Source: Nitrospirota bacterium (lineage in GTDB: Bacteria; Nitrospirota; Nitrospiria; Nitrospirales; Nitrospiraceae). Taken from it: a stretch of DNA of 64,000 nt. The translations under genes were made by a program, and so were the position numbers. Below are positions 1 through 64,000 of this stretch, piece by piece. The first letter of the stretch is position 1. Each line of letters begins with the position of its first letter. The notes below the pieces were generated by a model that saw only the letters and a list, made by a program, of their open reading frames with translations, made no database searches and had not been told where the DNA came from. The stretch covers positions 62,001-126,000 of the forward strand of contig JAUXVD010000019.1 in assembly GCA_030684575.1 (NCBI GenBank), read 5' to 3'.

Positions 1-1
1 G

Positions 2-391
2 AGTGCCCGTCAGCGTGCGGAATTAACTAGAGAAGAAAAAGCGGCCATCGAAGCCGGTTTGCAGGACGTATTCTTTGGGTATGATCAATGGATGTTATCA
101 GATGCTGGAATGGAAGCATTGAACCGCGACGCAGAGTGGTTGAAGGCCCATCCTGGTGCGGTGATGAAGGTCGAGGGGCATTGCGACGAACGGGGAACGG
201 GTGATTACAACGTGGTGTTGGGAGATAAGCGAGCCAAGGCCGCGCGCAGCTATCTGGTCGAATCGGGTGTGAGCCCGAAGCAGGTGGCGATTGTGTCGTA
301 CGGTAAGGAGCGTCCCTTCTGCTCCGACCAGGCCGAGTCATGTTATCAGCAGAACCGTCGCGGGCATGTGCTCTTGAAAGTGCAGCAGTAA
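2..391 (+). CDS. pal: Peptidoglycan-associated lipoprotein Pal, 3' part
   Basis: The reading frame is already open at the first bases, so the signal peptide and lipobox lie outside the window. What remains is an OmpA-type peptidoglycan-binding domain with the Pal signature GHCDERGTGDYN followed by LGDKRAKAARSYL, and the usual late segment ending in NRRGHVLLKVQQ. Pal anchors the outer membrane to peptidoglycan as part of the Tol-Pal system. Upstream tol genes are expected but not visible. A GC-rich hairpin follows the stop. Confidence 0.93.
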   Translation, partial: SARQRAELTREEKAAIEAGLQDVFFGYDQWMLSDAGMEALNRDAEWLKAHPGAVMKVEGHCDERGTGDYNVVLGDKRAKAARSYLVESGVSPKQVAIVSYGKERPFCSDQAESCYQQNRRGHVLLKVQQ

Positions 392-412
392 GAAGCGGGT
401 CACGATCTCTAC

Positions 413-449
413 GGAACCCCGGCGCCCCTGTAGGTAAGCCCGGGGTTTC
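413..449 (+). terminator. Probable terminator hairpin after pal
   Basis: The arms GGAACCCCGG (413-422) and CCGGGGTTTC (440-449) are inverted with one mismatch and are followed by a T-rich stretch (TGTTTGTAGTT). The position just after pal fits an intrinsic terminator. The T tract is interrupted, so efficiency is uncertain. Confidence 0.55.
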
Positions 450-548
450 GTGTTTGTAGTTGGATGAAGCAGGCATGGCGGTGTCACGATTCAGCCTGAT
501 TCACGTCCGAGGCCTCCTCAGCCTCGCATGATCAAAGAGGAACCTTGT

Positions 549-869
549 ATGGAAAAACGACAACAGCCACGTTTTACCTCGCAGTTCAGAAGCACATTTT
601 CTGGCGGGCAACGAGAAGGCCAGGGCCGGACGTTGGATCTCTCCTCGGGCGGTTGCATGATCGAAACGGATTTACCCGTTGTCGTGGGGGCGTCGTTTGA
701 GTGCCGTATTTATATTCCTGGGCTCGACTGGCCTTTGCGGATCGACGAGGCTCAGGTACGTTGGGTCAAGACCAAGACATTTGGAATTCAGTTCACGAAG
801 GTGCAGCCTGATGAGGCGGCAAAGCTCAAGCAAGTGATTGCCAACCTCAACGCGGAATGTGCGGCATAA
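549..869 (+). CDS. PilZ domain protein
   Basis: This is a small single-domain protein of 106 residues. The N-terminus MEKRQQPRF has the basic patch of PilZ domains, followed by DLSSGGCMI, which matches the DxSxxG c-di-GMP-binding motif, and a beta-barrel pattern ending in FGIQF. PilZ proteins of this type bind cyclic di-GMP and act as stand-alone receptors, but the target cannot be told. The start at 549 is chosen because AAAGAGGAA lies a few bases upstream; an in-frame ATG at 528 has no such site. Confidence 0.82.
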   Translation: MEKRQQPRFTSQFRSTFSGGQREGQGRTLDLSSGGCMIETDLPVVVGASFECRIYIPGLDWPLRIDEAQVRWVKTKTFGIQFTKVQPDEAAKLKQVIANLNAECAA

Positions 870-1072
870 GCGTTCTTCCTCTTCTCCCTCTCAGCGTGAT
901 ACCCGACAGGTCAGACCTGGTCCCTTGATCGAAAGAACGAGGCTTTCTGCCTGCGCTCTCGGGTCTGTTCGCGAGATCATCGCCTCCTATGGTATAAGGC
1001 CTTGGGGGAATTCAGACGCAGAGATGCTCCATTACATACATTACTCAGGTCAGAGAGTGAGAGATTGATACG

Positions 1073-1633
1073 ATGGGACAAACACCACCAACAGAGACTG
1101 GATACGACATTGCCACCGTTGCCGGCGGTTGCTTTTGGTGCCTCGAAGCGGTGTATGACCAGATGAAAGGCGTGGTGTCTGTCGAGTCCGGTTACCTCGG
1201 TGGCCAGATGGATCATCCGACGTATGAAGCGGTCTGTAGCGGCAGGACCGGACATGCAGAAGCCGTTCGTATCACGTTCGATCCCACCGTCGTCAGTTAT
1301 CGCGAGTTACTCGAAGTGTTGTTTGTCATCCACGATCCTACGACACTCAATCGCCAGGGACATGATGTCGGTTCGCAATATCGATCGGCGATTTTCCATC
1401 ATACGCCTGAGCAGAAGCAGGTTGCGGAGGATGTCATTGCGGCGATGACGAAAGAGGGGATCTATCCGGGGCCAATTGTGACGCAAGTTGAGCCAGCGGG
1501 GATGTGGTATGAGGCTGAACCCTACCATCAAGAGTATTTTGCGAGAAATCCCTATCAGGGATACTGTACCGCGATCGTCGCTCCCAAGGTCGTGAAGTTC
1601 CGCAAGCTGTTCACCTCAAAACTCAAGGCGTAA
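1073..1633 (+). CDS. msrA: Peptide-methionine (S)-S-oxide reductase MsrA
   Basis: The 186-residue product has the MsrA active-site motif GGCFWCLEAVY at residues 18-28, with Cys20 the expected nucleophile. It also has the conserved GYLGG, GHAEAVRI, YEAEPYHQEYF and QGYC segments, where the late Cys is a candidate resolving cysteine. MsrA reduces the S-epimer of methionine sulfoxide in oxidatively damaged proteins using thioredoxin. The length is typical for the family. It appears monocistronic; the 200 bases before it contain no gene. Confidence 0.95.
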   Translation: MGQTPPTETGYDIATVAGGCFWCLEAVYDQMKGVVSVESGYLGGQMDHPTYEAVCSGRTGHAEAVRITFDPTVVSYRELLEVLFVIHDPTTLNRQGHDVGSQYRSAIFHHTPEQKQVAEDVIAAMTKEGIYPGPIVTQVEPAGMWYEAEPYHQEYFARNPYQGYCTAIVAPKVVKFRKLFTSKLKA

Positions 1634-1783
1634 CAGGTTCCGACTCTTCTTCCTTCTCTCTGTCGAGCAAGCGGCCGCATGTGCGCGCTCGCGGGATTCA
1701 ATGCCCCAACGCCAGCCGTTATCAGCAGAATATACATAGGGGAGGGGTTTGTGTTGGGACGTGATCGAGCGCGGGGATTCAGA

Positions 1784-2647
1784 TCACGCGTGATGTTCGT
1801 CCAGCCAGGCATCCTCGTGCCCCTCTGTTCGGTCCGATGCGCGCAAAGACTTGAAGTCGAACAGTCGTTGGTCCAGGAGAAGAGGCGGTGCCACGTTCGA
1901 GAGCGCGGCAAACATGCTATCGGTGCAGCCAGGTGACCGCAGCTCCCATTCACGCAACATTCCTTTGACCTCTTGCCGTTTGAGATCCTCCTGTGAGCCA
2001 CAGAGATTGCAGGGAATAATGGGGAACTCGCGTAGTTCTGCATACCGGGTCAAATCCGCTTCCCGCACGGCGGCCAGCGGGCGAATGACCACATGCCGGC
2101 CGTTTTTCGCACGGAGTTTCGGCGGCATCGTCCTGAGCTTTCCTGTATAGAGTAGATTCAGGAGCAAGGTTTCCAGAATGTCATCACGATGATGTCCGAG
2201 CGCAATCTTGGTCGCGCCTAATTCTGTAGCGACACGGTAGAGGATGCCGCGACGGAGTCGTGAGCAGAGAGAGCAGGTCGTCTGCCCTTCAGGGATGAGT
2301 CGCTTGACGATTGCGTAGGTGTCTTGTTCCTCGATATGGAAGGGGACTCCCAGGTTTCCAAGATAGTCGGGGAGCACATGGGCCGGAAAGCCCGGTTGTT
2401 TTTGATCCAGATTGACCGCGACAAGATCGAAATGAATCGGTGCGCGCCGCTGTAAGGCCAGCAACAGGTCGAGCAGGGCATAACTGTCTTTCCCTCCCGA
2501 TAGGCAGACCATGATTTTGTCGCCGTCTTCAATTAACCCATAGGCGCCAATAGTTTCTCCGACGAGGTGCAGCAGTTTGGTTTGCAACTGCTCGGTGGCA
2601 TCATCGAGTTTGAGATATGTTCGGGATGGGTTTGCCGACTGAGACAT
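1784..2647 (-). CDS. ttcA: tRNA 2-thiocytidine biosynthesis protein TtcA
   Basis: The protein has the PP-loop ATP-pyrophosphatase motif [14 protein letters not shown] and the two CxxC pairs of the TtcA family, CSLC and CNLC, which together with a further Cys hold the [4Fe-4S] cluster. [14 protein letters not shown] is also diagnostic. TtcA thiolates cytidine 32 in certain tRNAs. The start [11 protein letters not shown] at 2647 is an ATG; a GTG at 2692 would add 15 residues that look non-conserved. The gene is divergent from the phosphatase at 2704. Confidence 0.92.
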
Positions 2648-2703
2648 AGGCTGGTATTTTACGCGGTCAGTCGTGCGACTGTCGATCTTCACAGAGGTTA
2701 TGT

Positions 2704-3198
2704 ATGGGACAGGGTAAGCGCCGCTCAGACGAGAAGCTTAAGTCAGTTCTCTTCGTCTGTACTGCGAATATATTCCGCAGTGTGACTGCCGAGTACGCGC
2801 TCAAGATCGCACTTGGCGCAAACCGGTCCTGCGTCGTCAGTTCAGCCGGGATCAATGCCAAGCCGCAGCCTATGCATGCGTGGGTTCAGGGCCGGTTACG
2901 AGAGAAGGGCGCAGATCCCACTGCCCATGTGCAGCGACAACTCACTCAGGAGCTGGTCGAGTCTGCCGACCTCGTTCTTGCGATGGGGCGAGACCACCAG
3001 GCCTATATCCGGGAACAGTTCGGGAGAGATGTTCCGCTCTTTAATCAGGTCTGTCTCGGTCACGACAAGCCGGTCCTTGATCTGCACGAAGTCATGCCGG
3101 AGTGGGAACGCGATCCTGAACGGGCGCGCGCCTATGTGTGGTCAGTGATCGATATGATTTGGGCCACGGCACCGGCCCTGCTCCCTCGCCCGCGGTAG
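2704..3198 (+). CDS. Low-molecular-weight phosphotyrosine phosphatase family protein
   Basis: The P-loop CTANIFRS fits the CX5R(S/T) active site of low-molecular-weight protein tyrosine phosphatases and arsenate reductase-like relatives, at residues 19-26. The usual glycine of CxGNxxRS is alanine here. Downstream are [13 protein letters not shown] and [11 protein letters not shown], both typical. The C-terminal acidic segment is [13 protein letters not shown] rather than a clean DPxxG. A short AGAGG lies six bases before the ATG. The substrate is unknown; dephosphorylation of a tyrosine kinase in polysaccharide export is the usual role. Confidence 0.85.
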
Positions 3199-3376
3199 TT
3201 TTTCGTAAAACACGTACTTGTGCCTGTCCCGGTTCATTCTTGGACGTGATCGGACAATTTTTTTCCACTTCTAGGCGGGAGTGAACGGCAGGTCTTCCTG
3301 AAACGGGCAATAGCAAAGTACGTGCTATATTTATCACAGCACCTCTTTCGATTCGACCGCGCGGGATACAGCTTCG

Positions 3377-4438
3377 ATGCATCGATCACAGCTTCAGGCT
3401 CTGACAATATCTGACGGTTCCCATCACGAGCCGGAATGGGTCTCGTGGTCTGACGAGAAGATTCTGGCCCTTCCCATGTGCCACCTAGGAGTCACCCTTG
3501 ATGGAGCCTTCTTGTCAGAACAGATCACGCAACTCTACGCCGAACTCGAAGCCAGAGAGCTGACATTCCGACCTCACTTTTGGTTATCAAACGAATGGTT
3601 TACCCCCGATGGTGTGCCGGGGATTGCGATCCCGTTTTACCTGGCCCACCCCCGTCTCGCGAAACTTGAGATGGGGCAAATGCTTGAAGTCGAGGGAGGG
3701 ACCGCAGAATGGTGTATGCGTATCTTGCGGCATGAGGCAGGGCATGCGATCGAGAATGCCTATCGCCTTCGCCGGCTTCGCAGCAGGCAGCAAGTCTTTG
3801 GCTGCTCGTCCGATCCCTACCCCAGATATTATAGCCCACGACCCTATAGCCGGAGCTTCGTACGCCATCTCGACGTATGGTACGCACAAAGCCATCCGGA
3901 TGAAGATTTTGCAGAGACTTTCGCGGTCTGGCTCACGCCAGATTCGACATGGGCCGACCGCTATAAGGGCTGGCCGGTTCTCAAGAAGCTTCAGTATGTG
4001 AATGGGCTCATGCAGGGGCTGGCTGGTGCCCCAGCCAAGGTGGTGACGAACGAGGAGATCGATCCGTTGCCGGTCTTGAGGAAGACCCTGGGCGAGCATT
4101 ACGAGCGGAAGCGGAAGCATTATGGGATCGAACGAAAATCGTTTTACGACCCGGACTTGAAGCGGCTGTTTTCCGATGCACCAGCCCATGCCGACAAGAT
4201 GAGCGCCGCGACCTTCTTGAACCGTTTCCGAAAAGAGGTGCGCCGCAAAGTCGCAGCCTGGACCGGGGAATATCAATACACGATCGATCAGGTGCTCGAG
4301 GACATGACCCAGCGCTGTCGGCAGCTTCATTTGCGGCTTCCACTTGCGGAAGAGCAGGCGAAGCTGGACTTCACGATTTTGTTGACCGTCCACACCATGA
4401 ACTACTTGCGCAGCGGGCGGCATAAGGTGGCGGTATGA
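3377..4438 (+). CDS. Putative zinc-binding metallopeptidase (Mx family)
   Basis: The 353-residue protein has the zinc-binding motif HEAGH in the context ILRHEAGHAIENAYRL, and a downstream DEDFAETFAVWL whose Glu is a candidate third ligand. This resembles the putative zinc-binding metallopeptidase family Peptidase_Mx. No signal peptide is visible, so a cytoplasmic location is likely. The stop overlaps the start of the following ATP-grasp gene by four bases (ATGA), so the two are translationally coupled and probably act together, for example on a peptide. The substrate is unknown. Confidence 0.72.
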   Translation: MHRSQLQALTISDGSHHEPEWVSWSDEKILALPMCHLGVTLDGAFLSEQITQLYAELEARELTFRPHFWLSNEWFTPDGVPGIAIPFYLAHPRLAKLEMGQMLEVEGGTAEWCMRILRHEAGHAIENAYRLRRLRSRQQVFGCSSDPYPRYYSPRPYSRSFVRHLDVWYAQSHPDEDFAETFAVWLTPDSTWADRYKGWPVLKKLQYVNGLMQGLAGAPAKVVTNEEIDPLPVLRKTLGEHYERKRKHYGIERKSFYDPDLKRLFSDAPAHADKMSAATFLNRFRKEVRRKVAAWTGEYQYTIDQVLEDMTQRCRQLHLRLPLAEEQAKLDFTILLTVHTMNYLRSGRHKVAV

Positions 4439-5457
4439 GACGGCTTCGCATCCTTGTCCTGATGCACGAAGACCTGGTTCCCCCAGATCCCCTTCACGGG
4501 CAGGAGATCACGGGCGCCGCGTGGAAGACGGAATACGATGTGGTCTCCACGCTTCGGAAGCTTGGACATGACGTCAAGCCATTAGGGGTCAAGAGTGATC
4601 TCGGGGTGCTTCGCTCGGCCATCGAAGATTGGAAGCCGCACATCGCCTTCAATCTGCTCGAAGAGTTCGACGGGGTGGCCGTGTATGACCAGAATGTCGT
4701 CTCGTATCTCGAATTACTGCATGTGCCCTATACCGGATGTAACCCGCGCGGGTTGATGCTTGCGCGCGATAAGGTGCTGTCTAAAAAATTATTTTCCTTC
4801 CATCGAATCCCATTCCCAGATTTCATAGTGGTGCCACAGGGGCGGGCGGTGAAGCGGCCGAAGTGGCTGTCATTCCCATTGATTGTGAAGTCGGTGACCG
4901 AAGAGGCTTCGCTGGGCATCTCCCAGGCATCCATTGTCCAGGACGACGAGAAGCTCAAAGAACGCGTAGCCTTTATCCACACGAGCGTGGGGACCGGTGC
5001 ACTCATTGAGCAATATATTGAGGGGCGCGAACTCTATGTTGGGGTGATGGGCAATGGGCATGTCCATGTCTTGCCGGTGTGGGAGCTGCTCATGGATAAG
5101 CTGCCCGATGACGCCCGTCGGATTGCGACCGAACGAGTGAAGTGGAGTCGAGCCTATCAAGAAAAGTATGGAATTCGGTCATGCGAAGCCAAGGGTCTTC
5201 CTGAAGGAAAGGCGGCGGAGATTCAGCATCTCGCCAAGCGCGTCTATCGTGCACTCGGTTTGAGCGGCTACGCGCGAATAGACGTAAGGATGGATGCAAA
5301 AGGGAACGTGTATGTCTTAGAAGCCAATCCGAATCCCCAAATCGCGCACGACGAAGACTTTGCAGATTCAGCCGAGAAAGCCAACTACTCGTACAAAGAC
5401 CTTCTGCAAGAACTCATAAACGTCGGCCTTCGCTGGCAGCCCGCCAAGGCGGCGTAG
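4435..5457 (+). CDS. ATP-grasp protein, D-Ala-D-Ala ligase-like
   Basis: The protein has 340 residues with a D-alanine--D-alanine ligase-like ATP-grasp architecture. The segment YTGCNPRGLMLARDK resembles the Ddl substrate and ATP region, followed by FPLIVKSVTEEASLGI, an acidic hinge around LIEQYIEGRELYVGV, and the metal-binding EANPNPQIA near residue 300. True Ddl enzymes carry an E-x-N-T-x-P-G motif there, so this is probably a different carboxylate-amine ligase. It is coupled to the metallopeptidase gene by an ATGA overlap. A peptide-bond-forming enzyme paired with a peptidase suggests synthesis or tailoring of a small peptide. Confidence 0.75.
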   Translation: MRRLRILVLMHEDLVPPDPLHGQEITGAAWKTEYDVVSTLRKLGHDVKPLGVKSDLGVLRSAIEDWKPHIAFNLLEEFDGVAVYDQNVVSYLELLHVPYTGCNPRGLMLARDKVLSKKLFSFHRIPFPDFIVVPQGRAVKRPKWLSFPLIVKSVTEEASLGISQASIVQDDEKLKERVAFIHTSVGTGALIEQYIEGRELYVGVMGNGHVHVLPVWELLMDKLPDDARRIATERVKWSRAYQEKYGIRSCEAKGLPEGKAAEIQHLAKRVYRALGLSGYARIDVRMDAKGNVYVLEANPNPQIAHDEDFADSAEKANYSYKDLLQELINVGLRWQPAKAA

Positions 5458-5554
5458 CGACCGCCTCCCCCCTCAACTCAGGCCACATCATCATTTCGTC
5501 GGAAAACAGGACTCTGTTTCAGAGCCTACACCTCATTGACGTGCGACGATTGCA

Positions 5555-6124
5555 CTAAGGACTGAAGCGGAAGCCGAACAGCAGGGCTACACTCGTGCGG
5601 TCTTTTTCGGGAAGCGATGGTGCGAGGTTGATGTCGTGGAGATTGACCATCAGCGTTGAGGAGAGCGCGATGTTGTGGGTGGCCTGATATTCGACGGAAA
5701 GGCCGATAGGAATATACCAACTCGTGTCGTTACGATCGATACGTCCTGGGCCTGTTCCGCGGTCCAGGTCTGCGTGGATCAGACCGATGCCCGAGAAGGG
5801 GACCAGATTGATGCCGTTGTTGAGGCGAAAGTGGTAGCGCGCGACTCCGGCGAAGGAGATTTGGAAGAGATCTCCCATGGGGGTGATCTGCATCATCGGG
5901 CCGATGGAAAAGTTTCGATCGATGTAGTAGTCACCACTAAATGCCATGGTGAACACCGTACCATTGACCGTTCCGGATGTGAGGCCCAGGTCGCTGCCGA
6001 ACCCCCAACGGTTGTCGTCAGCTTGGGCCTGCGGTACGCCTACGGCGGTACCCAACAGCAACAGGGCCAACAGGCCTGCAGCACAGGTTGTGCGTAACGA
6101 TATGGAGACGATCCGTGAAATCAT
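5555..6124 (-). CDS. Outer-membrane beta-barrel protein
   Basis: The N-terminus MISRIVSISLR, followed by a leucine-rich core and an AQA-type cleavage site, is a clear Sec signal peptide. The remainder alternates polar and aromatic residues (WGFGSDLGL, FSGDYYIDRNFSIGP, VARYHFRL) and ends with LLFGFRFSP, as in small OmpA/OmpW-like barrels of about eight strands. The function is unknown. An in-frame ATG at 6142 would add six residues before the signal peptide; neither start has a strong ribosome binding site. Confidence 0.78.
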   Translation of the reverse strand: MISRIVSISLRTTCAAGLLALLLLGTAVGVPQAQADDNRWGFGSDLGLTSGTVNGTVFTMAFSGDYYIDRNFSIGPMMQITPMGDLFQISFAGVARYHFRLNNGINLVPFSGIGLIHADLDRGTGPGRIDRNDTSWYIPIGLSVEYQATHNIALSSTLMVNLHDINLAPSLPEKDRTSVALLFGFRFSP

Positions 6125-6226
6125 GCCGGCGGACTGTAGCATAGAGTATAGGCTTGGACAAGTTGCTTGAGCAGGCTGGCGCAGTCAGGTATCCTCTGGC
6201 ACCGCGAACAATGGGAGAACTCAGGC

Positions 6227-6721
6227 ATGTCGACTAATTCGATGACCCCGAAGCAAGCCGGCGCAGCGTTGATCGCAGCAATGCCTGTCGGCCTGTCAGT
6301 CCAGCAACTGGAAGAATATGGCATCGATGCGACGGCGGAGCAGGCCCAGGCGATTACCCAAGAAGTGCTCTCGCTGAATTTATTTTGGATCTTTGCCGCC
6401 ATTGAGGCCCATATTCCGCTGAAGTACCAGGCGGCATTGTCGGAGCTCATCCTGGATACCATCGAGGCTGGATGGGGGACGACCGTTCCTATCGGGACGG
6501 CTGCCTGGACCGCATATCTCAATGAATGGCAGGAGCGTCGTCGTCTGTATACCCGTTTGATTGAAGAGGGTGTGAGTTCGCTGGCCGTGAATGCCGAAGC
6601 CGCCGAGTTGATGGAGGAGAAGCACTTGGTCACGGAAGGGGAGCGGCGAAAACTTCTCACCCTGTTGATCGATTTTGTGCCGGTCGAGACCTACGGGCGG
6701 TTACTGCAAGATGTCGGATAA
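6227..6721 (+). CDS. Hypothetical protein, all-helical
   Basis: No family was recognised. The 164-residue product is predicted mostly helical, with few Cys, no signal peptide and no transmembrane segment. Its middle contains the hydrophobic patch LSLNLFWIFAAIEAHI and an LILDTIEAGWG segment. The start at 6227 (MSTNSMTPKQAG) has GGGAG about nine bases upstream. A longer in-frame start at 6167 exists but its extra codons look unstructured. It lies between convergent and divergent neighbours, so context gives no role. Confidence 0.68.
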   Translation: MSTNSMTPKQAGAALIAAMPVGLSVQQLEEYGIDATAEQAQAITQEVLSLNLFWIFAAIEAHIPLKYQAALSELILDTIEAGWGTTVPIGTAAWTAYLNEWQERRRLYTRLIEEGVSSLAVNAEAAELMEEKHLVTEGERRKLLTLLIDFVPVETYGRLLQDVG

Positions 6722-6742
6722 TCTTCTGGTTCGCCTCAATTG

Positions 6743-7348
6743 TCAGAGGTAGCGGTGGCTGACCACTGTTCCCGTCTCATTCAACTCGTAGAGCACCGGT
6801 GCCCCTGTCGGGATATTCAACTCCAGTACTTGCTCACGGGAGAGCTGTTCCAGTTCCATCGTCAGGGCCCGTAGGCTGTTTCCATGCGCCGCGATGAGGA
6901 TCGTTTCCCCTTTCAGGAGATACGGTTTGATCGTCTGTTCGTAGTAGGGCAACACCCGTTCGGCGGTATTCTTCAAGCTTTCCCCGCCCGGCGGAGGGAT
7001 ATCGTAACTCCGCCGCCAGATCTTCACCTGTGCCTCGCCGTACTTTTTCGCAGTCTCGGCCTTATTCAATCCCTGTAACTCGCCGTACATCCGTTCGTTG
7101 AGCGCCTTGTCTTTCACGACGGGGAGGTTCGACTGTCCGATCGCCTCAAGGGCCAGTCTGAGGGTTTCGTTTGCGCGCGTGAGTACGGATGTAAATGCAC
7201 GATCGAACGTAAACCCGCGAAGCTTATCACCCGCGTTCTTCGCTTCCTGAATTCCTCGTTGAGTCAAGGGGACATCCACCCACCCAGTGAAACGATTCTC
7301 CAGGTTCCATTGTGATTCACCATGACGAAGCAGGACTAATCGAGCCAT
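6743..7348 (-). CDS. gpmA: 2,3-bisphosphoglycerate-dependent phosphoglycerate mutase
   Basis: The catalytic motif [10 protein letters not shown] is at residues 5-14, followed by [32 protein letters not shown] and the second catalytic histidine in [11 protein letters not shown]. These are hallmarks of dPGM, which interconverts 3- and 2-phosphoglycerate. The start MARLVL at 7348 has GGAGG about eight bases upstream. The C-terminal part is slightly shorter (about 200 residues) than the E. coli enzyme, as in the compact GpmA class. Confidence 0.93.
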
Positions 7349-7504
7349 TCCCGGCGCCTCCACGATCATATGACAGGGTCGAACAATCGGTCACAGCATA
7401 AACGATCAAGCTGCGAAGTCAAGAGCAGGAAAAGGATTCCGGTGAACGCGAGACGGCGGGGTGCACTGTCCTTGCCGAACGAGTTTTCTGGAACTAATTG
7501 ACAG

Positions 7505-7534
7505 AAATGATTCTGCTTGGCAGGATCATTTTTT
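7505..7534 (+). terminator. Intrinsic terminator hairpin with no gene before it
   Basis: The arms ATGATTCTGC (7507-7516) and GCAGGATCAT (7520-7529) pair completely with one G-U, closing on a 3-base loop and extended by A-T pairs. They are followed by six T residues (7529-7534). This is a textbook rho-independent terminator reading on the plus strand. The nearest upstream plus-strand gene ends at 6721, with gpmA on the other strand in between, so it either ends an unseen short transcript or acts as an attenuator before the NHL gene at 7634. Confidence 0.65.
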
Positions 7535-7633
7535 CAGGATAGATAACCGTAAGGGTTGTCGTGGGGATAATAACAGGGCCAACATTGTAACGGCCCGACT
7601 CCCATCCCGCTCTTTGTGAGTGGGAGCAGCACT

Positions 7634-8905
7634 ATGATCTACTCACGCACATTGAGGCGGTGCCTTGCCGGATCGGCATTCTTAGTATTGGTCACCGGGT
7701 GCAATCCGGATGATGGTCGTGGCCCAGCCACGAACGCAACTGGTGGGAATGCGGCATCGGCGAATGATTTCGGCGGTTCGGGGGTGGTGCTGAGCAGTTC
7801 GATCGCTTCGCCATTCGTGCTGTTTCAAAACGATTCGGTCTCGAGATTGGTCAATCGTGACGGCGGTGCGGTCAAGCAAAATGGCGTGAACAATATCTAC
7901 TCCCTTGGCGCCTATGTCGATCCCAATGACGGAAATCGAGTGAAACTGTTCGTGAACGATCGAGGGAATCACCGGACACTGATTTTTAACAACGTTCCAC
8001 AGGATGCGACAGCGTTACCGGACGTCGTGGTCGGGCAGGCCGACTTCGTCTCTGCCACGGCGGATGCCGGCGGAGCAACCTCTGCCGCAGGACTTAACGA
8101 TAACGTCCATGTGTCAGTCTGTTCTAACGGTAAGATGTTCGTCGCCGACCGGGGCAATAACCGGGTGCTCGTCTATAATCGAGTGCCGACCGCCAACGGC
8201 ACGGCAGCGGATTTCGTAATTGGTCAGCCTAATTTTTCTGGGAACACCGCAGCCACGACAGCGAGCGGCTTGAATCGTCCCTATGCCGCCTATTGTATGG
8301 ATGAGAAGTTATTCATTGTCGACAAAGACAACAACCGGATAATGGTATACGATCCCATTCCTACCGCCACCAATCCCACTGCCTCCTATGTCATCGGCCA
8401 ACCGAACATGGGGGTCGGCACGTCAGGTTGCACGGCGAGCAGTCTGAACAGTCCCTATGAAATCTTACGCGTTGGCGACACATTTTTTGTCTCCGACGGG
8501 GGCAATCACCGCGTGTTGCGCTTCGATAGTATTCCGGTCACGACCGGTTCCTCCGCCGCTGCGGTGCTGGGACAAGCCAACCTCTCCTCCTGTTTAGCGA
8601 ATAGAGGAGGGGGCGCCATACCGACCGATAAAACCCTCAATTTTCCGAATGCGTTGGCAGCGAAAGGCAATCTGCTGGCTGTCAGCGACCATACCAATAA
8701 CCGCACGATGCTGTTCGATCTCCCGATCATGACGGACCAGTCGGCCTCCAGGCAGATCGGCCAATCGGGGTTCGTCACCTCCATCAATGTCACCCCGCCG
8801 ACCGCCAACTCCGTGACGACGACCAAGGGATTGATCTTTGATCAGCTACACCTCTGGATCGGGGACGGGGGGAATCGTCGTCTTGCCGTGATCCCGCTGC
8901 CCTAG
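7634..8905 (+). CDS. NHL-repeat lipoprotein
   Basis: The signal peptide MIYSRTLRRCLAGSAFLVL ends in the lipobox VTGC, so the protein is probably lipid-anchored. The body is built from NHL beta-propeller repeats, each with a block such as VVGQADF, VIGQPNF or VLGQANL followed by L-N-x-P and DxxNNRVLVY or GNHRVLRF. At least five blades are seen. NHL propellers bind proteins or ligands, and the partner here is unknown. The ATG at 7634 is preferred to a GTG at 7616 because it begins the signal peptide directly. Confidence 0.85.
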   Translation: MIYSRTLRRCLAGSAFLVLVTGCNPDDGRGPATNATGGNAASANDFGGSGVVLSSSIASPFVLFQNDSVSRLVNRDGGAVKQNGVNNIYSLGAYVDPNDGNRVKLFVNDRGNHRTLIFNNVPQDATALPDVVVGQADFVSATADAGGATSAAGLNDNVHVSVCSNGKMFVADRGNNRVLVYNRVPTANGTAADFVIGQPNFSGNTAATTASGLNRPYAAYCMDEKLFIVDKDNNRIMVYDPIPTATNPTASYVIGQPNMGVGTSGCTASSLNSPYEILRVGDTFFVSDGGNHRVLRFDSIPVTTGSSAAAVLGQANLSSCLANRGGGAIPTDKTLNFPNALAAKGNLLAVSDHTNNRTMLFDLPIMTDQSASRQIGQSGFVTSINVTPPTANSVTTTKGLIFDQLHLWIGDGGNRRLAVIPLP

Positions 8906-9074
8906 CCTTTATGGGTCATGCAGGCGAGCTTCTTCCTCCCTCTCTTCTTCATCGTGCGCCTTCTTCGAGCCCGGGAGCGAGGTTGCTCACCGACTCAGCG
9001 CGGCATCTGTTGCAATCGCCCAGGCCTGGCAGTACGATGCCGAGTGATTCTCCCACCCAGGATATCCCGCCGGT

Positions 9075-9914
9075 ATGACGACTTCGCCGCTTCCCGATAT
9101 GGACTGGACCGCGTTTGAGGCCTGGTGGAACGGGATCGGCGAGCGGTTGCATGTCGCTGATCGAGCGCACGATTTTTTTACGGGTCTGCATACGGGCAGC
9201 ATGTTCGACCGGATTGCACAAGTCGGCGGGCAGGCCGATTACATCCTCTTTGTGCTGATGCGCTATTGGGTTCCCACGGTGCTTCCGCCCCCGGGACGAG
9301 AGCGACTCACGAAGAACGATCCGGACTATTGGCTGGAGTCGGAACAGATTCTCAAAGCGGCCACCGCCCGCCTCCGGGAACTGAAGCCGCTCATCGAGTT
9401 GTTGACCACGCCGAACCCGCTGGCGGAGTTGGCCGCAGGCGGGGGGGCGGGTTCTTCACCTGTGGCAGAAGTTGAGCTGGGAAAGATGTTGGAAGGCATT
9501 GCCGAGGTAGCCGGCAGTTACGGCGGCCCGGACTATACCTCGGTCATCAAGCAATTCGATCCGGTTCCGTTACGGCAGACGCAACCCTTCAAACATAACA
9601 AGAAACACAGTGCCGAGCTCTGGGTAGTCTTTCTGCTGCGCGAACATTTTCGCAGCCTCGGCCTCGGCAAAGATCGCTACTGGCCGCTCATTGCGCCGGT
9701 CTGCGCGGCGGCAGGTATTCTCCAACCGAACGGCCAGGCCTATGCACCGGACGAACTCAAATCCTGGTGGCAGAAAAACTGGCCGCGCACCTATACACAG
9801 ATCGAGCAGAAGCAGGACGCCTCTGACTCAGGCGGAGCCGCGTATGAACAGGATTTCGGGTGGTTTCAGGCCTGGATTGGGTGGCAGCGGAGTCGGCAGA
9901 GCATGCCAGAGTAA
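9075..9914 (+). CDS. Hypothetical protein, Trp-rich
   Basis: No family was recognised. The 279-residue protein has no signal peptide or membrane segment and is unusually rich in tryptophan (for example MDWTAFEAWWNGIG near the start, SWWQKNWPRTY and WFQAWIGWQRS near the end). A Gly/Ala linker around residues 115-125 (AAGGGAGS) suggests two domains. The coding frame is the only long open one on either strand here and its codon use matches its neighbours. It stands alone on the plus strand, convergent with the next gene. Confidence 0.72.
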   Translation: MTTSPLPDMDWTAFEAWWNGIGERLHVADRAHDFFTGLHTGSMFDRIAQVGGQADYILFVLMRYWVPTVLPPPGRERLTKNDPDYWLESEQILKAATARLRELKPLIELLTTPNPLAELAAGGGAGSSPVAEVELGKMLEGIAEVAGSYGGPDYTSVIKQFDPVPLRQTQPFKHNKKHSAELWVVFLLREHFRSLGLGKDRYWPLIAPVCAAAGILQPNGQAYAPDELKSWWQKNWPRTYTQIEQKQDASDSGGAAYEQDFGWFQAWIGWQRSRQSMPE

Positions 9915-9945
9915 GTCATCACAGGTCGTCGTATCGCGCTCACGG

Positions 9946-10578
9946 TTACGTGGTACTCGTGGCGGCTGGTCTCGTGGGTTTGGTCGGGAACTTGTCTGAA
10001 TCCGGCACGCCATCTTGAAGCAACTTGAACATCGTCATCGCAAAGAATATGTACAGGGCGATGCCGACCCAGATCACATAGGGCTGAACGCCCCCCGCCT
10101 CTTTCAACGCTTCGTCTTGTTTTGCCGGGTCTGTCCAGGAACTCTTTTTGATCTCGCTAATCTGCTCACGACAGTACCAATAGTAGACATAGTTTGCGGT
10201 GGCGCCGGCCATGATGCTCCAGACGAGACCCACGGTAAGATCGCCGGTTACGTACGTCGAAATCATCGGACCGAGAGCATAGACCAGCGCATAGACGTAC
10301 ATTTTCCGGTAGAGGAACCAGAGGAATGAAATATACAGAAATGCCGGCCAATTCCACGTCAGGGCGAACTTCGGCTCGTCTCCTAACCCGAATTTCTTGA
10401 AATGTTCCAGATAGCGATCGGCGTGAGGACCGATGAGTTGACGCCAGAGGTCTTCATCGGTATGTGGCACAGTGGCGGCGATGGGTGGTGCAGGCTCAAT
10501 GGCCAGCGTATTTCCGCACTGGTAGCAGAACTTGGCGTCTTCCTGATTCTGCTGCTGACATTGCGCACAGGACTTCAT
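9946..10578 (-). CDS. Zinc-ribbon membrane protein, DUF2628-like
   Basis: The N-terminus MKSCAQCQQQNQEDAKFCYQCG is a CxxC...CxxC zinc ribbon. It is followed by a soluble stretch, then three or four hydrophobic segments (around FLYISFLWFLYRKMYVYALVYAL, VGLVWSIMAGATANYVYYW and VIWVGIALYIFFAMTMF, each interrupted by a few polar residues). The layout resembles DUF2628 inner-membrane proteins with a cytoplasmic zinc ribbon. The function is unknown. Confidence 0.8.
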   Translation of the reverse strand: MKSCAQCQQQNQEDAKFCYQCGNTLAIEPAPPIAATVPHTDEDLWRQLIGPHADRYLEHFKKFGLGDEPKFALTWNWPAFLYISFLWFLYRKMYVYALVYALGPMISTYVTGDLTVGLVWSIMAGATANYVYYWYCREQISEIKKSSWTDPAKQDEALKEAGGVQPYVIWVGIALYIFFAMTMFKLLQDGVPDSDKFPTKPTRPAATSTT

Positions 10579-10722
10579 CCGCCAGAGACTATCACAACGG
10601 AGGCATCATCTGGGTAAAGAAGCAGCGCCATGCTGATCGATGGCTTCTCCTGCCCATTTCAAGTTGCTTCCGCCGACAGGGCTATGCTACCTTCCCTTTC
10701 TTTACAAGGGGATACGTCTGTC

Positions 10723-11919
10723 ATGCCGACAGAAGAACTGAAACAGGACGCCGCGCGGTACTTGATGCAGACCTATACGCGCCAACCGCTCGCGATTGCG
10801 CGGGGGCGGGGGACGAAGGTCTACGATTTTGAGGGGCGAGAGTACCTCGATTTCGTCGGCGGGATTGCGGTCAACATCCTGGGGCATGGTCACCCCGACT
10901 TGATTCAGGCTATCCAGCGCCAAGCCGCGCAGCTGATCCACACGTCGAATCTCTACTACACGGAGCCTCAAGTCAAACTCGCCCAAGTGCTGGTCGAGCA
11001 CTCGTTTGCCGACAAGGTATTTTTCTGCAACAGCGGAGCAGAGGCGAACGAGGCTGCGATTAAACTGGCTCGCCGCTATTCGCATGACAAGTATGGAGCC
11101 GGACGGTACGAAATCGTCACGATGAAGAACTCGTTTCATGGACGGACGATGGCGACGATTACCGCAACGGGGCAGGAAAAGGTTCAAAAGGGCTACGAGC
11201 CGTTACTCCCGGGCTTTCACCATGTCGCCTTCAATAATTTGGAAGAGCTGGAGCAGGCCGTCACCGACAAGACGGCGGCCATTCTGCTCGAACCGATTCA
11301 GGGCGAGGGGGGCGTGCACGTTGCAGATCGTGAATATCTGAAGCAGGTGAGAGCCCTCTGCACAAAAAAAGACGTATTATTGATGTTCGATGAAGTGCAG
11401 ACCGGAATGGGACGAACCGGAACGCTCTTTGCCTATGAGCAGTTAGGGGTACAGCCGGACGTCATGACCCTGGCGAAAGGACTGGGCGGCGGCATGCCGA
11501 TCGGCGCCTGTCTCGCGATCGACTCCGTGGCCCAGGCCTTCTCCCCCGGCAGCCATGCCTCGACATTCGGCGGCAATCCGCTGGCCTGTGCGGCGGGCCT
11601 AGCCGTCTGTCGCATGTTGCTGGAGGGCCAGGTCCTCGATCATGCGCGCCGGATGGGGGAATATTTCGCAAAGGGACTATCCGATTGTCAGGCGCGACAT
11701 CGGGTGGTGCGAGAGGTCCGGGGCCTTGGGCTCTTACAAGGGATTGAGCTCGACATGGAGGGGAAAGTCGTCGTGAGCGAATGTTTGGCGCGCGGCATTC
11801 TGATCAATGGAACCGGTGAACATGTCCTCCGGTTTGTCCCTCCGTTGATCATTACCGAGGTAGAAATCGATCGATTGCTCGACACGTTGACTCAGATTTT
11901 CAGTAAGCAGGCGGCGTAG
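10723..11919 (+). CDS. argD: Acetylornithine/succinyl-DAP aminotransferase ArgD
   Basis: The product is a class III PLP-dependent aminotransferase of 398 residues, the usual ArgD length. It shows FCNSGAEANEAAIKLAR, SFHGRTMATI, the PLP-aspartate region LMFDEVQTGMGRTG and the PLP-lysine motif TLAKGLGGGMPIGA. It converts N-acetylglutamate semialdehyde to N-acetylornithine. The start MPTEELKQDAA at 10723 follows a CAAGGGGA; upstream in-frame codons look like leader. It heads the arg/lys block and is 31 bases from argF. Confidence 0.94.
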   Translation: MPTEELKQDAARYLMQTYTRQPLAIARGRGTKVYDFEGREYLDFVGGIAVNILGHGHPDLIQAIQRQAAQLIHTSNLYYTEPQVKLAQVLVEHSFADKVFFCNSGAEANEAAIKLARRYSHDKYGAGRYEIVTMKNSFHGRTMATITATGQEKVQKGYEPLLPGFHHVAFNNLEELEQAVTDKTAAILLEPIQGEGGVHVADREYLKQVRALCTKKDVLLMFDEVQTGMGRTGTLFAYEQLGVQPDVMTLAKGLGGGMPIGACLAIDSVAQAFSPGSHASTFGGNPLACAAGLAVCRMLLEGQVLDHARRMGEYFAKGLSDCQARHRVVREVRGLGLLQGIELDMEGKVVVSECLARGILINGTGEHVLRFVPPLIITEVEIDRLLDTLTQIFSKQAA

Positions 11920-11950
11920 GGCACCCTCGCACCGATTGGACAAGCTACGC

Positions 11951-12922
11951 ATGATGAAGCAAACGACAAGCCAGCTGGTCGGCAAGAAGGATTTCGTCGA
12001 CATTGCTGCGATCAGCAAAGTGGAGATCGAGCGTCTGTTGGCGTCGGCGGCTCAGTTGAAAGATAAGCAGCGCCGGGGGATTCCCCATCCCCTGCTTCCA
12101 GGAAAGACCTTGGGTCTGCTGTTTCAGAAGCCGTCAACGCGCACGAGAGTCTCCTTCGAGGCAGGCATGAACCAGCTGGGTGGGCATGCCCTGGTGTTGC
12201 CTATGGCCGAGATCCAGCTTTCGCGCGGGGAAAGTGTCGCGGATACGGCCCGCGTGTTGTCCCGCTATCTCGACGCCATCGTCATCCGCACCTACGACCA
12301 TTCCATCGTAGAAGAATGGGCGAAGGAAGCGACGATGCCGGTGATCAATGGATTGACCGACTTGAGCCATCCCTGTCAGGCCCTTTCGGACCTCCTGACC
12401 ATTCGAGAAATAAAAGGCCGGTTGAAGGGAATCAAGATCGCCTATATCGGCGATGGCAACAATGTAGCGAATTCCCTGATCGAAGCGGCGGCAAAGATGG
12501 GAATGATCATCACGTTGGGTTGTCCGGTCGGGTATCAGCCGGAGCAACATGTCGTGGATCGGGCCAGGATCGAGGCAGCCAAAACCGGCGCCGTCATCGA
12601 AATCGGGCTTGACCCCCATGTCGCAGTGAAGGAAGCGGACGTGATCTATACCGATGTGTGGATCAGTATGGGCCGCGAGCGGGAGCATGCACGACGATTG
12701 AAAGTCCTGGCGCCCTATCAAGTGAACAGCCGCCTGTTGCATCGCGCCAAACCGGATGCCATCGTGATGCATTGTTTGCCGGCCCACCGGGGGGAAGAAA
12801 TCAGCGCCGAGGTGCTGGACGGTCCTCAGTCGGTCATCATCGACCAGGCAGAGAACCGGCTGCACATGCAGAAGGCTATTTTAACGAACCTACTAGGCAA
12901 GAGGAGTCGAACGAGACGATGA
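11951..12922 (+). CDS. argF: Ornithine carbamoyltransferase ArgF
   Basis: The carbamoyl-phosphate motif [13 protein letters not shown], the [11 protein letters not shown] segment, and [10 protein letters not shown] near the C-terminus with the catalytic Cys identify an ornithine transcarbamylase. It makes citrulline from ornithine and carbamoyl phosphate. Two adjacent ATGs (11951 and 11954) are possible starts. The stop overlaps the argG start by four bases (ATGA), so argF and argG are translationally coupled. Confidence 0.95.
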
Positions 12923-14130
12923 GTGCTGTCATGAAGAAAGTAGTGTTGGCCTATTCCGGCGGGCTCGATACCTCTGTAATCTTGAAGTGGTTGCAAGAAA
13001 CCTACGATTGCGAGGTGATCGCGTTCTGTGCCGATCTTGGACAAGGCGAAGACCTGCAAGCGATCAAGGCCAAGGCGCAAAAGCTTGGCGTGAAAAAAGT
13101 CTACGTCGAGGATCTGCGCGAGACCTTCGTGAAGGACTATGTGTTTCCGATGTTGCGCGGCAATGCCGTCTACGAAGGCTGCTACCTGCTCGGGACCTCG
13201 ATCGCCCGGCCCCTCATTGCGCGGCGGCAAGCTGAGATCGCGCTGAAGGAAGGGGCCGAGGCGGTGTCGCATGGCGCTACGGGAAAGGGCAACGACCAAG
13301 TGCGGTTTGAGCTGACCTATACCGCCTTGGCGCCGAATCTCAAGATCATTGCGCCTTGGCGCGAATGGACGATGGGGTCGCGGCGCGAATTGATCGAGTA
13401 TGCCGATCGGCATGGCATTCCGATCACGGCGACGAAAGCCAAGCCCTACAGCATGGATCTGAATTTGTTTCATGTGAGTTATGAGGGCGGCATCTTGGAG
13501 GATCCCTGGAAGTCACCGCCGGATGAAATATTTCAAATGACGGTGTCGCCGGAGAAAGCGCCGAACAAGCCGCTTGAAGTCGAAATCGGCTATGAAGCCG
13601 GTAATCCCGTGTCGGTCGACGGGAAGAAAATGAGCCCGGCGACGTTATTGGCCCACCTCAATAAGCTGGGTGGCGCGCATGGGATCGGGCGTGTCGATTT
13701 GGTGGAGAACCGCTACGTCGGGATGAAGTCGCGCGGGGTCTATGAAACGCCGGGCGGGACGATCCTCCACGTGGCCCATCGCGGGATCGAGTCGTTGACG
13801 ATGGATCGCGAGGTGCTGCATTTCAGAGATAGCTTGATTCCGCGCTTCGCCGATTTGATTTACAACGGTTACTGGTTCAGCCCGGAGCGGGAGATGATCC
13901 AGGCTTCGATCGATGTCGCGCAGCAGGATGTGACCGGCACGGCGCGGGTGAAGCTCTATAAGGGGAGCTGCACACTGGCCGGACGGAAGTCGAAGAACTC
14001 GCTCTACCGGCTCGACATCGCCACGTTTGAAGAAGATCAAGTCTATAATCAGAAAGATGCCGAGGGCTTCATTCGGCTGAACGCGTTACGGCTGAAGATC
14101 AGAGCCCAACGAAAGAAGGCCGGTATCTAA
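12919..14130 (+). CDS. argG: Argininosuccinate synthase ArgG
   Basis: The N-terminal PP-loop [14 protein letters not shown] binds ATP. The segments [12 protein letters not shown] and [16 protein letters not shown], with a typical length of 403 residues, are characteristic of ArgG. It condenses citrulline with aspartate. The ATG at 12919 overlaps the argF stop and has AGAGGAG about 13 bases upstream; a second in-frame ATG is at 12931. The stop shares one base with the argH start. Confidence 0.96.
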
Positions 14131-15542
14131 TGACACGAGCAAAGGACCGCAGCTCTGTCGCATCGAAAGGCCCAAAGGCCTGGGACGGGCGGTTCACAGA
14201 GAAGACGAATCGGCTGGTGGAAGCGTTCACCGTATCGGTGGCGGTCGATCGCCGGCTCTATGCCTATGATATTCAGGGCAGCATCGCCCATTGTAAAACA
14301 TTGGGGAAGGCCCGCGTCCTCACCGGAGCTGAGACCAAGGCGATCGTGCGGGGCCTGGAGTCGGTGAAAGTGGAGTTGGATCGAGGCCGTTTTCGCTTCA
14401 CGCCGCAGGATGAGGACATCCACATGGCGATTGAGCGTCGGCTGACCGAATTGATCGGTCCGCTCGGCGGCAAGGTACATACGGGCCGCAGCCGTAACGA
14501 TCAGGTGGCGCTCGATATCCGGCTCTATTTGCGGGATCAGCTGGGTCGGCTCGTGATGCAGTTAGAAGACTTTCAGCGTGTTTTGGTCGCAAAGGGGAAG
14601 GCCAATCGCACCGTGGCGATGCCGGGCTACACCCATCTGCAACGGGCGCAGCCGGTCTTGTTTGCCCATCATCTCTTGGCTTATGTGGAAATGATCGAAC
14701 GGGATAAGGGGCGATTTCTGGATGCCTCGGCGCGCTTAAACGTCATGCCGCTAGGGTCCGGCGCCCTCGCGGGGACCAACTACCCGGTCGATCGCCTCTT
14801 CACCGCCAAGCTGTTGGGTTTTCCCGCCGTCACGCAAAACAGCCTGGATGCCGTGTCCGATCGTGACTTCATGATCGAAGTCGCCTCGGCCTTGTCGATC
14901 ACGATGATGCACCTGTCCCGGTTGAGCGAAGAATTGATCCTCTGGTCATCCCAGGAGTTTCGGTTTGTCGATCTTCCCGATGCCTTCTGTACCGGCAGCA
15001 GCATGATGCCGCAGAAGAAGAATCCCGATGTGCCGGAATTGGTACGGGGCAAGACGGGGCGTGTGTATGGTCACCTCGTGAATCTGTTGACCACCCTCAA
15101 GGCGCTGCCCTTGAGTTATAACCGGGACCTCCAAGAGGATAAGCCGGCGCTCTTCGATGCGCTCGATACGGTTGCCGCGTCGGTAGAGATTTTGACGGAG
15201 CTGATGCGTCGCATGACGGTGAACCGCGACGCGTTGAATCAGGCGCTCCAGGGTGGAGGCATGCTGGCTACGGAAGTGGCGGACTACCTTGTAACCAGAG
15301 GGGTGCCCTTTCGTGAAGCCCATGCGATTACGGGGCGGTTGGTGCGGGCTTCATTGGATCAAGGCCGTGAGCTGACGGATTTCTCGCTCGAAGAGTTGCG
15401 GGAGTTTTCCTCGCGAATCGAAAAGGGTCTGTTCGCTCGGTTGACGGTTACGGCCGCAATCGATCAAAAGGCTCAGATCGGTGGAACGGCCCGAGCGCGA
15501 GTGGAGCAACGCATCAAAGAACTCGAGCGGATGCTCTCGTGA
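14130..15542 (+). CDS. argH: Argininosuccinate lyase ArgH
   Basis: The fumarase/aspartase superfamily signature GSSMMPQKKNPD carries the catalytic serine loop. The N-terminal KAWDGRFTEKTNRLVEAF and the GRSRNDQVALDIRL segment are ArgH-specific. The enzyme cleaves argininosuccinate to arginine and fumarate. The start overlaps the argG stop by one base (TAATG), and the argH stop overlaps the GTG of the next small gene, so the block is tightly coupled. Confidence 0.96.
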   Translation: MTRAKDRSSVASKGPKAWDGRFTEKTNRLVEAFTVSVAVDRRLYAYDIQGSIAHCKTLGKARVLTGAETKAIVRGLESVKVELDRGRFRFTPQDEDIHMAIERRLTELIGPLGGKVHTGRSRNDQVALDIRLYLRDQLGRLVMQLEDFQRVLVAKGKANRTVAMPGYTHLQRAQPVLFAHHLLAYVEMIERDKGRFLDASARLNVMPLGSGALAGTNYPVDRLFTAKLLGFPAVTQNSLDAVSDRDFMIEVASALSITMMHLSRLSEELILWSSQEFRFVDLPDAFCTGSSMMPQKKNPDVPELVRGKTGRVYGHLVNLLTTLKALPLSYNRDLQEDKPALFDALDTVAASVEILTELMRRMTVNRDALNQALQGGGMLATEVADYLVTRGVPFREAHAITGRLVRASLDQGRELTDFSLEELREFSSRIEKGLFARLTVTAAIDQKAQIGGTARARVEQRIKELERMLS

Positions 15543-15805
15543 AGATGCGGACATTGAATGCGACGTCCATCGTAGCTGGTGTAATGATAGGACTGCTGGC
15601 GGCCTGCGGGGTCGTGGGGCCTCCGGTTCCCCCGGAAAATGTCGGGGTGAATGCGACGATTCAACTGCAAAAGAAGCGAGAGCTTTTGGAACTCAAACGG
15701 CGTGAGGCGGCAGCGGCAGCCGAGTCCGGTGAGCTGCCTCAGGATCCCATGCTACAGGGGCAGGATGTGAATCTTCCCCCGTTGCGACCAGTGGGAACTC
15801 GGTAA
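15539..15805 (+). CDS. lptM: LptM-like small lipoprotein
   Basis: The 88-residue product has a signal peptide ending in the lipobox LAAC, followed directly by GVVGPPVPPEN. The CGxxGPxxxP pattern immediately after the lipidated Cys is the hallmark of LptM (YifL). LptM assists assembly of the LptDE lipopolysaccharide translocon in E. coli, and related lipopeptides commonly sit beside lysA or dapF. Here it lies between argH and lysA, matching that context. The C-terminal tail rich in Lys, Glu and Ala is longer than in E. coli LptM. The GTG start overlaps the argH stop; an ATG at 15545 is also possible. Confidence 0.7.
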   Translation: MKMRTLNATSIVAGVMIGLLAACGVVGPPVPPENVGVNATIQLQKKRELLELKRREAAAAAESGELPQDPMLQGQDVNLPPLRPVGTR

Positions 15806-15934
15806 TGGCGATGGCGCGATGGAGCGTGAGATCCCAGCGTGAAGCTTGTTGCCGTCTGTTCGAGGATGCGGTCGAGGCCTCATACGCGGGTTTTTCGTTC
15901 GCAAGCCGCGAACGGTTGAATAAGGATGGACAGG

Positions 15935-17197
15935 ATGCATAACTTCGAGTATCGACAGGGCGAACTCTACTGTGAACAGGTGCCGGTCAGCCGTATCGCG
16001 GAAGAGGTTGGCACACCTTGTTATATCTATAGCTACACGACTCTCGTCCGTCATTTCCGGGCCTACGATGGGGCCTTCAAGAGCCTGCCCCATGTGATTG
16101 CGTTCGCGATGAAGTCCAATTCCAATATTGCGATCCTCCGTCTCATGGCGAAGGAGGGGAGCGGGGTGGATATCGTGTCCGGCGGGGAGCTCTTCCGGGC
16201 ACTCAAGGCCGGCGTGCCTCCCTCGAAGATTGTGTTCGCGGGTGTCGGCAAGAATCACGAGGAGATTCGCGAGGCCTTGAAGGCAGACATCCTCATGTTC
16301 AACGTCGAGTCGTCGGCCGAGTTGCAGGCGATCAATGAAGTTGCGGCTTCTGTCGGAGTCAAGGCGAGAGTCGCCCTGCGGATCAATCCGGATATCGATC
16401 CGAAAACACATCCCTATATTTCGACCGGCCTCAAGAAGAGCAAGTTCGGGATCGCAGCCGATCGGGCGCTCGAAGAGTTCGCGCTGGCCTCCTCACTTGC
16501 CAACATCGATGTCGTTGGAGTGCATAAACATATCGGATCGCAGCTGACCGAGGTGACGCCGTTCGTCGAGGCCGTCAAGAAGATCGTGGCGCTGGTCGGT
16601 GCCTTGAAAGCTCAGGGCATCAACATCCGGTATGTCAATATCGGCGGCGGTCTCGGCATTACCTATTCGGACGAAACACCCCCGTTGCCGCAAGACTTAG
16701 CGGATGCCGTGTCGCCATTGCTGAAGGATTTGGGCGTGACCCTCATTATGGAGCCGGGCCGCGTCATCGTTGGCAATGCCGGCATTCTCGTGACGAAGGT
16801 CCTCTATCGGAAAGACGGCGAGGCGAAACGGTTTATTATCGTCGATGCGGCGATGAACGATCTGATCAGGCCGAGCCTGTATGGAGCCTATCACGAGATT
16901 CGTCCCGTCTCGGAGGCGGTGCTCAAGCGGCCCAAGCATAATGTGGATGTCGTCGGTCCGGTCTGTGAGTCGGGCGATTTTCTGGCGAAAGACCGGTTGC
17001 TCCCGGAGGTGAACCCTGGCGATATGCTGGCGGTGATGAGTGCGGGGGCCTATGGCTTCGTGATGGCCTCCAACTACAATTCACGCCCACGGGTGCCGGA
17101 GGTCTTGATCAAAGACGGGGAGATCCACGTTATCAAGACCAGAGAGACCTACGAGGATTTGGTGAAGGGCGAAACGATTCCGGCATTTCTCGACTGA
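15935..17197 (+). CDS. lysA: Diaminopimelate decarboxylase LysA
   Basis: The fold III PLP decarboxylase motifs are present: VIAFAMKSNSN with the PLP lysine, SGGELFRALKAG, HKHIGSQ, YVNIGGGLGI, and CESGDFLAKDR with the active-site Cys. LysA converts meso-diaminopimelate to lysine. MHNFEYRQGELYCE at 15935 is preferred because AAGGA lies about eight bases upstream; an ATG at 15926 is three codons longer. It is followed after 41 bases by dapA. Confidence 0.95.
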   Translation: MHNFEYRQGELYCEQVPVSRIAEEVGTPCYIYSYTTLVRHFRAYDGAFKSLPHVIAFAMKSNSNIAILRLMAKEGSGVDIVSGGELFRALKAGVPPSKIVFAGVGKNHEEIREALKADILMFNVESSAELQAINEVAASVGVKARVALRINPDIDPKTHPYISTGLKKSKFGIAADRALEEFALASSLANIDVVGVHKHIGSQLTEVTPFVEAVKKIVALVGALKAQGINIRYVNIGGGLGITYSDETPPLPQDLADAVSPLLKDLGVTLIMEPGRVIVGNAGILVTKVLYRKDGEAKRFIIVDAAMNDLIRPSLYGAYHEIRPVSEAVLKRPKHNVDVVGPVCESGDFLAKDRLLPEVNPGDMLAVMSAGAYGFVMASNYNSRPRVPEVLIKDGEIHVIKTRETYEDLVKGETIPAFLD

Positions 17198-17238
17198 GGA
17201 ACGGGCAGGAAAGACGCATTTTTGGCGAAGGAGTCAGC

Positions 17239-18111
17239 ATGTTTACAGGCGCATTGATTGCCATTGTCACCCCGTTCAGGAATGGGAAGGTCGACGAACG
17301 GGCCTTCGGCGATCTCATCGAATGGCAAATCGCCAATGGGACGAACGGGATTGTGCCCTGCGGCACCACCGGCGAATCCGCCACCCTGTCGCACCAGGAA
17401 CATCATCGCGTGGTCGAATTGACCGTCGAGGTGGTCAATCGCCGGGTTCCCGTGATTGCCGGGACCGGCTCGAATAGCACGGCAGAGGCGGTGTCCCTCA
17501 CGAAGCATGCTAAAGAGGCTGGGGCCGATGGGGCACTGATCATTACGCCGTACTACAATAAGCCGACACAAGAGGGGTTGTACCGCCATTACAAGCTCAT
17601 TGCGGAGTCCGTGGATCTTCCGCAGATTCTGTATAACATTCCAGGCAGGACCGGTGTGAACATGCTGCCGGCTACAGTGGCCAGGCTTTGCGGGCTACGG
17701 AGCATCGTCGGAATCAAAGAGGGGAGCGGGTCTGTCCAGCAGGCCTCTGAGATCGCGAGTATGTGCGGCGATCGGATGACGGTGTTGGCCGGCGACGATG
17801 CCTTGACGTTGCCCATGATGGCAGTCGGAGGGAAAGGCGTCATTAGTGTGACGTCGAACGTCGCCCCACTCCAGATGGCGCAGTTGGTCAAGGCCTTCCT
17901 GAGCGGACAGGTTGAGGAGGCACGAAAGATTCATTTCGCCCTGTCGCCGCTCTTTACCGCGCTCTTCTACGAGACCAATCCGATTCCAGTTAAAACTGCG
18001 CTGGGAATGATGGGGAAAATTGATCCGGAGTTGCGTTTACCGCTCTGTGAGATGGCAACTGACACGAAGAACCAATTGACCAGGGCTTTAAAGGATGCAG
18101 GCCTCATTTAG
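17239..18111 (+). CDS. dapA: 4-Hydroxy-tetrahydrodipicolinate synthase DapA
   Basis: The 290-residue protein has GTTGESATLSHQEH, ITPYYNKPTQEGLYRHY with the catalytic Tyr, YNIPGRTGVNM, and IVGIKEGSG with the Schiff-base lysine. It condenses pyruvate with aspartate semialdehyde. The start has AAGGAG seven bases upstream. It lies in the lysA-dapA-dapB order. Confidence 0.96.
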   Translation: MFTGALIAIVTPFRNGKVDERAFGDLIEWQIANGTNGIVPCGTTGESATLSHQEHHRVVELTVEVVNRRVPVIAGTGSNSTAEAVSLTKHAKEAGADGALIITPYYNKPTQEGLYRHYKLIAESVDLPQILYNIPGRTGVNMLPATVARLCGLRSIVGIKEGSGSVQQASEIASMCGDRMTVLAGDDALTLPMMAVGGKGVISVTSNVAPLQMAQLVKAFLSGQVEEARKIHFALSPLFTALFYETNPIPVKTALGMMGKIDPELRLPLCEMATDTKNQLTRALKDAGLI

Positions 18112-18142
18112 CCGGGCTCGCTCCGGTACAGGTAATAATTCT

Positions 18143-18946
18143 ATGACGAACGTGATTGTGGCAGGGGCTGCCGGGCGCATGGGCTGTCGGCTGGTTGCGT
18201 TGATTAAAGACTCGAATGTGCTGACGCTAGCCGGTGCGATCGAAGGGAAGGGCCATGGCGCGTTGGGCGCCGATGCCGGGGAGACGGCAGGCTGCGGCCG
18301 CGCGGCTGTTCCGATTACCGACGATCTATCCGCGTTGCTGAGTCGAGGCGAAGTGGTCGTCGATTTCTCCTCCCCTGAAGCTACGCTGCATCATTTACGC
18401 ACGGTGGCGCAACATCGGCGGGCCATGGTGATCGGCACGACAGGGTTTTCCCCCTCCCAGCTCGAAGAGCTGAAGTTGCTCGTCAGCCAGGTTCCCTGCG
18501 TGATGTCGCCCAACATGAGTGTGGGCGTCAATCTGATCTATAAGGTTATCAGCGAGATGGCGAAGACGCTGGGGGATGAATACGATATCGAGGTGATCGA
18601 GGCCCATCACCGTCTCAAGAAAGATGCGCCGAGCGGCACGGCGCTCAAGATTGCGGAAGTCTTGGCGAACGCGGTGAATCGCGACCTCGATCAGGTCGGC
18701 GTCTATGCCAGAAAAGGTCTCATCGGGGAACGGAAAAAAGGCGAGATCGGCATTCAAACGATTCGTGCCGGGGACATCGTCGGCGACCATACGATTCTTT
18801 TCGGCGGGATGGGGGAGCGCATCGAAGTCACACACCGAGCGAGCAGCCGAGATACCTTTGCAGGGGGCGCCTTGCGGGCCGCGCAGTGGGTGGTTCGGCA
18901 GCCTCCAGGCCTCTACGACATGATGGATGTGCTGAGTCTTCGGTAG
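18143..18946 (+). CDS. dapB: 4-Hydroxy-tetrahydrodipicolinate reductase DapB
   Basis: The N-terminal Rossmann motif VAGAAGRMG, the IGTTGFS segment and the substrate motif EAHHRLKKDAPSGTA identify DapB, which reduces the DapA product with NAD(P)H. The 267-residue length is typical. MTNVIVAGAAG at 18143 is the natural start; the open frame extends back into dapA. It ends the biosynthetic block; the aminotransferase that follows in the pathway, DapL, is encoded at 31351. Confidence 0.95.
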   Translation: MTNVIVAGAAGRMGCRLVALIKDSNVLTLAGAIEGKGHGALGADAGETAGCGRAAVPITDDLSALLSRGEVVVDFSSPEATLHHLRTVAQHRRAMVIGTTGFSPSQLEELKLLVSQVPCVMSPNMSVGVNLIYKVISEMAKTLGDEYDIEVIEAHHRLKKDAPSGTALKIAEVLANAVNRDLDQVGVYARKGLIGERKKGEIGIQTIRAGDIVGDHTILFGGMGERIEVTHRASSRDTFAGGALRAAQWVVRQPPGLYDMMDVLSLR

Positions 18947-19105
18947 CGCGTCTCTGCCTGGCTTGCCATCTGGAAAACCCTGAGCCTGTGAGAGCTGAAG
19001 GGGCACCAGATTCTAGATATCTGAGAAGCTTGAGGGCTGACCTGTTGAACTCGTACGATCAGGGGCCGATGAATGGGTTCGCGGGCGGAAGTGTGACGTC
19101 ACGAA

Positions 19106-19297
19106 CTACCGGCAGACCTTTTCACGGTCCCACGTGTTTGTGGGCATGAGGTCAGTGGTGTTTCGTTTGGCAACTGCTGCAGATAGCCGGGCATAAATTT
19201 CCTGGGCTGAGTCCGTCCAATCAGGATTGAGCGGAGTCCCACGAAAGGCAGCTTCAGCTGCCTTATGCTCGTCGTACGTGAGCGGTTTCGCTGTCAT
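19106..19297 (-). CDS. Small hypothetical protein
   Basis: The 63-residue protein contains LTYDEHKAAEAAFRG followed by LNPDWTDSAQEIYARLS. Its composition is that of a folded helical protein rather than noise. It starts eight bases after the small zinc-ribbon gene at 19306, so the two are likely co-transcribed. An open frame extends upstream to 19441 but would overlap the zinc-ribbon gene in another frame. The function is unknown. Confidence 0.55.
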   Translation of the reverse strand: MTAKPLTYDEHKAAEAAFRGTPLNPDWTDSAQEIYARLSAAVAKRNTTDLMPTNTWDREKVCR

Positions 19298-19305
19298 AGC
19301 GCGGA

Positions 19306-19458
19306 CTAATGTCGTGCGGTAATAGGCAGAGGTTCCTGGCCCGCTGATTTCCGACGGCCACAGTTCAAACATGCATACACTGTGATCGCAAGTCCTGCGT
19401 TCAGATCCACTGCCCGTTCCGGTAACATCGCCCCGCGGCATTTATCGCAAGTCGTCAT
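19306..19458 (-). CDS. 50-residue zinc-ribbon protein
   Basis: Reading the minus strand from an ATG at 19458 gives MTTCDKCRGAMLPERAVDL, then a linker, then VYACLNCGRRKSAG, ending at a TAG at 19306. The paired CxxC motifs (Cys4/Cys7 and Cys30/Cys33) form a compact zinc ribbon. The spacing and the RxxG/CGRR flanks look deliberate, which supports a real gene despite the short length. It probably forms an operon with the 63-residue gene just downstream. Confidence 0.6.
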   Translation of the reverse strand: MTTCDKCRGAMLPERAVDLNAGLAITVYACLNCGRRKSAGQEPLPITARH

Positions 19459-19617
19459 GTTATTACTCTAGCATTCTATGAAATGGAAGCATATCCATCT
19501 GAAGTACTGGGTCTTCTGGGGAAATAGGCCCTTTTGCGCTGGTCTGGCTGGGCCGTTTGAGCAAATGATTGGAGTGGGAATCTGTTGGCTTTTCAACTAG
19601 AACCGTATAGGGAGTCC

Positions 19618-19668
19618 TTGACAGGGGTAATGCTGTCCCATAGGATTGTGGTCTCACGAAGAGACCAC
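19618..19668 (+). promoter_or_regulatory. Promoter with overlapping perfect palindrome
   Basis: A consensus -35 box TTGACA lies at 19618-19623. A 17-base spacer separates it from TAGGAT at 19641-19646. The predicted transcription start near 19653 falls inside the inverted repeat GTGGTCTC (19648-19655), ACGAA, GAGACCAC (19661-19668). The layout is that of a repressor operator at +1. It could equally form a 5' hairpin four bases from the ATG at 19673, where no Shine-Dalgarno sequence is seen. Confidence 0.6.
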
Positions 19669-19672
19669 CACT

Positions 19673-19924
19673 ATGTATAGAATTATCATCATTCTCGGAC
19701 TCCTCACCGTATTATATTTTCTTCTCCGCCGGGCTCTCCGAGAGTTCAAGGGACAGGGCCAGCCAGAGCAGCTTCCTCCCGGCAAGAATCACATGGTGCA
19801 GGATCCTGTGTGCCGGGTGTTTGTTCCAAGGGGAGAGGCGATCACGGAAGATATTGGAGGCCAGACCTATTACTTTTGTAGTCGCACCTGTGCGCACAAG
19901 TTTCAGGAACAGCTCGCCGGTTAA
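19673..19924 (+). CDS. Small membrane protein with YHS-type metal-binding domain
   Basis: The N-terminus MYRIIIILGLLTVLYFLLRR is a single transmembrane anchor with a basic cytoplasmic flank. The C-terminal half reads VQDPVCRVFVPRGEA, then GGQTYYFCSRTCAHKF, which is the DPVC...YFCSxxC pattern of YHS/TRASH-like metal-binding domains. Such proteins often respond to heavy metals, but the metal is not known here. The start is preceded by a perfect inverted repeat and a consensus promoter. Its stop overlaps the convergent lipoprotein gene by four bases. Confidence 0.8.
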   Translation: MYRIIIILGLLTVLYFLLRRALREFKGQGQPEQLPPGKNHMVQDPVCRVFVPRGEAITEDIGGQTYYFCSRTCAHKFQEQLAG

Positions 19925-20232
19925 CAGCCTGAATAGTCGTAGTCGGCGAGTTTTTCTTCCTTGTCGAACTTCAGCGTGATTTGGCATTGGTTGGGCGTGA
20001 AATTAAAAAGGGGGAGGCCCGACTTTCCGCCAGCGATGCGATAGTAGGTCCATGCTTCTCCCCCAAAAAACCTAGGGGCCTTGCCGCTGGGCGTTCCCCA
20101 GTTCTTTTCAAACCAGGCCTTGTCTTTTCCTTGAAGCTCAGCCGGTTTGAGAGACTGTTCCAGATAGGGATTGCTCCCGCCGCAGGCGGTCAGAAGCAGG
20201 CACATCGCGAGTAGCCAGGCAGATCGTCTCAT
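19921..20232 (-). CDS. Small lipoprotein
   Basis: The 103-residue product MRRSAWLLAMCLLL...TACGG has a lipoprotein signal peptide with lipobox LTAC. The mature part contains KAWFEKNWGTPSGKA and ends FDKEEKLADYDYSGC, a pattern seen in small SmpA/OmlA-like lipoproteins where a polymer-like sheet is predicted. The start at 20232 is supported by GAGGAG on the minus strand; the open frame extends upstream but without signal-peptide character. Assignment to a specific family is uncertain. Confidence 0.72.
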   Translation of the reverse strand: MRRSAWLLAMCLLLTACGGSNPYLEQSLKPAELQGKDKAWFEKNWGTPSGKAPRFFGGEAWTYYRIAGGKSGLPLFNFTPNQCQITLKFDKEEKLADYDYSGC

Positions 20233-20381
20233 AGGAGGTCTCCTCGTCGTATACTGTGGCCAACGTATTAGGTGGCAAGCGGTTGACGATCGAATCTTAA
20301 CTGTCAGGTAGAAACCTGTCAAACGAGGCGATAGGGCGGGGGCGAGCCATCGTTCGAGTTCTGCATGAAATAACCGATAAC

Positions 20382-20406
20382 GATGTGAGAAAATGGTTCT
20401 CACATC
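20382..20406 (+). promoter_or_regulatory. Perfect inverted repeat before the transaldolase gene
   Basis: The arms GATGTGAGAA (20382-20391) and TTCTCACATC (20397-20406) are exact reverse complements around a 5-base centre. They end 21 bases before the ATG at 20428, just upstream of its AAAGGA ribosome binding site. No T tract follows, so it is not an intrinsic terminator. An operator or a 5' UTR hairpin is plausible. Confidence 0.55.
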
Positions 20407-20427
20407 CCGATACGAAAGGACGAACCC

Positions 20428-21075
20428 ATGAAATTTTTTCTTGATACCGCCAACGTCAAAGAAATCCAGGAGGCGGCCAGCCTGGGACTGCTCGACGGAG
20501 TGACCACGAACCCCTCGCTCGTGGCCAAGGAGGGCCGCAGCTTCAAGGAAATGCTGATCGAGATCTGCAATATCGTGGATGGGCCGATCAGCGCAGAGGT
20601 CGTCAGCCTTGAAGCCGATGCCATGGTGAAGGAAGGGAAAGAACTCGCAAAGATCCATAAGAATATCGTGGTGAAGGTGCCGTTGATTGCGGAGGGGCTG
20701 AAGGCCACCAAACGATTGGCCGCCGAGGGGATCAAGGTGAATGTCACATTGTGTTTCTCACCAACCCAAGCGCTTCTCGCTGCAAAAGCCGGTGCCTGGT
20801 GCGTGTCTCCCTTCATCGGTCGGCTTGACGACATCAGTTCAAACGGGATGGAGCTGATCCGTCAGATCCTGACCATCTATCGCAATTACGATTATAAGAC
20901 CCAGGTGCTGGTGGCCAGTGTGCGCCATCCTCAGCATGTGGTTGAGGCGGCGCTGGTCGGTGGGCATATCTGCACGATGCCCTTTTCGATCTTTCAGCAG
21001 ATGGTGAAGCATCCCTTGACCGATATCGGGCTCAAGAAGTTCTTGGCGGACTGGGAAGCCCAAGCGAAGAAGTAA
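20428..21075 (+). CDS. Transaldolase / fructose-6-phosphate aldolase-like
   Basis: The 215-residue product is a short-type transaldolase. [10 protein letters not shown] at the start, [11 protein letters not shown], and NIVVKVPL with Lys83 as the Schiff-base lysine are seen, followed by [11 protein letters not shown] and [12 protein letters not shown]. The family includes TalC transaldolases and FSA aldolases, and the sequence alone does not decide between them. It probably serves the non-oxidative pentose phosphate pathway. AAAGGA precedes the ATG. A perfect inverted repeat lies upstream and a family 1 repeat begins six bases after the stop. Confidence 0.9.
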
Positions 21076-21081
21076 CATCCA

Positions 21082-21208
21082 GCAGGATGCTGAAAAAGTC
21101 CGCCAGCATCGTGCTTGCCTCGAACGCATCCTCAACGTAGCCGGGGGCTACGTCTCCGGTGTTTTCGTCGGCTGCGGCCTTGCTGGACGGCCATTGTGAG
21201 CATCCAGC
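21082..21208 (+). repeat. Family 1 intergenic repeat, sense copy
   Basis: The copy starts GCAGGATGCTGAAAAAG and ends in a complementary GAGCATCC. The central hairpin is ACGTAGCC/GGGCTACGT. It begins six bases after the transaldolase stop. Confidence 0.85.
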
Positions 21209-21220
21209 GGAGCACACTGC

Positions 21221-21931
21221 TTAGGACTTGTCGGTTTGTGCGCCTGTTGATTCCGTGAGTCTCTGACGGGCCGTTGAGAAGATGTGGTGAAACATCGGTC
21301 TGGTCAGGAGGCCGGTAAAGGTGTTCTGCTGGCTTGGATGGTATGAGCCGATCAGCGTCACGCCCCATGGGAGGACCTGGACGATGCCATGGGAAAATTT
21401 CGGGAGTGGCGAGGGCAACGTCATCCCCTCCTCGCGGCAGGCTCTCAAGTAGTGATCGAACGCAATCTTGCCCAATGCGACCACCACTCGGATCTTTCCT
21501 AACAATCGGAGTTCTTCCCTCAAATAGGGGCGGCAAGCCGTGAACTCTTGTGGCGTCGGCTTATTGTCAGGCGGCGCGCAACGGACGGTGGCGCCAATAT
21601 AACAATCCGAGAGCGTGAGCCCATCGTCCCGGTGATGAGAGCCGGGCTGGTTCGCAAACCCGAATCGGTGCAAGGCATCGTAGAGCCAGTCACCGCTGCG
21701 ATCGCCGGTGAAGACCCGTCCGGTTCGGTTACCGCCATGCGCTGCCGGGGCGAGCCCAAGTATATAGAGGCGGGCCTGCGCATCTCCGAATCCAGGAACC
21801 GGACGTCCCCAATAGGTCCAGTCCTCAAACTGCTTTCGTTTTTCTGATGCAACGGCTTCCCGATAGGTGACGAGCCGTGGACAGGCGGTACAGTGGATGA
21901 TGCGATCGTTGAGGAGAGTCAGTGCACGCAT
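21221..21931 (-). CDS. Family 5 uracil-DNA glycosylase (UDGb)
   Basis: The active-site segment GLAPAAHGGNRTGR with VFTGD is that of type 5 (UDGb) glycosylases, which remove uracil and other deaminated bases. The second motif HPSQQNTFTG is also present. Cysteines in CTACP near the start, plus two in the middle (CAPP, CRPYL), are the expected iron-sulfur ligands. MRALTLLNDRI at 21931 is chosen because it leads straight into the domain. The gene is convergent with the transaldolase across a family 1 repeat. Confidence 0.9.
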   Translation of the reverse strand: MRALTLLNDRIIHCTACPRLVTYREAVASEKRKQFEDWTYWGRPVPGFGDAQARLYILGLAPAAHGGNRTGRVFTGDRSGDWLYDALHRFGFANQPGSHHRDDGLTLSDCYIGATVRCAPPDNKPTPQEFTACRPYLREELRLLGKIRVVVALGKIAFDHYLRACREEGMTLPSPLPKFSHGIVQVLPWGVTLIGSYHPSQQNTFTGLLTRPMFHHIFSTARQRLTESTGAQTDKS

Positions 21932-22049
21932 AGGTCGAGAGAGTCTAACACGAATCCGAAAGTCGATGATGCTTGCCGGTCCCAACCCGTGCTGTTAGCA
22001 TACGCACTCGACTCAGGATCGTTCACCGTATCGAGGAGGCAGGATTGGC

Positions 22050-23120
22050 ATGAGGACGTGGCTTCAACGGGCATTGGTGTTCAGCGGATTGTGGATCGCC
22101 GTCACGCTTCCGATTCCGACAGGAGCGCAACCGCAACCGGAACATCCTGAAGTCAAAGACAGTACATCTCGATCTGGAGCGAAGGGGGAGCCAGAGCGTG
22201 ACCCCGTGCTGCTCGATCTCCTCGAAAACTCAAATGAACCGGAGGGTCGCCTGGTCATCCTGCCGGAGATCAAGCGCGAAGGTGCGGAGCGTTATTTCCT
22301 CAGTTCATTCAAGTTGCCTGAGAAGCTGACCTTCGCAGGCATGCCGGTCCCGCTCGATAACTGGCAGGTGCGTGAACGCATCGAATATGAGTTCTATCAG
22401 TTCTTGGAAGATCAGGGCGAAAGCATCATCCTGGCCAAACGTACTGGACGCTGTTTCCCCCCAGCCGAAAAGCAGTTGGCGGATGCCGGCCTGCCGGACG
22501 ATCTCAAGTATATGTTGCTCGTCGAGAGCAAGTGTGTGGCCGCGGCCTACTCGAAGGCAAAAGCGTCAGGGCCCTGGCAGTTCATTCCCTCCACCGGGCT
22601 GCGGTACGCGCTCAAGAGCGATGCCGTTCGCGACGATCGCCGCAATTTAGAAATGTCGACGGAAGCGGCGGTGAAGTATTTGCGCTATCTGAAAGACTTC
22701 AAGCAGAACGATTGGTTCATGGCCATGGCCTCCTACAATGCCGGTGAAGAACGGGTTCGCCGGCTCTTGAAGGAACAGAATATTACCGATTATTGGAAGA
22801 TGCATGGGCCGCGGGAAACGATGCGGTACGTTCCCCGAATCATCGCCGCCAAAGAAATTTACTCGCAGCCGGAGAAGTATCTGGGTTTGAGCAAAAAAGA
22901 TCTCTACATGCCGATGGAAACCGAAACGGTGACCATCAACGTGAAGGATGCTCAGCGAGCCCTCACCTCGATTGCCGAGGAGTACGGAACCTACTTCTTG
23001 GAACTCAAGATGCTGAACCCAGAATTCAAAAAGGATGTGTTGCCAAAGGGCACGTATCAGATGAAGGTCCCGCGGCAGACTTGTCCGACTCGTTGTTTCA
23101 AGCAGGACAAAAATCCCTAA
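22050..23120 (+). CDS. Membrane-bound lytic murein transglycosylase, MltD-like
   Basis: A signal peptide (MRTWLQRALVFSGLWIAV...GAQ) is followed by a disordered region and then an SLT domain with the catalytic Glu in LLVESKC, the motif KASGPWQFIPSTGLRY and MASYNAGEERV. The C-terminal region (about residues 290-345) contains a LysM-like fold without the clear motif. The enzyme cleaves peptidoglycan in the periplasm, and the lack of a lipobox suggests a soluble or loosely held form. A GAGGAGG lies about 14 bases upstream. A long family 1 repeat begins directly after the stop. Confidence 0.85.
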   Translation: MRTWLQRALVFSGLWIAVTLPIPTGAQPQPEHPEVKDSTSRSGAKGEPERDPVLLDLLENSNEPEGRLVILPEIKREGAERYFLSSFKLPEKLTFAGMPVPLDNWQVRERIEYEFYQFLEDQGESIILAKRTGRCFPPAEKQLADAGLPDDLKYMLLVESKCVAAAYSKAKASGPWQFIPSTGLRYALKSDAVRDDRRNLEMSTEAAVKYLRYLKDFKQNDWFMAMASYNAGEERVRRLLKEQNITDYWKMHGPRETMRYVPRIIAAKEIYSQPEKYLGLSKKDLYMPMETETVTINVKDAQRALTSIAEEYGTYFLELKMLNPEFKKDVLPKGTYQMKVPRQTCPTRCFKQDKNP

Positions 23121-23123
23121 CGC

Positions 23124-23315
23124 GCAGGATGCTGAAAAAGTTCGCCAGCTTCGTTCTCGCATCGTTCAGAGCCTCAACGGGGACCCGGCCGCCTCACCAC
23201 TCAGCGGCGCGCACAAACGTGGTGCTTCTTATTCGTCGCACCGTGCGCCCCAGAGGGTACGCTTCGGCTCTTCACTCGCTGCGGCCTTGCTGGACGAACA
23301 TTTTGAGCATCCTGC
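23124..23315 (+). repeat. Family 1 repeat, long variant
   Basis: Same ends as the other copies but about 65 bases longer, with an insert between the CTCAACG motif and the right half of the central hairpin. The insert begins GGGACCCGGCCGCC, which is also seen (reversed) at 35729. It starts within four bases of a stop codon. Confidence 0.8.
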
Positions 23316-23358
23316 GGACGAACATAATGTTGTGCTCTTCTAGCTTGTCGCCAGCGTG

Positions 23359-24690
23359 ATGCAGATTCCTTCCTCTCCTATCCGGCCATTACTCAAGAAA
23401 CTCATCGTCCGAGGACTGAAGGCAGTCGATGCCCGTATGGCGGTCGACCGTGCGATCACCATGAAGGGCGATCAGCTGATCGTCGGCCGACGCCGGTACG
23501 ACCTGAACCGCTATGAGCGGGTCGTCGTGGTCGGAGCCGGGAAAGCCGCGGCTCCTATGGCTCGTGCGCTGGAACAGCGACTGGGCCGTTGGCTGGACAA
23601 AGGGTTTGTTGTAGTGAAGCATGGCCATGTTAGTCCAACGAAACGGATCGAGATCGCCGAAGCTGGCCACCCGGTACCAGATCGATCTGGTCTGTGGGCG
23701 TCCGCCAAGCTCTGTGCCATGGTGGGAGGACTGAGCAGGCACGATCTCTTGATCGTACTCCTATCTGGTGGTGCCTCCAGTTTATTGCCGGCGCCGGTTG
23801 CAGGAATTACGTTAGCCGACAAGCAACGGACCACGGAGAGCCTGTTGCGATGTGGCGCGACCATCCAAGAGATGAATACCGTTCGGAAGCATCTCTCGCG
23901 CATCAAGGGTGGACGGCTTGCCGCGTTGACGCAGGCTACCGTGGTGACGCTGATCCTGTCCGATGTGCTGGGGGACGATCTCAGTTCCATTGCGTCGGGG
24001 CCGACAGTTCCAGACCAGACGACCTATCAAGATGCTGTCGCAATTTTGAAGCGTTATCGGATCTGGATGGCGACTCCTCAACGAGTGCGCCAGCATCTCA
24101 CGCGGGGATGTCAGGGACTCGAAATCGAAACTCCGAAGCCAGGCTCCTCCCTCTTTCGTCGAGTCCAGCATCATCTCGTCGGGAATAACGCAGCGGCCAT
24201 TGCAGCGGTCGCTCGCGCAGCCAGGCAGGCAGGTCTGCGAACCCTCGTGCCGACAGCAGCCGTCACTGGCGAGGCCAGTGAGGCGGGGAGACAGTTTGGC
24301 GCTATGGGGAGAAACATGTTGTGCGAGGGAAAACCACTTCAGCGGCCTTGCTGTGTCGTGGCCGGTGGTGAAACGACCGTGACCCTGACGGGAAATGGAA
24401 CAGGCGGCCGAGCACAGGAATTCGCCGCTGCCGCAGCGCTGGAGATTGCCGGTCTGGCCAAGGTATGGGTGGTCGCGATTGGCACAGATGGGACAGACGG
24501 TCCGACCGATGCAGCTGGAGCAGTTGTCGACGGTGATACCCTGGCGCTTGCGCAAGGTCTCTCGGTGGATCTCCCCCGTGCGTTGAAACGCCACAACACC
24601 TATCCTGCGTTGAAGAAGCTCAAGCAGCTCATCGTCACCGGTCCCACCGGCACGAATGTGAATGACCTTTACCTCCTCCTCCTCCTGTAG
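23359..24690 (+). CDS. Glycerate 2-kinase, MOFRL/GckA family
   Basis: The 443-residue protein shows the class II glycerate kinase pattern: VVVVGAGKAAAPMA near residue 55, LIVLLSGGASSLLPAP around 135, the NTVRKHLSRIKGG segment, and VVAGGETTVTLTGNGTGGR with GTDGTDGPTDAAGA near the C-terminus. These enzymes phosphorylate glycerate, usually to 2-phosphoglycerate, feeding lower glycolysis. The ATG at 23359 is preferred to a GTG one codon earlier. It is 15 bases before a PEP-synthase-like gene, suggesting a common operon. Confidence 0.9.
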   Translation: MQIPSSPIRPLLKKLIVRGLKAVDARMAVDRAITMKGDQLIVGRRRYDLNRYERVVVVGAGKAAAPMARALEQRLGRWLDKGFVVVKHGHVSPTKRIEIAEAGHPVPDRSGLWASAKLCAMVGGLSRHDLLIVLLSGGASSLLPAPVAGITLADKQRTTESLLRCGATIQEMNTVRKHLSRIKGGRLAALTQATVVTLILSDVLGDDLSSIASGPTVPDQTTYQDAVAILKRYRIWMATPQRVRQHLTRGCQGLEIETPKPGSSLFRRVQHHLVGNNAAAIAAVARAARQAGLRTLVPTAAVTGEASEAGRQFGAMGRNMLCEGKPLQRPCCVVAGGETTVTLTGNGTGGRAQEFAAAAALEIAGLAKVWVVAIGTDGTDGPTDAAGAVVDGDTLALAQGLSVDLPRALKRHNTYPALKKLKQLIVTGPTGTNVNDLYLLLLL

Positions 24691-24705
24691 GTAGTATCCG
24701 CTCCA

Positions 24706-27348
24706 ATGGATCGCCCGCGTTTCCTTCCCTTGGCCGCCTGCATTGAACCCGCTCTTGTCGGGGGGAAAGCTGTAGGCCTGGCTCGACTCATCGCCGGAGG
24801 ATTTGCGGTTCCCTCTGGATTCTGTGTGACGACGGAGGCCTATGCTCATGCGCTTCGCGTGACGGGCTTTTCTCCAGCCATACAGTGGCAGGCCGCCCTG
24901 CATGCCTCCGGGGCCGAACGACAACGAATCCTGTCCCATTGTCACACCATCATTCAGGACTTCGACATCGGTGACCTGACGGCTCAGATCGCCGAACAGC
25001 TGCGAGGTCTTCATCTCACGTCGTCGGGGTTGTGGGCCGTCAGGTCGTCGGCAACGAACGAGGACGGCGTGCATGCTAGTTTTGCTGGAGTCTACCGCAC
25101 GCGCCTTGGTATCCCACCGGGGGAGATCGGCTCTGCGGTGAAGGAGCTGTGGCTTTCGATCTGGGATGCGCGGGTGTTGAATTATCATGAGCGGTCTGGA
25201 TTGAGTGGCGCACCTCCTGCGATGGCCGTCGTGGTTCAACCGATGCTCGACGCCTGTGCCGCCGGCGTCGCCTACTCCATCCATCCTCTCACAGGACGAG
25301 CGACTCAGGTGGCGATCAATGCGGTTGCGGGGCTTGCGGCAGCGCTTGTGGATGGACGTGCCACACCGGACCAGTATGTGGTCGAGATGGCAGATACAGG
25401 TCAACCCTTGCAGATTCATGAAAGAACGATCACTCGACAGAGTCAGGCCTTGCGGGTGACCGAACAAGGCCTTCTCGACGTGCCGCTGTCGAAGGCTGAT
25501 GCAGACAGCGGCACATTGTCGGACGACCAAATATTCGAATTGGCCAGCAGGGCCAAACAGATTGAACAATCATTCGGCTATCCGGTGGATCTCGAATGGC
25601 TTTTCGATGATCAGGGGCTTTGGCTACTCCAAGCACGTCCCATCTCGGGGCCGATCCGCCCCTCGCAGCTGACCAACGATGACTGCGAATGGTCCCGCGC
25701 CAACTTTAAGGAAACCCTGCCGGAGCTGCCGAGCCCGCTCGGCCTGTCGTTTCTCGAACTCTTCATGGAACGGTACATCATTGCCCACTACCGGCGTCTG
25801 GGCTGCCTGATACCCGAAGGGATTTCATCGGTCCGCACGTTCCAGGGACGGCCCTACATCAATATGACGCTGTTCCATTCCTTCGTGGTGCAACTGCGAG
25901 GAGATCCCTCCTTGTTGGCGGAGCAGATGGGAGGCGAAAGCCTTGCGAGGGTGCCGGAGGCTTGTCCGCTGGGGTGGCCGGCGTTTGTCCGTGCCGGCCT
26001 GGTGATGATGGGGGAGATGCGAAAGGCTGAGCGCTATGGGCCAGCCTGGTTCGCCGATATGAAAGCGATGGCAGCAGAGCACCATACCGATCGGCTTCGT
26101 TCCCTCTCAGGCGAAGAGATCGCCCGGCGCCTCGATGCTATTGGGCAATGGCTGGATGAACATGAACTGACGTTCGGCATTGCGGGAGGAGTGTCGCAAT
26201 GTCTGCAGGCGTTAGGCGTCGTGCTGCCTCGCTGGCTGGGCAAAGACTGGAGAGCCTTGCTGAACGGGGCATTGCAGGGTCAGTCGGCGGTGATTAGCGC
26301 GCAACAGATTGTTCGTTTGGCGGAAATGGCGGAGACCATTCGGCGCGATTCTGCAATGCGATCCTTGTTCACCGCAGAGGAATGGGACCCGGTTGACGTT
26401 CATCGTCGGCTTCAGGGGACCGACGTGCTTCGTGCCTTCGACCGGTATCTCGAAGATTATGGGCATCGAGGAGTCGGCGAGTCGGACGTTATGTCGCCGC
26501 GGTTTGCAGACCGGCCTGAATTGTTGCTGGCGATATTGCGCACACAATTACTGGCTCAAACCGCGGTGACCCCGTCCGACATTCTTCAGCGACAAGCAGA
26601 GGTGCGAATACGAGCGCTGGGTGAGATTCGTGCCAGGTCCGGGTGGCGTCTCCATCGGTGGGCGATCTTTTCCTGGTGGTATCGTCGGCTCTGCCGGTTC
26701 TTTGCCCTGCGCGAGGCGAACCGGCACCATCTGATGTATTACTCGGCTGCGGTACGGAGTCTCTTGCTGCGGCTTGGCGAATGTGTAGTTGAGCAGGGGC
26801 TGCTCTCGTCACGTGAAGACCTGTTCTATCTTACCGTCGACGATCGAGCAGACCTGTTAGCCGGCGGTTCGCGCGATTGGCAAGGGCTGATTGAAACTCG
26901 ACGGGCGGAGCGCGAACGATTCACGAACGCGAGCGTGCCGGACACGATCAGGGATTGGCGCGCAGCGCTCAGCGGCTCGGATAGGGTTTTGGCCGTGGCA
27001 TCGAAGGGGGCCCTTCATGGTACTCCCATCAGTGGAGGAGCGGTTGTGGGACCGGTTCGCCTTGTCCGATCGATGGAGGACTGGAGCCGAGTCGGGCGAG
27101 GTGATATTCTTGTGGTGTCGGTGATCGATCCAGGCCTGGCACCCTTGTTCGGCATCGCAGCTGGGCTGATTGCCGAAATGGGCGGGACCTTATCGCATGG
27201 GGCCATCATTGCCCGGGAATACGGATTGCCGGCGGTTGCGAATGTGCCGGGCCTTCTCGCCAGATTGAAAGACGGCGATGTTGTTAGTCTGGATGCGGAG
27301 CGGGGTGAAGTTGTTATTCAGGAGCGAGGGCATAAGGCGACGCCGTAG
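24706..27348 (+). CDS. Rifampin-phosphotransferase-like / PEP synthase-related protein
   Basis: The 880-residue protein has the three-part layout of rifampin phosphotransferases. An N-terminal PEP synthase-type ATP-binding domain (about 1-320, with GGKAVGLARLI, AVRSSATNEDG and LEWLFDDQGLWLLQARP) is followed by a large middle domain and a C-terminal phosphohistidine domain with GGTLSHGAIIAREYGLPAV, where the catalytic His is near residue 831. Length and the SHGA form match RPH better than true PEP synthase, which has TCHA. It may act on an unknown small molecule or as a PEP-forming enzyme. It lies 15 bases from a glycerate kinase. Confidence 0.8.
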   Translation: MDRPRFLPLAACIEPALVGGKAVGLARLIAGGFAVPSGFCVTTEAYAHALRVTGFSPAIQWQAALHASGAERQRILSHCHTIIQDFDIGDLTAQIAEQLRGLHLTSSGLWAVRSSATNEDGVHASFAGVYRTRLGIPPGEIGSAVKELWLSIWDARVLNYHERSGLSGAPPAMAVVVQPMLDACAAGVAYSIHPLTGRATQVAINAVAGLAAALVDGRATPDQYVVEMADTGQPLQIHERTITRQSQALRVTEQGLLDVPLSKADADSGTLSDDQIFELASRAKQIEQSFGYPVDLEWLFDDQGLWLLQARPISGPIRPSQLTNDDCEWSRANFKETLPELPSPLGLSFLELFMERYIIAHYRRLGCLIPEGISSVRTFQGRPYINMTLFHSFVVQLRGDPSLLAEQMGGESLARVPEACPLGWPAFVRAGLVMMGEMRKAERYGPAWFADMKAMAAEHHTDRLRSLSGEEIARRLDAIGQWLDEHELTFGIAGGVSQCLQALGVVLPRWLGKDWRALLNGALQGQSAVISAQQIVRLAEMAETIRRDSAMRSLFTAEEWDPVDVHRRLQGTDVLRAFDRYLEDYGHRGVGESDVMSPRFADRPELLLAILRTQLLAQTAVTPSDILQRQAEVRIRALGEIRARSGWRLHRWAIFSWWYRRLCRFFALREANRHHLMYYSAAVRSLLLRLGECVVEQGLLSSREDLFYLTVDDRADLLAGGSRDWQGLIETRRAERERFTNASVPDTIRDWRAALSGSDRVLAVASKGALHGTPISGGAVVGPVRLVRSMEDWSRVGRGDILVVSVIDPGLAPLFGIAAGLIAEMGGTLSHGAIIAREYGLPAVANVPGLLARLKDGDVVSLDAERGEVVIQERGHKATP

Positions 27349-27482
27349 GGCCGAACATCCCTGGTAGTGCGACCTTGACACGTTGAGCAGTGTTTACGTA
27401 CCCTTCAGAAAATTCATCCTCTCAGCAACATTCAACAGCTTGGTTCAATATGGGTCGGCGGCAATGATATTGATGGTCACCC

Positions 27483-28874
27483 ATGATTGATGGCACAGCG
27501 GTTGGCCTGGGAATGTTCGTTGGCGCGATCCTCGGTGCGTTGATCGCCGGGTTCTGGATTGCGTCCCGCGTCCGTGCGAGCCTGCAGGCACAGTTGCTGG
27601 CCATCGGTGAACGGGCACAGCGGGCCGAAGCCTTGGCGGACGAATTGCGCCGACAGGCAGAACAAGATCGTCTTGATCTTGATCGTATCAGGCAGGATCT
27701 TTCCGAGGCCTCTCGCGCCCGTGCGGTGGCGGAGACCAGAGCGGCCGAGGCGGCGCTCCACCTCAACGAACAAAAGACTCTGCTGGGCCAGGCCCGACAG
27801 GAGCTGGCCGAGACGTTCCAAGCCCTCTCCGGCGAAGCCCTCAAACAGAATAACGAAGCCTTTCTCAATCTTGCTCGCAGTTCGTTCGAAACATTGCAAG
27901 CTGAGGCCAAGGGCGATCTCGCTCAACGGCAACAGGCGATCGATAGCCTGGTCCAGCCGCTGCAAGATTCGTTGCACCGCTACGACGACCAGCTCCGGCA
28001 GCTGGAGCAATCCAGGCAAGCGGCCTATGGAGGCCTCGATCAACATCTCAAGCTCCTGGCAGAATCGCAGCAGAAGTTGCAATCGGAGACCGGCAACCTC
28101 GTAAAAGCGCTTCGCGCCCCGGCCGTCCGCGGCCAATGGGGGGAGATCACGCTCAAGCGTGTGGCCGAGTTATCCGGCATGGTTGCGCATTGCGACTTCT
28201 TCGAGCAGGAATCGATTACGGTCGACGGCAGTCGGCTCCGTCCCGACATGGTGGTGCAATTGCCGGGTGGCCGGCAGATCATCGTGGATGCCAAGACGGT
28301 GTTGGCAGGTTATCTGGACGCGCATGAAGCGCCGACCGAGGAGCTGCGCCTGGAGGGCATGCGCCGTCATGCCGCCCAAGTGCGGTCGCGGATGGACGAG
28401 TTGAGCGTGAAAGCCTATTGGAATCAATTCGCGCAGGCGCCTGAATTTGTCGTGTTATTTCTTCCAGGCGAACAATTTCTCGGCGCTGCGCTCGAACATG
28501 ATCCACGGTTGATTGAAGACGGGTTTCTCCGAAGCGTCGTGCTGGCGACTCCCACGACGCTCATGGCGCTGTTGCGGGCGGTCGCCTACGGCTGGCGGCA
28601 GGAACGTATGACCGAACATGCCGAGGAGGCCGGACGGTTGGGGAAGGATCTCTACGAGCGGATGGCCGTGCTGACCGAGCACTTGAACGATGTCGGGCAG
28701 GCCCTCGGGAAGAGCGTCCTGGCCTACAATAAGGCGGTCGGGTCGCTGGAAACGAGGATCTTGCCGGCCGCTCGCCGGTTCAAGGAGCTTGGCGTGTCGT
28801 CGGAGAAAGAGATCCCGTTGTTGGACCCCGTGGAACTGGTTTCACGCAAGGCGTTACCCTTTGAGCATGAATGA
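27483..28874 (+). CDS. rmuC: DNA recombination protein RmuC
   Basis: An N-terminal hydrophobic helix is followed by a long coiled coil (about residues 30-190, rich in Arg, Glu, Ala and Gln) and the RmuC core, which includes AVRGQWGEITLKRVAELSG, RQIIVDAKTVLAGYLDA and VVLATPTTLMALLRAVAYGW. RmuC is a nuclease-like protein that limits certain DNA rearrangements. The 463-residue length is normal. The two following genes are closely spaced on the same strand, so the three may form an operon. Confidence 0.92.
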   Translation: MIDGTAVGLGMFVGAILGALIAGFWIASRVRASLQAQLLAIGERAQRAEALADELRRQAEQDRLDLDRIRQDLSEASRARAVAETRAAEAALHLNEQKTLLGQARQELAETFQALSGEALKQNNEAFLNLARSSFETLQAEAKGDLAQRQQAIDSLVQPLQDSLHRYDDQLRQLEQSRQAAYGGLDQHLKLLAESQQKLQSETGNLVKALRAPAVRGQWGEITLKRVAELSGMVAHCDFFEQESITVDGSRLRPDMVVQLPGGRQIIVDAKTVLAGYLDAHEAPTEELRLEGMRRHAAQVRSRMDELSVKAYWNQFAQAPEFVVLFLPGEQFLGAALEHDPRLIEDGFLRSVVLATPTTLMALLRAVAYGWRQERMTEHAEEAGRLGKDLYERMAVLTEHLNDVGQALGKSVLAYNKAVGSLETRILPAARRFKELGVSSEKEIPLLDPVELVSRKALPFEHE

Positions 28875-28884
28875 GGAGTGCCTG

Positions 28885-29286
28885 ATGGCAGACGAACAGG
28901 GGATGGTCGAAGCCTTTCACCGGAATTTCGATATCGTCGTCAGTCCGGTTCCGACGATTGTCGATGGGCGGACGCGCGAACTACGTGTCCGGCTCATTCA
29001 AGAAGAATTCGACGAGTTGAAAGAGGCGCTCGCCTCTGACGACCTGTCGTCCATTGCGAAGGAGATGGCCGATCTCCTCTATGTCGTCTACGGCACGGCG
29101 GTGTCGTACGGCATCGAGATGCAACCGGTCTTTCAAGAAGTGCACCGATCCAACATGAGCAAGGTCGGCGGGTATAAGCGTGAAGATGGGAAATGGGTCA
29201 AGCCGGCGACGTACTCGCCCGCCTCCATCGAACCCATTCTCGCCGAGCAAATGACGGCGCGCCAGGAGGCTCGTTCCGCCTCATGA
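28885..29286 (+). CDS. MazG-like nucleotide pyrophosphohydrolase
   Basis: The product (133 residues) has the alpha-helical MazG pattern: RLIQEEFDELKEA, where the EExxE-like metal ligands are seen, followed by EMADLLYVVYGTA and the late SNMSKVGGYKREDGKW. Such enzymes hydrolyse nucleoside triphosphates, often aberrant ones, to monophosphate and pyrophosphate. MADEQGMVEAF at 28885 has GAGGAG about seven bases upstream. The stop overlaps the start of the next PilZ gene (ATGA). Confidence 0.85.
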   Translation: MADEQGMVEAFHRNFDIVVSPVPTIVDGRTRELRVRLIQEEFDELKEALASDDLSSIAKEMADLLYVVYGTAVSYGIEMQPVFQEVHRSNMSKVGGYKREDGKWVKPATYSPASIEPILAEQMTARQEARSAS

Positions 29287-29789
29287 GAGAGCTGCATTGT
29301 CCTATTTGCGGGGCCTCATTCGTCCGCGTGACCTACCGGGAGGGCATGCGCGAACGTCTCTTGGGCCGCGTGAATGTATTTCCGTTTCGATGTCAGCTCT
29401 GCACCAAGCGTTTTCGCGCCTACTATGCCGGTGCACGGTACAACACCCAGTCGTTCGATCGTCGGCAGTACGCGCGTCTTCCGGCCTCCATCGAGGTGCA
29501 AGTGCTCGACAGCCATCAGTCGATGACCAACCGCATTACCGACATTTCGATGGATGGGTGTACTTTGCAGACGACGGGATTTCAGAAAGGAGCCTTCATC
29601 GAATTGCTGTTGAAGCCTACGGTGGAGGACGACGCGATCTATATTGAGACGGCGATGGTCTGTTCCGTTCACCCCTCCTCGACGGGCATTCGGTTCCTGG
29701 AGGTCCCATCGGACCAGCACCAACGTCTGGGCAAGGTGGTGCTCGGACTCTTAGTCGGTCAAGGTCTCGATCCGAGGCTCAATGCCTAG
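29283..29789 (+). CDS. Zinc-ribbon PilZ domain protein
   Basis: The N-terminus MRELHCPICGASFVRV carries CPIC, and FRCQLCTKRF carries the second CxxC pair, forming a zinc ribbon. From residue 60 on, RRQYARLPASIEVQ is the basic motif of a PilZ domain, then DISMDGCTLQT is the DxSxxG-like loop. The likely role is binding cyclic di-GMP. It starts on the MazG stop (ATGA). The downstream panC gene is convergent and the two genes overlap by 11 bases at their 3' ends. Confidence 0.82.
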   Translation: MRELHCPICGASFVRVTYREGMRERLLGRVNVFPFRCQLCTKRFRAYYAGARYNTQSFDRRQYARLPASIEVQVLDSHQSMTNRITDISMDGCTLQTTGFQKGAFIELLLKPTVEDDAIYIETAMVCSVHPSSTGIRFLEVPSDQHQRLGKVVLGLLVGQGLDPRLNA

Positions 29790-30651
29790 CAAGATTCTTT
29801 TTCCCCGGCAGGTGTATCAGGAGATTGTCGATCAAGCGGATCGTTCCGATCCGGATGGCACCCAAGATCACGGCACGATGGGTGAATCTAGTTAGAGGCT
29901 CCAGGCTGTCGGGATCGCAGACGGCCAGGTATTCGACGTGAATGCCCGATGCCTGTTCGATCGTCTTCCGCATGCTCCGTTCAATCGCCGTCCTATTCTT
30001 CATGCCCCCTTCGATAGCCTGTTTGCCTGCTCGAAGTGCCCGAAAGAGCGATGTCGCGATCATCCGTTCTTCGGCATTGAGATAGATGTTGCGTGAACTC
30101 ATGGCCAGCCCATCCGCTTCTCTGACCGTCTGGCGTACCTCGATCGCCACACCGAGATTGAGGTCCTTCACCAGTTGCCGAACCAGCGCAGCCTGCTGAT
30201 AGTCCTTTTGGCCGAACAGGGCGAGATGGGGGAGGACCATTCCGAAGAGTTTCGTCACTACCGTAGCGACACCGGGAAAGTGATGGGGTCTGGCCTCCCC
30301 TTCCCATCGATGCGCAATCTCCGGCACGGTTACGATCGTTTGAAAACCCTCGGGATACATCACCTCGGCTGTTGGCTCGAAGCAGACGTCCACCCCTTCT
30401 TCGCGGCACAGTGCCCGATCCTTGGCGATCGGGCGAGGATAACGCGTGAGGTCTTCGCGCGGGCCAAACTGCGTCGGGTTCACAAAAATACTCACCACGA
30501 GTGCATCGCAACGGAGTCGTGCCGCCCGGATGAGCGCACGGTGGCCGTCATGCAACGCGCCCATCGTGGGAACGAATCCGATGATGATGCCGTCCCGGCG
30601 CAATCGTTCGCTCCACGATGTCATGGAGCGGATGGTGCGAATAATCTTCAT
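29779..30651 (-). CDS. panC: Pantothenate synthetase PanC
   Basis: The ATP-binding motif VPTMGALHDGHRALI, the pantoate-binding VSIFVNPTQFGPREDL, FGQKDYQQ, and the AMSSRNIYL segment identify PanC, which joins pantoate to beta-alanine with ATP. The ATG at 30651 overlaps the stop of folK (ATGA), which fixes the start. The 290-residue length is typical. folK and panC therefore form a coupled cofactor-biosynthesis pair. Confidence 0.95.
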   Translation of the reverse strand: MKIIRTIRSMTSWSERLRRDGIIIGFVPTMGALHDGHRALIRAARLRCDALVVSIFVNPTQFGPREDLTRYPRPIAKDRALCREEGVDVCFEPTAEVMYPEGFQTIVTVPEIAHRWEGEARPHHFPGVATVVTKLFGMVLPHLALFGQKDYQQAALVRQLVKDLNLGVAIEVRQTVREADGLAMSSRNIYLNAEERMIATSLFRALRAGKQAIEGGMKNRTAIERSMRKTIEQASGIHVEYLAVCDPDSLEPLTRFTHRAVILGAIRIGTIRLIDNLLIHLPGKKNLARH

Positions 30652-31205
30652 GGGCCTGGGGGTTGGCTGCACGCAGGGCGTGAACCATAACGGGTCGAGG
30701 GCTGGGGAAACAGGAGGCGGACTTCCGGCTGCTTCTCCGCCTCGGCGAGCAATTGGCTAATCGTACGTTGGCGCACCGGATGGATGAACAGCGGATCGAG
30801 TTCGCTTAAGGGCATAAGGACGAACCGGCGATGGTGCATGCGTGGATGTGGCACCACGAGACCCGGCTCATCGATCGTCAGCTGTCCGTAGAACAGGATG
30901 TCCAGATCGATCGTTCTGGGGCCGGATCGAAGATCCTCGTCCCGACCCAGCGCACGCTCGATCTCCCGGAGGATGCCGAGCAGGCTTTTCGGTGCGATAT
31001 CCGTTTCAATCTGGACCACGCCGTTTAAGAACCATCCGTCCCCCGGCTGGGCATGATCCTGCACTGGCTCTGTCTCGTAGAGCATCGATACCCCGAGGAG
31101 CTGTGAGTGCGGTAAGAGGCTCAGCAGGGTCACGGCACGATCGCAGAAATCGAGCCGATCGCCGACATTCGAGCCAAACCCGATGAACACCGTCTCGCGT
31201 CCCAT
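30648..31205 (-). CDS. folK: HPPK, 2-amino-4-hydroxy-6-hydroxymethyldihydropteridine pyrophosphokinase
   Basis: The N-terminal VFIGFGSNVGDR, the middle RDEDLRSGPRTIDLDIL, which is the diagnostic HPPK motif, and VVPHPRMHHRRFVL support FolK, which transfers pyrophosphate from ATP in folate synthesis. Its 185 residues include a C-terminal tail of about 25 residues that is not conserved. It precedes panC with a four-base overlap. Confidence 0.93.
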   Translation of the reverse strand: MGRETVFIGFGSNVGDRLDFCDRAVTLLSLLPHSQLLGVSMLYETEPVQDHAQPGDGWFLNGVVQIETDIAPKSLLGILREIERALGRDEDLRSGPRTIDLDILFYGQLTIDEPGLVVPHPRMHHRRFVLMPLSELDPLFIHPVRQRTISQLLAEAEKQPEVRLLFPQPSTRYGSRPACSQPPGP

Positions 31206-31245
31206 CTTTTCTTACTCTCTACGGCAGGATGATCGTGGCGCACCG

Positions 31246-31348
31246 TGAGACGAGGTGCCGGGGCGAGGGGCGACTGCACGCGTCGAACGAGCACCGCTTC
31301 ATCGTGCGCGTTCCGCGAGCAAGCCGTCGCCTCGGCATCTCGTCCCTA
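31246..31348 (-). repeat. Family 2 palindromic repeat
   Basis: Reverse copy of the core GCTCGCGGAACGCGC plus CGTTCGACGCG, nested between the complementary outer arms GAGACGAGGTGCCG and the CGGCATCTCGTCCC end. It sits two bases from the dapL stop, between dapL and folK. Confidence 0.8.
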
Positions 31349-31350
31349 GC

Positions 31351-32526
31351 CTAGAATCCTACTTTTCTAATCCGCTCCACCGCTTCCGCTAATCGTTCTT
31401 TCGTCGTGCAGACGGTCATCCTGATATACCCTTCGCCCGGCGCGCCGAAGCCGTTGCCCGGTGTCGTGACGATGCCGGCCTTTTCCAGCAAATGAGCCGT
31501 AAAGGAGGCGGAAGTGTAGCCCTTCGGCACCGTGACCCAGATATAAAACGCGGCCGGTGGTGGATCGACTTCGAGGCCCAGACTCTTCAGTCCAGGCACC
31601 AAAGTATCGCGCCGCTCCTGATAGATCTTCCGTAGGCCGTCCGTGACGGAATCATCCAATCCCAACGCCGTGATCCCTGCGGCTTGCACCGCCTCGAATA
31701 CGCCGGAGTCCAGCTGGCTCTTGACCTTGCCGAGGCCCGCTAAGACGTCTTTATTGCCGACGACGAAGCCGATGCGCCAGCCCGTCATATTGTAGGTCTT
31801 CGAGAGCGAGTGGAACTCCACGCCGACATCCTTGGCTCCATCGATTTCCATGAAGCTGACAGGAGGTTTGCCGTCGTAATAAATTTCCGAGTAGGCCGCA
31901 TCGTGGCAGACGATCACCTGGTTCTCTTGCGCAAACTCGATCACGCGTTTGAAGTAGTCCTTGGTCATGATGACCGACGTGGGATTGTTCGGCGAATTCA
32001 GCCACATCAGCTTGGCCTTTTTCGCCACGTCCTTGGGGATCGCGTTCAAGTCAGGCAGGAAACCGTTGGCCTTCGTCAGTGGCATGAGGTGCGAGATGCC
32101 GCCGCAAAAGCTGGTACCGACCGGATAGACCGGATAGCCGGGGCTCGGGACCAGGACGATATCGCCCGGATCGACAAATGCCAAGTGAATATGTCCGATC
32201 CCTTCCTTCGAGCCGATCAGGGTCAGCACTTCGTCGGCAGGGTTCAGCGTCACGTTGAACCGGCGCTTATACCAGTCGGCCACGGCTGTCCGGAACGACA
32301 GCATCCCTTCGTAGGAGGGATATTGATGGTGCTTGGGGTTCTTGGCCGCCAGGGCGAGGCTTTCGATAATCGGAGCCGGTGTCGGCAAGTCAGGATCGCC
32401 GATGCCGAGGTTGATGATATCGACGCCCTTGGCAATCGCCGCCTGTTTCATCTTGTCGATAGCGGCGAACAGATAGGGAGGCAGTGTTTTAATTCTGGTT
32501 GCGACTTCAATTGGGAATCCGGCCAT
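31351..32526 (-). CDS. dapL: LL-diaminopimelate aminotransferase DapL
   Basis: The protein is a class I/II PLP aminotransferase of 391 residues. The PLP lysine lies in HSLSKTYNMTGWRIGF. The segment IINLGIGDPDLPTP and LVPSPGYPVYPVG are typical of DapL and its aspartate-aminotransferase relatives. DapL makes LL-diaminopimelate directly from tetrahydrodipicolinate, bypassing the succinylase branch. Its presence with lysA, dapA and dapB in this window suggests that route. An aspartate aminotransferase-like role cannot be ruled out from sequence alone. Confidence 0.8.
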   Translation of the reverse strand: MAGFPIEVATRIKTLPPYLFAAIDKMKQAAIAKGVDIINLGIGDPDLPTPAPIIESLALAAKNPKHHQYPSYEGMLSFRTAVADWYKRRFNVTLNPADEVLTLIGSKEGIGHIHLAFVDPGDIVLVPSPGYPVYPVGTSFCGGISHLMPLTKANGFLPDLNAIPKDVAKKAKLMWLNSPNNPTSVIMTKDYFKRVIEFAQENQVIVCHDAAYSEIYYDGKPPVSFMEIDGAKDVGVEFHSLSKTYNMTGWRIGFVVGNKDVLAGLGKVKSQLDSGVFEAVQAAGITALGLDDSVTDGLRKIYQERRDTLVPGLKSLGLEVDPPPAAFYIWVTVPKGYTSASFTAHLLEKAGIVTTPGNGFGAPGEGYIRMTVCTTKERLAEAVERIRKVGF

Positions 32527-32608
32527 GGTGCAGAATGCTCCTTTTCTAGAATGAAGCCCGTTGAGGGCGCGGCGGAGCCCCTAGGCTACTTCAGGGACGA
32601 GGCGGTAA

Positions 32609-33292
32609 TCAACGTGTGGAATGGATGAGATGATCGATCAAACGATCGGCGATTTGGTGCGACAGCCACATGTGGGGGAGAAACCCCATCAAGGCCTTCG
32701 TCGCGGTTAATTGTGCCTGCGCAAGATCCGGGGCACAGTGCTGACAGAGCGCGTCGATCCCGTCCGTCTCTATCTCTAGATGAAACAGCAATCCGTAGGC
32801 ATGGGGCCCATAGCGGAAGGCTTGCAACGGCGCCATCTCCGAACCGGCCAGCGCCACACAATCTGGCGGCAAGTCGAAGATCTCCCCGTGCCATTCGAAG
32901 ACCGAGAGGGATTCGGGAAACATGCCGAGCACCGGGTCCTGTTTCCCCTCTTCGGTGAGCTGGATCCGCGTTTTGCCGATTTCGAGCGCCTTACCGGGTC
33001 GTACCGTTGCGCCCAGTGCTTTCGCCATGAACTGACTGCCGAGGCACACGCCGATGACAGGTATGCCGGCGAGCAGGGCGGAGCGAATAAATGCGGTCTC
33101 CTCGGCGATCCATGGATCGGGATCGTTCACTGACATTGGCCCACCCATAATGATCAAGAGGTCGCCAGGGTTCGTGGGGAGGCCATCATGTGGTACAAGG
33201 CAATCGTCGAGCGAGTAGCCGTGGTTGGCCAACGAGGTTGCGAAGGCCCCTGGACCTTCAAACGGCACATGTTTCAGGCAGACCGCGCGCAT
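32609..33292 (-). CDS. Class I glutamine amidotransferase-like protein
   Basis: The product is a GATase1 domain of about 227 residues with the nucleophilic elbow IGVCLGSQFMA, HGEIFDLP, and a late FHLEIE segment containing the His-Glu pair. It resembles free GMP synthase-like amidotransferases of unknown substrate. The start MRAVCLKHVP at 33292 follows GAAAGGTG; a GTG two codons upstream is less likely. It stands between dapL and a plus-strand gene. Confidence 0.82.
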   Translation of the reverse strand: MRAVCLKHVPFEGPGAFATSLANHGYSLDDCLVPHDGLPTNPGDLLIIMGGPMSVNDPDPWIAEETAFIRSALLAGIPVIGVCLGSQFMAKALGATVRPGKALEIGKTRIQLTEEGKQDPVLGMFPESLSVFEWHGEIFDLPPDCVALAGSEMAPLQAFRYGPHAYGLLFHLEIETDGIDALCQHCAPDLAQAQLTATKALMGFLPHMWLSHQIADRLIDHLIHSTR

Positions 33293-33446
33293 GGGCACCT
33301 TTCAGGCATCGGCTAGACGTTCAACGCCCTGAGCATTATCCTGATTGGAGAGTTGGTTCAAGCGAAATGATTCCTGGGCCTGTCGATGTTTGTCGCCACT
33401 TGTTTATCCCACTTCATCCTTCCGGCCATGTGACCGACAAGGAGAT

Positions 33447-34304
33447 ATGGAGAATGTTATCGAGACGGCTATTCCTGAGTCTGCCGGCATGTTTCCGGCT
33501 TTCGGCACAGGCGCCCCCTCTTGTTATACATTTCGCCAACGGCTGCGCTCAGGGTACCACGCGTTCTGGTATCGGCTCGGGGAGGGCCTTCGCTGGTCAC
33601 GCGGGATCTATCGAGAGCGGCCGGCCGCCCAATTGTCTGCGCTTGCCGATGGCCAACAAGCGAGAATTGCCGTTCTGAGACGCAAATTTACCGTGCGATT
33701 CGAACGATACTGTGAGGAGCAGACCGCTCTGAAGAGTTACGAGTACCTCGATATCTTGAATCAAGCCTGGACGGCATGGGGACAGCCTCGTCCCGCAGCG
33801 GTTGTCGTGCATGACGTGGGCTCAAGCAATTTCTGGTACGCGCGTGTCCTCCAGTCGTTCTTCCATCCTTCCTCGCTGACCGGCGTGGAAGTGGAGGGCT
33901 ATCGCATCTATGCCAACGGGTATAGCCGTTGGGACTATGCACAGGGCTATGTCCAGGGGCTCCCGCAGACCAGTTTTGTCGTCTCAAGTTATGCGCAGTA
34001 CGATCAGCAGGCCGATGTGGTGACGGCCTGGTATCCGTTCGTCACACCGGCGCCGGTCTTGGCCTGGCGGCTTCCACTTACCCTGTTGACGCCGCATGCT
34101 ATTTTTTCTCGAATCGCGTCGAATCTGACCGCCACCGGCTTGTTTGTCATGGTGAATCAAGGGGCAGAAGAAGCCGCTATCGCGGCGACTCTCTGTCGAG
34201 CTGCGGGTCTGGATCAGCGCTGGTCCTATGAAGTACCCACCACGATTCGGTCTCGACCGCAGCGTCCCGTCGTATCCTGGTGGAGTCCGATCAGCAAGCG
34301 CTAG
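33447..34304 (+). CDS. Protein of unknown function, methyltransferase-like fold
   Basis: No family is certain. The middle contains VVVHDVGSSNFWYARVLQ, which resembles the SAM-binding motif I of class I methyltransferases, then VEVEGYRIYANGYSR with a possible acidic ribose-binding residue, VTAWYPFVTP and LFVMVNQGAEEA. The pattern suggests a Rossmann-like methyltransferase fold, but the usual G-x-G-x-G is altered (DVGSSNF). The start at 33447 (MENVIET) has AAGGAGAT upstream. No close neighbour on the strand gives a role. Confidence 0.62.
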   Translation: MENVIETAIPESAGMFPAFGTGAPSCYTFRQRLRSGYHAFWYRLGEGLRWSRGIYRERPAAQLSALADGQQARIAVLRRKFTVRFERYCEEQTALKSYEYLDILNQAWTAWGQPRPAAVVVHDVGSSNFWYARVLQSFFHPSSLTGVEVEGYRIYANGYSRWDYAQGYVQGLPQTSFVVSSYAQYDQQADVVTAWYPFVTPAPVLAWRLPLTLLTPHAIFSRIASNLTATGLFVMVNQGAEEAAIAATLCRAAGLDQRWSYEVPTTIRSRPQRPVVSWWSPISKR

Positions 34305-34502
34305 CCGTTTCTCCTTCCGTTTTGCTACAACTACCCCCGATACTCCCGACGCATTCGACTCTCAATGTGATGTGTTGAGTCTCTGTCCCCTGCCTGGCAT
34401 AACCAGTATGGCCCAAACGTTGACGAAGGTTGGGATAGACGCCCGCGCTCCCAAGAATTATACTGGGCACACGATGGTCTCTTTGCAGGGCTCGTAAGGA
34501 AT

Positions 34503-34706
34503 ATGGCAATTCAGATCGACGAACAGCAACAGACGCAGCTGGAGCTGGAGGGTTTGCGGCGAACGTTGCAATGGACAGCGATCCAGCAAGAACAACTGTT
34601 GAATCGGTTAGACCTGCTCCGGCTGGAGAATGCCCGCCTGCAGGATCGTGTGGAAGAGTTGGTGCGTCAGGTTGAAGGGCTCAAGCAGCAACAGCCCCTC
34701 TTCTAG
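34503..34706 (+). CDS. Small coiled-coil protein
   Basis: The 67-residue product is almost entirely a heptad coiled coil rich in Leu, Gln and Glu (ENARLQDRVEELVRQVEGL). There is no signal peptide. AAGGA stands just upstream of the ATG. The small size and regular heptads suggest a dimeric adaptor, but no family is recognised. A family 1 repeat begins a few bases after the stop. Confidence 0.6.
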   Translation: MAIQIDEQQQTQLELEGLRRTLQWTAIQQEQLLNRLDLLRLENARLQDRVEELVRQVEGLKQQQPLF

Positions 34707-34710
34707 CCTG

Positions 34711-34837
34711 ACAGGCTGCTGAAAATGCCCGCTAGCTTCGTTCTCGGTTCGCAAACATCCTCAACGTACCCCAAGGGTACGCCTCCGGTCTTTGCTCTCC
34801 TTGCGGCCTCGCTATCGGAACATTTTGAGCAGCCTGC
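34711..34837 (+). repeat. Family 1 intergenic repeat, sense copy
   Basis: Starts CAGGCTGCTGAAAATG and ends GAGCAGCCTGC, with a central CGTACCCC/GGGTACG hairpin. It begins four bases after the stop of the coiled-coil gene. Confidence 0.85.
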
Positions 34838-34906
34838 AAACCTTGGTGCATCTTGGTTGATTGGATTTCCTGAGCATCCTTCGAGAGTTTCGCAAGCCAT
34901 AATCCT

Positions 34907-35725
34907 ATGAAATATCAAGTGGTGAATATCGAGGATGTGCGATGGCTCATTGGCCACACCGGCGGGTTTCGCGGCGGCTATGTGACGGACGTGCAGGTAT
35001 CGAAGCGGCGGTTGCTGGATGAAGCTTCGGGCCGCGAAGTGTTGGCTGGGACCACCGTCACGGTCGTGATTCGTTATCGTATTCGCCAGATGGCTCGCGT
35101 GGCGAAAATGACGATGACCGGCGTGACGGACTTCTCCATGTTTGAGCAGGAAGGGGCCGATTGCTCGACGCTCGGGATTATCCAGGCGGAGCTGACCGAC
35201 GGAAAATTGCGTTTCTGGTTCGATCCGCAGGGCGAACTCTATGTGGTGTGCGACGAAGCGCAGTTGGAGGAAGTGGCGGCGCCAAGCCTTGAGCCCTTGT
35301 CGTTGGAACAGGTGGCGCAATGGACCTTTCAAAGCGAGATGCCGGACTGGCCGACGGTGACGTGGCTCTTGGCGGAGCTGGCGGTGGCCGGTATGCCCTG
35401 TACCTGGCAGGCCACCACGCCGTCAGCAGGGCGGCATTCGTCCATTCAGTGGGAAGGAGATCTGTTGCCGGTCTCGATGCAGGAGGCAGGGGATACCACA
35501 GGGGTCCATTGCATGCTGTATGGACCGCTCGATGGACCAGGATTCGGCCTGGTGTTGCGGGTTCGCGGGGTACAGGGTCGCGATACCGGCCAGGTGCTTT
35601 CGCTCCTGGCTGATGTGATCGTGCAACGATTTTCAGGCCAGTGCCTGGTGGGTAATACGATTATTCCCGGCGGGGAATGGCAGAACTGGAAGTCGTTCGA
35701 GCAGCAGCGAGTGGCTGAAACGTAG
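34907..35725 (+). CDS. Hypothetical protein
   Basis: No family was recognised. The 272-residue product has no signal peptide or membrane helix. An early HTGGFRGGYVTDVQV block and the later VVIRYRIRQM and DFSMFEQEGADC segments suggest a beta-rich fold. Two or three tryptophans and a few cysteines are scattered without a clear motif. It follows a family 1 repeat after about 70 bases and is convergent with the methyltransferase gene at 35800. Confidence 0.65.
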   Translation: MKYQVVNIEDVRWLIGHTGGFRGGYVTDVQVSKRRLLDEASGREVLAGTTVTVVIRYRIRQMARVAKMTMTGVTDFSMFEQEGADCSTLGIIQAELTDGKLRFWFDPQGELYVVCDEAQLEEVAAPSLEPLSLEQVAQWTFQSEMPDWPTVTWLLAELAVAGMPCTWQATTPSAGRHSSIQWEGDLLPVSMQEAGDTTGVHCMLYGPLDGPGFGLVLRVRGVQGRDTGQVLSLLADVIVQRFSGQCLVGNTIIPGGEWQNWKSFEQQRVAET

Positions 35726-35728
35726 TGT

Positions 35729-35802
35729 GCGGCGGCCGGGTCCCCGTTGAGGGTCTGAACGAAGCGAGAACGACGCTGACGGAATTTTTCAACAGCCTGC
35801 TA
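35729..35802 (-). repeat. Family 1 repeat, half copy of the long variant
   Basis: Reading on the minus strand it begins at the stop of the gene at 35800 with TAGCAGGCTGTTGAAAAA and continues to the GGGACCCGGCCGCC block of the long variant, then is cut off at the end of the plus-strand gene at 35725. Confidence 0.75.
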
Positions 35803-36522
35803 GGCCAGTGCTTCTCCATTGGTACGATGACTCCCGTTAAGCGGGGCATAGGCAGGGGCGCTGCTTCCGTTTTTTGCGCCGTTGAGGTGCGTCTTTCCGT
35901 TCACGTGTTTCCCGTTCACACATTCCACTAAGACCCAGAACCGCAAGGGATTCACATTCTGCTTCCGGGCCACCTGTAGCGACGTGCCATCCAGCACCGT
36001 CTGAAGCGACAGGTCTGTCCGCCACCCTAAGTGTTTCGTGAAAGGGGAGATGACTTTCTCCATGGCGGCGATGATCTTATTGTCGTTGCTGAAGTGATTC
36101 AGCATGATGATGCGACCGCCGGGCCGGCAGACGCGGATCATTTCGTTGACCACCTTGCGGTAGTCGGGGACCGCCGTGACGACATAGGCCGCGACGACGG
36201 TGTCGAAACTGTCGTCTTTGAAGTCCATGGCACCGGCATCCATTCGATGGAGCAGCACATGGTCCATCCGGTGCTCTGCCGCCCGCTGTTTTGCTTTATC
36301 CAACATGCCTTCCGAGAAATCGATCCCGACGATCTGACAATGGCGAGGGTACATCGGCAGGGCCAACCCGGTGCCGACTCCGACTTCAAGAATTTTTTCA
36401 TCAGGCTGAACGTCTAAATTTCTGATCGCGGACTCACGCCCCTCGTGGAACACTTTGCCGAAAATCCGATCATAGATTCCGGCGTAGGACGTGTAGACGC
36501 GCTCAACTTTCGCTAAATCCAT
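35800..36522 (-). CDS. SAM-dependent methyltransferase, PmtA/UbiE-like
   Basis: The class I methyltransferase motif ILEVGVGTGLALPMYP, then VGIDFSEGMLDKAKQRA, and VCRPGGRIIMLNHF are clear, in the order of phosphatidylethanolamine N-methyltransferases (PmtA) and UbiE. A C-terminal stretch of about 35 residues rich in Asn, Gly and Lys is not part of the fold. The start MDLAKVERVY at 36522 has GGAGGTGA directly upstream. The natural substrate is probably a lipid but this is inference from family. The stop TAG forms the edge of a family 1 repeat. Confidence 0.85.
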   Translation of the reverse strand: MDLAKVERVYTSYAGIYDRIFGKVFHEGRESAIRNLDVQPDEKILEVGVGTGLALPMYPRHCQIVGIDFSEGMLDKAKQRAAEHRMDHVLLHRMDAGAMDFKDDSFDTVVAAYVVTAVPDYRKVVNEMIRVCRPGGRIIMLNHFSNDNKIIAAMEKVISPFTKHLGWRTDLSLQTVLDGTSLQVARKQNVNPLRFWVLVECVNGKHVNGKTHLNGAKNGSSAPAYAPLNGSHRTNGEALA

Positions 36523-36755
36523 GTCACCTCCGACTCCACAACTTGTGCGATTGGCGTTCCCCGACGAAGCAGGGATTACCCGGATGGTCGCAGCTTCAAT
36601 GGGGAAATGTATGCGGCAGAGCATCTGAATAGGAGCGAGGAGCCCCACCCGAACAACAAACGGGGCTACTGTAGCCAACTCGCTGCGGTGAGTCAACAGG
36701 GTCTCCTGGCTCCGTCACTTGATTCGATCGTCGCCCCTATGGGATAGGTACGAGC

Positions 36756-37376
36756 ATGATCCTCGCAGGTTTTTTCGCCGTGGTGTTGTGCCTCGGCCTG
36801 ATTCTCGGTGACTGGCTCTACTTCGTGCGTCTCACGCCGGATGCCAGCCGGTATGGTTGCGGGGTGGCCAGAACGCAGGATCGATTTACGCACATCACGA
36901 TGTCGCAACTGGCTGATCGGTTCGATGCCGAAGGGCTGTTGGTCTTGCCGCATGGCACTGCGCGGTGGTTCCCGCACCTGAACCAGATCGTGATTCGTCA
37001 GAAGTATCGGCTCTTTGCCATCGGCTTTCGAACATTGTGGCCGTTAAAGGGCCTGATCTCGCTCTCTCCAGACGGCGATATCCTGTCGGTGGTCTGCCGT
37101 AAACTCACGCCCTGGTCCTCTGCGCTGTTGACCGGCACGTGGTTTGTGCTGGTGCTGGTGGGTACGGTCGGGGCCTTGATCGGTTTGTTCCTTGAAGGCG
37201 AACTCGCCGTACTTGGTGGGGTAGTGCTGGCACTTGGGATCGTCGGACTGGGACTGGTGTTTCTCCTGTCCGGAGCATTGACCATTATTTTCGCCTATCG
37301 GCTGGAGAACGCCAGGCTGACGACTGTGTATCACGAACTCAGGGAAGCACTTGAAGGCACGAGGCTGCCTTCTTGA
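36756..37376 (+). CDS. Hypothetical membrane protein
   Basis: One N-terminal hydrophobic helix (around residues 2-18) and two in the C-terminal half, ALLTGTWFVLVLVGTVGAL and the VLGGVVLALGIVGLGLVF run, frame a soluble middle of about 100 residues. No catalytic motif is seen. The family was not recognised. It is the last gene before a family 1 repeat and a decayed end-fragment of one at 37381. Confidence 0.65.
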   Translation: MILAGFFAVVLCLGLILGDWLYFVRLTPDASRYGCGVARTQDRFTHITMSQLADRFDAEGLLVLPHGTARWFPHLNQIVIRQKYRLFAIGFRTLWPLKGLISLSPDGDILSVVCRKLTPWSSALLTGTWFVLVLVGTVGALIGLFLEGELAVLGGVVLALGIVGLGLVFLLSGALTIIFAYRLENARLTTVYHELREALEGTRLPS

Positions 37377-37455
37377 ATTGGCAGGCTGTAGAAAAGCTTC
37401 TTTGGTGTGCAACCATTCCGATGGTCCCACAGTGAGGCCGGAGGGTGTCCACCTA

Positions 37456-37583
37456 CAGGATGCTCAAAAAGTTCGTCCAGCAAGGCCGCAGCCGACGAAT
37501 GCACCGGAGGCGTAGCCCCTGGCTACGTTGAGGATGCGTTCGAGGCGAGAACGATGCTGGCGAACTTTTTCAGCTTCCTGCTA
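37456..37583 (-). repeat. Family 1 intergenic repeat, reverse copy
   Basis: On the minus strand it begins at the TAG stop of the gene at 37581 (TAGCAGGAAGCTGAAAAAG) and runs to GAGCATCCTGT. The central hairpin is CGTAGCC/GGCTACG. Confidence 0.85.
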
Positions 37584-37922
37584 AGAGTAGAGGCTCAGGA
37601 ACTGATCATACTCAGCTGGTAGATTCAGGCTGGATCGGTTGCGGGCGAGGCCACCGATGATGCCTCGGTGCTTTTTGCTGAGCCCGGAGGCTTCGAATGC
37701 CTGGCGAAAGTGCTGCCAGCGAGCGGCAGCGTCAGTGGCGAGGCGGTCTCGTTCATTCGGGGGCAACGCATGGACCGAAGTCGTGAGGGAGCGAATGGCC
37801 TTCTCGACGCTCTCGTAGGGCGGTGCCAGTTTGAGCTGGGCATAGAACGTTTCGAGGTGATGACGAAACTCCTCACGGAGCGTCAGGGTATAATCGGCTG
37901 GGGTTGTGAGCGGGTCAGTCAT
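37581..37922 (-). CDS. Small hypothetical protein
   Basis: The 113-residue product MTDPLTTPADYTL is predicted helical with Leu- and Arg-rich helices and no cysteine motif. It contains GLSKKHRGIIGGLARN and ends YDQFLSLYS. There is no signal peptide. No family was recognised. The start at 37922 is an ATG inside a longer frame that begins at 37973. The stop codon is the edge of a family 1 repeat. Confidence 0.6.
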   Translation of the reverse strand: MTDPLTTPADYTLTLREEFRHHLETFYAQLKLAPPYESVEKAIRSLTTSVHALPPNERDRLATDAAARWQHFRQAFEASGLSKKHRGIIGGLARNRSSLNLPAEYDQFLSLYS

Positions 37923-37999
37923 AGTGGTGAAGGGGATGATACGGGAAGGACCGCAGCCGTGACAACAGCTCATCCATCTTTATTTATCAGGAGGATCCC

Positions 38000-38482
38000 A
38001 TGAAGCACATTCAGCAGTATGTCCTCGGGCTCGTGGCCGTGGTTGCGTTGGCGGGCTGTTCGTCCCACCATCATCATGGGATGATAAGTGAGGGGAAGGG
38101 CGATGCCTATTGGCAGAAGGGCCAGCAGGACATGGCGTCGTTGATCGATCGTACGGTCAAGGATCAAGGGAAAGCTGCGCAGGTCAAAGCGGTCGTGAAC
38201 GACATCGTCGCGGAATTGAAGGCGAGCCGCGAGGTCGCTCGTGCGGGGCATCGTAAGCTGTATGAGTTGAGCGCGAACTACGCGGCGACTCCTGAGGAGT
38301 TCACCAAGGTCCTGGATGATTCGAATAATCAGCGCATGCAGTCTGCCGCGAAGATTCTTGCGCTCCGTTTCAAGATGAAGGACCTCATGACGGCGGAAGA
38401 ATGGAAGGCCCTGTCGGACCAGATGTTGTCCTACAGCAGTCGCTACCGGCACAGCGACTCATCATCCAAGACCGGCTATTAG
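38000..38482 (+). CDS. Periplasmic lipoprotein, CpxP/Spy-like
   Basis: The signal peptide MKHIQQYVLGLVAVVALAGC has lipobox LAGC, followed by SSHHHHG, a His-rich stretch suggestive of metal binding. The mature part is helical and amphipathic with a repeated Lys/Glu pattern, and MTAEEWKALSDQM near the end. This resembles the Spy/CpxP/ZraP type of periplasmic chaperones, which often bind metal. A clear AGGAGG precedes the ATG. The family assignment is inference. Confidence 0.72.
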   Translation: MKHIQQYVLGLVAVVALAGCSSHHHHGMISEGKGDAYWQKGQQDMASLIDRTVKDQGKAAQVKAVVNDIVAELKASREVARAGHRKLYELSANYAATPEEFTKVLDDSNNQRMQSAAKILALRFKMKDLMTAEEWKALSDQMLSYSSRYRHSDSSSKTGY

Positions 38483-38502
38483 TGGGCTGCTGAAAAGGGG
38501 GT

Positions 38503-38594
38503 GGGGCAGCTGGGCCGATCCCCGTGCTCGCGCAACGCGCGGCCTCAGAAGGCCCTCGTTGGACGCGCGCAATAGGGATCATCTCAGCCGCCCC
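38503..38594 (+). repeat. Family 2 palindromic repeat after a family 1 end fragment
   Basis: The outer arms GGGGCAGCTGGGCCGATCCC and GGGATC...GCCGCCCC pair with mismatches around a GGCCT-CAGA-AGGCC inner hairpin. Directly before it, between the gene stop at 38482 and 38500, lies GGGCTGCTGAAAAGG, a left-end fragment of family 1. Confidence 0.75.
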
Positions 38595-38640
38595 TTGGTA
38601 GGTGATGGTTTGCCGGGGCCTTGATGGATCGCGATTGGAA

Positions 38641-39678
38641 CTATTGAGGTTCACTTCGGGCTGGCTTGGCCGTAAGGGGTAGGGGCGTCCAGGTCACGCC
38701 GGCGTCGGTCGAGCGGTAGAGGCCACTGCCATTCGTGCCGACAAACAGCATGCGTGAGTCGCGCGGGCTCATGCCGAGGGTGCGAATGTTGAGCGAGCCC
38801 AGTCCGCTGTTGATCGCCGTCCATGTCTGTCCGCTGTCGGGGCTCTTCCAGACGCCGCTCGGCCCTCCGATATAGAGGGTTTTCGGCTCGACCGGGTCGA
38901 TCAAGATACTGCTCACGAACAGATCGGGGAGCGTTTGCCCGATCCGTTCCCATTGGTCTCCGCGCGTGGCGGAACGGAAAAGGCCTTTCGTCGTTCCGGC
39001 ATAGATGATGTCCGGGTTCACGACGTCGAACGTCAGCGCATTTACCCCCAGCGCCATGCCTCCCATCAGTTCCTGTTCTGGAATCAGCCCGTTGTTGACC
39101 TTCTTCCATCCCATCGCTGCGTTGTCGGATCGGTAGACCCCTCCCGTCGTTCCGGCAAAGAGGATGCGTGGATCGTGGGGATGAATGGCGATGGAGACCA
39201 CGATGTGGACCTCCTTCATCCCGGCCATGCGTTCTTCCCATTCACGTCCGCCGTCTTTCGTGTAAAAGACGCCGACGGTCGTAGCGGTGTAGATCTGGTC
39301 GTGGTCGGTCGGGTGAAAGACGAATTCATTGATGAAGGAGACGTGTTCTTTGAGCCCGACGTTGTGGGGGAGCCAATGTTGCCCGCCATCGGGACTCTTG
39401 TAGACGGCGTCGGCCATCGTGCCGGCATAGATGGTAGCGGGGAACTGCGGATCGATGGCAAGCGTCGTCACGCGCCTGGCGCTAAAACTCGGGAACCGTT
39501 CCCACAACTGGCCCCCGTCCCGCGACTTATAGACCGCATCGTTCGTGGCGACGTAGAGGATGTTCGCGTTGGTCGGATGGAGGGCGATGGAGACGATCGC
39601 CTCACTGTCTTTCTGGCAGCCGAGAGAGAAGATGAGGAGGGCGAGCGCGGCGAATGTGGTGACAATACGAATCAGCAT
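38641..39678 (-). CDS. BNR/sortilin-type beta-propeller lipoprotein
   Basis: The protein has a signal peptide ending in the lipobox FSLGC, then a beta-propeller of repeated YxxGxxxGVYRSxDxGxxW blocks (for example VYKSRDGGQLWERF, VYKSPDGGQHW, VFYTKDGGREW, LYRSTDAGVTW). At least seven blades are seen, as in BNR/sialidase or sortilin-like VPS10 proteins. Many such proteins bind glycans or proteins outside the cell. The start at 39678 begins the signal peptide; an in-frame ATG at 39699 is seven codons longer. Confidence 0.83.
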   Translation of the reverse strand: MLIRIVTTFAALALLIFSLGCQKDSEAIVSIALHPTNANILYVATNDAVYKSRDGGQLWERFPSFSARRVTTLAIDPQFPATIYAGTMADAVYKSPDGGQHWLPHNVGLKEHVSFINEFVFHPTDHDQIYTATTVGVFYTKDGGREWEERMAGMKEVHIVVSIAIHPHDPRILFAGTTGGVYRSDNAAMGWKKVNNGLIPEQELMGGMALGVNALTFDVVNPDIIYAGTTKGLFRSATRGDQWERIGQTLPDLFVSSILIDPVEPKTLYIGGPSGVWKSPDSGQTWTAINSGLGSLNIRTLGMSPRDSRMLFVGTNGSGLYRSTDAGVTWTPLPLTAKPARSEPQ

Positions 39679-39733
39679 GACAGTCGTGGACCTAATCATA
39701 GGCGTCGCCGTTGAGTCAAGGAGCGGGGGAGAC

Positions 39734-39823
39734 GGGCGGTCTGGTCGTCCTCCTGCTCGCGGAACGCGCACGATAAGAATGTGCTCGTTCGACGCGCGCA
39801 ATAGAGGATCGACCAGGCCGCCC
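39734..39823 (+). repeat. Family 2 palindromic repeat
   Basis: Outer arms GGGCGGTCTGGTCG and CGACCAGGCCGCCC pair with one mismatch. The core has GCTCGCGGAACGCGC and CGTTCGACGCGCGC around a GCAC...GTGC inner hairpin. It is the first of two copies before the TIR-like gene. Confidence 0.85.
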
Positions 39824-39861
39824 TTGAAGAGATAGGCGAGTGACCTTGGAACGGGCAGAGA

Positions 39862-39951
39862 GGGCGGACTAGGGGGCTCCTGTGCTCGCGGAACGCGCGC
39901 CCTCAGAAGGGCCTCGTTCGACGCGCGCAGGTGAGACTCCGCCAGCCGCCT
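39862..39951 (+). repeat. Family 2 palindromic repeat
   Basis: The core GCTCGCGGAACGCGC and CGTTCGACGCGCGC is kept, with an inner hairpin GCCCT-CAGA-AGGGC. The outer arms GGCGGACTAGGGGGC and GACTCCGCCAGCCGCC pair less well than in the other copies. Confidence 0.8.
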
Positions 39952-40184
39952 CGCTGCAAGGGGAAATAAGGGGTCAACCCCCTTTGCTTCGGCGCGGGCC
40001 AATAGCTGGATGCGCAGCGAGGTCAGGCGGTCTATCCGGGCAAGCGAGGTTTGACATCAGCTCGCAAAGGAGGAATATTGGGGCGCAGTTCGACGAAGGG
40101 GCTACGAGTTTACGGGGGAGATTCCGTAAGTTTCATTAGCTGGTCCAGCAGTCCTTGATGCGATAAATTAGGGGTTCATCATCT

Positions 40185-41402
40185 GTGTATAGTCTGCTGG
40201 TGTCTCAGCAAGTTGAGGATCGAGCCGATGGGACTTTCGAAGTTTCTAAGGATCGTTTCCTTGAGTACACGAGTGAAGCGACTGCAGCACAGTTACGGCC
40301 TCTTTCAGTGGAATCTATTGACTGTATCAAGTCGTGGCCGTGCGTCTATATGCAGGAGGGGCGGGGCGAAGAACGGGCCTATGTGGGACAGATCACTGCC
40401 ATTCACGACGCAGGTGCTGACATAAAGATTACGGTCGTGTCCTTTCCGACTGAGCCCCCAATTCTCAATGACGATCTATGGAAGCTCCGCACGGAGCTTG
40501 ACATAGAACAATTCGAGTTCAGCCGCAATCATTGGGCTATCAAAGATCAAGATCTCTTTCATGTGCTTTCCGCTGCAGGCCACAAACTCAATCCCTATGT
40601 AATCGAACTATTCAAGGATAAACCACTGCCAGCGCCGCGTCGGCAAGACCTGCTCCGCGCTCGAGACATCATTTCAGAATGGGGCCACACTAAGATCGAC
40701 GATTTCATCCTTGAGGTCGGAGTGGAGGGCTTGGTTGCTGGGCGCGCTGCCGGCAGTCGGCGAGATCGAGCCAATGCGATTATTGAGTTTGCGCTCGCAC
40801 ATCCAGCTGTCACCACCGCTGAGAACTCTCTGCTCTCCGTATTCATTGTGCGATCTGCCGGACTGGGAACTCCTCAAGATTCCGACGCGAAGAGGCTGTC
40901 AGCCGGCATTCCCGAAGCCGGCAATGAATCGCCTCGGAAGCGAGGTGATGGAGGAGCAGCCGGTCGTTCGCCAAACCGTGTATTTGTTGTACATGGTCAA
41001 AACGAATCTGCTAGATCGGCCATCGTGTCGTTTCTCTCGAGGGTTGGATTGGTTGGGATCGTTCTTCATGAGCAGCCCAATATGGGCCGTCACCTGCTAA
41101 CTAAATTCATTGAGGAGGCGGAGCTGGTAACCTTCGCGATCGTTCTTATGACGGATGACGATGTCGGTGGTTTGAGAGGCAAAGAGCTAGCGCCACGTGC
41201 TCGCCAGAATGTCATTCTCGAGCTGGGATACTTTCTGTCTCACCTCGGCCAGGAGCGCGTTTGTGCCCTGATTACTCCAGGTCTCGAGACTCCTTCAGAT
41301 TTCGACGGGATCGTGTATATCCGCATGGATGCTGATGCACGGTGGGGAACAGAGCTAAAGCGTGAGCTGTTAGCAGCGGGTATGCCTTTAATAGAGAAGT
41401 GA
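40185..41402 (+). CDS. TIR-like (CAP12/Pycsar-type) effector with N-terminal domains
   Basis: The last 140 residues (from about 265) are a TIR-like nucleotide-binding domain. It shows VFVVHGQNESARSAI (268-280), VLHEQPNMGR, VLMTDDDVGG, then the conserved PRARQNVILELGYFLSHLG (338-355) with Glu346 at the position of the catalytic Glu, and DGIVYIRMD. This fits the Pfam TIR-like family of CAP12/Pycsar effectors. Ahead of it are a beta-rich domain (about 1-130) and a helical region (about 150-225, with EWGHTKIDDFILEVG and SRRDRANAIIEFALAHP). The start at 40185 is a GTG with AGGGG ten bases upstream. No cyclase gene is nearby, so the signal sensed is unknown. Confidence 0.8.
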   Translation: MYSLLVSQQVEDRADGTFEVSKDRFLEYTSEATAAQLRPLSVESIDCIKSWPCVYMQEGRGEERAYVGQITAIHDAGADIKITVVSFPTEPPILNDDLWKLRTELDIEQFEFSRNHWAIKDQDLFHVLSAAGHKLNPYVIELFKDKPLPAPRRQDLLRARDIISEWGHTKIDDFILEVGVEGLVAGRAAGSRRDRANAIIEFALAHPAVTTAENSLLSVFIVRSAGLGTPQDSDAKRLSAGIPEAGNESPRKRGDGGAAGRSPNRVFVVHGQNESARSAIVSFLSRVGLVGIVLHEQPNMGRHLLTKFIEEAELVTFAIVLMTDDDVGGLRGKELAPRARQNVILELGYFLSHLGQERVCALITPGLETPSDFDGIVYIRMDADARWGTELKRELLAAGMPLIEK

Positions 41403-41476
41403 AAGAGGCCTAGACTCAAACCCGGGTTAGCTCAGTCAGGCCCCCTTATATTTTCCAGCAGTTCATTTAGTGGTTT

Positions 41477-42385
41477 ATGCCTCACGAGGAAATGTCATCG
41501 GTCCCGTCCACTTATAGCTTGGGTCCACTCCCGTGGAACGAGGAGGTCCTGGTCGCCGCAGCCTGGAAGAGCTTCGCGGATGCACGGCGTTTAGTTAATG
41601 AACATCCAGGCCGAGACCTTGCCGAGCGTTCTTTATCGCTTAAGTCGGTACTCCATATATTTGAGGGTGCAGCTGAATCGTTCGACGAACTCCTCGTACG
41701 CTTTCATGCAGAAGCGCATGGCGGCCACCTTTTCCGCAGGAATCGGCGTAGCGACCTCGATGCTTTTGAGGCAAAGCTTCAGGAGCTGCTCTACCTCTTT
41801 GCCTCCAGTGCCATGACACTTACAGATCAGGCTCGTGCACTTCGCAAGAAAGTAGAGCTATCAGGATATGAGGAGCGCGTTAGCTCATCGTTCGCGAAGA
41901 ATCCTCGCCACCGATTTATTCAAGACCTTCGCAACGATTTAATCCATGTGACCCTTCATCAGCCAAGCTGGCAGCTCACCTCGTGGCGAAATGAAGAGCC
42001 AACTTCTAAGTTCATGTTGTGGCCGGATCAGCTGGCTCGATCCAGTGAGTACACTGCACTTGCAAGAGCCTATGTTCGCGACCACCCCAAAGGCATTGAC
42101 CTCGGCATCCTCATTGACGAGTACGTCCGCGACGTAACAGAATTTCACGAGTGGTTGAACGACGCGCTTAATAACTCAGCGGGATCGCTAATCGCAGACT
42201 ATAGGCGCTGTTCAAATCGGATCAACGCGGTCAGTTCCTGCTCTTGGTGGAACATCATATTTCGGCAGGTGGTCCTTGCTGGCAAACGAGATCCCTATCA
42301 GTATCTCGATCAGTACCTAACACCACAGGAACTGGTCGATGTGAATTCGCTTCCCGCAGGAGCAAGGCTCAGGTCGATCGAATAA
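41477..42385 (+). CDS. Hypothetical protein with HEPN-like RX4H motif
   Basis: No family is certain. The 302-residue product has HRFIQDLRNDLIHVTL near residues 145-160, where R152 and H157 form the RX4H pattern of HEPN ribonuclease-like folds. The flanks are strongly helical (for example DLDAFEAKLQELLYLF and ALRKKVELSGYEERV). It follows the TIR-like gene on the same strand after 74 bases. It is a candidate second component, toxin-like or a partner, but enzymatic activity is only inference. An alternative ATG is at 41492. Confidence 0.62.
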   Translation: MPHEEMSSVPSTYSLGPLPWNEEVLVAAAWKSFADARRLVNEHPGRDLAERSLSLKSVLHIFEGAAESFDELLVRFHAEAHGGHLFRRNRRSDLDAFEAKLQELLYLFASSAMTLTDQARALRKKVELSGYEERVSSSFAKNPRHRFIQDLRNDLIHVTLHQPSWQLTSWRNEEPTSKFMLWPDQLARSSEYTALARAYVRDHPKGIDLGILIDEYVRDVTEFHEWLNDALNNSAGSLIADYRRCSNRINAVSSCSWWNIIFRQVVLAGKRDPYQYLDQYLTPQELVDVNSLPAGARLRSIE

Positions 42386-42741
42386 TTGAGCTTGTTGACG
42401 AGTTCGGCGCATGTGATCTCGAACTTCGAGCCCTCGTCTATAAGGCGTTTGGTGTCAGTGACGTCTAACCTCCCCATTGAGAGGACGTGCACTGGGCGGC
42501 AAATGCATGCCTCTCATGTCAAGCGTCAGCTAGCAGTGCGATATGATTGAAGGATGGTAGCGTTTGTTCATTCCTTCTTTTGGAGGAATGGGGCCTGATT
42601 GATCTCCCACTGCGCGCATGCGATGAGCACCAACCATAGTGTCAAAGTACAATAAGTCTTGCGTGCGCGTCGCGCGAGCACAGGAGATCAAGCAGACCCC
42701 GTTCCCCGACCCGTCCGGAGCAGGCAGACCAGCCTCAACCC
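42386..42741. other. Gene-free stretch after the HEPN-like gene
   Basis: No gene is seen. A hairpin CATTCCTTC-TTTT-GGAGGAATG lies at 42569-42590 without a T tract. At about 42663-42690 the sequence GCGTGCGCGTCGCGCGAGC resembles a decayed family 2 fragment. Confidence 0.5.
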
Positions 42742-43875
42742 CTACAGCTTCTTGTTAAATCGTTCTGCGTAGCCCGTCAGCTCCATATAGCCTTTCCCCT
42801 GAATGGGCCGTCCTTGCGTCGTGCCGCGGGCTTCGATGGCGCCTTCCCAGTAGGTTACTTGCGTGCTGCGCGTCGTCGAGAGTTCTTGTTCTGCCATGAG
42901 CGGAACGAGTTCCAACGAAAGTTGTAGGGATGGAATGGTCAGGCGCCAATGTTGCGGATAACGGCCCTTGCTCGCAGGACTGGTCCAGTAACTCGTGGGT
43001 TCCAGCGTGAAGTCTTCGATCGATAGATGTTGCCCGTGACCCTCCCGGTCGATGAGGGTCCCGCTGGAGACGGGGTCGGCTGACCCGTCAGAGCGGCGCA
43101 GCCGATAGAGCATCAGTTCCCTCTGGTCGTCGAGCTGCAGGCTGAACCAATCCCATCCGACCAGATCCTTGCCAAGCTCCGCCGAGCCGAACTCATGGTC
43201 CATCCAGCTCGTGCCGGTCACATCGAAGGATTCGCCGCCGATGGTGACGGTCCCATTCGTGGCGAGTCTGGTGAAGGAATAGTAGTGGGACGCCTGTTCA
43301 GGGTCTGAGCCTTTATGGCTGATGCCGTTGGTGCCATGTACCACGAGTGGTTTGTCCGGCGAGACTGTGAGCCGGAGGGCCAGGTCACCGTCTGCCGCTG
43401 TCAGGGTCTGTGTGCCAGGACTGGCCACTGGCGACTCGGCGCTCCACCGATCGATCCAGACGTGAAGGCGATCGTCCACCGCACCGGCCTTGCCCAGGCC
43501 GGCCCGGCTGATCTTTTCAGCATAACGAAATCGGCCCTTGCTGAGATCGCTCACGGCGAAATGGGCCAGGTACAGTTGCGTGACGGCCCATTGTGAGGGG
43601 AGGGTCTTGAGTTGCTCGCGCGGCATGCCACGGCGGAAGAAGGTGAGTTGATAGCCGAACGACCGGCCGTCCTTCGCCGTCAGTTGGCCGGTGTAGTACC
43701 ACCATTCGGTGCGAAACGCCTCATGCGCCCCGTGATCGCGCGGGAAGGTATAGCGATAGCCCTCCCGGGCGACTCGAAACTCCTCTGCCGTATCGGCCGC
43801 GAGTCCCGGCACGACGGCGAGGAGACCGCTCGACAGCAGGAGGAGATGCCGAAGATGACGCCGAACGTTGGCCAT
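42742..43875 (-). CDS. Lipocalin-like / AttH-type carotenoid 1,2-hydratase family protein
   Basis: A signal peptide (MANVRRHLRHLLLLSSGLL...) is followed by the AttH/CrtC-like core. It includes HEAFRTEWWYYTGQL, with the WWYYTG signature, SFGYQLTFFRR, VTGTSWMDHEFGS and GWDWFSLQLDDQRELMLYRLR. The family contains carotenoid hydratases but also AttH proteins of unknown role, often linked to lipoprotein or macrolide transport systems. Here no such transporter is adjacent on the strand. The function is uncertain. It is divergent from the gene at 44043. Confidence 0.83.
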   Translation of the reverse strand: MANVRRHLRHLLLLSSGLLAVVPGLAADTAEEFRVAREGYRYTFPRDHGAHEAFRTEWWYYTGQLTAKDGRSFGYQLTFFRRGMPREQLKTLPSQWAVTQLYLAHFAVSDLSKGRFRYAEKISRAGLGKAGAVDDRLHVWIDRWSAESPVASPGTQTLTAADGDLALRLTVSPDKPLVVHGTNGISHKGSDPEQASHYYSFTRLATNGTVTIGGESFDVTGTSWMDHEFGSAELGKDLVGWDWFSLQLDDQRELMLYRLRRSDGSADPVSSGTLIDREGHGQHLSIEDFTLEPTSYWTSPASKGRYPQHWRLTIPSLQLSLELVPLMAEQELSTTRSTQVTYWEGAIEARGTTQGRPIQGKGYMELTGYAERFNKKL

Positions 43876-44007
43876 GCGCGAAGGACCGTCCGTGAGGTGG
43901 AACAACTGCGACCAGCGCTTATAGCATGCTTCGGCAGGTGGCACAAATCCCCTGTATTGATGAGGGTTTTACCAATTTAGCGGGTGAGCGAGGCCCCGCT
44001 CTTTCCG

Positions 44008-44037
44008 TTGACAATTTTGCCGATCATCAGCTATCGT
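44008..44037 (+). promoter_or_regulatory. Promoter before the LON-domain gene
   Basis: TTGACA (44008-44013) is followed after 18 bases by TATCGT (44032-44037). The predicted start lies at about 44043-44044, at or next to the ATG of the following gene, so the transcript may have little or no leader. Confidence 0.5.
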
Positions 44038-44042
44038 GAGCC

Positions 44043-44732
44043 ATGCAGACCGACCACGGGCGAGAGCCCCACGGACATGACCGGCATGACAGCGCGACGC
44101 CGTTTCCTATTCCCTTGAGGATTCCGGTGTTCCCGCTTCCGAACGTAGTGTTGTTCCCCAAGACCTATCTGCCCCTGCATATCTTTGAGCCACGCTACCG
44201 CACCATGGTCTCGGATGCGGCGATGAGCGGGCAATGTATCGGGATGGCCCTGCTCAAGGACGGGTGGGAAACGGACTATTACGGCCATCCGCCTGTGTTC
44301 TCGACGGGCTGTGTCGGTCGGCTGGTGAGTGTGCAGCCGATGGCCGATGGCCGATCCAATATCATGCTGCAAGGCCTGGAACGGTTTGAGATTGAACGCG
44401 AATGGTACGACAAGCCCTATCGTGAGGCCACCATTGCCGTCACGGTTCATGGCGTTGAGGCGTCATTGGACCCCATGGTCCGCCAGCGCCTGTTCACCAT
44501 CCTGGAGTCCTATCTCCGGTCCCGCGATGAGGCGCCCACCTGGCAAGAGTTTTTCCGTGAAGAAGTCAGCGACGAGATTTTCGTCAACACCCTATCCACC
44601 TACTTGGAGTGTACGCCCTTGGAAAAGCAGTTTCTGTTGGAGGCCGACAGTCTTCACCAACAAGCCCGCCGTCTCAGCGACCTCATCGAGTTCATGATGC
44701 ACGATCAATCCGGTGCGAAGGGTTGGGGCTAA
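44043..44732 (+). CDS. LON N-terminal substrate-binding domain protein
   Basis: The 229-residue protein carries the LAN domain of Lon proteases without the ATPase or protease part. IPVFPLPNVVLFPKTYLPL is the classical start, with HIFEPRYRTMV, GCVGRLVSVQPMADGRSNIMLQG and ERFEIE further on. Stand-alone LAN proteins have no settled role. It has a His-rich N-terminus (HGREPHGHDRHD). The stop shares a base with the ABC transporter gene (TAATG), giving a coupled operon. Confidence 0.88.
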   Translation: MQTDHGREPHGHDRHDSATPFPIPLRIPVFPLPNVVLFPKTYLPLHIFEPRYRTMVSDAAMSGQCIGMALLKDGWETDYYGHPPVFSTGCVGRLVSVQPMADGRSNIMLQGLERFEIEREWYDKPYREATIAVTVHGVEASLDPMVRQRLFTILESYLRSRDEAPTWQEFFREEVSDEIFVNTLSTYLECTPLEKQFLLEADSLHQQARRLSDLIEFMMHDQSGAKGWG

Positions 44733-45703
44733 TGGATCGCGCGATCGCTATCCAGGTGTCGCACCTGACGAAAACCTATGACGAGCAGACGGTCGTCTCC
44801 GATCTGTCGTTTGATGTCTATGCCGGCGAGATTTTCGGGTTGCTCGGACCGAACGGAGCGGGGAAAAGCACGACGCTTCGGACGATCATCACGCTGCTGG
44901 CGCCGACGTCTGGCACGGCGAGCGTCTTGGGCCACGATACGGTGCGTGAGTCGGACGTCGTCCGGCAACTCATCGGCTACGTGCCCCAGGAGCGGGCGAT
45001 CGATCGCTTTCTCACCGGTCGGGAGCATCTCGAGCTGCTCGGCGCGCTCTATCACCTGACAAAGGCTGAAGCGACGAAACGGATCGGCGAGTTGCTGAAG
45101 CTGGTGGAACTGGAAGAGGCAGCCGATCGTCCGGCGAAGACCTATTCCGGCGGCATGAAGCGGAAGCTCGACATTGCCTGCGGTCTATTGCCGAATCCCA
45201 AGATCCTGTTCCTCGATGAGCCGACGTTGGGCTTGGATGTGCAGAGCCGGCTCAGGATTTGGGACTATGTGCGGATGTTGAAAGCGCGCGGCATGACGAT
45301 CGTCATGACGACGAATTATTTAGATGAGGCAGACCAGCTCTGCGATCGCTTGGCCATCATCGATGTCGGCAAGATCAAGGCGCTCGGGACGCCGACTGAA
45401 CTGAAAATAGGGCTGGGTGGCGATATCGTGTCGTTGACCCTGAAGGATCTGACGAAGATCCCCGTATTGGTGTCTGCCCTGACGGGACAACCGGCCATGC
45501 GAGCGGTCAAGGCGACCGCCACCGGCCTGGATATCCGGGTCGATTCGCCGGAGAAGGCCCTGCCGGCCATTCTTGAGTCAGCCAATCGATTGGATTGCCG
45601 GCTGGAGTTTATCGAATATCACCGGCCGCGGTTGGACGATGTGTTCATCGCCCATACGGGACGGTCCATGACCGAATCGGTTCAAGACATTCAGACGGTA
45701 TAA
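44732..45703 (+). CDS. ABC transporter ATP-binding protein (DrrA/NodI type)
   Basis: Walker A GPNGAGKSTTLR, signature YSGGMKRKLDIA and Walker B ILFLDEPTLGLD, with the switch histidine region MTTNYLDEADQL, define an ABC ATPase. The length (323 residues) and the C-terminal regulatory extension after residue 230 are typical of ABC-2 exporters such as DrrA and NodI. It energises the permease encoded nine bases downstream. The start shares a base with the previous stop. Confidence 0.92.
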   Translation: MDRAIAIQVSHLTKTYDEQTVVSDLSFDVYAGEIFGLLGPNGAGKSTTLRTIITLLAPTSGTASVLGHDTVRESDVVRQLIGYVPQERAIDRFLTGREHLELLGALYHLTKAEATKRIGELLKLVELEEAADRPAKTYSGGMKRKLDIACGLLPNPKILFLDEPTLGLDVQSRLRIWDYVRMLKARGMTIVMTTNYLDEADQLCDRLAIIDVGKIKALGTPTELKIGLGGDIVSLTLKDLTKIPVLVSALTGQPAMRAVKATATGLDIRVDSPEKALPAILESANRLDCRLEFIEYHRPRLDDVFIAHTGRSMTESVQDIQTV

Positions 45704-45712
45704 GGAGAGACA

Positions 45713-46492
45713 GTGGCGCAGTACTGGCAAGAAATTCATGCATTGACGATGCGGTGGGTCCGACGGCTCAGCCGCGAAAAATTCAGTATGTTGTTCACGC
45801 TCGTGCAGCCGATGCTGTTCTGGCTGATCTTCTTCGGCAACCTGTTTCAGAAGGCCGCGGACGTGCAGGTGACGCAGGCCCCGAACTACATCAGCTTTCT
45901 GACCGCCGGTGTGGTCGTCATGACGGTGCTGAATAACGGACTGGCCGGGGGTGTCGATCTGCTGTTCGACAAGGAGAACGGGTTCCTGGAACGGTTGATG
46001 ACGACGCCGATCCATCGGAGTTCTGTGATCCTGAGCCGCTTCATTTTCGTGATGACGATTACCTCGCTCCAAGTGCTCGTGATCCTCGGCGTCGCCTTTC
46101 TGTTCGGTGTCCAACCGGTGACGGGGCTGCTGGGCATCGCCGCCATTCTCATGATCGGGATGCTCTTCGGTGTCGGTCTCACGGCCATTTCCATGGCCAT
46201 GGCATTTTCCGTGAAGAGTCACGGCGATTTCTTTTCGGTCCTGGGATTCCTGTCGCTCCCGATGATTTTCTTGAGCTCGGCGCTGGTGCCCTTGGAGGCG
46301 ATGCCCGGGTGGATGGGATTTCTGGCGCGCTTCAATCCGATGACCTGGGCGATCGATGCGGTGCGGCCGTTGATTCTTTCCGGCTGGACTGAGGCGCTCC
46401 CTCACGTCGCCATGGTGGTGGTCGTCATGATCATATTCGACGCGATCTGTCTCTACGGGAGCGCCAAAGCGTTCCGTCGGGCCATGGGCTAA
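45713..46492 (+). CDS. ABC-2 type transporter permease
   Basis: The 259-residue protein has six hydrophobic segments in the ABC-2 layout (around MLFTLVQPMLFWLIFF, FLTAGVVVMTVLNNGLAGG, FIFVMTITSLQVLVILGV, GLLGIAAILMIGMLFGVGL, the LGFLSLPMIFLSSALVPLE loop, and VAMVVVVMIIFDAICLYG). The start is a GTG with AAGGAGA upstream. It pairs with the preceding ATPase to export an unknown substrate. Its stop shares a base with the SirB1 gene. Confidence 0.9.
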   Translation: MAQYWQEIHALTMRWVRRLSREKFSMLFTLVQPMLFWLIFFGNLFQKAADVQVTQAPNYISFLTAGVVVMTVLNNGLAGGVDLLFDKENGFLERLMTTPIHRSSVILSRFIFVMTITSLQVLVILGVAFLFGVQPVTGLLGIAAILMIGMLFGVGLTAISMAMAFSVKSHGDFFSVLGFLSLPMIFLSSALVPLEAMPGWMGFLARFNPMTWAIDAVRPLILSGWTEALPHVAMVVVVMIIFDAICLYGSAKAFRRAMG

Positions 46493-47379
46493 TGGGCGGG
46501 CTGTCCGGGAGTCCCACCATGCTGGTCAACGAGAGCCAAATCAGGGCCTTGATCCGACTACTGGCCGATGAGGACGAGAAGATCGTCCGGACCATCAGTG
46601 GGAGGCTCATCGACATCGGTCCCTCAGCCGTTCCTCTCCTGCAGGAAGCGGAAATCGAACAGCCTGAAATGGCCGATCGATTCGTCTCGATCCTTGAGGA
46701 AATCCGCGGCGGCAATCTTGAGGATGAACTCACGCAGCTGGCGGCGCGTCCTGAAGGCTCAATGGATCTTGAGCAGGGCGCCTTTCTGATCGCCCGTTAT
46801 GCCTATCCCACCCTCACCGTGTCTTCCTATGCCAGACAGCTCGACGAGATGGCGCAGGAAGTTCAGGATCGAATCGGCCCCCGCGCATCGGGCGAGGAAA
46901 CGATCAAGACGTTGAATCGGTACCTCTTCACGGAGCAGGGCTTCAAGGGCAATACCAAGAACTATTACGAGTTAGAGAATAGTTACCTCAACTGCGTGAT
47001 CGACCGCCGCACGGGTATTCCGATCAGCCTCTCCACGGTATATCTCCTCGTCGGGAAACGGCTGGGCCTTCCGGTATATGGAATCGGGATGCCGGGGCAT
47101 TTCCTTGTGAAGTACGAATCGGACCGCTACAAAGTGTTCGTCGATTGTTTCAACGGGGGGGCGTTGCTGACCGAGAAGAATTGTCAGCGCTTTCTCACGG
47201 AAGCCGGCTATGGAGTCGACGAGAAGTATCTCCAGCAGAGTCCGGTCCGAGCGATCCTCTCCCGCATGATTAAAAACCTCCTGGCCATCTACTCCAAGCT
47301 CGACGACCCTCTCAAGAAAGCCCGCCTGACGAAGTTCATCGAAATTCTTGGTTGCGATAACCGCGAAGGCGGACTGTAA
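46492..47379 (+). CDS. SirB1 family protein, transglutaminase-like
   Basis: The 295-residue protein has the SirB1 core with NYYELENSYLNCVIDRRTG and PISLSTVYLLVGKRLGLP, then GIGMPGHFLVKY, where the Cys and the late His are the transglutaminase-like pair. The N-terminal 90 residues look like HEAT-like helices (IRALIRLLADEDEKI). It is coupled to the permease gene. The function is not settled; a link to the exported product is inference from the operon. Confidence 0.85.
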   Translation: MGGLSGSPTMLVNESQIRALIRLLADEDEKIVRTISGRLIDIGPSAVPLLQEAEIEQPEMADRFVSILEEIRGGNLEDELTQLAARPEGSMDLEQGAFLIARYAYPTLTVSSYARQLDEMAQEVQDRIGPRASGEETIKTLNRYLFTEQGFKGNTKNYYELENSYLNCVIDRRTGIPISLSTVYLLVGKRLGLPVYGIGMPGHFLVKYESDRYKVFVDCFNGGALLTEKNCQRFLTEAGYGVDEKYLQQSPVRAILSRMIKNLLAIYSKLDDPLKKARLTKFIEILGCDNREGGL

Positions 47380-47443
47380 CGCATAGGCGAGTCTCGCGAG
47401 ACTCGCGGGAAAATCGGGATTGGCCGGAAGTGTCATCAACGTT

Positions 47444-47572
47444 GCAGGCTGCTCAAAAAGTTCGTCCAGCAAGGCTGCAGGCGAGGACAAGGCCGGAGGC
47501 GTACCCTTGTGGTACGTTGAGGACCCTGTCGAGCCGAAAACGCCGCTGGCGGACTTTTTCAGCAGCCTGCTA
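47444..47572 (-). repeat. Family 1 intergenic repeat, reverse copy
   Basis: On the minus strand it begins at the TAG stop of the MBL gene (TAGCAGGCTGCTGAAAAAG) and runs to GAGCAGCCTGC, with a CGTACC/GGTACG centre. It fills most of the gap between convergent genes. Confidence 0.87.
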
Positions 47573-48325
47573 CAATTTGATCGACATTAAGTCTCGCGCC
47601 ACCACAATCTTTCCCTCGTATGCTTCCCCCGCCTGCTCTCGCACATTGTATCGTTCCGTGATTGGATAGAAGTGCGATAAGACGAGTGTGCCGACTCCGG
47701 CTTCTTTAGCCACCTGCCCACATTGACCGGCATGCAGATGGACCGGATTCGGTCGGCTCGCCGGGAACGAACAATCCAGCACCGCCAGATCGACATCCCC
47801 GCAGAGACGCACCAGGCTGTCGCAGTATTGTGAATCGCCGGAATAGGCTAGGGACTTCCCGCCATATTCGATTCGATAGCCCAGGCAATGGAGATGCTCT
47901 GTGTGGGTCACGGTTCGAGGAATCACCCTCGTCTTGCCAATCATAAAGGCCCGATCGGCCACTTCTTTGAAATGAACGGCGAACGGCGCATGTGAGAAGC
48001 CCGGCATGGTGGTGAAGAGGGACCGGAAAAACTTCTTGGTCCCGCGCGGGCCGATCACGGTGAGTGGCGGCCGCGTCCCTCCTTCGTATTTCGTAAAGAT
48101 CATCGCATCGAAGAAGTAGGTGATGAAGTCTGAAAAGTGATCGGCATGGTAGTGAGAGAAGAGGATGTGGGTGATTCGATGCCGATTGATGCCGGTCTTG
48201 AGGAGATTTGTCAGCGTGCGCGGGCCAAAGTCCAAGAGCATTGTCTGGTCGGTGCGGACGAGATAGCCCGAGGCTGCCCGTGTGGGGTGGAGGTTCGTGC
48301 CGGATCCGAGAATCGTCAAACGCAT
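47570..48325 (-). CDS. MBL-fold metallo-hydrolase, RNase Z-like
   Basis: The zinc-binding motif SHYHADHFSD (HxHxDH) is followed by a second cluster with THTEHLH and a late LSHFYPI. The start MRLTILGSGTNLHP, with the early LGSGT, resembles RNase Z and arylsulfatase-type hydrolases. Whether it cuts tRNA or another phosphodiester is not clear; the exosite arm of true RNase Z is not obvious. The start at 48325 lies 19 bases after the MarR stop. The stop codon is the edge of a family 1 repeat. Confidence 0.83.
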   Translation of the reverse strand: MRLTILGSGTNLHPTRAASGYLVRTDQTMLLDFGPRTLTNLLKTGINRHRITHILFSHYHADHFSDFITYFFDAMIFTKYEGGTRPPLTVIGPRGTKKFFRSLFTTMPGFSHAPFAVHFKEVADRAFMIGKTRVIPRTVTHTEHLHCLGYRIEYGGKSLAYSGDSQYCDSLVRLCGDVDLAVLDCSFPASRPNPVHLHAGQCGQVAKEAGVGTLVLSHFYPITERYNVREQAGEAYEGKIVVARDLMSIKL

Positions 48326-48344
48326 AGGCAGAAGAGTGACGGCG

Positions 48345-48800
48345 TTAGCTAGGTTCCTGTTGGAAACTGTCGTGGAGACGAAGGAGGAGCATGCGTACCG
48401 TCTCGGCATCTTTCGGATTCAGCGCCCGTTCGAAGAACGGTCGGATAAAGGCGATATGTGCGGCGAAGGCTTTTTGAAACAGGGCGTTGCCCTTGTCGGT
48501 CAGCCGTACATGGGTGCAACGGCGGTCTCCCTTGACCTCGTCCCGTCTGATGAGCCCCTTTGCGACGAGGCGGTCGAGCACACCGGTGAGTGTGCCTTTT
48601 GTGACGAGCGTTTTCGAAGACAGCTCGGAGCAGGTCATGCCGTCGGTATCCCCGAGTGTGGCGATGACGTCGAATTGTGACGGTGTCAGCTTCATCGAGC
48701 GAATATGTCGGCTATCGACGCGCCAAAAGGCCAGGTAAGCCTCGACGAGCGGGCGCAGTACTTTCAGATAGGGGTCGTCTTTGAGATCCGGCAAGTCCAT
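48345..48800 (-). CDS. MarR-family transcriptional regulator
   Basis: The winged-helix core is seen in TPSQFDVIATLGDTDGMTCSE, LVTKGTLTGVLDRLVAKGLI (recognition helix) and VKGDRRCTHVRLTDKG (wing). Such dimers respond to small molecules or oxidants. The downstream MBL-fold gene on the same strand, 19 bases away, is the likely partner or target. MDLPDLKDDP at 48800 is chosen over a start at 48836; neither has a good ribosome binding site. Confidence 0.87.
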   Translation of the reverse strand: MDLPDLKDDPYLKVLRPLVEAYLAFWRVDSRHIRSMKLTPSQFDVIATLGDTDGMTCSELSSKTLVTKGTLTGVLDRLVAKGLIRRDEVKGDRRCTHVRLTDKGNALFQKAFAAHIAFIRPFFERALNPKDAETVRMLLLRLHDSFQQEPS

Positions 48801-48854
48801 GAGGAGAGGATAGTCCGCATTAGAACGGAAATTCAAGTAGGGGGAGGGGATGGC

Positions 48855-48944
48855 GGGCAGCCTGGTCGTCCTCCTGCTCGCGGAACGCGCACGATCAGAA
48901 TGTGCTCGTTCGACGCGCGCAATTGAGGATCGACCAGGCTACCC
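48855..48944 (+). repeat. Family 2 palindromic repeat
   Basis: Outer arms GGGCAGCCTGGTCG and CGACCAGGCTACCC pair almost fully. The core matches the other copies. It lies in a 380-base stretch without a gene between marR and the HEAT-repeat gene; the rest of that stretch shows nothing. Confidence 0.85.
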
Positions 48945-49181
48945 TTGAAGGAAGTAGAGATAGAGTAGAAGCGCGCAGGGGAAGATCAATCAGCTCCCAT
49001 CCTTGAGAGATAGCGAGCCAGTTTGAAGGGGTCGTTCACAACTTCGCTCGATGCTCCACTAGAGGATCAATTATGCCGCCAGTTGAAGAGTTAGGGGATG
49101 GATCAGATTAATTATTGTAACCATCACGTGGGCTTGACGTCCGTTGACGGCGCAATGCCTGCCTCCCTATGATGCGGTCCT

Positions 49182-49823
49182 ATGCGAGGGAATGAATCAG
49201 GACAGGCGAATCTCACCGCCATTGGGGTCGTCATCGGCTTCGTCATTACGTGCGTCTGGGTCTGGAAGCGTTTGACGCTTGAGGTTCAGGAGTTTGTGAT
49301 TGATCAAGCCATTCCCATGGCGTTTGCCGGATTGGTGATTGCGGCAGCCCTATGGATGGTGGTCCGATCGATCAATCGCTGCAGAGTGAAGCGACGCGAT
49401 CGAGCGACGCTCTTGGCCTTGTTCGAGAAGGCGAAGGGGCGGGAGAAGAAGCTGGAGATCGCCTTTGCCTTGATTGAGGTGAACGAGTATCGCGCCAAAG
49501 GCTTGGAGCCCGTCACACCTGCGTTACGTGAGCTCTTTGCAACGATCCTGCAACGGGCGTTGGATGACAAGCAGCATCGGATTCGTGGGATGGCGGCCAG
49601 TCACTTGGGTGTGTTGAACGACATGACCGTCGTCCCTCTGTTACTCAAGGCGCTGGAAGATGACCATGCCTATGTCCGTTCCAGCGCGGCGCTGGGATTA
49701 GGCCGATTGCGTGCGCGCGAGGCGGAGAAAGTATTGACGACGATGATGACAGAGGATTGGGATCAAACGGTCCGGAGTCGATCGAGGGAAGCTCTGGAGC
49801 GGATTAAGTCGTCTGAAGGCTGA
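49182..49823 (+). CDS. Membrane-anchored HEAT-repeat protein
   Basis: Two hydrophobic helices (around LTAIGVVIGFVITCVWVW and PMAFAGLVIAAALWMVV) are followed by a cytoplasmic region with HEAT-like repeats, namely HRIRGMAASHLGVLNDMTVVP and HAYVRSSAALGLGRLRARE. HEAT repeats mediate protein binding; the partner is unknown. The ending codons lie inside the left arm of a stem-loop that reaches into the gap before the convergent metallophosphoesterase. Confidence 0.78.
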   Translation: MRGNESGQANLTAIGVVIGFVITCVWVWKRLTLEVQEFVIDQAIPMAFAGLVIAAALWMVVRSINRCRVKRRDRATLLALFEKAKGREKKLEIAFALIEVNEYRAKGLEPVTPALRELFATILQRALDDKQHRIRGMAASHLGVLNDMTVVPLLLKALEDDHAYVRSSAALGLGRLRAREAEKVLTTMMTEDWDQTVRSRSREALERIKSSEG

Positions 49824-49858
49824 AGTGTTTAGGTTTCGAATCTCGACCTTCAGCCTTT
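49815..49858. terminator. Stem-loop between convergent genes
   Basis: GAAGGCTGAAG (49815-49825, containing the stop of the HEAT gene) and CTTCAGCCTTT (49848-49858) are inverted with one mismatch around a 22-base loop. It lies between two convergent genes, so it may terminate both. No long T tract follows. Confidence 0.45.
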
Positions 49859-49863
49859 AGCCT

Positions 49864-50718
49864 TCAGTCTTCTGCTTGTGCCTGTTCGTGGACCCATTCA
49901 ATACAGGCGATTTCCGGGGTGCAATTCCATCGCAGCGGAAGAAACGACCATCCGAGTCCACGATTGACATAGAGTCGTCGCCCAGGTTCTCCATGATGTC
50001 CCTCGATCCGTCCATTGCATCCGGGCGGGAGCCAGAAGGTTGGGATGCCGGGGATACGCCATTGGCCTCCGTGGCTATGTCCGCAGAGGATCAGATCGAC
50101 AGCATGGTGGTCTTCCAGTTGATCGAGGATGTTCGGGGCATGGGCCAGCAACAGCGTGTAGCGGTTCTGCGCGCTCGGCGGCAGACAGCGTAAGTCGGCT
50201 CGATGCAGCGAGGGATCGTCGACGCCGACGATGGCGATCTCGCCACCGTCTATGGGGATGTAGGTGGTCTGATTGATCAAGAGGGTGATCTTATGGCGGT
50301 CCGCGAGTTCGGCATAGTGATCGATCGGCACGCCACTGTAGTGATCATGATTGCCTAAGGTGATGAAGACGGGGGCAATCTCACGCAAGGCGGCGAGAAA
50401 TCGAAACATATGAGGCAGGCCTTCCGGCACGTTGAGCAGGTCGCCGGTGATGAAGATCCAGTCTGGCTGGAGCTCTCCGGTGGCGGCGACAATGAGATCG
50501 TGTCGCGGCAGATAGCAGTCGAGATGCAGATCGCTCAAATGGACGGCCCGTTTGCCGGCCAAGGGCCCATGTACATACGACAGCCGTGAGACTTCGTGGC
50601 GGGAGAGTCCGATGTCCCAATGGGGCACGAGGCTAAACATCCGATAGAGTGGTTCACTGAGGGAATGTCCGATGAAGGAGCGGGCTCGGTCTGGCCAGGA
50701 CCTCGTGCGTCGAGTCAT
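49864..50718 (-). CDS. Metallophosphoesterase, YkuE-like
   Basis: The calcineurin-like core has VHLSDLHLDCY, FITGDLLNVP, LGNHDHYSG and LCGHSHGGQW, the full set of metal ligands. The length (284 residues) and the N-terminal basic region fit YkuE-type enzymes that act on lipid or wall phosphates, but this one has no twin-arginine signal. Its start overlaps the stop of the next gene upstream by four bases (ATGA), so the two are coupled. Confidence 0.87.
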   Translation of the reverse strand: MTRRTRSWPDRARSFIGHSLSEPLYRMFSLVPHWDIGLSRHEVSRLSYVHGPLAGKRAVHLSDLHLDCYLPRHDLIVAATGELQPDWIFITGDLLNVPEGLPHMFRFLAALREIAPVFITLGNHDHYSGVPIDHYAELADRHKITLLINQTTYIPIDGGEIAIVGVDDPSLHRADLRCLPPSAQNRYTLLLAHAPNILDQLEDHHAVDLILCGHSHGGQWRIPGIPTFWLPPGCNGRIEGHHGEPGRRLYVNRGLGWSFLPLRWNCTPEIACIEWVHEQAQAED

Positions 50719-51368
50719 CCCATCATCCGATCCAGCTCGACGCGATCTGAGGGGGTCACACGATAGCCCCGCCCGTAGAGATCGCTCATGCCTTGCATCA
50801 AGGCGTCCATGTTACGGCTGCGGTACCAGCTGTCGAATCGCTCCGTCAGTTCCGCGACCTGTTTCGAGGTTGGATCCCCTTGACGGTAGGGGAGGGAGAG
50901 GCAACGAAACAAGTCTTGAAGTTCCGTTGGACCGTAGATGGCATCGTCATTTCTGTCGGCAACCAGGGCGAACTCGTAGAAGGTCAGGCTAACCGAGAGG
51001 ACTGACTGGGTTTTGGAAAAATCATCCCGCGCGTCATCCATTCCGCCTGGATAATCGCGAGGGCAATCCCGGTCGAGCTGGGATGCCGGCGTCATGTTCC
51101 AGCTGATTCTCTGCGCGGACGGGGGAGGCACCTTGGTCGCCTGATAAAACCAGGAGAGGCAGTTGTTCGCTCGCGCAAAGGCCTCTTTGTCGTGGTGGAT
51201 TTGTTTGCCGATATGTTGTGTGAACTGTTGAAAGATCGTGCGCTCTTTGCTCGATGAGTCGCCCGGGAACAGTGCGATTAGCACAATGGTGATGAACAGG
51301 CCTGCCGCAAGTAGGTAGGTCCGAGGTTTCTGATCGATCCTGTGACTGGAGACTGGGTGAAAGCGCAT
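50715..51368 (-). CDS. Membrane-anchored hypothetical protein
   Basis: A single N-terminal hydrophobic helix, YLLAAGLFITIVLIALF, is followed by a soluble domain of about 170 residues with several Cys and Trp (NNCLSWFYQA, RDCPRDYPGG, LFRCLSLPYRQG). The family was not recognised. It is likely outside the cytoplasm. The stop overlaps the metallophosphoesterase start, which suggests a shared role. Confidence 0.7.
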   Translation of the reverse strand: MRFHPVSSHRIDQKPRTYLLAAGLFITIVLIALFPGDSSSKERTIFQQFTQHIGKQIHHDKEAFARANNCLSWFYQATKVPPPSAQRISWNMTPASQLDRDCPRDYPGGMDDARDDFSKTQSVLSVSLTFYEFALVADRNDDAIYGPTELQDLFRCLSLPYRQGDPTSKQVAELTERFDSWYRSRNMDALMQGMSDLYGRGYRVTPSDRVELDRMMG

Positions 51369-51464
51369 GGGAGAAGTATACCATGTGAGTTGTCTTGTCC
51401 CTCATAGGGATTGACGACGTGGTAAGAGCGATGACGCGTGAATGAAGAGGGGGCCTGTTAGACC

Positions 51465-52505
51465 ATGACCATGCCGTTTTTGACTGCGACCGTACCGGGC
51501 ATCGGCGGACAGATGCGGACGCTGCCGGAAGATTTCCAGGTCGAGGAACGTCCGCTCTATCTTCCTTGCGGCGAGGGGGAACATCTCTATATCAAGATCA
51601 AGAAACGCCTGCTCTCCACTCCGGATCTCGTGTTGCGACTCTCTTCGGTCTTGGGGGTGAAAGCGCAGGCGATCGGGGTGGCGGGACTCAAAGATGCCAG
51701 GGCCGTGACGACGCAGATGATTTCACTGCTGGGTGTGACGCCTGACCGGCTGGATCGGCTGAAAGTGGACGAACAGTTGTTGTCGGTGGAGGTACTGGGG
51801 CGACATCGCAATCGGTTACGTCCGGGGCATCATGCCGGCAATGTCTTCCGGTTGGTGATCAGGGATGTCGCCAGCCATGCCCGCGAGACGGTACCCCTGG
51901 TCACGGACATGTTGGCGCGGCGAGGGGTGCCGAACTATTTCGGCCCGCAACGGCAGGGACGGAGTGGACTGAATTATCAGACGGGAGCCGAGTTGCTGGT
52001 GGACCCTGTTCGCCGCAACAAGCTGAGCCGGTCCAAGCGCATGTGGTATCTCAATTCCTATCAGTCGCACTTTTTCAATGCCATGTTGGCCAGGCGGCTG
52101 GATCGGATCGATCGCATCCTGGTGGGAGACTGGGCCATGAAAATGGAGAACGGCGCCTGTTTTCTGGTCGAGGATGCCGCAGTGGAACAGCCCAGGGCGG
52201 ACCAATTCGAAATCAGTCCCACCGGCATCCTATTCGGGTCGCGCGTGTCCTGGGCCACGGGAGAGCCTGGCGAGATCGAACGGGCTGTGGTGGTCGAAAG
52301 CGGCGCCACGCCGGAGAGTCTCACCGAAGCCGCGAAAGCTTGCGGGTTTCGCGGGGAACGGCGCTCGTTCCGAACGCGCCTTGTCGATTTGGACTGGGCC
52401 TTAGATAGCACCGTGCTTACGCTCTCGTTCTCGCTTCCGCCTGGCGCTTATGCGACGAATGTTTTACGGGAATTGATGAAGGTAGGCGAGGGGCCAGAGG
52501 CCTGA
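51465..52505 (+). CDS. truD: tRNA pseudouridine(13) synthase TruD
   Basis: The catalytic Asp is in GVAGLKDARAVTTQ (canonical GLKDRxAxTxQ). NYFGPQRQGRSGLNY and the late LPPGAYATNVLRELMK are also characteristic. TruD modifies U13 of tRNAs. The length of 346 residues is typical. The start MTMPFLTATVPG at 51465 has another in-frame ATG two codons on. The stop region contains an arm of an imperfect inverted repeat with a partner at 52623. Confidence 0.94.
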   Translation: MTMPFLTATVPGIGGQMRTLPEDFQVEERPLYLPCGEGEHLYIKIKKRLLSTPDLVLRLSSVLGVKAQAIGVAGLKDARAVTTQMISLLGVTPDRLDRLKVDEQLLSVEVLGRHRNRLRPGHHAGNVFRLVIRDVASHARETVPLVTDMLARRGVPNYFGPQRQGRSGLNYQTGAELLVDPVRRNKLSRSKRMWYLNSYQSHFFNAMLARRLDRIDRILVGDWAMKMENGACFLVEDAAVEQPRADQFEISPTGILFGSRVSWATGEPGEIERAVVVESGATPESLTEAAKACGFRGERRSFRTRLVDLDWALDSTVLTLSFSLPPGAYATNVLRELMKVGEGPEA

Positions 52506-52660
52506 GGCCAAGGGTAGCGATCAGACGTCTTCACATAGAAGCAGGGTTGTCTGTCATGAGTGCGTGCTATCATTACTTATCAGAGGCATTAGCTCCTGGC
52601 GATGAACTGCTTCCCTCTAGCCCCTAGCCTTTGGCCTCTAGCCTCGAATGGTTTTGAACG

Positions 52661-53902
52661 ATGCAAGACCAAGAAACCGTCATCCTCCAAGGCCACATCA
52701 TCGATTCGTTGATCCTGGCGAAGGTCCTGGATCGGATTCTGATGTTGGGTGGAACTTTCGACCTTCAAGATGTGCAGATCGGCAAGACTCGCGAGGAGCC
52801 GTCGCGCGCCAGGATCATCGTGCGGGCCTCGACGGCGACATTGCTTAGCGAGATTCTCCATGCCATTCAACCTCACGGCGCGTCGGTTGAGAATGAACGG
52901 GATTGCCGACTGGCTGCGGCGCCGGCGGACGGTATCTTTCCCGACGAGTTTTACGCGACGACCCATTTGTCTACCCAGGTGCGCATGCGTGAGCAGTGGG
53001 TGGAGGTGGAGGGGATCGAGATGGACATGGGGATTCGCGTAGACCGGGCTGGCCTGACGGCCCGTACCCTTCCTATGGGAGAAGTACGGCAAGGCGATTT
53101 GATTGTGACCGGTCGTGAGGGTGTGCGGGTGATTCCGCTGCAACGGCCACGTGACCGCGATGTGTTCAGCTTTATGGAGTCGCAGGTGTCGTCCGAGCGT
53201 CCCCATGGGCGCGTGATCAGCGACATTGCCAAACGCCTGGTGCAGTTGCGAACAGGGTTCCGGGAAGGAACCGTGGGCAGCAAAGTGCTGTTGGCAGGAG
53301 GCCCGGCGATTGTTCATGCCGGAGGGCGCGATGCGCTGACATGGCTGATTGAGGAAGAATTCATCCATGTCTTGTTCTGCGGGAATGCCCTGCCCGCTCA
53401 CGACATGGAAGTCGACCTCTACGGCACGTCCCTCGGCTATGGAGATGCCGCCGGTCGGGTCCTGCCGCATGGGCATGAACATCATTTGCGAACGATTAAT
53501 CGGATCAGGGCCATCGGGAGCATCGAGGCCGCAGTTCGTTCGGGAGTCATCAAGACCGGCATTATGGCGGCCTGCGTCAGGAGGGGTGTTCAGGTTGTCA
53601 TGGCCGGCACGATCCGGGATGACGGCCCGTTGCCCGGCGTGATCACGGATTCAGTAGAGGCGCAAGCCACCATGCGTCGGGCAATCCCCGGTGTCGGACT
53701 GGCCCTGCTCGTCGCCTCGACGCTGCATGCGGTGGCGACGGGTAATTTGCTGCCTGCCACGATTCCCTCCGTCTGTGTCGATATCAATCCGGCCGTCCCA
53801 ACCAAGCTTGCAGATCGAGGAAGTTTTCAGGCAGTCGGACTGGTCATGGATGCGGCGTCGTTCTTCCGCGAGCTCGCGCGTGAATTGGGGTGGAAGCTAT
53901 GA
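52661..53902 (+). CDS. TIGR00300/LOR-SDH family protein, probable ornithine cyclodeaminase
   Basis: The protein of 413 residues has the N-terminal LOR/SDH-like conserved region (FDLQDVQIGKTREEPSRARIIV) and a C-terminal Rossmann-like part including VLLAGGPAIVHAGG, CGNALPAHDMEVDLYGTSLG and GYGDAAGRVLPHGHEHH. This matches the TIGR00300 family, which includes archaeal ornithine cyclodeaminase and the C-terminal half of cyanobacterial AgrE/ArgZ. It probably converts ornithine to proline and ammonia. The stop overlaps the start of the arginine dihydrolase-like gene (ATGA), so the two form an operon. Confidence 0.8.
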   Translation: MQDQETVILQGHIIDSLILAKVLDRILMLGGTFDLQDVQIGKTREEPSRARIIVRASTATLLSEILHAIQPHGASVENERDCRLAAAPADGIFPDEFYATTHLSTQVRMREQWVEVEGIEMDMGIRVDRAGLTARTLPMGEVRQGDLIVTGREGVRVIPLQRPRDRDVFSFMESQVSSERPHGRVISDIAKRLVQLRTGFREGTVGSKVLLAGGPAIVHAGGRDALTWLIEEEFIHVLFCGNALPAHDMEVDLYGTSLGYGDAAGRVLPHGHEHHLRTINRIRAIGSIEAAVRSGVIKTGIMAACVRRGVQVVMAGTIRDDGPLPGVITDSVEAQATMRRAIPGVGLALLVASTLHAVATGNLLPATIPSVCVDINPAVPTKLADRGSFQAVGLVMDAASFFRELARELGWKL

Positions 53903-54699
53903 GTCGCCTGTTGGTCTGTCCACCGGACTACTTCAGCATCGAATACGAAATTAATCCCTGGATGCGCCGTTCGAACGCCGTCAATTCAGAGGAGGCCAAC
54001 CGGCAATGGCATCATCTCATGCAGGTGCTCGAACAGGATGTGGGCGCGGTGCTGGAGCGAATGAAGCCGGTGCCTGGACTGCCCGACCTGGTGTTCACGG
54101 CGAACGCCGGCATTGTCGTTGGGCGTCAGGCTGTGCCGAGCCGGTTTCGCTATCCGGAGCGGCAACGGGAGGAGGTCTACTTCGAAGAATGGTTTCGGGG
54201 CCAGGGGTACGACGTCGTTAAGTTGGATCCTGGCTGCTTCTTCGAGGGGGCCGGGGATCTCCTGGGTTTTTCCGATACCTGGTTCGGTGGGTATCGACAG
54301 CGATCGGATATCCGTGTGTTCCCGACGCTCAGCGAGTGGTTTCACCGGGAAATCATTCCACTCGAACTGGTCGACAACCGGTTCTATCACCTCGACACCT
54401 GCTTATGTCCCTTGAGCGGAGGTGAACTCCTGTATTTCCCCTCTGCCTTCGATCGGTATGGGCAAGAGGCGCTTGCCGAGCGGATTGCGCCTGCTAGACG
54501 TCTCGTCGTATCGGAATCTGAAGCGCTCCGGTTTGCCTGCAACGCCATCTGTGTCGGAAAACATGTCGTGCTGCCAGACGGATGCCCGGACACAGAATCC
54601 CAGTTGACCTCGCATGGTTATCTCCCCCATCCGGTCCCGCTCGATGAATTTATGAAGTCGGGCGGATCGGCGAAGTGTCTTACCCTCGCTCTCGACTGA
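53899..54699 (+). CDS. Arginine dihydrolase-like amidinotransferase-family protein
   Basis: The 266-residue protein has the fold pattern of the guanidine-modifying superfamily: YEINPWMRRSN, LVFTANAGIVVG, FEGAGDLLGF, FYHLDTCLCPLSGG with the catalytic His, and GGSAKCLTLALD with the nucleophilic Cys seven residues from the end. These match the N-terminal domain of ArgZ/AgrE, which turns arginine into ornithine, carbon dioxide and two ammonia. The ATG at 53899 sits on the stop of the LOR/SDH gene. The two genes therefore appear to be a split version of the cyanobacterial fusion, in the opposite order. Confidence 0.8.
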   Translation: MSRLLVCPPDYFSIEYEINPWMRRSNAVNSEEANRQWHHLMQVLEQDVGAVLERMKPVPGLPDLVFTANAGIVVGRQAVPSRFRYPERQREEVYFEEWFRGQGYDVVKLDPGCFFEGAGDLLGFSDTWFGGYRQRSDIRVFPTLSEWFHREIIPLELVDNRFYHLDTCLCPLSGGELLYFPSAFDRYGQEALAERIAPARRLVVSESEALRFACNAICVGKHVVLPDGCPDTESQLTSHGYLPHPVPLDEFMKSGGSAKCLTLALD

Positions 54700-54704
54700 T
54701 TCGA

Positions 54705-54828
54705 GCGGCTGCTGAAAATGTCCGCTAGCTGCGTTCTCGGCTCGCAACCATCCCCAACGTACCCTAAGGGTACGCCTCCGGTGCTTGCTCGCCTGCGGCC
54801 TTGCTATCGGAACATTTTGAGCAGCCGC
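54705..54828 (+). repeat. Family 1 intergenic repeat, sense copy
   Basis: Starts GCGGCTGCTGAAAATG five bases after the stop of the dihydrolase gene and ends GAGCAGCCGC, with a CGTACCC/GGGTACG hairpin. The first copies of the end sequences are mutated together (GCGGCTGC/GCAGCCGC), keeping the pairing. Confidence 0.87.
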
Positions 54829-54886
54829 GCAGGGATAGCAGGGATAAAGGAAGGAATACCGTGTGACGGATGACGTTCTACGCAAA

Positions 54887-55252
54887 TCAGGGTTTTTGCC
54901 TGAAAAGAAAAGAAGCGTAAAGCCCGGCGATGGCGATGGTGACGAGTTCGATCGTTAGCAGCAGTCGGCTCACGATGGCGTCAGGTGTGGGAGGCGCAAG
55001 GATAAAGTGAAGGCCGAGAAATTCTGGTTCCTGTGGGAGCGGAGTTTCCCAGGGTGGGAAGAGGAATGCGAGGAGTAGCGCAGCGACCATGCCATACAGA
55101 AGTTGAAGGTTCAGCTGCTCCGGCTGTGGTTCGATCCGTGGAGCTGTTGGCGGAGGGACCTCAATCAGGTCAGCATGAAGCCGCTGGCCGCACTGCGTAC
55201 AGTAACGGCTGATCTCCGGGAGTTCATGTCGGCAGGATGGGCAGAGTTTCAT
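54887..55252 (-). CDS. Zinc-ribbon membrane protein
   Basis: The N-terminus MKLCPSCRHELPEISRYCTQCG is a CxxC...CxxC zinc ribbon. A proline-rich linker (VPPPTAPRIEPQP) follows, then two hydrophobic segments (LLYGMVAALLLAFLFPPW and LLTIELVTIAIAGLYASFLF). Similar proteins are frequent in this kind of genome, and no function is known. The family 1 repeat at 55298 lies upstream of its start. Confidence 0.75.
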   Translation of the reverse strand: MKLCPSCRHELPEISRYCTQCGQRLHADLIEVPPPTAPRIEPQPEQLNLQLLYGMVAALLLAFLFPPWETPLPQEPEFLGLHFILAPPTPDAIVSRLLLTIELVTIAIAGLYASFLFRQKP

Positions 55253-55297
55253 ACGCAGTCTGGTGCGTAGGCTACACGGAACTGCGCTGCTTTACTA

Positions 55298-55425
55298 GCA
55301 GGCTGCTGAAAAAGTCTCCCAGCTTCGTTCTCGCTTCGAACGTATCCTCAACGTAGTCCTGAGGCTACGCCTCCGGTGCGTTCATCGGCTGTGGCCTTGC
55401 TGACAGACTTGTTGAGCATCCTTGT
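55298..55425 (+). repeat. Family 1 intergenic repeat, no preceding sense gene
   Basis: Has the TAGCAGGCTGCTGAAAAAG start and the GAGCATCC end, with a CGTAGTCC/GGCTACG centre. It lies between two minus-strand genes and is the only copy that does not follow a stop codon in sense orientation. Confidence 0.85.
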
Positions 55426-55449
55426 AAGCAGGAGTGGGTGGTTTGTCTA

Positions 55450-56151
55450 TCAGAAGTGGTAGCCAATACCGACGGAGAGGGTAAAGGCACTATAGGTGGC
55501 GCGAAATCCAAATGGATCAGCGCTGTCATTGCTATGGTTTGAGGAGTAGTCCATGCGGGCGCGATTGAATTTCCCTTCTCCGAAGAGGGTCCATTGACGT
55601 GTCAGATAATATTGTAGCCCTCCCTCGACATTGAAGCCGATCGAGGTCGCCGATTGTCCTGGCGGTGCGGCAGGGCCTTTCAGAGTGGCAAAGTAGAAAG
55701 AAGGACCGATTCCGAAGTAGGGCTGAAGCCGGTAGCCTGGATAACGGAAAATTACATCCATGTCCCATGTCACCATACGTTGGTGAACGCCGGATAAGCC
55801 TGTCAATGTGGCTGAACCTCCGGCGCCGGTAAATCTGAGCGATCCTTCTTTAATATGCGGGGTCGAATAGGACAACGCCGTTTCGACACCAATCCAGCGC
55901 GCTTTCGAGAAGTAATGGCCGAATTTCCCACCTACCCCGAGGGAGTCCTTCAATGGTTGGTCGGACAGGTCCAGTCCTCCGATCCCGTCTTGAGTGACTT
56001 TCCCACCGCTGAGGCTCTGGGGCTTAACCAGTCCTATCTGCCCTGCCACGTAGGATTCTGCATACGCCTTGGGCATAAAGAGAACAATTGGCACCATCAG
56101 TGCCACTAGAATTGCGATTACGACAGGTCTTGCCATTTGTAAGGTTTTCAT
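55450..56151 (-). CDS. Outer-membrane beta-barrel protein
   Basis: The signal peptide (MKTLQMARPVVIAILVALMVP...AYA) precedes a barrel with alternating strands, for example ESYVAGQIGLVKPQ, KFGHYFSKARWIGVETALSYS, LQPYFGIGPSFYFATL and GGLQYYLTRQWTLFGEGKFN. The last residues SVGIGYHF form the C-terminal strand with terminal Phe. It resembles OmpA-like small porins or surface proteins. The ATG at 56151 has GAGGAAG upstream; a GTG at 56172 would be seven codons longer. Confidence 0.8.
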   Translation of the reverse strand: MKTLQMARPVVIAILVALMVPIVLFMPKAYAESYVAGQIGLVKPQSLSGGKVTQDGIGGLDLSDQPLKDSLGVGGKFGHYFSKARWIGVETALSYSTPHIKEGSLRFTGAGGSATLTGLSGVHQRMVTWDMDVIFRYPGYRLQPYFGIGPSFYFATLKGPAAPPGQSATSIGFNVEGGLQYYLTRQWTLFGEGKFNRARMDYSSNHSNDSADPFGFRATYSAFTLSVGIGYHF

Positions 56152-56444
56152 CACTCGCTTCCTCACTTTCACTTGAAAACAATGTCCATTTCATCCTAAT
56201 CGGTCGAGGCATTAGGACGAAGAACATTTTACATTCGTACAGTGAGGGAGCAAGGCATATGCCACTTCAGCTATTTCAGCCACGATTGAGGGGGCCTGCG
56301 GAGCGGGCTGGACTTGACAAATTTCAAGGGCGGCCTCTCGTTCATTGACAGGCAGGAGAGACGGTTCCTATAATCCGCCCGCCAGAGGACTGACCCAGAG
56401 CCGCTATTGGCTGTCATCCATCCTCCAAGCACTGTGTGAACATT

Positions 56445-57464
56445 ATGCAGATCGTGAATCGTATCGGCGTGATCGGCGCTGGTGCCTGGGGCACCGCGCT
56501 CGCCAAACACATGGCGGAAAAGGGACTGCACGTCAGGCTTTGGGCCTATGAGCGGGACGTCGTCGATTCGATCAATCAGACGCACGAGAATCGGGTCTTC
56601 CTGCCTGGTGCGACCTTGCCCCCATCGCTCAGCGCGACGAATTCTCTCGTGGACGCCGTGAGCAATTGTGACGGCCTCCTTTTTGTCGTTCCGTCGCATG
56701 TGGCCAGGCTCGTCCTCCAGCAGCTCGCTCCTCTCGTGCCCTCCTCTATGCCCCTGATCAGTGCGACAAAGGGTGTTGAAGAAGAGACGTTCAAGTTGAT
56801 GACTCAGGTGATGGAGGAGGTGCTGCCTGTGCCGCTACATTCCAGGCTGATGGTTTTGTCCGGGCCGAGTTTTGCGGCAGAAGTGAGTCAGAGGCAGCCC
56901 ACGGCTCTCTGTCTCGCGGGGCGGGACTCCTCTCTGGTGAGCGCGTTTCAAGCGGCATTGATGACCCCCACGCTGCGCGTCTATGCGGATAGCGATATGA
57001 CCGGCGTCCAATTGGGCGGGGCATTGAAGAACGTGATGGCCATAGCAGCCGGAGTTGTCGACGGACTGGGCCTTGGCCACAATGCCAGGGCTGCCTTGAT
57101 TACGAGAGGCCTGGCTGAAATGGTTCGCCTTGGGATGGCGATGGGCGCCGATGCGCGCACGTTTTACGGACTCTCGGGCATGGGAGATCTGGTGCTGACC
57201 TGTACCGGCTCGTTGAGCCGGAATCATACGGTCGGCGTTCGGCTAGGGAAAGGCGAACGGCTGGAGACGATTCTCGGCGGGATGCAAGCCGTGGCCGAAG
57301 GTGTACGGACGGCCAAGGCGGCGTCGGGATTAGCCCATCGCCACAATGTTGAAATGCCGATCGTGCGCGAGATCAACGCGGTATTGTTCGAAGGCAAGTC
57401 CTGCCGCAAGGCGGTCACGGATCTCATGGAGCGTGATGCCAAGCCTGAGAAGGGGAACGCATGA
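56445..57464 (+). CDS. gpsA: Glycerol-3-phosphate dehydrogenase [NAD(P)+] GpsA
   Basis: The Rossmann motif IGVIGAGAWGTALA, SGPSFAAEV, the catalytic lysine region LKNVMAIAAGVVDGLGLG, and TCTGSLSRN identify GpsA, which supplies glycerol-3-phosphate for phospholipid synthesis. The start at 56445 (MQIVNR) is an ATG; a GTG at 56436 is three codons longer and neither has a clear ribosome binding site. The stop overlaps the larB start (ATGA). Confidence 0.93.
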   Translation: MQIVNRIGVIGAGAWGTALAKHMAEKGLHVRLWAYERDVVDSINQTHENRVFLPGATLPPSLSATNSLVDAVSNCDGLLFVVPSHVARLVLQQLAPLVPSSMPLISATKGVEEETFKLMTQVMEEVLPVPLHSRLMVLSGPSFAAEVSQRQPTALCLAGRDSSLVSAFQAALMTPTLRVYADSDMTGVQLGGALKNVMAIAAGVVDGLGLGHNARAALITRGLAEMVRLGMAMGADARTFYGLSGMGDLVLTCTGSLSRNHTVGVRLGKGERLETILGGMQAVAEGVRTAKAASGLAHRHNVEMPIVREINAVLFEGKSCRKAVTDLMERDAKPEKGNA

Positions 57465-58213
57465 ATCCTGCAGCGCTCGAACGATTGCTGACAAAAGTCC
57501 AAACCGGCACGTTGCCTGTGGCGACGGCGATGGAACAGCTTCGCACCTTGCCCTATGAAGATCTCGGATTTGCGTCGCTCGATCATCATCGATCGTTACG
57601 GCAGGGTTTCCCCGAGGTCATCTTCTGCGAGGGGAAGACGTTGGTGCAGATTCGTGCGATTGCGAAGGCCCTCTTGAAACATCATCGTCCATTGTTGGCG
57701 ACGCGTGCGACTCCCCAAGTCGGCGCACTCATTACACGGCTTGACCGCCGAGCGGTCTATCATGACGAGGCGCGGATTGTGTCGATTCGCGACCCCAAGC
57801 GCCGGCTGCAAGGGCATGTGCTGGTGGTGACCGCGGGGACTTCCGATATTCCCGTCGCGGAAGAGGCGAGAGTGACGGCGGAGGTGATGGGGAGCCGGGT
57901 TGAGACGCTCTATGACGTGGGCGTGGCCGGCATTCATCGGTTGCTCGAGCGTCAAAGCCGGCTCATGCAGGCCCGAGTGGTCGTGGTGGTCGCAGGGATG
58001 GATGGAGTCTTGCCCAGCGTCGTCGGCGGGTTGGTGGCCTGTCCGGTTGTGGCCGTACCGACGAGTCGGGGCTATGGTGCAAGTTTCGGTGGATTGGCCG
58101 CGCTGTTGACGATGCTGAATTCCTGCTCGGCGGGGGTCGGCGTCATGAATATCGATAATGGCTTCGGGGCCGGGTGCCTCGCGCACCGGATCAACGTATT
58201 GGCAGGATGCTGA
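57461..58213 (+). CDS. larB: Nickel-pincer cofactor biosynthesis protein LarB
   Basis: The 250-residue product has the LarB pattern: PEVIFCEGKT, VVTAGTSDIPVAEEA, DVGVAGIHRLL, VVVVAGMDGVLPSVVGGL and VAVPTSRGYGASFGGLAALL. LarB carboxylates and hydrolyses nicotinic acid adenine dinucleotide for the lactate-racemase pincer cofactor. It starts on the gpsA stop (ATGA). The last three residues (Ala-Gly-Cys) and the stop TGA come from the left end of a family 1 repeat, GCAGGATGCTGA, so the coding end is repeat-derived. Confidence 0.9.
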   Translation: MNPAALERLLTKVQTGTLPVATAMEQLRTLPYEDLGFASLDHHRSLRQGFPEVIFCEGKTLVQIRAIAKALLKHHRPLLATRATPQVGALITRLDRRAVYHDEARIVSIRDPKRRLQGHVLVVTAGTSDIPVAEEARVTAEVMGSRVETLYDVGVAGIHRLLERQSRLMQARVVVVVAGMDGVLPSVVGGLVACPVVAVPTSRGYGASFGGLAALLTMLNSCSAGVGVMNIDNGFGAGCLAHRINVLAGC

Positions 58214-58329
58214 AAAAGTCTGCCAGCTTCGTTCTCGCCTCGAAAGCATCCTCAACGTACCCCAGAGGGTACGCCTCCGGTGCTTTCATCGTCTGCGGCC
58301 TTGCTGGACAGCCCTTTTGAGCATCCTGT
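58202..58329 (+). repeat. Family 1 repeat that supplies the larB stop
   Basis: Starts GCAGGATGCTGAAAAAG inside the larB reading frame and ends GAGCATCCTGT, with a CGTACCC/GGGTACG hairpin. The larB TGA is bases 58211-58213 within the repeat. Confidence 0.87.
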
Positions 58330-58371
58330 CGGCTTGCGGGGCTCTGGGGGGGGTGGAGGGTTCTTCGCGGG

Positions 58372-58923
58372 TTATTTGACTTCGATCGTTCCGCGTTTCG
58401 GCCAGCCAACCGTCTGCGTTCTGGGGCCCTTCTCTCCGTTTGCCAGCAATTTCGCGCGCACTTCAAAACGATAGAGTCCTGCTTCTGCCTGGACTTTATG
58501 TTGGTCCAGTCCGTCCCACGTCAGCACGACGGAGATCTGTGGAGGGGCTGCGCCGGTGGTCGAGGCGGCATGTGGTCCCAGCGGGGTACGGGTGGCCAGA
58601 AAACGGAGGGAGTTCTTCGAGGGCGATGTGATGAATGAGGACACTTCCAGGATGGTCGCGCCGTTCAGCTCTTTGGGGAGTTGGACAAGGGCGGAAAACT
58701 GCAATGGACCGGAAGAGACCGTATAGGGGTTGGGGGAGACGGTCAGGTCGAGAATCCTGAGCTCCGGTTCGGAGCGTGGAGTCTGGTGCGGTTTCTTTTT
58801 TGCCAAGGCGCTCGGCGGGGCCAAGAGCAGCAGCGCGGCGCAGAGCAGCAGCCAGAGGGCTCGACCATTCCACGATTCGAATACTAATGAACGGGGCAAA
58901 GTGAAGGGTCGGCAGATCGTCAT
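58372..58923 (-). CDS. Secreted hypothetical protein
   Basis: The 183-residue product begins MTICRPFTLPRS, followed by a hydrophobic core (LWLLLCAALLLLAPPSALA), a signal peptide with an ALA site. The mature part starts KKKPHQTPRSEPELRILDL and is beta-rich with PNPYTVSSGPLQFSALVQL and RFEVRAKLL. It resembles Ig-like domains such as those in FlgD, but with no clear family. It lies on the opposite strand between larB and larC. Confidence 0.65.
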   Translation of the reverse strand: MTICRPFTLPRSLVFESWNGRALWLLLCAALLLLAPPSALAKKKPHQTPRSEPELRILDLTVSPNPYTVSSGPLQFSALVQLPKELNGATILEVSSFITSPSKNSLRFLATRTPLGPHAASTTGAAPPQISVVLTWDGLDQHKVQAEAGLYRFEVRAKLLANGEKGPRTQTVGWPKRGTIEVK

Positions 58924-59092
58924 AGGGTTTTGTGTGGAGCCGCGTATTGTGGACAAGCGCCCGGTCGGTGGGCCAATGCAGTGGGGATAACACAGCGTTG
59001 GAAGGCTGTCAACGCTCGCCCTGGCCGATTGCCGTTCGTACGCGCCTTGGGTAAGATGGGCGCGGTCTGAGTTGAGTCGAGAAAGGATCTAC

Positions 59093-60298
59093 GTGGGCGG
59101 GCATCTCCATTTCGATTGTTATTCCGGCATCAGCGGCGATATGACCCTCGGCGCGCTTGTGGATGTCGGCGTGCCGTTCCCCGATTTGGTGAACGGGCTG
59201 AAGCGGCTTCGTCTTTCAGGCGTCACGCTCCGGAAGCGGAGGGTGCAACGGGGAGCGATCCATGCCACGAAGGTCGACGTCATTATTGCGAAGGGGTTGC
59301 AGCATCCGCTGTCCCTCACGCGTATTCACCGGATCCTTGCCGCAAGCCGACTCTCGGACAAGATCAAGCAGCAAAGCCGATCCGTCTTCGATCTCTTGGC
59401 CGAGGCGGAGGGGCATGCCCATCGTGTGGCCAAAGATCACGTCCATTTCCATGAAGTCGGTGTGCTCGACTCGTTTGTCGATATCGTCGGCGGGCTCATT
59501 GGCTGTGATCTGTTAGGCGTCACGCGTGTGACGGCCTCCCCCGTTAATGTTGGAACGGGGACGTTGCAATCTGCGCATGGGATCTTGCCGGCGCCCGGTC
59601 CGGCGGTCGCCATTCTGGCCAAAGGGATTCCGATCTACAGTGCCGGTCCCGCCCGTGAACTGACCACACCGACTGGCATGGCGCTGTTGCGCACGCTAAC
59701 ATCGGAGTTCGGTCCCATGCCGGTCATGACCCCGACGACGATCGGGTATGGTGCGGGAGATGCCGATCCCATAGGCTGGCCGAATGCCTTGCGGGTGTTT
59801 CTTGCGAGGCCGTCAACTACACATACGCGCGAACAAGACACTGTGCTGCAGGTCGAAACGAACCTCGACGATGTCAATCCCCAAGTCTATGAGCATGTGA
59901 TGGAGCAGTTACTGTCCCGTGGGGCGCTGGACGTAACGCTTGCGCCGGTCATCATGAAACGTGGACGCCCCGGTGTCGTCCTAACCTGTCTTGTCGCGCA
60001 GGCAGAGCTGGAGGGGATTCTTGATGTGGTGTTTCAAGAAACGACGGCGTTGGGAGTTCGAGTCTGTGAGGTCATGCGACAGATCCTCCCCCGGCGATTT
60101 GTGTCGGTGAAGGTGCCTGGAGGAGTTGTCCGGATGAAGATTGCCGAGGTAAATGGTACGACGACGAAGGCCGCTCCAGAATATCTCGATTGTAAACGGA
60201 TCGCCGAACGAACGGGCCGCCCCGTGAAAGCCGTACTCGACGAGGCGGCCCTCGCCTATGCCAAACGGCGGGTGACCAGGACGGCGGGTCCGCGATGA
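59093..60298 (+). CDS. larC: Nickel-pincer cofactor biosynthesis protein LarC
   Basis: LarC inserts nickel into the pincer nucleotide. The start region GGHLHFDCYSGISGDMTLGAL matches the N-terminus of LarC. Later segments AHRVAKDHVHFHEVGVLDS with several His, NVGTGTLQSAHGILPAPGPA, TTIGYGAGDAD and ETNLDDVNPQVYEHVMEQL agree with the family. The GTG at 59093 is preferred because AAAGGA lies five bases upstream; a TTG at 59072 is less natural. larA and larE are not in the window. The stop overlaps the antiporter start. Confidence 0.88.
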   Translation: MGGHLHFDCYSGISGDMTLGALVDVGVPFPDLVNGLKRLRLSGVTLRKRRVQRGAIHATKVDVIIAKGLQHPLSLTRIHRILAASRLSDKIKQQSRSVFDLLAEAEGHAHRVAKDHVHFHEVGVLDSFVDIVGGLIGCDLLGVTRVTASPVNVGTGTLQSAHGILPAPGPAVAILAKGIPIYSAGPARELTTPTGMALLRTLTSEFGPMPVMTPTTIGYGAGDADPIGWPNALRVFLARPSTTHTREQDTVLQVETNLDDVNPQVYEHVMEQLLSRGALDVTLAPVIMKRGRPGVVLTCLVAQAELEGILDVVFQETTALGVRVCEVMRQILPRRFVSVKVPGGVVRMKIAEVNGTTTKAAPEYLDCKRIAERTGRPVKAVLDEAALAYAKRRVTRTAGPR

Positions 60299-61302
60299 CG
60301 GTCTTTCTCTACAGCTTCCTATTCTTTGTTTCCGTGGCGGTGACGTTGGGAGCCTGCACGCTCTTCACGAACGCCATTGAATGGCTGGGTAAACGATTCG
60401 ATTTATCCGAAGGCGCGGTCGGCGGCGTGTTGGCCGCCATTGGCACCACATTGCCAGAAACGTCGATCCCGATCATCGCCATCTTCTTCGGGGCGAGCCG
60501 TGCGGAAGTGGAGGTGGGCTTGGGCGCAATCCTCGGCGCGCCCTTCATGTTGAGCACCCTGGTGATCCCCATCTTGGCGATCTTGCTGGTGGTCTATGCC
60601 GGTTTCGGGAAGCGAACGGCGGTGTTCAAGTTGAATTATCCCGATGTGAAGGGCGATCTCTCCTTCTTCGTGGTGGCCTATACTGTTGCGCTGGCCTGTG
60701 TTTTTATCCCTTCTCGGCTGGTGCACATCCTGGCCGCCGTCGGGTTGCTGAGCCTCTATCTCTATTATGTGAAACTGAAATTCAGTGAGGTGGCCGAGGA
60801 GGGGGGCGAGGGGGGCGCGCTTGAACCGCTGTTCTTTGCCAGAAAGGCGGCCGTCCCATCGTTTGGACTCATCGCACTTCAAGCCATCCTCGGTTTAGCC
60901 GGTCTGGCATTCGGAGCCCATCTCTTTGTGCTCGCTGCGGAAACGATTGCCGGGGCCCTGTCGATCTCGCCGTTGATCCTGGCCCTCCTTGTTGCGCCCC
61001 TCGCGACCGAGCTGCCGGAGATGTCGAACAGTTTCCTCTGGCTCTATCGAAAGAAAGATCGTTTGGCAGTCGGGAACGTCACAGGCGCCATGGTCTTTCA
61101 GGGCACCATCCCGGTGTCGATCGGACTTCTGGGCACGGACTGGGCGCTCGCACCGACGGCGTTGATCACGATGGTACTCGCGGTGACGGCGTCCACCTTC
61201 TTATGGGTACAGGCTGCATGGAGCGGTTTCTGGCGGCCCTGGTTGCTGGGCGGAAGTGCGGTTCTGTATATCGGGTATGTCCTGTACCTGTACTGGGTCT
61301 AA
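60295..61302 (+). CDS. Ca2+/cation antiporter, CaCA (YrbG-like) family
   Basis: The 335-residue protein has about ten hydrophobic segments and the two inverted alpha repeats of this family: IGTTLPETSIPIIAIFFGASR followed by GLGAILGAPF, and APLATELPEMSNSFLWLYRKK followed by GNVTGAMVFQGT. The acidic residues in the two repeats bind cation. It starts on the larC stop (ATGA), so larC and the transporter are coupled; a link to nickel or calcium homeostasis is inference. A family 1 repeat follows the stop. Confidence 0.88.
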   Translation: MTVFLYSFLFFVSVAVTLGACTLFTNAIEWLGKRFDLSEGAVGGVLAAIGTTLPETSIPIIAIFFGASRAEVEVGLGAILGAPFMLSTLVIPILAILLVVYAGFGKRTAVFKLNYPDVKGDLSFFVVAYTVALACVFIPSRLVHILAAVGLLSLYLYYVKLKFSEVAEEGGEGGALEPLFFARKAAVPSFGLIALQAILGLAGLAFGAHLFVLAAETIAGALSISPLILALLVAPLATELPEMSNSFLWLYRKKDRLAVGNVTGAMVFQGTIPVSIGLLGTDWALAPTALITMVLAVTASTFLWVQAAWSGFWRPWLLGGSAVLYIGYVLYLYWV

Positions 61303-61304
61303 AC

Positions 61305-61426
61305 TAGGATGCTGAAAAAGTCCGCCAGCTTTGTTCTCGCATCACTCAGAGGCTCAACGTACCGCAAGGGTACGCCTCGCCTCCTCGCTCGCTGCGGCCT
61401 CGCTGAACGGCCTTTTTGAGCATCCT
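61305..61426 (+). repeat. Family 1 intergenic repeat, sense copy
   Basis: Starts three bases after the antiporter stop (TAGGATGCTGAAAAAG) and ends GAGCATCCTG, with a CGTACC/GGGTACG hairpin. Confidence 0.85.
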
Positions 61427-61451
61427 GATCGATGCGTAATTGGTGAAGGGT

Positions 61452-62477
61452 ATGAATGGTAGAAAGAATATGACGAAGTCGAAAGATAAACCACTGCTCG
61501 GTATTACGATGGGCGATCCAGCCGGGATCGGTCCCGAAGTGATTGCGAAGGCCTTGGCTTTGGCAAAGGTGCGACGGCTCTGTCGTCCACTGGTGATTGG
61601 CTCATTTCCAGTGATGCAGCAGGCGGTTAAGAGTTTGAAACTGAAGCTGAATGTGATTCGCGTGGAGGGCCACGAAACCGTGCCTCCACGGTTGAATCAG
61701 CTTGCCGTATTGGACCCACTCGAGCATCCCCTTGGGCGGTTTTCTCGCGGGGTTGCGGCGGCTGAGACCGGGGCTGCGTCCGTGTTGTTCATCAAGAAGG
61801 CCGTGGAGCTGGCGCAGCTCGGTTGTATCGACGGCATGGTCACAGCCCCGATCAACAAAGAGGCCATCAACATGGCCGGCTGCCATTTCCCCGGTCATAC
61901 GGAACTGCTGGCAGACCTGACCAAGACGCAGGACTCCGGTATGATGATTATCGGCGGGCCGCTCCGAATCATGTTCGTGACGACCCACGTCGCGATCAAA
62001 GACTTACCGTCCCTCCTCACTCAAGCCAAGATCGAAAAAGCCATCAGATTGGCTCATGTGGCCCTGAAAGATTTGTTCGGGATTCAGAAACCGAGAGTCG
62101 GTGTCGCCGCGTTAAATCCCCATGCAGGAGAACATGGACTGTTCGGGGACGAAGAAGCGCGGATCATTCTCCCGGCGGCTCGTGCGGCGCAGGCCCGAGG
62201 GATTCGCGCCAGCGATCCCTTGCCGGCCGATACCCTGTTCGGCAAGGCGGCGAGAGGCGATTACGATGGAGTGGTGGCCCTCTACCACGACCAGGGGTTG
62301 ATTCCCTTAAAACTTGTCGCGTTCGGTACCTGTGTGAACCTGACAGTGGGATTGCCGATCATTCGCACCTCGGTCGATCATGGGACGGCGTTCGATATTG
62401 TAGGGAAAGGCATCGCAGACCCCGGCAGCCTGGTCGAGGCGATCACGCTGGCTGCGACGTTAGCCAAGAGACGGTGA
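61452..62477 (+). CDS. pdxA: 4-Hydroxythreonine-4-phosphate dehydrogenase PdxA
   Basis: ITMGDPAGIGPEVIAKAL, the metal-ligand segment FPGHTELLADL, FVTTHVAIKDLP, AALNPHAGEHG and DTLFGKAARGDYDGVVALYHDQG identify PdxA, which oxidises 4-phosphohydroxy-threonine in pyridoxal phosphate synthesis. Several starts are possible; the ATG at 61452 is chosen, with 61470 as an alternative. A long inverted repeat follows the stop. Confidence 0.93.
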   Translation: MNGRKNMTKSKDKPLLGITMGDPAGIGPEVIAKALALAKVRRLCRPLVIGSFPVMQQAVKSLKLKLNVIRVEGHETVPPRLNQLAVLDPLEHPLGRFSRGVAAAETGAASVLFIKKAVELAQLGCIDGMVTAPINKEAINMAGCHFPGHTELLADLTKTQDSGMMIIGGPLRIMFVTTHVAIKDLPSLLTQAKIEKAIRLAHVALKDLFGIQKPRVGVAALNPHAGEHGLFGDEEARIILPAARAAQARGIRASDPLPADTLFGKAARGDYDGVVALYHDQGLIPLKLVAFGTCVNLTVGLPIIRTSVDHGTAFDIVGKGIADPGSLVEAITLAATLAKRR

Positions 62478-62489
62478 GGGGTCTATTGG

Positions 62490-62582
62490 GTCTATCTGGT
62501 CTGTCTCGTCTGTCTGGTTTCATAGTCTGGACCGAACCAGATAGACTGAAACGACCAGATAGACGAGACAGACCAGACAGAC
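62490..62582. repeat. Long inverted repeat of short GTCTGTCTGG-type units
   Basis: Left arm TCTATCTGGTCTGTCTCG onward (62490-62521) pairs with the right arm ending GACCAGACAGACC (to 62582), with two single-base changes and a small gap across about 32 positions. The units are 10-base variants of TCTGTCTGG. It lies between pdxA and a small gene whose ribosome binding site directly follows. It could act as a terminator or leader structure. Confidence 0.7.
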
Positions 62583-62603
62583 CATCTCAAGAGGAGCCTA
62601 TTG

Positions 62604-62930
62604 ATGACCAGCCAATCGAGTGCGGCGCGTGACATGATACAGAAGCAGTTAAAAGATTTGGACGTAATTTTCTCAGAGACCATGGAGACGCTCAACACGG
62701 TTGCCGGAGCAGAACGACTCGTCAAATGGAAAGCCAGAACGGTTACGCTCCTCACGGAATCTCTGGGAGCGAAGGAAGGGCAGAAGTTTGCAGCGCTGCA
62801 GCCGGGTCCCTCGTTTACCAACGACTTGGTGGAAGAGTTTACGGACCTCATCGACTATTTCAAAACGCCGTTGCTCGATCTAGTGAAACAACTGGCGCAA
62901 GCCGCGCCTTCTCTTCCCGGCGGGAATTAA
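62604..62930 (+). CDS. Small hypothetical protein
   Basis: The 108-residue product is helical with RDMIQKQLKDLDVIFSETMETLN and LVEEFTDLIDYFKTPLLDLVKQL, without Cys or signal peptide. GAGGAG lies eight bases before the ATG at 62604. No family was recognised. It is just upstream of rsmA, and the rsmA GTG is four bases after its stop. Confidence 0.65.
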   Translation: MTSQSSAARDMIQKQLKDLDVIFSETMETLNTVAGAERLVKWKARTVTLLTESLGAKEGQKFAALQPGPSFTNDLVEEFTDLIDYFKTPLLDLVKQLAQAAPSLPGGN

Positions 62931-62933
62931 CTG

Positions 62934-63728
62934 GTGTCGACTCCTGATCTCCCTCCCCCGCTCAAGCGGCTCGGCCAAAACTTTCTCATCGATCCCAACA
63001 TTGTACGCAAAATCGTCGCCTTGGCGGAATTGGGCCCCAGCGACCATGTCCTTGAAATCGGTCCAGGCCGCGGCGTCCTGACAGAGATGCTGAGTCACGC
63101 AGCCGGTCGTGTGACGGCGGTCGAACTGGATCCACGGCTTCATGCCTATCTCGAGACCAGGCAGGCGGAGTTTCCGAATGTGGAATTGATCTGCGACGAC
63201 GCATTGGCCTATCCGGTCGAGCGCCTGCCGATGGGGACAGTCGTCGTGGCCAATTTGCCCTACTACATTTCAACCCCACTACTCTTTCGATTACTCGACC
63301 AGCGTGGCCGCTTTCCCCGCATGGTGCTCATGCTGCAGAACGAGGTGGCCGATCGATTAGTGGCCCAGCCAGGCGGGTCGGACTATGGCGTCCTTTCCGT
63401 GATGGCGCAGTATGCCGCCGACATTGCCAAATCCTTTCGTGTTTCAGCGCACTGTTTCAGGCCGAGGCCTGAGGTTGGTTCGGCGGTGGTGCTGCTCCGG
63501 ACGAACGAAGACCGGAGGCTTGGCCCGCAGGAAGAAGTGGCCTTTCGTGCACTCGTGAAGGCGGCTTTTGCACATCGAAGAAAAACGCTCATCAATTCCC
63601 TGCGAGACGAAGGATTTGAGATCCATCGTGTGGCCGAGACCTTGGAACGGTTGGAGATTGGTCCGACTCGCCGGGCCGAAACCTTGTCGGTCGAAGACTT
63701 CCTCCGGTTTGCTGCCGCACTCCGTTGA
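62934..63728 (+). CDS. rsmA: 16S rRNA dimethyladenosine transferase RsmA (KsgA)
   Basis: The SAM-binding motif LEIGPGRGVLTEML, the catalytic NLPYYIS, the QNFLIDPNIV start and HCFRPRPEVGSAVV are diagnostic. RsmA dimethylates two adenines near the 3' end of 16S rRNA. The start is a GTG at 62934. The 264-residue length is typical. Confidence 0.95.
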   Translation: MSTPDLPPPLKRLGQNFLIDPNIVRKIVALAELGPSDHVLEIGPGRGVLTEMLSHAAGRVTAVELDPRLHAYLETRQAEFPNVELICDDALAYPVERLPMGTVVVANLPYYISTPLLFRLLDQRGRFPRMVLMLQNEVADRLVAQPGGSDYGVLSVMAQYAADIAKSFRVSAHCFRPRPEVGSAVVLLRTNEDRRLGPQEEVAFRALVKAAFAHRRKTLINSLRDEGFEIHRVAETLERLEIGPTRRAETLSVEDFLRFAAALR

Positions 63729-63809
63729 CGAGGTGCCCTAGCTGCCAGATCGCTCGTTTCGGCTGCCATGCGTTTGAAATGACCCATTCCCTGTGCTAGC
63801 ATCCGTGCT

Positions 63810-64000
63810 ATGGGTGCATCCACTTCGGCCAAGCGGGGAGAGGCCCGCGGCGCCGCTTCCCCCCCGTCACACATTAAGCGAGAAGTGATCGGAGTTGTCC
63901 TGATCGCGTTGAGCCTGCTCACGCTGCTCAGTCTCGTCTCGTTCGTGCCCAATGGCCTGAATTCAGGAATGGGGTCAGCGGTTGCCGGTTCGTCGGCCTC
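63810..64000 (+). CDS. ftsK: DNA translocase FtsK, N-terminal fragment
   Basis: The frame runs from an ATG at 63810 off the end of the window. After a short basic and Ser/Pro-rich stretch, IKREVIGVVLIALSLLTLL followed by SLVSFVP is the first transmembrane helix of FtsK/SpoIIIE-type translocases. Only 63 codons are visible, so the call rests on this segment. Confidence 0.55.
   Translation, partial: MGASTSAKRGEARGAASPPSHIKREVIGVVLIALSLLTLLSLVSFVPNGLNSGMGSAVAGSSA

Follow-up and report, generated by a model that had tools for sequence, protein, structure and literature searches.

The cyanobacterial enzyme AgrE converts arginine to proline with an overall stoichiometry of one CO2 and three NH4+ released per arginine (PMC8262935). 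MMP_1218 of the archaeon Methanococcus maripaludis is cited in a methanogen paper as an ornithine cyclodeaminase that forms proline from ornithine (PMC10809761). With regard to a possible cofactor, the nickel-pincer nucleotide (NPN), about 15% of genomes carry larB, larC and larE without larA, and a yet-to-be-identified NPN client with a fold distinct from that of LarA has been predicted, notably in cyanobacteria (PMC11796402). No direct report of an arginine dihydrolase or ornithine cyclodeaminase in Nitrospira was found in the literature searched, nor any linking NPN to an ornithine cyclodeaminase.

We analysed a window of 64,000 nucleotides, a continuous stretch from the genome of a Nitrospirota bacterium, centring on two overlapping genes (ORF1 and ORF2). 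The features listed here all lie on the forward strand:

10630-15542, + strand: argD, argF, argG and argH, late arginine biosynthesis (NCBIfam models over cut-off)
52661-53902, + strand: ORF1, TIGR00300-family ornithine cyclodeaminase of the LOR/SDH type, 413 aa (TIGR00300, Pfam and PDB matches)
53899-53902, + strand: ATGA stop/start overlap of ORF1 and ORF2 (sequence)
53899-54699, + strand: ORF2, ArgZ/AgrE-like arginine dihydrolase with the guanidino-modifying enzyme fold, 266 aa (phmmer, residues and AlphaFold model)
56345-56374, + strand: putative sigma-70-like promoter TTGACA-18-TATAAT before gpsA-larB (12/12 consensus matches)
56436-57464, + strand: gpsA, glycerol-3-phosphate dehydrogenase, between the pair and larB, a synteny marker (NF000942, 438 bits)
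57461-58213, + strand: LarB, NPN biosynthesis (pyridinium carboxylase; NF033503, 288 bits, cut-off 175)
59072-60298, + strand: LarC (LarC1 and LarC2 in one frame), nickel insertion (TIGR00299 and NF052512 over cut-off)

We read the two ORFs as a translationally coupled arginine catabolic module with a recycling role, in which NPN is most likely the hydride carrier of ORF1, and put the probability of this reading at roughly three in four. ORF2 would hydrolyse L-arginine twice at one active-site cysteine to give L-ornithine, CO2 and two NH3, with no citrulline released, and ORF1 would cyclise the ornithine to L-proline, setting free a third NH3; jointly they would do the work that cyanobacterial AgrE does in one polypeptide. 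The hydride carrier of ORF1 would most likely be NPN made by LarB, LarC and LarE, with NAD+ as the alternative. The module would serve to recycle arginine nitrogen, from protein turnover or imported arginine, and would provide an ornithine route to proline, rather than supplying energy. What the data show directly is how the genes are built and conserved, which families and residues they carry, the modelled fold of ORF2 and the Lar gene complement; both reactions, the cofactor and the physiology are what we infer from protein families and gene content.

The initial annotation had described both ORFs, the ATGA overlap, the 266 residues of the second protein and its motifs FYHLDTCLCPL and GGSAKCLTL. 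All were confirmed, with both ORFs where it had placed them and the motifs at residues 162-172 and 255-263. In the window translation ORF2 starts at the ATG at 53899, with a listed GTG start (53890) lying upstream of it. The ATGA overlap suggests translational coupling. The pair is kept at 70-90% identity throughout the family of the window's genome and is therefore not a chance juxtaposition. The enzyme identities proposed at the outset are also supported, with ORF1 over the TIGR00300 cut-off and ORF2 nearest to ArgZ/AgrE, and we hold both calls to be correct with moderate to high confidence.

A long, nearly perfect palindromic element follows the pair (54705-54828; fold z -4.8). A second copy, 92% alike, lies 20 kb away at 34712-34836, which marks the element as a dispersed repeat and not a gene-specific terminator. 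The intergenic stem at 52480-52660 was unremarkable (z -1.5). Elsewhere in the window, residues 304-384 of a 405-aa protein (40185-41402) weakly match the CBASS effector Cap12, far under the cut-off.

ORF1 matched TIGR00300 over residues 6-409 with 443 bits, above the full-length equivalog cut-off of 410.8, in agreement with the original LOR/SDH-TIGR00300 call. In NCBIfam release 20 the family bears the name 'ornithine cyclodeaminase, nickel-pincer nucleotide-dependent'. The three Pfam domains of the ArgZ-like C-terminal type (PF04455, PF21571 and PF21570) were all matched, and the mu-crystallin-type ornithine cyclodeaminase Pfam was not; ORF1 carries ArgZ-like and LOR/SDH domains only. Its PDB matches were 3c2q and the C-terminal part of AgrE and ArgZ. 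The AlphaFold model (pLDDT 84) had a TM of 0.84 to the C-terminal part of ArgZ and a TMt of 0.91, with 42% identity, to 3c2q from M. maripaludis S2. We take 3c2q, which is from the same species, to be MMP_1218. The fold is also distantly like that of NAD-dependent deoxyhypusine synthase, and LarA was absent among the 50 fold matches listed. Across about 90 sequences including AgrE, H12, H219, H247, D248, H272, H274, H275, D320, D321, H356, K382 and D385 were invariant, together with others, and most of the invariant residues recurred in a second comparison. ORF1 is about 36% identical to AgrE/ArgZ and shares their invariant His, Lys and Asp residues.

Partial likenesses to this family were seen in other proteins. 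A GSU2086-family protein (442 bits, cut-off 250; L002:1279-2295, G000:C21:135159-135380 region) has a weak local likeness to the Rossmann part of TIGR00300, and weak matches of this kind occur in many Nitrospirota genomes. The small N-terminal LOR/SDH domain was found alone (79-96 aa) directly before a dihydrolase in a Gastranaerophilales genome (L131:9698-9985) and a Verrucomicrobiota genome (L133:9760-9996), both with no other TIGR00300 match, which hints at a separate, perhaps regulatory, role for this domain.

The nearest solved proteins to ORF2 were AgrE (phmmer against the PDB, E=1.6e-74) and ArgZ, with dimethylargininase (DDAH) next at 6e-5. The best NCBIfam model was Arg_dihydro (NF052232), followed by the matching part of the bifunctional ArgZ model. 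The Arg_dihydro score of 281.4 bits is below the cut-off of 450, though it is the top-scoring model; relatives of ORF2 from other lineages score 266-338 on it, and the model is apparently tuned to the cyanobacterial domain. The AlphaFold model of ORF2 (pLDDT 94) had a TM of 0.96 and an rmsd of 1.2 to the N-terminal domain of ArgZ (6juz/6jv1). DDAH reached a TM of about 0.82, and none of the arginine deiminases listed exceeded 0.79. The structural alignment gave 44% identity to AgrE/ArgZ. The catalytic set of ArgZ/AgrE (Asn71, His, Cys264) is present as Asn69, His164 and Cys260. Asn69 aligns with the ArgZ residue altered in N71S (6juz) and Cys260 with the AgrE residue altered in C264A (6lrh), and Asn69, Glu116, Asp120, His164 and Cys260 were unvarying in 123 sequences. 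In the comparison fixed beforehand as the one able to overturn the dihydrolase call, ORF2 aligned far better with ArgZ/AgrE than with DDAH or arginine deiminase (ADI), with the three catalytic residues kept.

It is improbable, in our judgement, that ORF2 is a methylarginine hydrolase (DDAH) or an arginine deiminase yielding citrulline, with its neighbourhood to ORF1 incidental. PF19420 (DDAH_eukar) was matched over its gathering score and the Mtb-type dimethylargininase model NF045659 gave 237.6 bits, but the latter is below its cut-off of 300 and less than the score for Arg_dihydro; two other DDAH models gave 60.5 of 340 and 26.5 of 450 bits, both under cut-off, and the arginine deiminase model TIGR01078 gave 10.6 bits against 489. 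The residue at the position of Asn69 is Asp in human DDAH1 (the sequence used is identical to PDB 2jai) and in an ADI-like Bacillus protein. Asn is also found there in actinobacterial proteins annotated as dimethylargininase, so Asn69 excludes classical DDAH and ADI only and not that subgroup. These actinobacterial proteins, however, have HLDTA and F(S/A)AN, whereas ORF2 shares HLDTC and FTAN with AgrE, and the constant pairing of ORF2 with an ornithine-consuming enzyme tips the balance toward a dihydrolase. Classical DDAH was rejected on Asn69 and the model scores, and agmatine or arginine deiminase was ruled out by model scores, residues and fold comparison. Among the dimethylargininases encountered, one gene annotated as such is carried by a Pseudonocardia plasmid, next to genes for non-ribosomal peptide synthetases (L146:2962-3786), and a further match was on a Mycobacterium ulcerans plasmid.

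The cyclodeaminase came first and the dihydrolase second in all 90 full pairs, which were drawn from Nitrospirota, Planctomycetota, Chloroflexota, Armatimonadota, Myxococcota and others, and the intergenic gap was 0-12 bases in most of them (median 9). Six zero-gap pairs (L003, which is the window, L008, L009, L015, L029 and L089) were flagged by a script as being in frame with no stop; the zero gap of the window is the ATGA overlap and no fusion. The contrast drawn in the initial annotation, separate genes in reverse order compared to the cyanobacterial fusion, is correct, but it does not make this locus peculiar since every pair shares the order, and the idea of an unusual reversal was dropped. 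The two-gene order is the general bacterial arrangement and the cyanobacterial fusion the exception. In the ORF2 tree the Nitrospirota of the window's order formed a cluster, together with one Nitrospinota record, and AgrE/ArgZ a separate branch.

Both ORFs were present in 31 of the 32 genomes of the window's family, with N. moscoviensis and 'Candidatus Nitrospira defluvii' (FP929003) among the pair-bearing relatives. Nitrospira sp. CG24E, a further named relative (ORF2 88%), has been called clade B comammox (PMC6311188). The sole exception (G102) may reflect a gap in the assembly, since its contig breaks off about 450 bases upstream of gpsA, at the expected position of the pair. Within the Nitrospira family the pair forms a core pathway that is nearly universal. 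Across 148 Nitrospirota genomes, TIGR00300 was found over cut-off in 36 and ORF2 in 46, and among 49 ORF2-bearing genomes, mostly outside the family, 41 had TIGR00300 over cut-off, even where the genes were non-adjacent. There are also lineages in which ORF2 occurs but TIGR00300 does not reach its cut-off. In one Nitrospira MAG (L076:8815-10798; 2.7 Mb) the dihydrolase follows truD and the cyclodeaminase was not found.

Downstream of the pair come two reverse-strand ORFs, the promoter-like site, gpsA, LarB and LarC, in that order. LarB and LarC, which lie 3-5 kb downstream of the pair, were absent from the initial annotation. A single operon of the pair with larB and larC was rejected, as the two intervening reverse-strand ORFs and the promoter-like site suggest separate transcription units. 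LarE is encoded elsewhere in the genome (C8:386321-387088; 309 bits, cut-off 150), as is a second LarB (G000:C21:62587-63195; L043:7570-8205) that is 67% identical to the first. This second LarB gene lies directly after an L-threonylcarbamoyladenylate synthase gene, with no LarC nearby. No LarA domain was found in the window's genome, and two positive control genomes gave matches. Since LarB, LarC and LarE are present and the LarA domain is absent, the genome appears to make NPN without its classical client, and ORF1 is the best candidate client on gene content. TIGR00300 fits the client predicted in PMC11796402, and the NCBIfam name of the family points the same way; the literature searched did not reveal the origin of that name.

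In all but one of 31 family genomes LarB lay no more than 6 kb from the pair, and across the phylum it was over cut-off in all 36 TIGR00300-bearing genomes compared to 66 of the 112 others (Fisher p 2e-7, an association that is phylogenetically confounded and uncorrected for kinship). Outside Nitrospirota, among genomes reached via ORF2, LarB was present in 30 of 35 with TIGR00300 and 5 of 7 without, a difference that was not significant; the five TIGR00300-bearing genomes without LarB are possibly incomplete MAGs. LarB stays with gpsA in G102 (with LarC too) and in G131, where the pair was not found, and its linkage to the pair may be plain synteny.

Within the same pathway, ORF1 could be an NAD(H)-dependent ornithine cyclodeaminase of the ordinary kind, with the Lar genes nearby serving another protein, an account we regard as possible but doubtful. 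The AgrE crystal structure 6lrg contains ornithine and NAD+, and the distant fold likeness of ORF1 to deoxyhypusine synthase is to an NAD-dependent enzyme; NCBIfam curators, in contrast, name TIGR00300 NPN-dependent. AgrE shares the conserved residues of ORF1, which therefore do not discriminate between NPN and NAD+. LarA is present in 11 of the 32 family genomes, but most, the window's included, have no LarA to use NPN. The retention of LarB in the two genomes where TIGR00300 was not found, and the five genomes outside the phylum where LarB was not seen, are consistent with NAD(H), whereas the presence of LarB in every TIGR00300-bearing Nitrospirota genome argues for NPN. We lean toward the latter: somewhat more probably than otherwise, the TIGR00300 half of the module is a LarA-independent NPN client in Nitrospira and many LarA-less bacteria, which would make arginine nitrogen recycling nickel-dependent. 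This bears on the question, open in 2024, of what uses NPN in those genomes, roughly 15%, that synthesise it but lack LarA. Judging by the current NCBIfam name, curators seem already to have an answer, and Nitrospira, most of whose genomes have the Lar synthesis genes but lack LarA, is well suited to testing it.

The initial annotation spoke of full arginine synthesis, which is supported for its late half (argD, argF, argG and argH). proC is present elsewhere in the genome, so the idea that the pair makes up for an absent proline pathway was dropped, and with the arg genes it means that the module is not the sole source of ornithine or, in so far as tested, of proline. Unregulated, the module would form a futile cycle with arginine synthesis, which makes a part in turnover or in the use of external arginine most plausible. 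An internal ammonia source for a nitrifier, also proposed initially, is unsupported: the AMO search (PF02461) gave no match in the genome, with the control genomes equally silent, and the late arginine synthesis genes lie in the same window. Arginine-derived ammonia would go mainly to nitrogen assimilation or turnover. We consider it unlikely that the pair works mainly as an ornithine-ammonia cycle, in which ORF2 returns ornithine to argF, ORF1 is minor and nitrogen is cycled. The arg genes in the window would suit such a cycle, as would the lineages that carry ORF2 without TIGR00300 over cut-off and MAG L076, which retains ORF2 without ORF1, but 31 of 32 family genomes have retained ORF1, which in the window overlaps ORF2. 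The genome also has no cyanophycin synthetase over cut-off (best match 119 bits against 850), which counts against the cycle and led us to drop a link to cyanophycin.

The recycling module proposed here is closest to AgrE (Anabaena Alr4995) and ArgZ (Synechocystis Sll1336), both domains of which are homologous to the window's ORFs. In these the dihydrolase comes first in one polypeptide, whereas the window has two genes with the cyclodeaminase gene first, and on the bifunctional ArgZ model (NF052231; cut-off 1025) the two proteins scored 346 and 279.5 bits; the window's genome also differs in having no cyanophycin synthetase over cut-off. ORF1, like the archaeal MMP_1218/3c2q type, is a TIGR00300 member over the equivalog cut-off, but it is bacterial, is coupled to a dihydrolase and occurs in a genome with proC. 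The Mtb-type dimethylargininase (NF045659) shares the fold family of ORF2 and has Asn where classical DDAH has Asp; ORF2, however, scores under its cut-off and has HLDTC/FTAN as in AgrE. With the lactate racemase system LarABCE the window's genome has LarB, LarC and LarE in common but not LarA. The module is widespread among bacteria, and the fusion seen in cyanobacteria is one of the forms it takes.
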